Virus record (IMG/VR): IMGVR_UViG_3300043449_000334
Span: 1 to 30,088 of that record
DNA from: a virus
Strand: one strand, 5' to 3'
Length of the DNA: 30,088 nt
The position numbers and the translations under genes were made by a program. Within the stretch, counting starts at the first letter, position 1, and every line of letters starts with the position of its first letter. The notes under the pieces were generated by a model. It had not been told where the DNA came from and did not search any database. It was given only the letters and a program-made list of their open reading frames with translations. Positions 1 through 30,088 of this stretch are shown here, piece by piece.

Positions 1-43
1 TATTCTGAATGTCCTTTAGGATCTCTTCAAATTCTTCGTTCAT
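1..43 (-). CDS. Partial gene, N-terminus only, unknown function
   Basis: The first 14 codons of a gene run off the left edge, reading MNEEFEEILKDIQN. The product is unrecognisable from so little, but the composition is acidic and helical. The ATG at 43 lies 15 bases after the stop codon of the Ntn-hydrolase gene. A perfect-consensus promoter (50-78) ends 6 bases before the ATG, so the transcript would start at or next to the start codon. A weak AAGGA lies about 12 bases upstream and would only matter for read-through transcripts. The exact promoter placement is the main support that this is a real gene. Confidence 0.55.
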   Translation of the reverse strand, partial: MNEEFEEILKDIQN

Positions 44-49
44 ATTATA

Positions 50-78
50 ATTATATCCTTAAAGACTAACGATGTCAA
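50..78 (-). promoter_or_regulatory. Consensus sigma70-type promoter
   Basis: On the minus strand TTGACA (78-73) is followed by a 17-base spacer and TATAAT (55-50), which matches the bacterial housekeeping consensus at all 12 positions with ideal spacing. It sits inside the last codons of the Ntn-hydrolase gene and points at the partial gene starting at 43. Initiation about 7 bases after the -10 box would fall at or beside that ATG, giving a leaderless or nearly leaderless mRNA, which is common in actinobacteria. Confidence 0.8.
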
Positions 79-583
79 CTGGGCCCATACAGGATGGGCT
101 AAACTTAATTGCAGCATTTACTGCCTGCATCACTCTATTCCTTGCATTTTTTTGTTTATCTGTTGCATACAAAACACCATATGCATACTCTGCACCTGAA
201 CCCATAGCAAGATACGGAAGGGTGTACTTAGATAATGACATGTCTGCAGAACTATGTTCATATATTTCTCCACGAACTGCAATAATTAAACCAAGATCTC
301 CATCTTTAGAAGTATCAACCCAAAACTCATTATAAAATTCCTTAAGTTCTTTTACAAATTTTGTTTGCATAAACTTATCTGTATCTTTAATATTAGGTGC
401 AGTTGGCTTAAAATTATAACGGATTCTTTCTCCGTCCATTGCACCTGCATACCCAATAAGGTATGGACCAATCTTCCAAACCTTTGGAGCATCAAGTGCT
501 AAAATTGTTCCATCATCTGAGGCACCACGATCTCCAGCCATGTAGATTTTATCTTCATGTTTTACTACAGCAATACAGGTCAT
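59..583 (-). CDS. HslV/proteasome beta-like Ntn hydrolase (peptidase)
   Basis: This 174-residue protein matches the HslV/proteasome beta fold and has the length of HslV. It starts Met-Thr, so removing Met would expose Thr as the N-terminal nucleophile. In mature numbering Asp17 (in AGDRGASDDG) and Lys33 (in DAPKVWKIG) fall exactly at the catalytic positions of proteasomal peptidases. Later segments LGLIIAVRGEIYE and AMGSGAEYAYG match the HslV strand and its GSG loop. In the family these peptidases form rings that degrade proteins fed by an ATPase such as HslU, and no such ATPase is visible here. Its promoter and hairpin (583-644) separate it from the membrane protein genes upstream. Possible roles are early degradation of host proteins or processing of a phage protein. 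A prohead protease is less likely because those belong to other folds. The family call is strong and the role is unknown. Confidence 0.8.
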   Translation of the reverse strand: MTCIAVVKHEDKIYMAGDRGASDDGTILALDAPKVWKIGPYLIGYAGAMDGERIRYNFKPTAPNIKDTDKFMQTKFVKELKEFYNEFWVDTSKDGDLGLIIAVRGEIYEHSSADMSLSKYTLPYLAMGSGAEYAYGVLYATDKQKNARNRVMQAVNAAIKFSPSCMGPVDIVSL

Positions 584-643
584 GACAGAGCCCTCTCCAG
601 ATAGGTGATACTTAAGTATACCACTGCCCAGAGAGGGCTGTCA
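583..643 (-). promoter_or_regulatory. Inverted repeat that would bury the RBS of the Ntn hydrolase
   Basis: On the minus strand TGACAG+CCCTCTC (643-631) can pair with GAGAGGG+CTGTCA (597-591 and 588-583), 13 base pairs with a two-base bulge. The right arm contains the ribosome-binding site GGAGAGGG and ends on the A of the ATG. The loop holds the palindrome ATACTTAAGTAT, which overlaps the -10 box. An mRNA reading through from upstream would carry both arms and hide the start. An mRNA from the local promoter (615-644) begins near 608 and lacks the left arm. The repeat could also be an operator. There is no U-run after the stem, so it is not a terminator. Confidence 0.6.
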
Positions 644-644
644 A
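615..644 (-). promoter_or_regulatory. Strong sigma70-type promoter with extended -10
   Basis: On the minus strand TTGACA (644-639), an 18-base spacer and TATACT (620-615) form a near-consensus promoter. The bases TGG directly before the -10 box make it an extended -10 element. Predicted initiation is near 608, giving a leader of about 25 bases with GGAGAGGG 7 bases before the ATG at 583. The sequence around the -10 box, TGGTATACTTA, recurs in the promoter at 17853-17881, which suggests that both respond to the same polymerase. Confidence 0.7.
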
Positions 645-660
645 CTAAGGTCAATAATGA

Positions 661-945
661 CTAATTAGCCTTTTTGTCTACCGTCTTAAACGCATCATTG
701 ATTTCTGCCAATGTGAGTTTTCCATCGTCCAAAAAAGCCCTTGCAAGTCTTTCAATGACTGTTGCTACGCCCAATAGTCCTGCTAACAATACTGCCTGAA
801 CTGTGTCAATTCCAACTACTGCTCCAGCACCAAGTACTGATAGACCAGATGCTGCGAAGACTGCGACAATACGCATAAGGATGTTGGTGATTGCTTTTTG
901 TGGGTGCTCCTTTTTTGGAGCCTCTACTACCTTTTTAGTTGCCAT
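661..945 (-). CDS. Holin-like membrane protein
   Basis: This 94-residue protein has a short basic N-terminus (MATKKVVEAPKKEH), two hydrophobic segments at about residues 19-45 and 49-65, and a soluble acidic end reading DDGKLTLAEINDAF. That tail resembles the C-terminus of small actinophage holins. The RBS AAGGAGG lies 7 bases before the ATG. The gene follows another small membrane protein gene with one base between them, a common arrangement in lysis cassettes. Holins form the membrane lesions that time lysis. No recognisable endolysin is adjacent, so the holin call rests on size, topology and context. Confidence 0.5.
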   Translation of the reverse strand: MATKKVVEAPKKEHPQKAITNILMRIVAVFAASGLSVLGAGAVVGIDTVQAVLLAGLLGVATVIERLARAFLDDGKLTLAEINDAFKTVDKKAN

Positions 946-946
946 T

Positions 947-1153
947 TTAGTCCTCCTTTCTTAGGGGAATCGTAATTAGCCAAACCACTGTGACTGCTAA
1001 TGTAGCAATACCAACAATGTCTCTGGCTGATCCTGTTAGGGTTAACCATGCAATAAAGAATCCTAGGAGGGTAAATGCTTGTGCAATTACTTCCATGCCT
1101 GCGTCCTTAAGCCATGTGAAGAATCCCTTCACAACTTTTGTTATTATTTTCAT
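947..1153 (-). CDS. Small membrane protein, holin or lysis accessory candidate
   Basis: This 68-residue protein has an amphipathic, basic N-terminal helix (KIITKVVKGFFTWLKD), two predicted membrane segments at about residues 22-40 and 45-62, and a charged end (RKED). It has no family that I recognise. Its Shine-Dalgarno AGGAGG is supplied by the last two Arg codons of the upstream PA14 gene, so the two genes are translationally linked. Being paired with a second small membrane protein (661-945) fits a holin/antiholin or two-component holin arrangement, which is inference. Confidence 0.5.
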   Translation of the reverse strand: MKIITKVVKGFFTWLKDAGMEVIAQAFTLLGFFIAWLTLTGSARDIVGIATLAVTVVWLITIPLRKED

Positions 1154-1155
1154 TC

Positions 1156-3321
1156 TTACCTCCTCATCCCAATCATTACGTTAGCAATCTGCGAAACAAT
1201 GATTACTGGGATAATGACTTCTTGGGCTTTTTCTCTCTGATCATCTGTCATGTCCATACCTAATTCAGAGAAATTAGATAGGAGTTCTACTGGGTCCACT
1301 GCAAATACTGCTCCAAGTGGGTCTGCTAAAAATGCTTCTGTTTGTACTTCTGTTACTGCATCTGCTAATGTAAATGGCATTGGGGCTTCTCCTGCATCCC
1401 CTGCTCTTTCTGCGAACTCAACAAATGCTGATGCTACTGCAGGATCTGATTTCATTGCCTCCGCTACCTTTGCAACTTCGCCTGCTGATATACCAAGGTC
1501 AGATGCAAGTTCTTGTTTTGCTTCTTGAGTCAAAGACTTGAGAGTCTGGCTAACTGCTGCTGTTTGCTCTGGAGAAAGTTTAACTAACTTATTGTCCTTG
1601 CTTGTAAGGTTTGCAATAACTCCAGATAAATCTTCTGCTGTACCAGTTCCTTTTTCTGGGATAAGTGCTGCCAACTCTGCATCCTTGATAACTGGGTCAA
1701 TGTTTTCTGCTGGCTTAAAGTCTGGCTTTGGCAGTGGCTTAGGCTCTGGAGATGGCTTGACAGGAGGCTCTGGAGTAGGCTCTGGCTTTGGTTCAGGACT
1801 TGGGGCAGGTGTAGGCTTAGGTTCCTCTGGCTTTGTTGGCTCAGGTTTTGGCTCTTCTGGTTTAGGTTCCTCTGGCTTTGGCTCTGGCTGTGTTGGCTTT
1901 GGTCCTGGCTCTTCTGTTCCAGTAGCATTGCTTGGCTTAGGCTCAGGTTTATCTGTTGGTGGTGGAGAAGGCTTTGGCTTTTCTGGTTCAAGAGTTGGCT
2001 GTGGGGTTGGCTCTGGTTTAGGTTGGTTTGCTGCAGCGTTTGCTGCTGCCTGAGCAATGGCTCTTTGGATTTCTCGCTGCATCTGCTCATCATAATAACG
2101 CCATGCATCATCAATTGCACTATTTAAATCATTGATAGCATTATTAAAATTATTTATTGCGTTATTCTTTTCAGAAAGAGCATCTTCTGTATCATTTACT
2201 GCGTTGTCATACTCAGATTCTTTGTTGGTCAATGTTTGATTTAATGAGTTTAGTTCTGAAACAGCCTGATTATATACACTCAGTTTGTCATTATATTCTG
2301 ACAAAGCATTGTTATAATCTTGTTGGGCTGCATTCTTGGTAGCAAGTGCTTGATCATAAGCATTTAATTGTTCCTGTGTTGGTCCAGATCCAGATGAGAA
2401 TGTATTTAAGTTACAACTAAAATCTTGACCCCAAACTCTTGGATTCCCAGCATAGTCACACCCTGCGCCAGTCATTCCACCAGGAATTGTCCAACCAAGA
2501 TGATAAGATCCTGGGCCTCCTCCGTTATACCACCATATTTCTACATCTAAAGTCTTATCCTCACTTACATCATACGCTGGAGACCAAGCACTCCATCTTG
2601 CTCCTTGCTCTACCCAATTGCTAACAGCAAGTTGTCCATCAACATACATTTTAAAACCATCGTCTGTGTAGCCTGCAAATGATACTGTTGTAAACCATGA
2701 AGGCATTGTGATTTGTCCAGTAAACTTAACTACTATATTTTCATACCTATTTCCACAAACTGGAAGATACATGGCGTTTGAGTTCCAGGTGCCAGAACAA
2801 ATAACAGAATCTGGCACTGCTATGCTTGGCCAAACCCTTGCAAGATTATAAACGGTGTATTGAAGTCCTGTTCCACCAGCAGACTGCATATTGGACTGTG
2901 CTGTTTGAAGATTAATGTTGGCTATATTAAGGGCATCCTGTGCATCATTCTTGTCTTGAAGAGCATTGTCTTTATTCTCAAGGGAAAGTGCTACTGTTGC
3001 TGTCTGGCCATCCACATTTGACTGGGCAAGACTAACTTCATCTAGGGCTAGTTCTTCTGCCTCTACTGCATCTTCATAGGCTTGATAGGCATCGTCTCTT
3101 ATATCCCCCAGGTTTTTGGCATAGGTAAACTTGTTTTCTGCTATATCAATTAGGCTTATTAGACCATCCTTATAGTCCAATTTATTTACTGCGCTATTGA
3201 GGTTTTGTATCTGTCCTGCTGCGACAGTTAATGGATCATCAGAATGGGCTTCTTGTGGGGCAATAAGTAGCCAGCCAAAGGCTAAAGTTGTGGCTGTTAC
3301 TATTCGTAGTAGTCGTTTGAT
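1156..3321 (-). CDS. Secreted PA14-domain protein, coiled-coil and proline-rich, AUC start
   Basis: The frame is open back to a TAA directly before position 3321. No ATG, GTG or TTG occurs until a TTG at 3180 that lacks an RBS. Starting at the ATC at 3321, behind GGGGGAAAGG, gives 721 residues with a clear signal peptide: basic KRLLR, a hydrophobic core, and a likely cut after AHS (residue 27). Next come a coiled coil (about 50-148), a PA14-like beta-sandwich (about 150-285, with GYTDDGFKMYVDG), a second coiled coil (about 315-430), a long Pro/Glu/Lys-rich stretch (about 434-545), and a C-terminal region ending in a hydrophobic segment capped by Arg-Arg. PA14 domains often bind carbohydrate. 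The layout suggests an envelope-spanning protein anchored at its C-terminus. It may act in lysis or on the cell surface. The function is unknown. Confidence 0.7.
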   Translation of the reverse strand: MKRLLRIVTATTLAFGWLLIAPQEAHSDDPLTVAAGQIQNLNSAVNKLDYKDGLISLIDIAENKFTYAKNLGDIRDDAYQAYEDAVEAEELALDEVSLAQSNVDGQTATVALSLENKDNALQDKNDAQDALNIANINLQTAQSNMQSAGGTGLQYTVYNLARVWPSIAVPDSVICSGTWNSNAMYLPVCGNRYENIVVKFTGQITMPSWFTTVSFAGYTDDGFKMYVDGQLAVSNWVEQGARWSAWSPAYDVSEDKTLDVEIWWYNGGGPGSYHLGWTIPGGMTGAGCDYAGNPRVWGQDFSCNLNTFSSGSGPTQEQLNAYDQALATKNAAQQDYNNALSEYNDKLSVYNQAVSELNSLNQTLTNKESEYDNAVNDTEDALSEKNNAINNFNNAINDLNSAIDDAWRYYDEQMQREIQRAIAQAAANAAANQPKPEPTPQPTLEPEKPKPSPPPTDKPEPKPSNATGTEEPGPKPTQPEPKPEEPKPEEPKPEPTKPEEPKPTPAPSPEPKPEPTPEPPVKPSPEPKPLPKPDFKPAENIDPVIKDAELAALIPEKGTGTAEDLSGVIANLTSKDNKLVKLSPEQTAAVSQTLKSLTQEAKQELASDLGISAGEVAKVAEAMKSDPAVASAFVEFAERAGDAGEAPMPFTLADAVTEVQTEAFLADPLGAVFAVDPVELLSNFSELGMDMTDDQREKAQEVIIPVIIVSQIANVMIGMRR

Positions 3322-3337
3322 TTACCTTTCCCCCTTG

Positions 3338-3351
3338 CAGACTGATGTCTG
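3338..3351 (-). promoter_or_regulatory. Small hairpin in the leader of the PA14 gene
   Basis: CAGAC-ATCA-GTCTG forms a perfect 5-bp stem with a 4-base loop just before the purine-rich RBS. It would sit near the 5' end of an mRNA started at the promoter at 3360-3368. It may stabilise the message or affect ribosome loading at the unusual start codon. It is short enough to be chance. Confidence 0.25.
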
Positions 3352-3359
3352 ATAGGATG

Positions 3360-3368
3360 ATTATACCA
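3360..3368 (-). promoter_or_regulatory. Extended -10 promoter for the PA14/membrane protein genes
   Basis: The minus strand carries TGGTATAAT (3368-3360), a perfect extended -10 element. It sits about 12 bases downstream of the intrinsic terminator and about 39 bases before the proposed ATC start. No good -35 box is visible at 17 bases, as is usual for extended -10 promoters. Its position directly after a terminator supports it starting a separate transcription unit. Confidence 0.5.
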
Positions 3369-3379
3369 TTTTATTGCAC

Positions 3380-3412
3380 AAAAAAGGGGCTACCGTTACT
3401 GGCAACCCCTTT
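3380..3412 (-). terminator. Rho-independent terminator
   Basis: Read on the minus strand, AAAGGGGTTGCC (3412-3401) pairs with GGTAGCCCCTTT (3394-3383) around the 6-base loop AGTAAC: 12 pairs including two wobbles, followed by an unbroken T run to 3380. It lies 14 bases past the stop codon of the secreted Ig-like protein gene and should end the transcript that covers the terminase and that gene. Confidence 0.85.
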
Positions 3413-3425
3413 AATGTTGTATTAA

Positions 3426-4586
3426 TTACTTAAGCAAAGCAACCTTTGCCTTTGGATTCTTCTTATTCCACTGAAGAGCCAACTTATTAAATGCAGCCTT
3501 TACAGACTTAATTGCTGCTGCATTATCTGCAGTTAACTTAGCAATCTGTGCATCCTTTGCAGCAAGAGCAGCATCTGAAGCAACCTTTGCATCGGCTAGT
3601 GCCTTAGCAGAAGCAGCCTTCTCAGCAGCAAGTGCAGTTGCAGAAGCAGCCTTTTCTGCTGCAAGAGCAGCATCTGAAGCAACCTTTGCAGCAGCAGCAT
3701 CTGCAGCAGCCTTTGCAACTGCAGCCTCAGCGACTGCCTTTGCAGCAAGTGCTGCATCCTTAGCAGAAACCTGTGCAGCAAGTTCTGATACTAGATCACG
3801 AACTGCAATTTCTGCAAATGGTGCAAGTGCACGAGCAGGAAGTCCAACTACGTCTGCAGATGTTGCATCTGTTGATGTTGTTGGTGCAAATGTGATCAGT
3901 GTGCGTGTTCCAGTTGCTGGAAGTGTTGCCTTGAATGTAGCAACTCCAAAGTCTGAAAGTGTAGCGCCAGTTGTTGCTGTTGCTGTATCTAGTGTTGCTG
4001 TAGCAGCAAATACTGTTGCAGTGATTGACTTACCTGATACCTTGTTACCAAATGTATCTGTTGCAGTCACTGTAATATCCTGCTTTGTACCAGCAGCACC
4101 TGAAGTAGGTGCGGATACTGAAAGAGTGTTAATCTTTCCAGCAGTTCCCTGTACATAATATGTAAGAGTGGTTCCCTGGTTGTTGATTACAACTGTTCCA
4201 ATTGCTGTTGTCTTTGTGTAAACATAAAATGTTGCTGTTGTTCCTGTACCAGTTGCAATTGTCAAAGATGATGATCCTGATGTTGCTCCTACTGGTGCAG
4301 CAGATGTGTGTAATGCAGACACGATTGTTGCGTTTGTTGCTGTTACAGAAACGTTTGTTCCTGTGTCAACTGTTGCTACGAACTTTAGTGCGTCAGCAGC
4401 GTCAACTGTGTTATCTGCAGGGACTGGCAATGATGCAGGCGTTGCGATTGCTGATGCTGTAGTGTTTGCTACAGTGTCAAGCGATACAGCGACTGTCATT
4501 ACAGCAGCACTTGCAGGTGTTGCTACGATTGTGCCCAAAGTCATGGCTGCAACCATGGCTAGTGCGATTTTCTTGAATGAATTCAT
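3426..4586 (-). CDS. Secreted Ig-like and coiled-coil surface protein
   Basis: This 386-residue protein has a classic Sec signal peptide (basic NSFKK, hydrophobic core, cut after PASA at about residue 27). A Thr/Ala/Val-rich beta region follows, including an invasin-type bacterial Ig-like segment at about residues 150-250 (VSAPTSGAAGTKQDITVTAT). Then comes an alanine-rich heptad-like region (about 265-350) and a basic end (KNPKAKVALLK). It resembles envelope or surface-layer-type proteins of freshwater actinobacteria more than phage structural proteins, which is recalled family knowledge and not a search. The RBS AAGGAG is 7 bases from the ATG. The gene sits between the large terminase subunit and a terminator, like a cargo gene. 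Coating the infected cell to block other phages, or serving as a virion decoration, are possible roles. Function is unknown. Confidence 0.7.
   Translation of the reverse strand: MNSFKKIALAMVAAMTLGTIVATPASAAVMTVAVSLDTVANTTASAIATPASLPVPADNTVDAADALKFVATVDTGTNVSVTATNATIVSALHTSAAPVGATSGSSSLTIATGTGTTATFYVYTKTTAIGTVVINNQGTTLTYYVQGTAGKINTLSVSAPTSGAAGTKQDITVTATDTFGNKVSGKSITATVFAATATLDTATATTGATLSDFGVATFKATLPATGTRTLITFAPTTSTDATSADVVGLPARALAPFAEIAVRDLVSELAAQVSAKDAALAAKAVAEAAVAKAAADAAAAKVASDAALAAEKAASATALAAEKAASAKALADAKVASDAALAAKDAQIAKLTADNAAAIKSVKAAFNKLALQWNKKNPKAKVALLK
3562..3690. repeat. 30-bp direct repeat inside the coiled-coil coding region
   Basis: An identical 30-base segment occurs at 3562-3591 and 3661-3690, offset by 99 bases (33 codons). 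It encodes the motif AKVASDAALA of the alanine-rich helix. The surrounding sequence is a run of related Ala/Lys/Glu repeats, so the coiled coil probably grew by in-frame duplication. A slippage-prone repeat could let its length vary among relatives. Confidence 0.7.
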
Positions 4587-4602
4587 TCGTTATTCTCCTT
4601 GT

Positions 4603-6399
4603 TTATAGTGTTTTTAGTCTGTCCAAATAGTCTTTTATCTCTTCTATTTGGCTAGGCTTATATTGTATCACATTGCGACTTTCCAGGTCAAATTGCTCTT
4701 CTGGAGTCTTTGGTCTGTCTCTAAAGGTGTGAACCTCTACTTCAGTGTCTATATTTTTTGGAGTATGTGATATTGCTCCAAATATTGCTCCACATACCGC
4801 ATCTGCTAAGTCCTTAGATTTTTTGCGGGGGTGATCAACTCTATCATTTTTCATAATCTTTAATTGAGTTAACTCATCAAATAAAAGATCGATTGCTGGC
4901 ATTGCAAGTCTTTCCTCATACACAAGCATAGCCATATCCTCATAATGTTTTTTGGCAACAGAAACAGTATCAGTTTTCATTCCAACCTGCTTTAGTTCAT
5001 TCTGAATATCAAACGACTGCCAACGGTCAAAAGAAACCATTCCAATATCAAACCCTAGTCTTCTAAGGTTCTGGATCCACTGTTTAACTTCTGACAAATT
5101 AACTGGCCCCTCAACCTTTGGCTCCCACCATGCAACTGCATCTACAACTACTACTGGAGCAACCTGTTCGTAATTATTAATTACCTGTATGTTTACCCAC
5201 TTATCCACATGTGCAATTGCTACAGCACACTTGTCGTGTTTTTGGGCAAGGTCAGCATGAACATAATACTTCTTTGTTGGGTCTGGCTTAAATGATTCAT
5301 CAAACCTTCTAAAGTTATCTATTGGGTTTCTTAATGTCATACATGATCTAACCTTGTCTGCTTGCTTAAAGAATGCATCAGAAGCAAAGGTTGGTACACA
5401 AGCAAAACGCATCATAGCGTCTCCAAGATCAGTCATAAATGCAATCATGAAGTCATCAATCTTACGAGTAGGATTTACTTCCCATGTAGGCCTTTTTAGT
5501 GCAAATACTCCTGGATATTTATATGATGTGATTTGATCTTCATCCCACGAAATTTCAAAGGTATTATCTAGATTATCTTCTGGAAGCAATGGATTAATAA
5601 TAAATTTATGCGTTCTTTCTATAACTTCTTTTTCAGCAACAACATCGTCATATCTTTCTGAAATAAAGTCGCCTGGATATCTTGGGAATGAAAGCAAAAC
5701 AACTTTTCCAAGGTCAGGGAAACGAGAGTCTACTGATCCACGGAAAGCCTTGTAGATGTTATCTGCTGTTTTACCCTGCTCATTTCCTGTTCCAACCTCA
5801 GATGCAAAACCAGAAATTTCATCAAGAACGGCAAGCAGGAGGTTTAAACCCTCATGAGATTCTCTTTCTGAGTGACCAGAATAAACTGTAATTGATTTGT
5901 CAAACTCAATCGAGTCAGCCTTCGCATAATACTTGCCTGCAAACCATGGAGACCTTTCAATCTTTGACTTAAACCCTTTAAAGAAAACATTCTTAGCCTG
6001 TTGAGCGTTAATAGCAACGTTAATTAGATCAATAGCATCTCCAGAGGGCTTACCAAAATATTTTGCTGGGTCTTTTAAACATAGAAGTTTGTATACGATG
6101 TATGAGCATGCTACGGTTGATGTGAAGTCTTTTCCAGATCCCTTGCCAAGTTGCAGAATGATTTCGTTCTTGGTGTACTTGTTGTAATACTGAGTACCCT
6201 TTTCTTCACCCATAATATTAACTAAGTCTTCTTTTCTATAAATCTGGCTCATTGCCTCAACAATGTCGTACTGAATATCAGACAATGGTGGCTGCCCTAG
6301 ATATGCTTCGCCTTCAACAAATGTTCTTGCATCTACTGGAGTCTCTTCAAAATGATCATCTTGAAGTGCTTCAAGAAACTCATTGAACATCATGGACAA
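4603..6399 (-). CDS. terL: Terminase large subunit (packaging ATPase-nuclease)
   Basis: This 598-residue protein has both terminase domains. In the N-terminal ATPase, Walker A is LGKGSGKD (residues 84-91) and Walker B with the catalytic Glu is LLLAVLDE (about 187-194). The C-terminal RNase H-like nuclease has acidic residues in HADLAQ (D383), SFDRW (D458) and KSKDLADA (D530, D533). It cuts concatemeric DNA and drives it into the prohead. The first codon is TTG, 7 bases after GAGGTG. An ATG at 6393 is the alternative start. The gene overlaps the small subunit gene by 20 bp. The gene identity is firm. Confidence 0.93.
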   Translation of the reverse strand: MSMMFNEFLEALQDDHFEETPVDARTFVEGEAYLGQPPLSDIQYDIVEAMSQIYRKEDLVNIMGEEKGTQYYNKYTKNEIILQLGKGSGKDFTSTVACSYIVYKLLCLKDPAKYFGKPSGDAIDLINVAINAQQAKNVFFKGFKSKIERSPWFAGKYYAKADSIEFDKSITVYSGHSERESHEGLNLLLAVLDEISGFASEVGTGNEQGKTADNIYKAFRGSVDSRFPDLGKVVLLSFPRYPGDFISERYDDVVAEKEVIERTHKFIINPLLPEDNLDNTFEISWDEDQITSYKYPGVFALKRPTWEVNPTRKIDDFMIAFMTDLGDAMMRFACVPTFASDAFFKQADKVRSCMTLRNPIDNFRRFDESFKPDPTKKYYVHADLAQKHDKCAVAIAHVDKWVNIQVINNYEQVAPVVVVDAVAWWEPKVEGPVNLSEVKQWIQNLRRLGFDIGMVSFDRWQSFDIQNELKQVGMKTDTVSVAKKHYEDMAMLVYEERLAMPAIDLLFDELTQLKIMKNDRVDHPRKKSKDLADAVCGAIFGAISHTPKNIDTEVEVHTFRDRPKTPEEQFDLESRNVIQYKPSQIEEIKDYLDRLKTL

Positions 6400-6916
6400 C
6401 TGTAATCACCTCATTATCTTTTGCAAACGAAGAAAGTCTACGCATAATTTCATCACGAACCTGTGGATACTCAGAGGCAATATCTTTTAGAATAAGAACA
6501 AGAATCTCTTGACGTTTTTCGATTTCCATCATCTCTTCTGCAAGTTCTTTGTTCTCAAGTAGACCCGCCTTCTGAAGCATATCAATACGTTTTGACTCAA
6601 TGTCCATGACAAGTTTGATGGCAGCGGTCTTTGCGCTAAGATTATTCGTCATAGACGCTTCATCAATAACCTCGTATGTGCGAGAAACCAACTTGCTATA
6701 GTGTGTATCTGCTGCAGCAAGGGCCTCTTTAGCACGAGCACGGATTGCATCATTAGCAGATGCCATAACCTTCCACTCGTTAATAAGTGTTACAACCTTT
6801 TGTCGTGGTATTGACAATTGTTTTGAAATTACAGTTGGATCATTACCCTTTAAGTATTCTTCTACTACTTGATTTACCTGGTCAAGGTGTTTAACTAAAT
6901 CATCTTCAGTTGACAT
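6380..6916 (-). CDS. Terminase small subunit-like DNA-binding protein
   Basis: This 178-residue protein starts with a helix-turn-helix region (about residues 15-48, with PTVISKQLSIPRQKVVTLINEW). Long helices follow (about 55-165), the usual make-up of small terminase subunits that recognise the packaging site and oligomerise into rings. It lies directly upstream of, and overlaps, the large terminase gene, which is the strongest support. GAGGG precedes the ATG by 5 bases. Confidence 0.75.
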   Translation of the reverse strand: MSTEDDLVKHLDQVNQVVEEYLKGNDPTVISKQLSIPRQKVVTLINEWKVMASANDAIRARAKEALAAADTHYSKLVSRTYEVIDEASMTNNLSAKTAAIKLVMDIESKRIDMLQKAGLLENKELAEEMMEIEKRQEILVLILKDIASEYPQVRDEIMRRLSSFAKDNEVITVVHDVQ

Positions 6917-7148
6917 ACTTGCCCTCTAGTCTGTTAATCTCGTCTTTAATATAAAATATTGCCTTCTCTAAATCTTGTATAGTCTTAGACTCATCTTTAA
7001 GCCCTGCTCTCCATAGGTACTTAAAAGCATTTCCAATATTAAAATTGCGATGTCTTGTAATCTCAATACACTCAATACCAGAAGGATCTGATGTATAGTG
7101 CAGAGGGTTATTAACTTGATCTACTGTTATATTTAATTTGTTATTCAT
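6906..7148 (-). CDS. DUF3310 protein (related to T7 gp1.7 nucleotide kinase)
   Basis: An 80-residue protein from the ATG at 7148, which has GGGAGG 6 bases upstream. A TTG at 7166 in the same frame would cut into that RBS and is unlikely to be the start. The core reads HYTSDPSGIECIEI, then FNIGNAFKYLWRAGLKD and DLEKAIFYIKDEI, the hallmark pattern of DUF3310. The T7 member, gp1.7, is a nucleotide kinase, so a role in phage nucleotide metabolism is possible. That step is inference because most members are uncharacterised. It overlaps the preceding small gene by 8 bp and the small terminase gene by 11 bp. Confidence 0.8.
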   Translation of the reverse strand: MNNKLNITVDQVNNPLHYTSDPSGIECIEITRHRNFNIGNAFKYLWRAGLKDESKTIQDLEKAIFYIKDEINRLEGKYVN

Positions 7149-7263
7149 CATCTTCCTCCCAGTCAAAAGTCTCTGGAATATTCCTTAGTGTCGCTGTTGC
7201 ATAAGAAATTCCAACTGCTGCTACTAAGGATATAACAAAAACAATATACTTAATTCTTTTCAT
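7141..7263 (-). CDS. 40-residue membrane or secreted peptide
   Basis: The protein is MKRIKYIVFVISLVAAVGI followed by SYATATLRNIPETFDWEEDDE. It has a basic N-terminus, one hydrophobic helix at about residues 6-22, and an acidic tail. It may be a single-pass membrane peptide with the tail outside, or a signal peptide cut after YATA releasing a tiny acidic product. Its ATG overlaps the stop of the HTH gene upstream (ATGA), and GAGGAAG and AAGAG lie just before. The tight overlap on both sides supports translation. Function is unknown; effects on the host membrane are a possibility. Confidence 0.6.
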   Translation of the reverse strand: MKRIKYIVFVISLVAAVGISYATATLRNIPETFDWEEDDE

Positions 7264-7415
7264 CTCTTAGACTTCCTCAATCCAAACTTGGCAAGGTATA
7301 CATAGATGGTCTCTAAAGAACAACCACATTCCTTTGCAATCTCTTCTGGTGTTTTTTTATCCATAAGATAGCGCTTACGCATAAAGGTTTCACTTGTATA
7401 TAGTTTAGCAGCCAT
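7260..7415 (-). CDS. 51-residue helix-turn-helix protein
   Basis: A short protein beginning MAAKLYTSETFMRKRYLMDK, with a homeodomain-like helix-turn-helix in TPEEIAKECGCSLETIYVYL (about residues 22-41) and a basic end. It resembles the DNA-binding half of small invertase or terminase-type HTH proteins. It could be a transcription regulator of the terminase genes downstream or act in DNA recognition for packaging. It starts 4 bases after the RuvC-like gene stops and overlaps the next gene by 4 bp. The RBS is weak. Confidence 0.7.
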   Translation of the reverse strand: MAAKLYTSETFMRKRYLMDKKTPEEIAKECGCSLETIYVYLAKFGLRKSKR

Positions 7416-7430
7416 GATACTAGTTGTCAA
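7402..7430 (-). promoter_or_regulatory. Possible promoter overlapping the small HTH gene start
   Basis: TTGACA (7430-7425), 17 bases, then TAAACT (7407-7402) preceded by TGC. The same pair of boxes with the same TGC occurs upstream of the SSB gene (14824-14853), which is why it is listed. It would begin inside the small HTH gene and serve the membrane peptide, DUF3310 and terminase genes. The -10 box matches consensus at only 4 of 6 positions. Confidence 0.35.
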
Positions 7431-8016
7431 CTCCAATTGCTTTTCCCCAATTCTTTATTGCCCAGTGACCAATACCGCAGGCATCTGCTACATCGTTGTC
7501 GGTAATAGTTCTATCATAAATAGTATTGATAAACTTAATCGTTCTTTCCTTGCGAAGATTTCTTTCATATGTTTTATACCAAGACACAGACTTACCTGGG
7601 TTCTGTGATCTTATGTATAGTTGCTCATCTTTTGATATTTTTTTGTTTCCAATATAGTTTTGCCAAGTTATTGGTGATACTTTTCCTATTTGTTTTGTTC
7701 CAGATTGTCCTGCTGCTCCAAGAATAGCGCCCTGAACTAGCGCAAGATCAGCAGCAGTCTTAGGGCTATTCATAAAAACAGTGTGCTCAATTACTATCGC
7801 CTCAAATCCACCATAGTAATCAAAGAACGCCCTAACCTTTTGTCCAGCATCCATAACCTTTTCGTATGTGTTGTTTCCTTCAAAATTAATCTTTCCTACA
7901 ACTCCCAGTGATTCCTGTTGTGTATCAAATAAAGCAAAAGCAAGGCTATTAGTACTAGCATCAATAGAGCAAATAGTCTGTGGCTTTAACTCTATTCCCC
8001 ACTTATTCTTTACCAT
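7420..8016 (-). CDS. RuvC-like Holliday junction resolvase
   Basis: This 198-residue protein has the RNase H fold pattern of RuvC: strand 1 with catalytic Asp (CSIDAST, D19), a second acidic residue after a hydrophobic strand (VIEHT, E77), and the C-terminal pair NDVADACGIGHW (D175 and D178), where the last helix carries the third metal ligand. RuvC enzymes cut four-way junctions. In phages this resolves recombination intermediates or trims branches before packaging. AAGGA precedes the ATG. It lies in a nuclease-rich cluster with RecA and a Cas4-like exonuclease. Confidence 0.85.
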   Translation of the reverse strand: MVKNKWGIELKPQTICSIDASTNSLAFALFDTQQESLGVVGKINFEGNNTYEKVMDAGQKVRAFFDYYGGFEAIVIEHTVFMNSPKTAADLALVQGAILGAAGQSGTKQIGKVSPITWQNYIGNKKISKDEQLYIRSQNPGKSVSWYKTYERNLRKERTIKFINTIYDRTITDNDVADACGIGHWAIKNWGKAIGVDN

Positions 8017-8287
8017 TGGTTTTTCCTTTTATTTCTCTTATTGCTTTTGTTACTGCGTCTGGATTTACTGCACAAGAAGAACAAATTGCGTCATCATTAT
8101 ATATTGAGAGCGGAGAAGAACAAGACTTACAAAGCCTTGTCTTTCCCCTTCTCTTTTGTCTTTTTGAGTGTAAGTATCTCTCAGCAATCTTTTCTTTTGT
8201 TGCTAGATCTCTACATTCGGCAGAACAGTATATTTGATAAGATACTGACTGCGTAAAGTTTTTATCACAAAATTTACAATTCTTCAC
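8003..8287 (-). CDS. Double zinc-finger protein, unknown function
   Basis: A 94-residue protein with eight cysteines in two likely zinc sites. The first has CKFC (4, 7) with CSAEC (about 21, 25) and resembles a small treble-clef finger. The second has CKSC (about 53, 56) with CSSC (about 69, 72), a zinc ribbon. Lys/Arg-rich sequence joins them. The start is GTG with GGAG 7 bases before it, inside the end of the Cas4-like gene. The gene overlaps both neighbours, so it is probably co-translated with them and may assist DNA processing. I do not recognise the family. Confidence 0.65.
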   Translation of the reverse strand: MKNCKFCDKNFTQSVSYQIYCSAECRDLATKEKIAERYLHSKRQKRRGKTRLCKSCSSPLSIYNDDAICSSCAVNPDAVTKAIREIKGKTNGKE

Positions 8288-9089
8288 CGAGAATCTCCAG
8301 AGGCGCTATTTTTAGTACGCCTGTACCTGCAGACTCACATGCTTTTTTAATTGGGCATGACTTGCATATCTTAGAATTTGATCTATAGTTTTTGGTTGGC
8401 AGAGTTCTATCAACCCATGCCTTTCGAACTGATCTCATCCAATCAAATGCCTGGTCTACCCACCGACGGTAATGATCGTTTACATCTACAGGGATCAAAA
8501 GAAGTTCATGATTATTTTTATTTTCATAAATCATGACACCCTTTGGTCTCTTTAGAATCTTCATATAGATAAGCAACTGCATTAGGTGACCATTCTTAGC
8601 CTTACCTGATGCCTTTCTATACTCAAATCCTTCATTCATCATTGTTTTAATTTCACCAATGAGTTCTTCTCCCTGCCAATCAAGCATAACGTCACCGTAT
8701 CCAAAGATAGGTGGGTCATCGTGCCTGATCTTAAACTCTGTTGTTGGCTCATTGTCTTCATCACGATATATTTTCGCAACTCCAGAGTTCATCATTGCAT
8801 TTTGGATTCTTGCATGTGACAGTGTTCCAGCAGTCATATTTGCTGCTGCATATGCATCTGCATTGTCTTCAAACATTTGTCCATCAAAAGCAAGGTACCA
8901 ATATCTTGCACATTCTCCATGGCCATATGCGATAGTAGATGGTGCAAAAGTCTTCTTTGTTGTGTGCTTATCTACACGAGTAATTGTGTATCCTTCTTTA
9001 ATCTTTGCCTCAAGACCTGCTATATCCATCGGATGGACTGGCTTTTCTTCTGGCTTAATCATAACCGTGTGCAGTAAATTTTTCGTCAT
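8274..9089 (-). CDS. Cas4/RecB-like PD-(D/E)XK exonuclease with iron-sulfur cysteines
   Basis: This 271-residue nuclease shows the Cas4/AddB arrangement: Cys60 in GHGECARYWY, His92 (TLSHARIQ), Asp133 (GYGDVMLD), Glu146-x-Lys148 (IGEIKT), the QLLIY motif (Q171 to Y175), and three C-terminal cysteines in CKSCPIKKAC (242, 245, 251). The 1+3 cysteines would hold a 4Fe-4S cluster. Such proteins resect DNA ends and are frequent in phage replication modules, so no CRISPR role is implied and no array is present. It has its own candidate promoter at 9115-9123. Confidence 0.88.
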   Translation of the reverse strand: MTKNLLHTVMIKPEEKPVHPMDIAGLEAKIKEGYTITRVDKHTTKKTFAPSTIAYGHGECARYWYLAFDGQMFEDNADAYAAANMTAGTLSHARIQNAMMNSGVAKIYRDEDNEPTTEFKIRHDDPPIFGYGDVMLDWQGEELIGEIKTMMNEGFEYRKASGKAKNGHLMQLLIYMKILKRPKGVMIYENKNNHELLLIPVDVNDHYRRWVDQAFDWMRSVRKAWVDRTLPTKNYRSNSKICKSCPIKKACESAGTGVLKIAPLEILGEEL

Positions 9090-9114
9090 TAGTTTTCTCG
9101 TTTCTATTAGTATA

Positions 9115-9123
9115 AGTATAGCA
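9115..9123 (-). promoter_or_regulatory. Candidate extended -10 promoter before the Cas4-like gene
   Basis: TGCTATACT (9123-9115) lies in the 36-base gap between two genes. It shares TATACTTA with the promoters at 615-644 and 17853-17881. A TTGAAA occurs upstream but 20 bases away, too far for a normal -35 box. Initiation near 9108 would leave a leader of about 19 bases. Confidence 0.4.
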
Positions 9124-9125
9124 GA

Positions 9126-9431
9126 CTATCGAGTTATATATTTCAATGCAGACACTAAATTATTGATAGACTCTGCTGCCGTATAATAAAGGTTCTTCTT
9201 TCCACGATCTGACTTGTCAACATTGGCCATCCATGTAGCCTTAAATGCCATCTTTGCAGCAATAGCCTGTAGCCTTACAATCTCCACAGTAGCCACATTA
9301 AGGGGTATATCTGGTTTAATAATTATCTTAGCAATGAAAGTGAGGGCTGCTGTAAGTTCCTCGTCTTCCATGTAGTCTGCAATTTCTGACAAACCATTTA
9401 CCATATCTATTGTTGTTTGTTGCTGTTCCAT
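9126..9431 (-). CDS. Conserved-looking helical protein, unknown
   Basis: A 101-residue, almost entirely helical protein beginning MEQQQTTIDMVNGLSEIADY and ending in a short basic segment. It has no cysteines, no membrane segment and no motif that I recognise. Its ATG shares one base with the stop of the resolvase-like gene (TAATG), so translation is coupled. Its place between two nuclease genes suggests a DNA-metabolism accessory role, which is inference only. Confidence 0.6.
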   Translation of the reverse strand: MEQQQTTIDMVNGLSEIADYMEDEELTAALTFIAKIIIKPDIPLNVATVEIVRLQAIAAKMAFKATWMANVDKSDRGKKNLYYTAAESINNLVSALKYITR

Positions 9432-9712
9432 TATTCCTCCACCATGTCTTCTAGAATACTCATCTCAATTATAGCAAGTCTGACCTTAGAGTTACCTTCG
9501 CCGATTACCACAACTATGGCTGGGTCCTTCCCATTCTTCATGGCATCAGTTGTTGCTTTAGCCCACACATCCTTATTAAGCGTGAATGACTTTCCCACCT
9601 CTTTAAAGTCTACAACAAAGTTTTTCCAAGAGGCATCGCCCTTTTGGGTATTTCTTCCTGAGTTTTTATGCTGTTTAGCACCTATCCTCTTAGACTCACT
9701 CTTCTCTGTCAT
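9431..9712 (-). CDS. Small PD-(D/E)XK nuclease, Holliday-junction-resolvase-like
   Basis: A 93-residue protein from the ATG at 9712. The open frame extends to a TTG at 9736, but nothing supports that start. The core has an N-terminal Glu (SESKRIGAKQ), then SGRNTQKGDA (Asp26), then FVVDFKEV (Asp35-x-Lys37), then SFTLNKDVWAK and a hydrophobic strand PAIVVVIGE. That order matches archaeal Hjc-type and phage PD-(D/E)XK junction nucleases. It would cut branched DNA. It is a second resolvase-type enzyme next to the RuvC-like one. It overlaps the small zinc-finger gene by 17 bp. The SD GGAAGG is close to the ATG, so the exact start is uncertain. Confidence 0.6.
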   Translation of the reverse strand: MTEKSESKRIGAKQHKNSGRNTQKGDASWKNFVVDFKEVGKSFTLNKDVWAKATTDAMKNGKDPAIVVVIGEGNSKVRLAIIEMSILEDMVEE

Positions 9713-9872
9713 TACCCTTCCATTTCTGCTTGCCAAACTTAACTGAACTTAGATGCTTTTCTTTGCACATCCAAGTCAGTGTTTTTGTGTCTGCATAAAG
9801 TCTTGCCGTATTGACAGTTGTTTTACACTCGTGGCAAATAAATTTTCCGTTATATACAGTAAAACTAGCCAT
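9696..9872 (-). CDS. 58-residue zinc-finger protein
   Basis: A short protein beginning MASFTVYNGKFICHECKTTV, with CHEC (residues 13-16) and a second pair CKEKH (Cys36, His40) that would complete a C2-CH zinc site. It ends in a basic tail. The ATG overlaps the stop of the RecA-like gene by 8 bp, and its own end overlaps the resolvase-like gene, so all three are translated together. This gene fills what would otherwise be a gap between RecA and the resolvase. Function is unknown; nucleic-acid binding is likely from the fold. Confidence 0.75.
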   Translation of the reverse strand: MASFTVYNGKFICHECKTTVNTARLYADTKTLTWMCKEKHLSSVKFGKQKWKGNDREE

Positions 9873-10875
9873 TTAGTTTTGCCTTGATTGATTCTTGCAA
9901 GTCAAGATCCTCTCTTACGCGATTAACAAATGCCTCTTTACCCTGAACCTTTGTTCCGTCAGGAAGTATATACCAGGCTCCTGTACGTTCTACTATGCCA
10001 TTTAGTTCTGCGGTAGTAACCAAATCACCAATGGTATCAAGACCAATATCGTCACCTCTAAAATAAAAATCGTACTCACCAGACTGGAACCCTGGAGAGG
10101 TTTTGGAGAACTGGAGTTCCCACTTAATAGTTCTACCAATTTTCTCTTCAATTAATTTATCTCCTACCTTGATCTTGCCTTTAATCGCTTGATTATCTGA
10201 CTCTGAAGAAAAGAGTTTAATAATACATGAGGAATAAAACTTAGTAGCCTGACCACCAGAAGGCTGCTGGCTAGTATACATAGCATTAATATTGTTACGA
10301 GACTGAGAAATAAGAACAAGCAAAGTTGGCTTAACTTTATTGTTTGCATAGTTAAGCATTTTCCATGCGTTACTAAAGTCACGAGATTCTGCTCCAATCT
10401 GCTTTGTATTTTCCAAAGCCTTCATTTCATCTGTGTCTTTCTCAAAATAGATTGCAGGAAGCATAGAAGTAATAGAGTCTACTACAATTAGGTCAACACC
10501 AGCATTCATAAGACCTACACCTACATCAACCATGTCACTGATGGTTCTTGCTTGTGAGTAGATTAATTTTTCTGGATCTACACCAAGAGATCTTGCCCAA
10601 TCTTCAGAGTACGACATCTCAGAATCAATCCAAGCACACAGTTTTCCTTCTGCTTGTGCTAGAGCAATCATCTGAAGACACATAGAAGACTTTGCAGAAG
10701 ACTTTGAGCCCCAAATCAATACCTGCCTACCGTATGGTAATCCACCACCTAGTGCACGGTTTAAACCAAAACTAGGAGTTGGCTGGTATTCATAGTTAAC
10801 TCCAACACCACTACCCAATCTCTTTCTCAACTTAGGATCAAGTTGTGCTAATGCTTCTTCTATACTAACTGACAT
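9865..10875 (-). CDS. RecA-like recombinase with altered P-loop
   Basis: A 336-residue RecA/UvsX-type ATPase. The ATG at 10875 has GGAGG 6 bases upstream. The ATG at 10881 directly abuts that RBS and is less likely. The core shows GGGLPYGRQVLIWG, Walker A GSKSSAKSS (10881-frame residues 58-66), the ATPase Glu region in IDSEMS, Walker B DLIVVDS and the sensor VLISQSRNN. It promotes strand exchange in recombination-dependent replication and repair. The canonical GPESSGKTT loop here has Ala for the second Gly and Ser for Thr. The Lys is kept, so ATP binding is plausible but may be altered. It overlaps the polymerase stop by 11 bp. Confidence 0.9.
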   Translation of the reverse strand: MSVSIEEALAQLDPKLRKRLGSGVGVNYEYQPTPSFGLNRALGGGLPYGRQVLIWGSKSSAKSSMCLQMIALAQAEGKLCAWIDSEMSYSEDWARSLGVDPEKLIYSQARTISDMVDVGVGLMNAGVDLIVVDSITSMLPAIYFEKDTDEMKALENTKQIGAESRDFSNAWKMLNYANNKVKPTLLVLISQSRNNINAMYTSQQPSGGQATKFYSSCIIKLFSSESDNQAIKGKIKVGDKLIEEKIGRTIKWELQFSKTSPGFQSGEYDFYFRGDDIGLDTIGDLVTTAELNGIVERTGAWYILPDGTKVQGKEAFVNRVREDLDLQESIKAKLNG

Positions 10876-13800
10876 GTACATCCTCCAATGTTACTGTTCC
10901 GTCTTTTGTCTTTCCAAAATCAAACCTGTATGACTTTCCTTCTTCAATATGCATATATGCTTTTGCAAAAGATGCTGGGAATACTGTAATAGAGTGAAGA
11001 TCTCTGCTCGTATCTGCTAGTGTTAGAGAAGCCATCTTCTTTCCAGTCTTAGTAATTCTTGGCTTAAAAGAAACCACGAACATCTCATCATCCTTATATG
11101 GCAACTGCTTGTAACTTAAGAATTTAACAAGTGCATGAGACGACTCTTTTATTTCATCAGAAGGAACGAAAGATACAATCCTGTTGTCATTACAAAGAAC
11201 CAAGTAAGAGCGACCAGTCTCAATGGTCGTATTTTCATCATCAAATATACCGACACTACCAGTTTTGTCCAAAATTTCAACTCGTGACCATCCTGTTCCT
11301 CGCTTAATTGATTTTACCATACCCATGAATATGTATGATCCCTTTTCTTCAAAGTCAACAATGTCCTGAATAAATGCGTAGTAATGAGAAGGAATCGTAA
11401 TATTAAACTCTGGAAGGTTTAAATACTCATACAGGTTCTCTTTAATCTCCTGATCATTTCTAGGATTATCGTTAAATGTTGCTGCACCAATTGCTTTTAA
11501 TGCCTGCAGAGCACGACTATTTACTCCATTGCCTTTGGTAAATGTAAATTCTTCAAGTTCTTTATACGAACCGAATGGTCGTGCAGATATGTATCTCTCA
11601 CCAATCTTGTCAGATATGAACTTGATAGCACTGAGTCCAAACCGAATACCTTTACCCTCAATTTTAAAATCGATATCCGAATCGTTAATGTGAGGTAACT
11701 TAATGCTAATGCCCATTCTTTTTGCTTCAATAAGATATTCAGTTCTTGCATCTTTGTCCTTTTCATTTTTTAATACTGAGTACATAAACTCAAGTGGATA
11801 GTAATACTTTAACCATGCTGTCCAGTATGATAACGTTGAGTATGCTACTGCGTGTGACTTATTAAATGAGTATCCTGCGTGAGCCTCAAAGTCATGCCAC
11901 AGATCTAAGGCAGCATGTGGAGTAATGTACTTAGATGCTCCCTCTACGAATTTTTCTTTAAACTGATCAAATTCTTTAGCATCTTTTTTCTTGCCAATGA
12001 TCTTTCTAACTTTGTCTGCTTCCGACATGGACATACCGCCAAGGTGTACGCATGCTTGCATAACTTGTTCTTGGTAAAGAATACAGCCATAAGTGTCCTC
12101 CGTAAATTGTTTTAGTACTTGGTGTGTATAAGAAATGTTTTGACGACCATGCTTGCGGTCAACATAGTCTTTTCCGATAGTATTCATTGCGCCTGGACGA
12201 ACAAGAGCGTTAGATGCTGCAAGTTCGTTTAAGTTCTTAACACCCATCTTAACAAGAAGGTTTGTATATGGTGCTGCTTCGCACTGGAACACACCCTTTG
12301 TATACCCATCAGATAGCATCTGATAGACATTTGCATCGTCCATCTTAATCTTAAGAAGATCTATCTTCTTGCCATCTCGTTCTTTAATTATATCAATTGT
12401 ATTCTTAAGAACAGAAAGAGTTTTAAGACCCAAAGCATCGATCTTGATTAGTCCAATTCTTTCAGCCTCTTCCATGTCAACGCCTACAACAGGAATTCTT
12501 TCATCAGAACCAGTAGAGGATCTTGTTTCAAGTGGAGCGTACCTAAAGATTGGCTCTTTTGCAGTTACAACACCAGCAGCGTGGATTCCTGTTCCACGAA
12601 TTCTGCCACGCAGTTGCTCTCCATAAATCTCTACCTCTGGATACTTTTCACGAAACTCATATGTTGATTTCGATGTGCAAAAATCGTCCCATGTATCCAC
12701 AGTCTTTAAAACTTTATTCACATCGGATAGAGGGATGTTTAATACTCGTGCAACATCTCTAACAATTCCCTTGCCTGTAAACTCAAGGAAGGTTGCAATA
12801 GATGCAACATGTCGATACTGTCTAACTAGATAGTCTTTAACTTCTTCACGACGAGTATCTTGAATATCTGTATCAATATCTGGGAAGTCGTTACGCTCTG
12901 GGTTAATAAAGCGGAAGAACAAAAGGTTGTGCTCAATAGGGTCAATGTCTGTAATCTTTAGTGCATAGCAAACAAGAGAGCCAGCGGAAGAACCACGGCC
13001 TGGTCCTACCATGATCTCTTCCTTCTTAGCCCAGTTGATCATATTACTTACAACAAGGAAGTACGGAGCAAACTTCTTATCTTTAATAATCTGCAACTCT
13101 TCTTCAAGTCTGTCAAGATACTCCTGGTTTTCTGACAAACCTCGCTCTGCCAAACCTTCTAGGGCAACCTTTGCAAGTTCCTTGTCAGGACTTTTGTATT
13201 GTACTGGTAGAAGGTTTAAACCTTCTTGAATTCCATAGTCTCCTACTGTATCTGCCAATAAGAGTGTATTTGAATAGATGTCTGGTCGATAAATACCCTG
13301 GGATTCCATGGCTGCCTTAATCTCTTCATATGAGAGAAGGTGGATATCAAACTTATTAAATGTGATCTGACGGTCTTCACCATAAAGATAGTCAAGGCGT
13401 TCCATCATATTGCCTTTTTTCTTTGACTTTTCATATGTCGCATCTTTTACAAACTTGCCATGTGTGTTCATAAGTAACTTAAACTCTTGAACTTCTTTTT
13501 GAGACGCATCAACATGGTGACAGTCTGGAGTTACAATAACCTTAATATCAAACTCATCAGCAAGTTCTATAAGATATTTATTAATATGTGCTTCGTTATG
13601 AGGCATAACTTCAACATAATAATCATCACCAAAGCGCTCCTTAAACCAAGACAAATACTTCTTGGCAAGTGCAAACTCTTCTTCTTCAAGTGCTTTAACT
13701 AAAACACTGCTTGGACAAGCAGAAGAAACAATTATTCCTTCTTTATACTTTTCAAGAATACTAAAATCAAATCTTGGCTTCTTAAAGAAACCGTCTGTCC

Positions 13801-14140
13801 AAGATAGTTCACTAATCTTATTTAGATTTTCTAAACCAATTTGATTCTTGGCTAGAAGGATAATGTGATTATAGACAAGATCTTGTTGACCTTCTCTTTC
13901 AGACTTATCTCGTGTATCAGATATGTCTGCACACATGTATCCCTCTAGCCCAAGAATTGGCTTAATGCCCTTTGCTTTTGCAATACGGTGCAGTTCCCTA
14001 TGCCCAGATAAAGTACCGTGGTCAGTGATGGCAATTGCTGGCATCCCTAACTCAACTGCACGGTCAACGTATTCTTCTGGAGTAGCAATCCCATCAAATA
14101 AACTAAAATGGGTGTGGACATGTAAGCCGACGTAGTTCAT
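10865..14140 (-). CDS. dnaE: DNA polymerase III alpha subunit (DnaE-type)
   Basis: A 1091-residue family C polymerase. The PHP domain (1-270) keeps what look like all metal ligands: H7 and H9, D16, D40/H41 (ITDHG), E66 (GLEGY), H92 (HIILLAKN), C142 and D206/H208 (TPDCH). The palm has GPGRGSSAG (379-387) and the catalytic Asp pair in PDIDTD (421, 423), with the third Asp in LIKIDALGLKTL (568). Fingers and thumb follow (YQEQVM, GYSFNKSHAVAYS). Two OB-like segments lie at the C-terminus (about 940-1090). It replicates the phage genome. No separate DnaQ-type exonuclease is in the window, so the PHP domain may proofread. It follows the SSB gene by one base. Confidence 0.95.
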   Translation of the reverse strand: MNYVGLHVHTHFSLFDGIATPEEYVDRAVELGMPAIAITDHGTLSGHRELHRIAKAKGIKPILGLEGYMCADISDTRDKSEREGQQDLVYNHIILLAKNQIGLENLNKISELSWTDGFFKKPRFDFSILEKYKEGIIVSSACPSSVLVKALEEEEFALAKKYLSWFKERFGDDYYVEVMPHNEAHINKYLIELADEFDIKVIVTPDCHHVDASQKEVQEFKLLMNTHGKFVKDATYEKSKKKGNMMERLDYLYGEDRQITFNKFDIHLLSYEEIKAAMESQGIYRPDIYSNTLLLADTVGDYGIQEGLNLLPVQYKSPDKELAKVALEGLAERGLSENQEYLDRLEEELQIIKDKKFAPYFLVVSNMINWAKKEEIMVGPGRGSSAGSLVCYALKITDIDPIEHNLLFFRFINPERNDFPDIDTDIQDTRREEVKDYLVRQYRHVASIATFLEFTGKGIVRDVARVLNIPLSDVNKVLKTVDTWDDFCTSKSTYEFREKYPEVEIYGEQLRGRIRGTGIHAAGVVTAKEPIFRYAPLETRSSTGSDERIPVVGVDMEEAERIGLIKIDALGLKTLSVLKNTIDIIKERDGKKIDLLKIKMDDANVYQMLSDGYTKGVFQCEAAPYTNLLVKMGVKNLNELAASNALVRPGAMNTIGKDYVDRKHGRQNISYTHQVLKQFTEDTYGCILYQEQVMQACVHLGGMSMSEADKVRKIIGKKKDAKEFDQFKEKFVEGASKYITPHAALDLWHDFEAHAGYSFNKSHAVAYSTLSYWTAWLKYYYPLEFMYSVLKNEKDKDARTEYLIEAKRMGISIKLPHINDSDIDFKIEGKGIRFGLSAIKFISDKIGERYISARPFGSYKELEEFTFTKGNGVNSRALQALKAIGAATFNDNPRNDQEIKENLYEYLNLPEFNITIPSHYYAFIQDIVDFEEKGSYIFMGMVKSIKRGTGWSRVEILDKTGSVGIFDDENTTIETGRSYLVLCNDNRIVSFVPSDEIKESSHALVKFLSYKQLPYKDDEMFVVSFKPRITKTGKKMASLTLADTSRDLHSITVFPASFAKAYMHIEEGKSYRFDFGKTKDGTVTLEDVHVS

Positions 14141-14141
14141 A

Positions 14142-14798
14142 TTACCAATCTGCGTTGGTAGATGAAGTTACAGATGGGCCATCAAAGCCCAAATAGTATG
14201 CTTCTTGCTCGGCATAAGGAATCTTCTTAAGTGCTGACTCAAGAGGATAAGGCTCAATGTCCTTCCAATCAAATGGTTCCTTGTCTGGTGCTGATGGAAT
14301 AAGTGTGTAATTTGTTTCAGTTCCCTGACCATTACGCTTTAACTTCCATAGTACGTTTGAGATGCTACCTGTTTCTAGTGCATACTCACGAATTGTATTG
14401 AATGATGACTGCTTGCTGATACCCATTGACCAGATTGCAACATATGGTGCTTCGATTCCATCGTCAACTAGTACGTTGCAGTAGAAGCGAAGACGGCCAC
14501 GCCATCCTGCCTTTGGATCCTTGCGGTGCATTTCTTCTGCCCAGTCACGACCTTCTGATTCCATTGTATCTACAGCCTTGCGCTTGTAGTCCTTTGGATT
14601 TACGTGTTCCTTAACAACAAGTGCTAGTCCACGCTTTTCATTATAATTTGCAGAGTCTTCATCTAGTTCTTCGATGAAACGAATCTTTACTGATTGACCG
14701 TCTGCAAGTTTTAGCCACTTTACCTTTGGCCCATCGTTTTCATACTTTGGCTTGTCGAGCAGGGCATTAATGTTCTTGAGTCCCTTTACTACGCTCAT
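14142..14798 (-). CDS. Single-stranded-DNA-binding protein (gp32-like)
   Basis: A 218-residue protein with an N-terminal basic/aromatic strand region (KVKWLKLADGQSVKIRFIEE), a central OB-like part (RGRLRFYCNVLVDD, YVAIWSMG) and helices (SSFNTIREYALETGSISN). It resembles the single-strand binding proteins found next to polymerases in large actinophages and T4-like phages. The T4 zinc site is not evident. It would coat unwound DNA and work with polymerase, primase and RecA. It has its own promoter (14824-14853) and a strong RBS (AAGGAG), which fits the high amounts such a protein needs. The call rests on context and pattern, not on a diagnostic motif. Confidence 0.65.
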   Translation of the reverse strand: MSVVKGLKNINALLDKPKYENDGPKVKWLKLADGQSVKIRFIEELDEDSANYNEKRGLALVVKEHVNPKDYKRKAVDTMESEGRDWAEEMHRKDPKAGWRGRLRFYCNVLVDDGIEAPYVAIWSMGISKQSSFNTIREYALETGSISNVLWKLKRNGQGTETNYTLIPSAPDKEPFDWKDIEPYPLESALKKIPYAEQEAYYLGFDGPSVTSSTNADW

Positions 14799-14821
14799 AT
14801 ATTTCTCCTTTGTTTGTTATA

Positions 14822-15766
14822 TTAGTTTAGCATAAGTGATATTGATTTGTCAAACTGGAACTCTAAATTACTAAGTTCTTCGTCTGGCATATCACCAATA
14901 TCCTTGTACTGTGTGTTTAGTTTAATAACGGAAACACGACTAGATAGTTTCTCAACGATCCTGTCTTTCATGTTTCCTCCCGCTTCATCATTATCAGCAA
15001 TAACAATAATGTTATTGAAATACTTCTGAAGCAATTCTATTTGTGTGCTTGATACATTTGCACCAAGTGTCGCTACTGCTGGAAGTCCAACCTGATCAAG
15101 CCTGATTGCATCAAACGATGATTCCACTACATATACTCTATCAGATTTTTTGACTCTGTGCAAGTTAAAAAGAGTTTTACTCTTCGGCAGACCTGGTGTA
15201 TTCTTAAAGTCTTTTCCTTCAATAGATCTACCAACAAATCCTAGAGGTATTCCGTCTGGACTGTGAACTGGAACAGTAACCATATCTTGCTTTTCTGAGT
15301 AGCCCAAAGAAAACTTTATACAAGAAGGCTTCTGAATTTTTCTATATGTAAAATAATTCTTTGCTCTTTCTGAAGCAATTAGATTGTTATGAAGCCTTTT
15401 AATAATTAACTCATCAAAAGTTTTGTATTGCTCTTCTTTAACTAATGCCTTATCTATTTCTACAGCAAGATTAGTTACTTTTTCTTTGCTCTTAATAAAT
15501 CTAGCAGACTCAAAATATGTTCTTCCAGATGTGTGCATCACTAACTCTATAAGGTCTGCAGATTTTTGACAAGAAAAGCAAAAGAACATTCCGCTGTCTT
15601 TTTGTACTTCTCCTGCTGGGGTTCTGTGATTATTGTGAAATGGACAAAAGATCATAAAGTCTGCATCAAGTTCAGACTCTACTGTTATACCCGATCCTGT
15701 AAGGACTCGCTTGACTTGTTCTGCGGAATAAAGATTGGATTGGTTCCGTCTATTCCTGCTATCCAT
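14822..15766 (-). CDS. DnaG-like primase
   Basis: A 314-residue primase. The N-terminal zinc-binding domain has CPFH (41-44) and CFSC (63-66) in the CHC2 layout. The TOPRIM core has VVESSFDA (E215), then VIADNDEAGG (D258, D260) and KDIGDMPDE. It makes RNA primers for lagging-strand synthesis. It is half the length of bacterial DnaG and lacks the C-terminal helicase-binding domain, so contact with the DnaB-like helicase must be made differently. GGAAGAGC precedes the ATG. The gene overlaps the unknown gene upstream by 82 bp, the largest overlap here. Confidence 0.9.
   Translation of the reverse strand: MDSRNRRNQSNLYSAEQVKRVLTGSGITVESELDADFMIFCPFHNNHRTPAGEVQKDSGMFFCFSCQKSADLIELVMHTSGRTYFESARFIKSKEKVTNLAVEIDKALVKEEQYKTFDELIIKRLHNNLIASERAKNYFTYRKIQKPSCIKFSLGYSEKQDMVTVPVHSPDGIPLGFVGRSIEGKDFKNTPGLPKSKTLFNLHRVKKSDRVYVVESSFDAIRLDQVGLPAVATLGANVSSTQIELLQKYFNNIIVIADNDEAGGNMKDRIVEKLSSRVSVIKLNTQYKDIGDMPDEELSNLEFQFDKSISLMLN
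14824..14853 (-). promoter_or_regulatory. Promoter for the SSB gene
   Basis: TTGACA (14853-14848), an 18-base spacer, then TAAACT (14829-14824) preceded by TGC. It lies in the last codons of the primase gene. Initiation near 14817 gives a leader of about 19 bases that carries AAGGAG in front of the SSB start at 14798. The perfect -35 box, the extended -10 and the fit to a gene that needs high expression support it. Confidence 0.6.
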
Positions 15767-16038
15767 GTGCTCTTCCTTTTCCCTGCGTAGACTGCCTGTA
15801 CTGATAGTTCAAATTCAAAAAAGTTCTTTATCTCATTATACCTTATAGTGAAATCTGGGTCAAGATCAATTCTTGGCACATACCCACTAAGTTTCATCTC
15901 TGTTGTCAATAATCTTATATACTCTTCTTTAAGTCTTCCGATCATTGAGTCGTCATAAATTATGCCATCAAGATAAAACCTTTTAATAGGCTTGTGATGG
16001 TAGAAGGTTGGTGACAAGTTCTTCTTAATTTCTGACAT
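15685..16038 (-). CDS. Unknown protein between helicase and primase
   Basis: A 117-residue protein starting MSEIKKNLSPTFYHHKPIKR, rich in aromatic and charged residues, with no motif or membrane segment that I recognise. Its last 82 bp overlap the primase gene in another frame, which strongly constrains both sequences. Its place between helicase and primase suggests a replisome accessory role. The RBS is weak. A TATAAT ends 5 bases before the ATG but has no -35 box. Confidence 0.6.
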   Translation of the reverse strand: MSEIKKNLSPTFYHHKPIKRFYLDGIIYDDSMIGRLKEEYIRLLTTEMKLSGYVPRIDLDPDFTIRYNEIKNFFEFELSVQAVYAGKRKSTWIAGIDGTNPIFIPQNKSSESLQDRV

Positions 16039-16050
16039 ACCATATTATAA

Positions 16051-17271
16051 CTACTTATCTTCAAAGTCTTTGTACCTGTAGTATCCCTTATCAAAGTCAC
16101 ACTGTACCAAAAAGTCTCCCATAAATCCATTACGGTTCTTTCTAAAGGCACACTCGATAATATCACTGTTCGTACCACGACCTAGGGCAAGTACCCAGTC
16201 AGCATCGTAAGCAATCTGCCTTGACCATGCTGTTTGACCAAGTGTAGGGACTGTAGAGAGGTCATTGACATCATCTGGGGTAGCAGATGAGATAGCAATA
16301 ATGGGAACCTCTTCACCAATAGCCATCAGTTTAAGTTCTCGTGAAAGGTTCTTCATTCGTACCGTTTCATTATCTGACTTCTGATTAGGAGCCATCAACT
16401 GAAGGTAGTCAACGATTACAAAGTCTGGCTTATATTGATCAATCTTTCCACGGAGAACTGAAGGATTAATCTCTCCACCCTGGTCGTTTGATATGATATG
16501 GAACTCTGGCTTTCCTGCAAGATTATTTGCATGCCAATCCTTTAGCATATCAATCTCTATCTCACCATTACTTATCTTACGATGTGACCAGCGACCCTCA
16601 CCCATAATTGTAAACACACGATTGCGGACTTCGGTCTCAGACATTTCTAGAGATATTACCATTGGAGACTTACCCTGCTTCCATGCCTGCACTGCAAAGT
16701 ACAATGCCAGCCATGACTTACCAATTCCTGGATAGGCAAGAAATACGCCAAGTTGTCCTGGCATAATTCCAGATGGAAGGTAGTTGTCAAATCCTGGAAG
16801 GCCTGTCTTAATTCCTGACAAACCAAGTGCTTGTTGCTTTTTTACATTTTCAAAGTAGGCAATGGCGGACTCTAGATCTGTAACATCAATATCACGAATT
16901 GCTGCAGTGTTCTTCTTTAACTCTGAAGTTTTTGTAATGAGTTCGTTTAGCGCACCAGTTCCATTATTGTTCTGAATCTCGCTTGCTGCAGATCTAATAA
17001 TGTCCTTTAGACTATCTGTAAGATATTCTCCCTGAAGTTCTTCAAGGTGATGCTTAGTTGCTCCAACTCCTGCTACTGGCTCAAAGTCTCTAAACTTTTC
17101 AGTAACCAATTCTGCTGGAGGAAGTGTTGAGTTATTTTCAAAGTAAAGTCTGACAAAGTTCCAAATGTCTCCGTGCGTTCTTAGAAGGTTGTCAACGTTT
17201 GCTTGAAGAAGCACATGGATTTGCTTATCATTTAAAACAGCCGTAAGTAGTTTTGCCTCTGTATTATTCAC
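16051..17271 (-). CDS. Replicative DNA helicase, DnaB-like
   Basis: A 406-residue RecA-fold helicase. The N-terminal part (1-140) is helical. The motor has Walker A AYPGIGKSW (179-187), the SLEMSE motif (207-212), Walker B DFVIVDYLQLM (283-293), LSREL plus KLMA, the sensor IIAISS, and FRKNRNG (about 376-382) with the arginine-finger region. It unwinds DNA at the fork. The start is GTG with AAGGAG upstream, overlapping the preceding gene by 8 bp. Confidence 0.92.
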   Translation of the reverse strand: MNNTEAKLLTAVLNDKQIHVLLQANVDNLLRTHGDIWNFVRLYFENNSTLPPAELVTEKFRDFEPVAGVGATKHHLEELQGEYLTDSLKDIIRSAASEIQNNNGTGALNELITKTSELKKNTAAIRDIDVTDLESAIAYFENVKKQQALGLSGIKTGLPGFDNYLPSGIMPGQLGVFLAYPGIGKSWLALYFAVQAWKQGKSPMVISLEMSETEVRNRVFTIMGEGRWSHRKISNGEIEIDMLKDWHANNLAGKPEFHIISNDQGGEINPSVLRGKIDQYKPDFVIVDYLQLMAPNQKSDNETVRMKNLSRELKLMAIGEEVPIIAISSATPDDVNDLSTVPTLGQTAWSRQIAYDADWVLALGRGTNSDIIECAFRKNRNGFMGDFLVQCDFDKGYYRYKDFEDK

Positions 17272-17572
17272 TTAGCCACTCCTTTGCCATTCGTCTGCGC
17301 TCTGCTCTCTCTTGGTCATCTTTAACTTTATCTTTTCTTGCTTGCAATATTTTTTCTGCGTTGTATGCAAAGTAGTTCCATGAAGGATTCTCTGCAACTG
17401 AAAAGTAATACTCAAGTATATCGTAGCACCCTGGCAATGTATATGACTCTACAAGAGCATCAGATGCCCATTGCTCTACATTTAGATTAAGGGATGGCTT
17501 TGATTCGTACCTTGCGGTATGATACTTGCTGTATCTTGAAAGCAAAGCCATTCGGTCTTTGCGTTCTGCCAT
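17264..17572 (-). CDS. Unknown protein directly before the helicase
   Basis: A 102-residue protein with a Tyr-rich middle (ESYTLPGCYDILEYYFSVAE) and a highly charged, basic/acidic C-terminal helix (about 75-102). AAGGATA precedes the ATG, and the gene overlaps its neighbours by 1 and 8 bp. Small helical proteins encoded next to phage helicases are often helicase loaders. That role is only a contextual guess, and no ATPase motif is present. Confidence 0.6.
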   Translation of the reverse strand: MAERKDRMALLSRYSKYHTARYESKPSLNLNVEQWASDALVESYTLPGCYDILEYYFSVAENPSWNYFAYNAEKILQARKDKVKDDQERAERRRMAKEWLSE

Positions 17573-17781
17573 TATCCTTCAGCAGCCTCCGATTGGGCTT
17601 CTAAAATCTTTGCAGTCAGTTTGTCTTCAACAAACTTATAAACACGCTCAAAAGCCTGATCAGTATTTTCTCCATCGCGCTTTGAGTCTACAACACCAAG
17701 ATCAAGTCTTAGTGACTGAAAGTTTCCTAGATTAAGTGTGTATCCTAATGTAACAGATACCTTTGTTGATTCGTTTTCCAT
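17572..17781 (-). CDS. Small conserved-looking protein, first gene of the replication unit
   Basis: 69 residues from the ATG at 17781, which has GAAGGG upstream. An open frame extends to 17862 but overlaps the HTH gene and has no better RBS, so the shorter start is chosen. The sequence begins MENESTKVSVTLGYTLNLGN and continues with a strand-like segment and a helix ending in an acidic, Ala-rich tail. The pattern recalls small uncharacterised phage proteins found beside replication genes. It is the first gene behind the promoter at 17853-17881. Function is unknown. Confidence 0.65.
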   Translation of the reverse strand: MENESTKVSVTLGYTLNLGNFQSLRLDLGVVDSKRDGENTDQAFERVYKFVEDKLTAKILEAQSEAAEG

Positions 17782-17794
17782 TTTATACCCTTCG

Positions 17795-18337
17795 TTAAAT
17801 AGATTCATTCCAAATTGGAACAAACCGTCCATCTTCAGTTCTCGTATATGTAAGTATACCATCGCCCATTCTGCGTGTCAACTCTTGCTTGCTAGGCGTA
17901 ATATCATTTGTAATTAATTTATCTTTTCTTGGTCTGCCGATATGGTGTGTAGCAAGTATATCACGAATCTCTCTAACTTGCGATTCGGAGTAATATGATC
18001 TTACCTGAAATCCTCTTGCTCCGCCCTTTTGAGATCCAGTAGGGAACGGTATCACTCCCCGTCTCATTAAGGATGGCATATATTTTTTATGGCGATTAAC
18101 TAATTCAGCAGTCTGACCTACTGTGTATGCTCTCTCTCTTTTATTTTTAAACTCACTAATCAAACAACTCTCAATTTGATCCTTGTTTATATTATAAACA
18201 GACATGATACCATTAGAGTGGTTATAGTGATGAATTCTAACTAGGTCCCCATTAAGGAACCAAACTTTTTTATTGCCTTGTATTACAGGCGACTCATTGT
18301 ATTTTTCGCTCTCAATTGTTCCTTTTTTAGTAACCAT
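17795..18337 (-). CDS. Helix-turn-helix DNA-binding protein
   Basis: A 180-residue protein with a MerR/excisionase-like winged HTH in the middle (about 90-140: YTVGQTAELVNRH, PFPTGSQKGGARGFQVR), then GRPRKDK at about 153, which resembles the minor-groove-binding AT-hook core. The RBS AGGAGGG lies 4 bases from the ATG. It is placed exactly between tail and replication genes, with a strong promoter inside its 3' end, so it may regulate the replication unit, perhaps by acting on that promoter. The DNA-binding call is good and the target is inference. Confidence 0.7.
   Translation of the reverse strand: MVTKKGTIESEKYNESPVIQGNKKVWFLNGDLVRIHHYNHSNGIMSVYNINKDQIESCLISEFKNKRERAYTVGQTAELVNRHKKYMPSLMRRGVIPFPTGSQKGGARGFQVRSYYSESQVREIRDILATHHIGRPRKDKLITNDITPSKQELTRRMGDGILTYTRTEDGRFVPIWNESI
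17853..17881 (-). promoter_or_regulatory. Near-consensus promoter for the replication unit
   Basis: TTGACA (17881-17876), exactly 17 bases, then TATACT (17858-17853) preceded by TGG. Eleven of twelve box positions match consensus and the -10 is extended. It lies in the 3' part of the HTH gene. Initiation near 17846 leaves a leader of about 65 bases before the gene at 17781 and would drive helicase, primase and the genes beyond. The shared TGGTATACTTA with the promoter at 615-644 suggests both belong to one expression class, probably early. Confidence 0.7.
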
Positions 18338-18474
18338 TGGCCCTCCTGAGAATTACTAGGTGGATGAAAAAATTTTCTTGATCCGCAAAGAATGCAGTAT
18401 AACTCTAAATTATTTACCTCTGTGTATTGTCGATCTACAAACATTCTTCCATTACACTTTATACATTTAATCAC
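18283..18474 (-). CDS. Zinc-ribbon protein
   Basis: 63 residues with CIKC (4-7) and CILC (27-30), a four-cysteine zinc ribbon, followed by GSRKFFHPP and a basic C-terminal helix. The start is GTG and overlaps the stop of the preceding tail gene by 4 bp. The 3' end overlaps the HTH gene by 55 bp. Similar tiny ribbons sit at this junction in large actinophages, as far as I recall. A transcription or nucleic-acid-binding role is likely but unproven. Confidence 0.65.
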   Translation of the reverse strand: MIKCIKCNGRMFVDRQYTEVNNLELYCILCGSRKFFHPPSNSQEGQWLLKKEQLRAKNTMSRL

Positions 18475-18917
18475 GAGTTTGGCAATCCAACTGCTATAAT
18501 GTTAATACCCATCGTGGTCTCTCCTCCGAGGTTAAACTTTACTGTTCCTTCAACTTTGGATGTTGTTATACTATTAATCGTTACGATAACATCTTTTCCA
18601 GCATCGCTATTTCCTTTGTTGTATGCTGTTGCTGTAACTATTGGTTCGTATGCAAACTCTTGTGGAAAACTATAACTCCAAGGCAATGAACTTCCTGCTG
18701 TCTGTAAAGATGTTGTAGATACCTGTTCAAAGCCTCCGACTATAAGAGACTCTGATGTTTTTACGGTTTGTGGACCATTCCTGTTTGTTGTTACTTTTAA
18801 ATAACCCTTTTTAGATGTGTCAACTTGCGTATATAACTCATTTATAGACTGAACAATTTTATATATATATGTTACATCTAGTGGCTGACCACGCTCTGGT
18901 ATGGGAATAATAGGCAT
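18471..18917 (-). CDS. Small tail or fibre-tip protein
   Basis: A 148-residue protein with a helical N-terminus (DVTYIYKIVQSINELYTQVD) and a strand-rich C-terminal domain (about 60-148) containing VTATAYNKGNSDAGKDVIVT. The make-up recalls short fibre-tip or receptor-binding domains with an H-type-lectin-like sandwich. It is the last gene of the tail module, where receptor-binding proteins are often found. There is no clear RBS. A TATAAT box ends 6 bases before the ATG. Confidence 0.5.
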   Translation of the reverse strand: MPIIPIPERGQPLDVTYIYKIVQSINELYTQVDTSKKGYLKVTTNRNGPQTVKTSESLIVGGFEQVSTTSLQTAGSSLPWSYSFPQEFAYEPIVTATAYNKGNSDAGKDVIVTINSITTSKVEGTVKFNLGGETTMGINIIAVGLPNS

Positions 18918-18923
18918 ACTACA

Positions 18924-18932
18924 ATTATACCA
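18924..18932 (-). promoter_or_regulatory. Candidate extended -10 element giving a leaderless mRNA
   Basis: TGGTATAAT (18932-18924) is a perfect extended -10, identical to the one at 3360-3368. The ATG of the next gene is only 6 bases further, so transcription would start at or near the A of the ATG. That gene has no Shine-Dalgarno sequence, which fits leaderless translation. No -35 box is seen. The element partly overlaps the stop region of the preceding gene. Confidence 0.35.
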
Positions 18933-19353
18933 GACTAACTATTCCAGAAGAGTACACCTTTAGGGCATCTGTTAGTTTTGGGTTTAATGATGATGCCTGA
19001 ACCACAACATTGACAGACTGTGTTCCATTTTTCAAAAAAGAATAATTTTGTGATGATGTTGAGCCTACATATGACGGTGTAGCCCCATCAAAACCTGCAA
19101 AAACATCATACACCATCTGTGTTGAAGTCTGACCAATCGACCAGTTTACAATAACAGTATTGCCAAGAAAATTCACATCTCCTGGTCCAGGGAATAGGAT
19201 TTCTGACCCAGTAATAAATATCTTTGAATATGCGGATTTTCTATTTTTATCTTCTGATATCAACCTAAATCGAACGATTCTTGAGTTTGAAGAAGTTACC
19301 TTTCCAAGTAAATCCTTCTTGATAACAATATTTTTAATTCCTTTATCAGCCAT
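18925..19353 (-). CDS. Tail protein with a fibronectin-III/Ig-like fold
   Basis: A 142-residue, strand-rich protein. From about residue 55 on, the pattern GDVNFLGNTVIVNWSIG then YDVFAGFDGATPSYVGS then VNVVVQAS follows the core spacing of a fibronectin-III domain, with the Trp and the Tyr in the usual strands. The N-terminal part has a Lys-rich strand region. Such domains decorate phage tails and help bind cell-surface sugars. It lies in a run of tail genes and starts 2 bases after the previous stop. Confidence 0.6.
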   Translation of the reverse strand: MADKGIKNIVIKKDLLGKVTSSNSRIVRFRLISEDKNRKSAYSKIFITGSEILFPGPGDVNFLGNTVIVNWSIGQTSTQMVYDVFAGFDGATPSYVGSTSSQNYSFLKNGTQSVNVVVQASSLNPKLTDALKVYSSGIVSLV

Positions 19354-19355
19354 AA

Positions 19356-20507
19356 CTACACGCCCAGAGCAAATCTAAACTCAATATAGTTAGTTGTGTT
19401 TGCTGACTTTATTATTGGTTTTGATCCCACACTTTTAATTACCGAGTATCCAGTAAGTCCGTATAAAGAGTTTGTAGATGTAATATTTTCTAATCTTAAA
19501 CCATCCAAACAAACATAGAATGAGTCAGACGGAGATCCAGCCTCTGTCACGCATGAGTAAATCTTTGCAACATTAACCTCTCTCCAGTCAAAGTTATCTG
19601 TTTTGTTTAAGTCTTTAAGGGCTTTGGTGGCAACTATATATCTATTTGTAGCAAGGTTTCTTTTTTCTAATGCAGTTCCTTCGGTGTATGCTTGATGATC
19701 TATGTCTACCTCAAATCTTGCATACTCTTGGGCAGAGTTAGATCCTGTATAGGAAAACTCTAGTAAAATTTTAACATTGTCAGGCACAGTGTTTGCGTTT
19801 GCAACTTTATTTACAACAGAAAATGCTAACCTCAATTCATCTAGTGGGCTATTCTTTGTAAAATCTACAGTTGTTTCGTTAAGACGAATAAACTTAGAAC
19901 CAGTACCTATCTGTATATCTCCTGAAGAGTCTAGCGTAAGTGTAGAATCATTTCCAACTATAGCGATTATATTATTTAAAAACCTGCACCTCTCATGTCT
20001 TGACACTCTGTCAGACTGAGTAAACAGCCTATTATCTGCATTTGTTTGAAAAACATTCAAAGTTTGATTTATAACTCCATTTTCAGACTGACCATCTAGT
20101 GGCTCGTATACAGGAAGGATTTCGATTGCTGCAGACCCGAATGGCTGGTATAGCCAGTTATCAGTTTCTGCAAAAGAGTATATGGTTCTGCTATCAAATG
20201 ACCCAGCAACTGGGTTTGATGCTGCAGAGAATACTCCTACCTCTGTAATCTCGTATCTTTCTTCTGTTGGCAGTTCTGCTGTTAGAACTACCTTATCGAT
20301 ACCGTCCTCATTTACAAATCCTCTAGATATAATAGGAACACGAAACATTTCAAAATCTAAAGACTTTTTTAGTGAGTAATCATCAAAATCTCCACCATCA
20401 GAAGCCACTGGAGTGGGTCCACAGCCTACGGCAATGTGTGACGCATATGATTGAGTCTGTCCCACAAGATACTTGGCTAAAAGATTTTTACCTATATTAG
20501 TTATCAT
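19356..20507 (-). CDS. Tail fibre or baseplate-like minor tail protein
   Basis: A 383-residue protein starting MITNIGKNLLAKYLVGQTQ and continuing ASHIAVGCG, an N-terminal pattern seen in tail-collar or fibre-attachment proteins. The region ELPTEERYEITEVGVFSA (about 75-95) matches the conserved part of that type of domain. The C-terminal half is strand-rich and includes WREVNVAKIYSCVTEAG and FYVCLDGLRLENI, suggesting a jelly-roll domain that may bind surface glycans. Its start shares one base with the stop of the upstream gene (TAATG). Confidence 0.65.
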   Translation of the reverse strand: MITNIGKNLLAKYLVGQTQSYASHIAVGCGPTPVASDGGDFDDYSLKKSLDFEMFRVPIISRGFVNEDGIDKVVLTAELPTEERYEITEVGVFSAASNPVAGSFDSRTIYSFAETDNWLYQPFGSAAIEILPVYEPLDGQSENGVINQTLNVFQTNADNRLFTQSDRVSRHERCRFLNNIIAIVGNDSTLTLDSSGDIQIGTGSKFIRLNETTVDFTKNSPLDELRLAFSVVNKVANANTVPDNVKILLEFSYTGSNSAQEYARFEVDIDHQAYTEGTALEKRNLATNRYIVATKALKDLNKTDNFDWREVNVAKIYSCVTEAGSPSDSFYVCLDGLRLENITSTNSLYGLTGYSVIKSVGSKPIIKSANTTNYIEFRFALGV

Positions 20508-21106
20508 TAATTGCTCCCATCATATATTGTATCACTAAAAATATCCCCACTTGTCAAAACCTGAACTTCTACCTGCTCATTTTCTTTAACATTAATTAAA
20601 TTAATAACCAAGTCTCCAGATATTGGGTCTATATATACGGCTTTACAGTTTGGTGTTTTTATCCACTTAGTTTTATCTTCCTCAATGTAGTCTGGGTTTC
20701 CTGGCGGTGGAGGTGGTGGGGATATGTCATACCCAGTTCCACAGGCTGGCAAGTGGTCAAAAATTGACAGAGATAAAGATTTAAAGTATGAGTCTGATGA
20801 CTGTAGTCTTAAAACATTGTTTGGATTATATTGTAAGTATAGATCTGTTAAATTTTTAATTGGAGAATATATTACCTTTTGTCCATTTACCAGATCGTGC
20901 CTTGATATAGTCGCAAGTTCATACCCACCAATATCTTCAAAAACAAGGTCTGTCATTGTCTCAATAGACATGGCCTCTTCATCAAAAATTATTAAATCTG
21001 GAGTTGCAATTTTTACAGAGTCATCAGTCTTTGCTACAAGTGCTTTTGGCAATGGTGCTGTAGCATCTGGAGTTTCGCCTCCTCCTTCTATTTGATAAGC
21101 CATCAT
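20507..21106 (-). CDS. Minor tail protein candidate with polyproline linker
   Basis: A 199-residue acidic protein. The first two thirds are mixed helix and strand. A run of six prolines (PPPPPPGNPDYIEED, about 132-146) links to a small strand-rich end. There is no diagnostic motif. Its start overlaps the stop of the 1463-residue tail gene by 4 bp and the next tail gene follows with a 1-base overlap, so a structural tail role is likely from context. The first or the second of two adjacent ATGs could be the start. The second has the better spacing to GAGGTG. Confidence 0.5.
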   Translation of the reverse strand: MMAYQIEGGGETPDATAPLPKALVAKTDDSVKIATPDLIIFDEEAMSIETMTDLVFEDIGGYELATISRHDLVNGQKVIYSPIKNLTDLYLQYNPNNVLRLQSSDSYFKSLSLSIFDHLPACGTGYDISPPPPPPGNPDYIEEDKTKWIKTPNCKAVYIDPISGDLVINLINVKENEQVEVQVLTSGDIFSDTIYDGSN

Positions 21107-24100
21107 AGCACCTCACTTAAAAATAATGTCATATCTGGTCCATCTGGTCCTCTAGAAAAATCGATGTTGTATACAACAAACCTACTTGCCGAATCTGATG
21201 CCATGCTTACTCCATTTTCTTTATAGTCTAAAGTAACTATATCACCAAGTTGGATTGTAGGGATTGAAAATATTTTAACTCCTACAGACTTTCTTGGCTT
21301 TGTTGTTTTTTCAACCATCCACTTCATAAGACTTGTTGCCTCATCTTGTGACTGAATGTATGGTGTATCTATGGCAAAGTCCTTCTTACCGTAGGTCATC
21401 CTACTTAACTTGATATCCTGATAATCTTGCTTAAACTTATATGGGTTTGATATTAATTTGTCTGCCACAAACTGCGGATTTGACAAAGAACTGTTTTTAT
21501 TAAAATAGTCATCAACTGTTAGGGTATTGGCAGATTGCTGTGTAAATGTAATTCCCTGTATTCTCAAATAATTACCACTTGTTTCATCTAGACTAAGTGC
21601 TGAATCTGTTGCGTTAAATATTAAGAACTCAGCACCATAAGACCCTGCTCTAAAACCAGAAACAACGTAGCCCTTTATCTTATTGAAGGTAGGAGAAATT
21701 TTTGCAGTTAGTGCTGGGTATGCTTTATCATACTTAAAATTAAATACTGCTGCCTCTCTCATAATGCTTCCAAACTCTTCAAAATACATACTATACCTTG
21801 GCGATTCTGCAGAACTAATTCCAGATAAGTATGTATCCTGAACTAATCCACTCATCGCATACTTTCTAAATGACTCACTTGCATTTATTTCAGAATCTCC
21901 AAAAACTGAGTTGACTGGAACATCTAGAGAAAATGCAGTATTTTGAGAATAGTTGTTTGATAGGGCATAAATATTTTCAAACATTGCTCTAGAAGATCCT
22001 CTTGTAAACAATGCCATATTTGAGTATGCTGGAGTTGGATCTAAATCATCGACAGTTTTTATCATTTTGCCATTTATGTATAGATAAAACCTTCTTGTTT
22101 TTCCTATGTCTTCATATTCCACTGCCAGATCGTATACCGTTGGATTTTCCTCAGCAAACATTCTTGATTGTCCAGTGAATCTTCCATCGTCTACAGTGAT
22201 TTTAGCAAGCCCATCATACAAAGGAATCGGAATAGCCTTACCATTATCAGACTTTATTTTATAAAAAAATACATTGCTAACACTTTGTCTGTCTTCTTCT
22301 GACAAACTTTCTAAGCCAAGGGCAGCAATCTCAAAATAATATCCTACATTTGTTGATGTGTTTAACAGTACAGATATTCCAGCAGTTCCACCAGACACAT
22401 TTATATTTTTGTCTGGTGTTGATCCATTTACAACATACAAATTAGAAGACCCATTTGCTGTTTGTCCTGAGTCTTTACTACTTTCTATTTTTCCAATTAT
22501 TCTTACCCTTGTGCCAAAATGCTTATACTTGCTATCTGGTAAAGACTTATGAACATATGAAATAAAATTTCTAGGCTTTTCTTTTGTTGTAAAGTTTGGT
22601 CCAGTAATTGATAAAGCAGAAGACTGTAAAGATCCTGGTCTTGGCTGTGTCGAAGTTGTTATCTCTCCGCTCATAACTGTTGACATAAAGTTTTTTATCA
22701 ATCCAGTTCTAGAAGAAGTTCTAGCCAATGCATCTGAAGATACGTTCGTGTCTGTTGTTTTTCCAGCAGCATCAATAGTTGTTACTGGGAGTGGTGTCTT
22801 TTTTTCAAACATATACTCTGCAGACATGTAGCATCCCTTGACATTATCATCAGATTTCCAATAGTCTGATACGCCAGCAGAATGTGCAACTACTGTCGTC
22901 CCAAACTGTCCACGACCATGCTTATGAACTTCTCCGTTTTGCAACTTAATAACGCCAGATTGCTCGAAGTATTTTGGCTCCGCATAAATTCTAACAAGAC
23001 CTGTTGGATATATTTTTCCATTAAACGGAAGTTTAGAAAAATAGTTTTGATAATCTTCTGTAGAAGTTATCCAAACATTTCCAAAACCACTAACATTATA
23101 CTGAACTGCATCATACTTGATTATCTCACCTTGTGAATAAAAGTATCCATTATATCTTGTAATCCAGTAAGCAGCCTCGCCAAGACTAAATGTGTTATTT
23201 ATTAATACATTATTTTTTACAACTGGGACATCTGCTGAAAGATTAGAGTTAAGCGGAATTGCACTTAATACATATGCTGACTGAGTGTTTACTTCATTGT
23301 TAATTGATTTTGTATTTTCTGTTCCAGATACTTCCCAAAGAAGGGCTGGCTTATATGTATAAATTCTTTCATCATCTAAAAGGCTGGCCTGTCTAATAGA
23401 TCCAACAGATCTTTGGATATGTCTTGTCGTGTAGTTAATTACCCCGTCGTTATAAACATTGTTTGGTTGTACAGAAACAGATATAACATTAGCAAGTTTT
23501 GAGTTACTAACTGTTTTATTTTTAATTTCCTTACTTTCAAATAAATCTTGCGTTCCTTTAAGTTCAAAGGTTGTTTCTCTTTGTTCTCTTGTTGGCATTA
23601 TATAGTCTTTACTCATCATAACAAAGTTATTGTATTCATCAAAAAACATTGCTGTCTGAGTTGAGACCGCTAAATCTTGAAGGACTTCTGCAACACTTTT
23701 GTCTGGCCCAACAAAGAAATATGGGATGATAGTTTCTTTTTCATTTGCAACTCTTCTAAATGTATAGTTAGAGTATCCTATGTGATCCAGTAAAAGAGAG
23801 ACTGCAGAACTAACCGAAACCTCTGTCATTAGTATCTGTGGAGCAGTTAGTGACTCAAGATACCAATACATATCTCTTAAAGAAAGAGATACGGTTTTGC
23901 CCATTAGGTCTTGCTTTGGAAATGAGTCTGAGTATAATGTTTTTATTGGAATATAGTAATCCCATCCAGCAACATCTACAATAACTTCATAAAATTTAAA
24001 CTGAACATGTCTATTTATATATTTTGCAATGATACTTGCTTTATTATTTTCATTAAATGCTTGATCATAATCAAATATTCTAATATTTCCATTAGACGCA

Positions 24101-25494
24101 ATTAACTGTCCTACTGGCAAACCACTAAGGCCAAGGTCTGAAGCACTTTTGTTTACCGAATAGTCTAATGTTTTATCTGATACATTCATAACCAGTCTTG
24201 GAGACATCTCTATAAGATCAAATGTTGAGTCTTTTACATTCATAGAATCGACCACAATTCTTATTCCAGAAATATACTCAAACTCTCTGTACTGTGCTTT
24301 ACCATCTAAAGATCTTGTAAATACGTTTGGGGATGTTGCATCTACAACAAAGTTAGTAAGTCTATCAACAGTTTCATCTTGAACATACCATCCATATTTT
24401 GGTGTTAACTTTGTGTAATCTGTTCCATTCCAAATATGAAACTTTCCTATATCGTTTTCATTTTGTTTAATTAAGTATGCATAGCCAATAACAGATTTTT
24501 CAGGAAGTAATGACTCACTAGCATAGACTTCAGCAAAAACAAAGTTTAACCTCCACTCATCTGGGACTATTAATCCATACGCAATCTCAACATATCCATC
24601 ACTTTTAATAATTGGTGAGCCATCTGCTCTTCTGATTGATGGATTAAAAGACATCACATCTTCCCAGTTGCCATCTTTTAAAAATTGAATTTTCCATCTG
24701 CTTGGAACTTTTTGGTTTAACTCACCAAAAAATGGATCTGAAAATGATCCAGTTGGAGAAGAAAAAGGACCAAGATTTTCTGTTCCAGTATGTGTTTGCA
24801 TCTTAACAACAACTCTGTTTGCAGGAACCTTTTCTTTATAAACAACAAAAGGGCAAGCATCTTCTATAGAATTCTGAGAGCCTCTAACTTTAGAGGCAAT
24901 GCCGTACTCTGAAATACTTTCAATACTTCCTAACTTTTCTTTGCCATCTCTATCCACGAATGTTTGTGAAGATCCGTATCCAAAAGTTCCATTATTGTAG
25001 GAATACTTGTACGTTACTTCGCTTCTATACGAAGTCCAATATTTAAATTTATCATTTTTATCTGGCATATAATATCTTGGTCTGTCTGCCATAAAAAGGT
25101 TAGGATGATGAAGCCATCCGTCTTTAAAAAATACTGCCTTATTAATTCCAGATCTTGGCCTGAACTGCTCAAAGCATGCCTCTAAAGAATATAGAGTACT
25201 TGTTTTTTCTTTTTTTGTTAAAAATGCTGTTGGTACATCGTCATTATCAAATGTTCCATCCACTACAACATCAGCATCTGTAGCACCTGTATAGAAGTTT
25301 CCAGCATCATTAACATCAAAACTTGTAGGAAGAGAAGAATAAATGGAACCAGTCTCCGTTGGTCTATAGCGATAGTTTCCAATATGCTTTATATTGGTTG
25401 GTATGTTCATGTTCCATTCTGCTGTTATTATTGACTTGTTACGTACCGTCGGAGAAGTCTCTAAAAATGTTTGCAGGTCTTTGTCTTCAAACAT
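21103..25494 (-). CDS. Large tail protein with LamG-like domain
   Basis: A 1463-residue protein, the largest complete one here. The N-terminal third is strand-rich with many aromatic residues. Residues about 540-660 (ILMTEVSVSSAVSLLLDHIG, FFVGPDKSVAEVLQDLA) resemble the baseplate-hub or tail-associated segments of actinophage minor tail proteins. Residues about 980-1175 match a concanavalin/LamG-like sandwich, ending in FYLYINGKMIKTVDDLD and MFENIYALS. The C-terminal end (FSRGPDGPDMTLFLSEV) recalls the end of such hub proteins. It probably forms the tail tip and contacts cell-surface sugars. GGAAGAGG, encoded by the last codons of the upstream gene, precedes the ATG. No peptidase motif was found. 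Confidence 0.75.
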   Translation of the reverse strand: MFEDKDLQTFLETSPTVRNKSIITAEWNMNIPTNIKHIGNYRYRPTETGSIYSSLPTSFDVNDAGNFYTGATDADVVVDGTFDNDDVPTAFLTKKEKTSTLYSLEACFEQFRPRSGINKAVFFKDGWLHHPNLFMADRPRYYMPDKNDKFKYWTSYRSEVTYKYSYNNGTFGYGSSQTFVDRDGKEKLGSIESISEYGIASKVRGSQNSIEDACPFVVYKEKVPANRVVVKMQTHTGTENLGPFSSPTGSFSDPFFGELNQKVPSRWKIQFLKDGNWEDVMSFNPSIRRADGSPIIKSDGYVEIAYGLIVPDEWRLNFVFAEVYASESLLPEKSVIGYAYLIKQNENDIGKFHIWNGTDYTKLTPKYGWYVQDETVDRLTNFVVDATSPNVFTRSLDGKAQYREFEYISGIRIVVDSMNVKDSTFDLIEMSPRLVMNVSDKTLDYSVNKSASDLGLSGLPVGQLIASNGNIRIFDYDQAFNENNKASIIAKYINRHVQFKFYEVIVDVAGWDYYIPIKTLYSDSFPKQDLMGKTVSLSLRDMYWYLESLTAPQILMTEVSVSSAVSLLLDHIGYSNYTFRRVANEKETIIPYFFVGPDKSVAEVLQDLAVSTQTAMFFDEYNNFVMMSKDYIMPTREQRETTFELKGTQDLFESKEIKNKTVSNSKLANVISVSVQPNNVYNDGVINYTTRHIQRSVGSIRQASLLDDERIYTYKPALLWEVSGTENTKSINNEVNTQSAYVLSAIPLNSNLSADVPVVKNNVLINNTFSLGEAAYWITRYNGYFYSQGEIIKYDAVQYNVSGFGNVWITSTEDYQNYFSKLPFNGKIYPTGLVRIYAEPKYFEQSGVIKLQNGEVHKHGRGQFGTTVVAHSAGVSDYWKSDDNVKGCYMSAEYMFEKKTPLPVTTIDAAGKTTDTNVSSDALARTSSRTGLIKNFMSTVMSGEITTSTQPRPGSLQSSALSITGPNFTTKEKPRNFISYVHKSLPDSKYKHFGTRVRIIGKIESSKDSGQTANGSSNLYVVNGSTPDKNINVSGGTAGISVLLNTSTNVGYYFEIAALGLESLSEEDRQSVSNVFFYKIKSDNGKAIPIPLYDGLAKITVDDGRFTGQSRMFAEENPTVYDLAVEYEDIGKTRRFYLYINGKMIKTVDDLDPTPAYSNMALFTRGSSRAMFENIYALSNNYSQNTAFSLDVPVNSVFGDSEINASESFRKYAMSGLVQDTYLSGISSAESPRYSMYFEEFGSIMREAAVFNFKYDKAYPALTAKISPTFNKIKGYVVSGFRAGSYGAEFLIFNATDSALSLDETSGNYLRIQGITFTQQSANTLTVDDYFNKNSSLSNPQFVADKLISNPYKFKQDYQDIKLSRMTYGKKDFAIDTPYIQSQDEATSLMKWMVEKTTKPRKSVGVKIFSIPTIQLGDIVTLDYKENGVSMASDSASRFVVYNIDFSRGPDGPDMTLFLSEVL

Positions 25495-26135
25495 TATACC
25501 TCTTCCAGACTTATTGAGACATTCCAGTAATCAAAATTGCTTCCTCTTTTTTCAACAGAGTATGAAAAATCACTAATAAACATTTCAATTAGTTGGTTAT
25601 ACTGTCCAAGATGATCGTATGGCTCTGGAGTGCCTTTAAATATACCTTTTCTATCATATGCAAGATATACCCAGAAGGATCCTTTATGAGAGTCATACCA
25701 TTCCAGCATGTCTGCTCCTCCTGCGCCACCATCAGTCGTGTAAGACTTGTATGGAGAAACTCCAGTAATAGTATTGAATGTGGGAACATTTGCGTGAGAT
25801 CTGGACGGAATTAAATTCCAACTTGTGCTTAGTTTTAACTTATCTGCAATATGGTATGACCTCATACGGCCATTAATCATTCTTTCACGCTTTTCAATTC
25901 TTTCTTCTGAAAAGTCTAGTGGCTGCCTATTATCATCAGTAATTAATAAAAACTGATCTAGCAGAGACTCATCCTCAACACTTTCTGGATCTACGCCTAT
26001 CTCATAGCCGTTTGGCACATATAAGCCATTCTTAAGTGTACCAGAATTTTCAGACCATAGCATACCACTTGGTCTGTTATATTTCTTACGACCTTGTATG
26101 TAGGTTACCCTAGGATCTATCTCTTCATCGGCCAT
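25494..26135 (-). CDS. Distal tail protein candidate
   Basis: A 213-residue protein directly after the tape measure gene, where the distal tail protein is normally encoded. It is strand-rich with YNQLIEMFISDFSYSVEK and a final DYWNVSISLEEV, an ending typical of tail-tube-related and distal tail proteins, in which the last strands form the ring. It would join the tube end to the tail tip protein. It overlaps its neighbours by 11 bp and 1 bp. The call is from position and pattern. Confidence 0.6.
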   Translation of the reverse strand: MADEEIDPRVTYIQGRKKYNRPSGMLWSENSGTLKNGLYVPNGYEIGVDPESVEDESLLDQFLLITDDNRQPLDFSEERIEKRERMINGRMRSYHIADKLKLSTSWNLIPSRSHANVPTFNTITGVSPYKSYTTDGGAGGADMLEWYDSHKGSFWVYLAYDRKGIFKGTPEPYDHLGQYNQLIEMFISDFSYSVEKRGSNFDYWNVSISLEEV

Positions 26136-29100
26136 TTAAGGACACTCCCCTAATTCTTCTATCGTCAACCCTCTTGATTGTTGACATTACTGCTTGTGCA
26201 ATATCATTTGGATTTGCGTCTGTCTTAGCATTAACTGTTAATGTATATGTATTATTATACACTGTACCGCCAACAGAATCACCATTATTTATTTTTCTCA
26301 TAGTATCTACACCATACGAATCAACAGCATACTTACTCATTATAAATTCTCCTGGAGTTAACATTGCTGGAATAGTGTCTGTACCCTTTGCAAAACCGCC
26401 AACAGCAAAGTACTTAGGAATAAGTCCGCCCTTAGCCTTGTATTTGGGAGGAATAAACATGCTTCCGTTATAAACGCCAGTTCCTGGAACCAGAGTCTTC
26501 TTTGGTGCTTGAATGTTGTCTGGAATCCCATTTTTATCTAAGTCTTTTGGTGCTGGAGCAACAGGCTTTGGAACCATCAATGGTGGGAATGCCTTTGCAA
26601 CAGACCCCGTACCCTTTATACCAGTTCCTGGGACGGGTGTTAGAACTGTCTTTGGTGGTGCCTGAATAAGGTCTGGAATGCCATTCTTGTCGTCATCCTT
26701 ATAACTTGGAGTAGTTGTTTTTGGTGTAGTTACTGGTGGAAGGATTGGAGGAAGCAAAGACACGCAGTTTCCGTTTCCATCTGATTTAGTTCCCCCTGGA
26801 CATGGCTTTGGGGTTGTTGGTGGAACTATTGGATTCAGTACAGAGGTACAGTTTCCGTTTGCATCTAGTCTAGTGCCTGCTGGACACCCTGTAGTCTTCG
26901 GTGTAGGAGTAGGTGTAGGTGTAGGTGTTGGAGTAGGTGTAGGTGCTGGAGTTGCTTTTGGTGTTGGTTCAGGCTCTTCTTCTGTTGCATTTACTACTGC
27001 TGCCTGATACTGTGGTAAAAGTTTTTCTCCCTTATAAAGTTTTATTAAGTCTTCGCTATAGGCAACTGCTCTTTGTAGAGATTCTTCATACCCCTTTACA
27101 CCTATTCTGGCCATCTCTACTTGAGTTTTTATTTGTTCCCATTGATCTCTTGTCATTCCCGCAACTTTTACGCTATCAATTGCGGTCTTCAAATCAATTT
27201 CTGCTAACCTAATCTTATCTTGCTTTGGCTCTATTATGTCTTCTTCTTTATTGAATATTTCATCTTGAAGAGTTTTTATTTCTTCTTCAAGTTGTTTCCT
27301 GGTTTTTCTTTTCTTGTCTGTTTTATCAAACCCAGTAACTCTAGAAAGTTCAAACTCTCTAGATTGCTCTAGCGCTTCCTTTTCTTTAGTGACTGCATCT
27401 GCTGCTGCTTGTGCTCTCATGTCCTGAGCAGCCCTTGCTGCTGCTGCGATATCTCCAGAAGTTAATGCCTCTGCAAGGGTTAACTGTCCCTTTTGTTGAG
27501 CAGAGATTGCAGCATTTGCCTTTTCAACTTCATCAAGCGCTTCAATTCTCTCGTCATACTTATCATTAATTTTTTGCTCTTGGTCTTCTATAGACTTTAA
27601 TGCTGCTTCTTTGTCGTCAACATTATACTGAATTGCTGCTATCTCATTTTGTGCTTTTTCAATTTCTTTATTTAATGAGTCAGTGCTTATTTCAAAGTCT
27701 ATCTGCAGTGCTTGTTCTTTTACATCAAATGCATCCATTCCTTTGCTATACACTTCATTAAACATGTCTTCATATAGACCAATTGTGCTTTTCAGTTGTC
27801 CCAATCTTTCTTCAAACTGAGCAATTGAGTCTGCCAAGTCGTCGCTTGCTTTTTGAATTGCAGCGGCTTTCATATCTTTTGTAAAGGTTTTACTTATGCC
27901 CTTACTTCGTAATCTATTTAATGCACTAACCTGTGATGCAATAGAAGCATCTAGGGCTTTTAGATTCTCGTCAGAGTTTACTGCAAAAGCGCCTACTTCA
28001 TCTAGAGGCTGTCCGTCTCCTCTTTGCAGTTTCTTCAGTCTGTCTTCTTGTAGTCTATCTTTCTTAAACTGAGCAGTATCTGTTTTGACATTTTGAACTG
28101 CTGCTGATCTTTCTTGTGCTACAGTCAAAACCTTATACTTGGCAATTAGTGTTTTTAATGATTTTTCATTTACCCCATTAGCAATTGATGCTGCTATTGC
28201 CTTATCAGATATTAACTCATAAGCATCTGCTACTGGAACACCTAACTTAGAAAGTTTATCAAAAGCAGTACTTTGATCTTCAATAGATTTAAGTTGTGAC
28301 TCCATGTTGGTATTCCAGTCACCCATGGTTATGGAGTTTAGAGCCTCTTGAATGTTCTTAGCATCTCTCTTTAATGCTATGATGTTTCCTTTATTATCAA
28401 ACTTAAATAAAGAGTTCTTTTTCTTTTCGTATTCCTTTGGATCCATTCCAACTATCAAAGAGATAAGATCTTCGCTTCCGCCAAGACCTCTTAGGTCATT
28501 TTCAATTCCACTGAATACGTCAATTGTCTTTTTCCCACCAAATAGATTATCTAGAACCTTTCGTGATGCACTCCAGCCTTCTGTAACCTTGATCTGATTC
28601 TTTCTTACATCTCTTAATTTCTTTACTAGGTCGTCTAGCGGAGAAGACTCTACCTTTGATGTTCCACTAGTTACGCCAGTCTTAGGTGCTTCTGGCTCAG
28701 CCTTTGATGCCTCTGTTACTGCAAATGCAGATGCACGATAGTAGTCTCCTTCAGTTTTTCCAGGGTTGGCTGCTAACCAATCTTGTATCGCTTTCTTATT
28801 ATTACCCTCCATGTTTACCATTGTAGTAAGAGTCTGGAGATAAACCTTTTGCTGCTCAGGTGGCAAAGAGTTAAAGTATTCTTGATCTGCCTTAAGGACT
28901 GCCATCTCTTCAGCACCAATAATGTTTGTTGCAATGTCTAAAGTGATCTTTCCCTTTTGTTTATTGATTTCATCAATTGTTGTTTGAAGCGCTGCTGCTG
29001 CAGTTGGGTTATTATTGTAATAGTCAAGGGCAACACTAATGTCTGGAATTGCAGCACCTAGTTGAGAAATTCTTTGGAATAGTTCAAGTTGTTTTGCTGC

Positions 29101-30088
29101 TTCGGCAGAACTCTTTACAGATATATCAGCAACAAACTTTGTGGCCTGCTTAGGATCTTTAAACATACCAACAATTCCCATCATCTGGTTTGCAAACTTT
29201 CCTCCAAACTTTCCTACAATAGAAACAACCTTTTCAATTGAGGCCTTGTCTTTACCAAATGTTTCAAATATTTCAATCATTTGCATTGGGTCAATGGCAC
29301 CACTAGCCATTTCCATTTTTAATGTATACTTTAGTTCATCTGCTACTCCAGAATCATTGATCTGTTGTTGAGCCAGAGGGACTACATCTTCCAGAGCAGT
29401 ACCCTTGTATTGCTTTGTAACAGCCTTGTCTGCTCCAGTCATTAATGCTTTTCTTGTTGCACCTTCTGAATTTTTATAACTATTTTGAATATCTGTTACA
29501 AGTTTTCCGTTTTGCTCAAGAAGTCTAATTCTGTCCTCAATAAAAGTGTTTGTTAGTTCTTCTGCTTTTGCCTGATCTCCTGTTGCTTGAGCAGTTGCAA
29601 GTTTTGTCTGATATTCCAACTCTACAGAGTCCATCATCTCTTGCTGTTGCTGCAAAGCAATCTTTTGCATAGCGACACTTGCGCCTGATGCAGTTCCTAT
29701 CCTCTTGTTTCTTTCTGCTCTTCCTATGAAATTTCCTGCAACAGTTCCAATAGTTGCTCCTATTTTTGCTCCAAGTATTGCTCCTGCTGCTGCACCTGGT
29801 GGGCCACCAATGGCTCCTAGCAATCCTCCAGCAATTGCCCCTCCGACTGCTCCTGCTGCTGCACCTACACCCATGCCTGCTGCAGTCTGTCCTAAATCTT
29901 TACCAGTCCATCCGCCAGCCTTTCTTGCTGCATCTGAAGAAAGATTCATCTTGGTTCTAGTTTCTTCTAATATTTTTACCCTAATGCCTATTGGATCAGT
30001 AAGCAGGTTTTCTCCATTTGGACCAAGTAGTTGATTTAGTTTTCCATTAACTTCAATTCCAAAACTGTAGTCACCTAACTCTTGTCCA
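26125..30088 (-). CDS. Tape measure protein, 5' end outside the window
   Basis: The frame is open to the right edge. 46 more codons read through above the ATG at 29949, so that Met is probably internal and at least 1320 residues are present. There is a Gly/Ala-rich hydrophobic segment with glycine-zipper spacing (just after the Met), then long coiled coils, including Lys/Glu-rich stretches at about 27200-27800 and 28600-29700. A (Thr-Pro) linker with unusual Cys and Asp repeats (26503-26886) follows. The C-terminus carries GGFAKGTDTIPAMLTPGEFI, the motif found at the C-terminus of many tape measures. It sets tail length and enters the cell envelope during DNA ejection. At about 0.15 nm per residue the tail would be roughly 200 nm or more. 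Confidence 0.9.
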   Translation of the reverse strand, partial: GQELGDYSFGIEVNGKLNQLLGPNGENLLTDPIGIRVKILEETRTKMNLSSDAARKAGGWTGKDLGQTAAGMGVGAAAGAVGGAIAGGLLGAIGGPPGAAAGAILGAKIGATIGTVAGNFIGRAERNKRIGTASGASVAMQKIALQQQQEMMDSVELEYQTKLATAQATGDQAKAEELTNTFIEDRIRLLEQNGKLVTDIQNSYKNSEGATRKALMTGADKAVTKQYKGTALEDVVPLAQQQINDSGVADELKYTLKMEMASGAIDPMQMIEIFETFGKDKASIEKVVSIVGKFGGKFANQMMGIVGMFKDPKQATKFVADISVKSSAEAAKQLELFQRISQLGAAIPDISVALDYYNNNPTAAAALQTTIDEINKQKGKITLDIATNIIGAEEMAVLKADQEYFNSLPPEQQKVYLQTLTTMVNMEGNNKKAIQDWLAANPGKTEGDYYRASAFAVTEASKAEPEAPKTGVTSGTSKVESSPLDDLVKKLRDVRKNQIKVTEGWSASRKVLDNLFGGKKTIDVFSGIENDLRGLGGSEDLISLIVGMDPKEYEKKKNSLFKFDNKGNIIALKRDAKNIQEALNSITMGDWNTNMESQLKSIEDQSTAFDKLSKLGVPVADAYELISDKAIAASIANGVNEKSLKTLIAKYKVLTVAQERSAAVQNVKTDTAQFKKDRLQEDRLKKLQRGDGQPLDEVGAFAVNSDENLKALDASIASQVSALNRLRSKGISKTFTKDMKAAAIQKASDDLADSIAQFEERLGQLKSTIGLYEDMFNEVYSKGMDAFDVKEQALQIDFEISTDSLNKEIEKAQNEIAAIQYNVDDKEAALKSIEDQEQKINDKYDERIEALDEVEKANAAISAQQKGQLTLAEALTSGDIAAAARAAQDMRAQAAADAVTKEKEALEQSREFELSRVTGFDKTDKKRKTRKQLEEEIKTLQDEIFNKEEDIIEPKQDKIRLAEIDLKTAIDSVKVAGMTRDQWEQIKTQVEMARIGVKGYEESLQRAVAYSEDLIKLYKGEKLLPQYQAAVVNATEEEPEPTPKATPAPTPTPTPTPTPTPTPKTTGCPAGTRLDANGNCTSVLNPIVPPTTPKPCPGGTKSDGNGNCVSLLPPILPPVTTPKTTTPSYKDDDKNGIPDLIQAPPKTVLTPVPGTGIKGTGSVAKAFPPLMVPKPVAPAPKDLDKNGIPDNIQAPKKTLVPGTGVYNGSMFIPPKYKAKGGLIPKYFAVGGFAKGTDTIPAMLTPGEFIMSKYAVDSYGVDTMRKINNGDSVGGTVYNNTYTLTVNAKTDANPNDIAQAVMSTIKRVDDRRIRGVSLNGR
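26503..26886. repeat. Two pairs of peptide repeats in the tape measure linker
   Basis: Two copies of a Cys-bounded motif, CPAGTRLDANGNC (26848-26886) and CPGGTKSDGNGNC (26764-26802), are followed by two copies of an Asp-rich motif, KDDDKNGIPDLIQAP (around 26656-26703) and KDLDKNGIPDNIQAP (around 26503-26550). The Asp motif has the spacing DxDxNGIPD of thrombospondin type-3 calcium loops. The copies differ at synonymous and non-synonymous sites, so the duplications are old. Confidence 0.75.

Follow-up and report, generated by a model that had tools for sequence, protein, structure and literature searches.

The tape measure protein (TMP) encoded in the window, i.e., the whole 30,088-nucleotide stretch analysed here (positions 1 to 30,088 of the IMG/VR virus record IMGVR_UViG_3300043449_000334), carries a hypervariable slot ahead of its conserved C-terminal domain, and four short motif units, two cysteine-bounded and two resembling calcium-binding loops, are located in this slot. 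We consider it very probable that such a slot exists and has envelope character. With a probability of about 0.5, the modules that it holds would be envelope-acting elements that stay unfolded while threaded in the tail and fold or form disulfide bonds outside the cytosol. The selection acting on the calcium-type loops, together with a slot shared with wall-binding and wall-cutting domains, suggests that the modules work on the host envelope after leaving the tail.

The TMP gene (26125..30087, minus strand) is represented by 1320 residues, its 5' end lying outside the window. It was identified by a match of its C-terminus to phrog_3547, tail length tape measure protein (E 1.1e-4), and by PhageMin_Tail (PF10145), which was detected in all three long homologues scanned (L002, L003, and L006; E 2.4e-22 to 1.1e-24); the profile scan of the 5'-truncated window copy gave no PF10145 match. 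The gene precedes tail-tip genes, and its position is syntenic with that of annotated TMPs, as the next tail gene (25494..26135, minus strand) matches the gene that follows annotated TMPs in named Streptomyces phages. In total, 132 named-phage records (127 Streptomyces, 5 Rhodococcus) matched the product of this gene over 70% of its length. The terminase of the window shares ~55% identity, across its entire length, with those of Streptomyces phages such as Kenrey, Wofford, and StarPlatinum, and this kinship, together with the Streptomyces and Rhodococcus phage records matched by the gene after the TMP, makes an actinobacterial host likely. Three further proteins deserve mention. A 224-aa protein of locus L049 (frame starting at 4637) resembles the 25494-26135 product and has its own DxDxNGIPD loop (DFDENGIPDLVT) at residue 110, which by eye is missing from the window counterpart. 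The window also encodes a 674-aa protein (1156-3180, minus strand) that has coiled-coil parts, repeats rich in proline, lysine, and glutamate, and a PA14 match below threshold (E 0.003), and, beside the terminase, a 386-aa protein with an apparent N-terminal signal peptide and an alanine-rich tail at its end (3426-4586, minus strand).

A preliminary description of this sequence had reported two CPxGTxxDxNGNC and two DxDxNGIPD units in the linker of a TMP, and all four are indeed present at that place in a true TMP, with 26503-26886 spanning exactly these units. The slot (26431..26988, minus strand, as are all features within it; residues 1034-1219) extends from the coiled-coil part to the C-terminal domain (26128..26430, minus strand, beginning with GGLIPKYFAVGGFAKGTDTIPAMLTPGEF), which resembles the C-termini of named syntenic TMPs. 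In reading direction, cysteine loop 1 (CPAGTRLDANGNC, 26848..26886) and cysteine loop 2 (CPGGTKSDGNGNC, 26764..26802) are followed by calcium-loop-like unit 1 (DDDKNGIPDLIQ, 26662..26697; pN/pS 0.069), a conserved spacer (VLTPVPGTGI...PAPK, 26545..26646; pN/pS 0.23) that separates it from calcium-loop-like unit 2 (DLDKNGIPDNIQ, 26509..26544; pN/pS 0.039), and a segment directly ahead of the C-terminal domain (LVPGTGVYNGSMFIPPKYKAK, 26431..26493) that is shared with L171 and L173 and similar in L210. The full form of both calcium-loop-like units is DxDxNGIPDxIQ. The four motifs are far above chance for the composition of the linker: 200,000 shuffles of its 186 residues gave an expectation per linker of 3e-5 for D.D.NG.PD and 9.5e-5 for C..GT.....G.C, and two of each were observed.

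By the nine-residue Dx[DN]xDG pattern alone (D1, D/N3, D/N5, G6, D/E9), which both window loops fit, the DxDxNGIPD units are candidate calcium loops. The likeness to thrombospondin type-3 loops proposed earlier gained no support, with no Pfam match for 26503-26904 at E ≤ 0.1, a Gln at position 12 and loops devoid of cysteines. EF-hand membership is likewise unsupported: all 19 TMP loops listed have Gln at position 12, where Asp or Glu is required, which disfavours an EF-hand-type site, and no helix was placed at the calcium-type loops in the low-confidence model, in contrast to the flanking helices of an EF-hand. EB, cEGF, and TIL domains gave only sub-threshold Pfam matches, in L174, L180, and L409 and none in the window. 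The window slot had no NCBIfam match, and a profile search of solved structures returned weak matches only (E 0.36; the rest 1.4 or worse). The model of the window slot was poor (mean pLDDT 44.9), with the calcium-type loops in blocks of 40-46. The two cysteine loops were modelled by AlphaFold2 as short hairpins and were its best-scored parts (block means 56-74; 56-72 for loop 1 and 69-74 for loop 2), and five hairpins were likewise predicted, from sequence alone, for the five cysteine loops of L174 (block means 61-78).

The slot is a variable site, and the modules are alternatives within it. Relatives were fetched by the C-terminal domain alone, and the best 80 of at least 568 made up the window-family set (seeds L173 and L161 included); a search of genome contigs yielded only distant TMPs (77 loci), which were left out of the analysis. 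Among these best 80 of at least 568, duplicates included, 6 loci had calcium-type loops (in 0-3 copies across relatives), 11 had cysteines and 13 had either, and 67 had neither in the slot part available, the slot being truncated by a contig end in L155, L157, L164, L167, L201, and L207. As they are missing from the majority of the wider family, the calcium-type and cysteine modules are optional and do not form a universal tip lock. The earlier interpretation is supported in part: the motifs are kept and constrained within the clade and missing from most of the wider family. How local the variation is can be seen from the comparison of the window with L151, in which identity amounted to 97.2% in the coil, 44.2% in the cysteine half of the slot, 87.0% in its calcium-loop half, and 97.0% in the C-terminal domain. 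Other slots consisted, by eye, of proline/threonine repeats, glycine/serine repeats, or alanine-rich stretches, and in L409 calcium-type loops alternate with cysteine loops. LysM passed the Pfam cut-off in 5 of the 72 members scanned (L166, L174, L184, L211, and L224), always in the final ~70 aa ahead of the C-terminal domain, and L174 combines it with cysteine loops. The coils of L197 and L211 are 94% identical, and LysM is present in L211 with none visible in L197. On a quick tree of 63 rows, made without the slot and with long branches, the labels changed five times for cysteines, three times for LysM, and twice for calcium-type loops. That the modules are of an extracellular type, as had been suggested for the window, agrees with the LysM or Peptidase_M23 carried by the slot in relatives, although profile scans matched neither domain in the window TMP itself. 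These domains show the capacity of the slot, not the function of the loops.

The calcium-type loop also recurs before other TMP C-termini. A scan of IMG/VR for DxDx[ND]G[IV]PDxIQ retrieved 84 stretches, of which 80 were listed and, after the removal of 12 repeated contexts, 68 were distinct. With TMP status assigned on C-terminal motifs, 43 of these 68 distinct contexts listed were TMPs, which makes the pattern usable as a TMP marker; 9 belonged to the window family and 34 to others, on high-GC contigs, bearing different C-termini of GEAYxPL or TSDSI type. One example of each type (L094 and L441) matched PHROG TMP families. Named records matching the GEAYxPL-type C-terminus number 165 and come mainly from actinophages of Gordonia, Brevibacterium, Microbacterium, and Corynebacterium; of the 40 listed, 39 carry a TMP annotation. 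In this second TMP family, queried with its downstream region, the loop lies 4-11 aa before the query stretch in 12 of 68 unique loci (best 80 of 271 with 12 duplicates dropped), a count that includes 4 seeds (8 of 64 without them) and comes from a ranking that favours loop-bearing seeds; the conserved core of the 13 second-family loops is given by construction, as they were chosen by pattern. Direct profile comparison detected no homology between the C-termini of the two families, and a common origin of the loop in both therefore gets no support. Decayed loops were seen in the second family in L320 (DADGNGISDYVQ) and L326 (DPGLTGIPDDIR) and would be useful for testing loss. A separate motif scan gave 14 stretches, assigned by inspection to 9 window-family TMPs and 5 other proteins.

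The other 25 of the 68 contexts include L428, an 82-84-aa protein, and large proteins on low-GC contigs. L428 resembles another TMP by eye and was left out of the TMP count. The 82-84-aa protein (L037, L046, L098, L413, L425, L432, and L435) is conserved, has hydrophobic stretches, and carries DEDxNGIPDLIQAP, an extended motif nearly that of the TMP loops; L037, the copy scanned, had no Pfam match. Large proteins with DxDx[ND]G[IV]PDxIQ occur on the low-GC contigs L396, L414, L415, L416, L419, L421, L437, L440, and L446, and the one of L419 matches a PHROG virion structural protein. DxDxNGIPDxxE loops were seen by eye in a glutamine-rich helical family resembling portal C-termini (e.g., L025, L032, L044, and L067) and, within the same set of listed loci, at the extreme C-terminus of small holin-like membrane proteins (L017, L040, and L042).

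The main rival to envelope action is that DxDxNG[IV]PDxIQ(AP) may bind, with or without metal, a tail-tip protein by the TMP C-terminus, the cysteine hairpins being spacers. The invariant I11-Q12 speaks for such partner binding: it is unneeded for a nine-residue calcium loop, yet among the matches listed in a DxDxNGIPD scan the IQ ending is found in 19 of 19 TMP loops vs 3 of 93 other proteins (TMP status again resting on C-terminal motifs, and Fisher's p for the contrast ignoring relatedness), position 12 in the 93 being most commonly Glu (58). The place of the second-family loop, so close ahead of the C-terminal query stretch, points the same way, as does the location of the TMP C-terminus within the tip that is described for phages JBD30 and T1 (PMC11445458, PMC11945409). 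Most relatives with the same C-terminal domain nevertheless do without loops (only 6 of the best 80 of at least 568 have them), the copy number varies from none to three, and a single binding site would not require loops of the two kinds to alternate as they do in L409, so that we regard docking as rather unlikely.

The cysteines are confined to the slot. The four in the CPxGTxxDxNGNC units are the only ones in the 1320 residues of the window TMP; cysteine makes up on average 0.65% of the other window ORFs that were measured (47 of 7284). Across 71 non-redundant homologues (9 of the 80 loci were dropped as duplicates, and the slot was taken as the final 260 aa before the C-terminal domain), 46 cysteines were counted in 17,618 slot residues and none in 69,477 residues elsewhere. 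All eight cysteine-bearing slots had even numbers (2, 2, 4, 6, 6, 8, 8, and 10), the parity of the two with 2 (L155 and L157) being incomplete as they are truncated by contig ends, and the spacing inside a loop was mostly 11 or 12. Among 13 longer ORFs checked, cysteines were present in 11, each time as an even number and within the final 375 aa. An alternative account of these modules is that they were borrowed from host secreted proteins and bind a wall component or mimic surface proteins, with no folding by calcium or redox state. The LysM in the same slot, the proline/threonine-rich linkers and the sub-threshold EB, cEGF, and TIL matches of cysteine loops in relatives are in favour of this account, to which we also give a rather low probability; it is compatible with the envelope-module explanation, and both may hold together.

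In the named syntenic phages, the slot is occupied by a wall-cutting domain. All six TMPs of named syntenic phages (Francob, Comrade, StarPlatinum, BillNye, Muntaha, and Rhodococcus phage Trina) gave a Peptidase_M23 match (E 9.7e-24 to 8.8e-29), the domain ending 91-112 aa from the TMP end. The C-terminal domains of the window family and of these TMPs look homologous (hhalign E 3.8e-5, probability 71%, 77 columns). This similarity, combined with M23 in the slot of all six, suggests that in this lineage the slot is a place for cell-wall modules. The Stanwilliamsviridae phages (StarPlatinum, Comrade, BillNye, and Muntaha), Francob and Trina are thus like the window in the following genes and in the C-terminal domain and differ from it in the content of the slot, with no cysteine in the 814-818 residues examined of each TMP and no DxDxNG loop in the final 350 aa. 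More broadly, the C-terminal motif is widespread in named phages, and the calcium-type loop was absent from the examined part of seven fetched named-phage matches to TMP C-termini; a tblastn search with the short loop gave two matches, both to one phage, and was too insensitive to count. The preliminary description had proposed that the motifs may lock or release the tip in response to calcium or redox conditions, or contact the tip proteins; in the calcium version of this idea, the TMP tip would be retained in the virion by calcium, whose loss or gain would trigger ejection. The loops do adjoin the C-terminal domain and fit the nine-residue calcium-loop pattern, but optional, swappable modules are ill-suited to a core trigger and the six named TMPs have no such loops in the parts examined; judged on these sequences, a calcium-regulated lock seems improbable.

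The core of the calcium-type loops is under strong purifying selection and not drifting. In eight sequences, which take in L010, L055, L070, and L112 from loop-based searches and L003 from a six-peptide search with one peptide inside the loop, the core of both loops (D1, D3, N5-D9, I11, and Q12; 18 codons) had no nonsynonymous difference at 1232 pooled pairwise sites, with a pS of 0.67. In the six-sequence subset without L010 and L112, in which L055 and L070 were recovered independently as L155 and L164 by the C-terminal-domain search, there was again none at 660 sites (pS 0.69). For comparison, pN/pS over the eight sequences was 0.09 in the C-terminal domain, 0.36 in the coil, 0.44 in the cysteine loop, and 0.49 in the segment directly before the C-terminal domain, and the cysteine loop is hence less constrained than the calcium-type loop. 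The two window loops differ at 0.74 of synonymous sites with an identical core, which marks them as old copies held alike, and the patterns tried brought up no half-decayed loop in the 80 loci (best 80 of at least 568). Drift in a disordered linker, the case that would have undone the earlier proposal, is not what we observed within the clade, the loop cores of the eight sequences being free of amino-acid changes. A neutral low-complexity linker, with drifting repeats spread through DNA duplication, is very improbable: the slot is variable and rich in repeats, the two loop copies of L003 use the same codons throughout and stem from a recent duplication, and L409 has one variant loop (DKDKDGTPDVIQ) with two core changes (N5D and I7T), but these signs stand against a core with no nonsynonymous change at a pS of about 0.7, the divergence of the window copies around a shared core, the recurrence of the loop in a second TMP family, and cysteine counts that are even and confined to the slot.

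In the explanation that we prefer, the slot before the TMP C-terminus would be a cassette site for envelope modules that act once the TMP exits the tail, the cassettes being M23 peptidase in the named syntenic relatives and LysM, cysteine hairpins, or calcium-loop-like units in the metagenomic ones. During tail assembly, the reducing, low-calcium cytosol would keep the small modules unfolded and the TMP threadable in the tail tube. At ejection, or at an exposed tip, they would encounter calcium and oxidising conditions and become disulfide-closed hairpins and calcium-clamped turns, and, once folded, could give the ejected TMP an anchor or a brace within the cell wall while DNA is delivered. 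We put forward this anchoring by folding on exit tentatively, as somewhat less probable than even. In a more specific version, the slot modules would be environment-gated clasps, calcium-free and reduced during assembly and closed in turn by calcium and oxidation while the TMP emerges; having folded outside, they would keep it from sliding back and would fix the DNA-delivery conduit in the wall. This version is unlikely. For the TMP of JBD30, which occupies the tail tube and has its C-terminal end at the baseplate, both ejection and the formation of a conduit have been proposed (PMC11445458), and ejection into the periplasm has been proposed for the TMP of RcGTA (PMC7296036). Dx[DN]xDG motifs are described as biased to extracellular proteins and tied there to the higher calcium outside cells (PMC3123361). 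From these ejection proposals and this bias, we infer that loops and hairpins would suit a protein threaded unfolded and folding outside.

TMPs are usually read as rulers, some with known wall-cutting or wall-binding domains, and wall-directed modules in TMPs, LysM or M23 included, are already known; searches of open-licence papers, with a few of those listed followed up, brought up no description of loops and hairpins of this kind, of their restriction to a single slot, or of their recurrence ahead of other TMP C-termini. Here, modules of four types (wall-cutting, wall-binding, cysteine-paired, and calcium-loop-like) are accommodated at one defined site by the C-terminal domain, and outside this site the TMP is stable and lacks cysteines. 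The slot is thus a testable handle on the envelope role of the released TMP and on calcium acting in DNA delivery via the TMP. If the clasps were real, several TMP families would possess a ratchet for phage DNA delivery that responds to calcium and redox state, and calcium-dependent DNA entry would have a direct molecular candidate.

Several known systems can be set beside the window slot. The integrin alpha-5 propeller (4wjk, 4wk4; DLDGNGYPDLI) has D1, D3, N5, G6, and D9 in common with the window loops, but the match is weak (E 1.4), the window loops have no recognised propeller or fold, and I11 and Q12 are also nearly fixed in them. Thrombospondin type-3 repeats have the DxDxNGxPD spacing of the window units, which differ in being isolated, 51 residues apart, cysteine-free, and unmatched in Pfam. 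RTX repeats of type I secreted proteins are unfolded in the cytosol and fold in calcium outside; they share the folding logic proposed here, with a different motif and with secretion in place of ejection from a phage tail. Parallels also come from other TMPs: a peptidoglycan hydrolase motif (motif 3) in the TMP of mycobacteriophage TM4 aids the infection of stationary cells (PMC1796659), the TMP of Bacillus phage Stills has LysM and lysozyme domains (PMC4541274), and Basilisk-like phages and relatives have TMPs with M23 or LysM/lysozyme domains (PMC6145125); in phages Slash, Blastoid, and A-1(L), the LysM described is in proteins other than the TMP. As is proposed for the window, the TM4, Stills, and Basilisk-like TMPs contain a variable wall-directed module, which in TM4 is helpful for DNA delivery and not essential, but their modules are enzymes or LysM, whereas those of the window are short loops, calcium-type or cysteine-paired, in which no domain is recognised.
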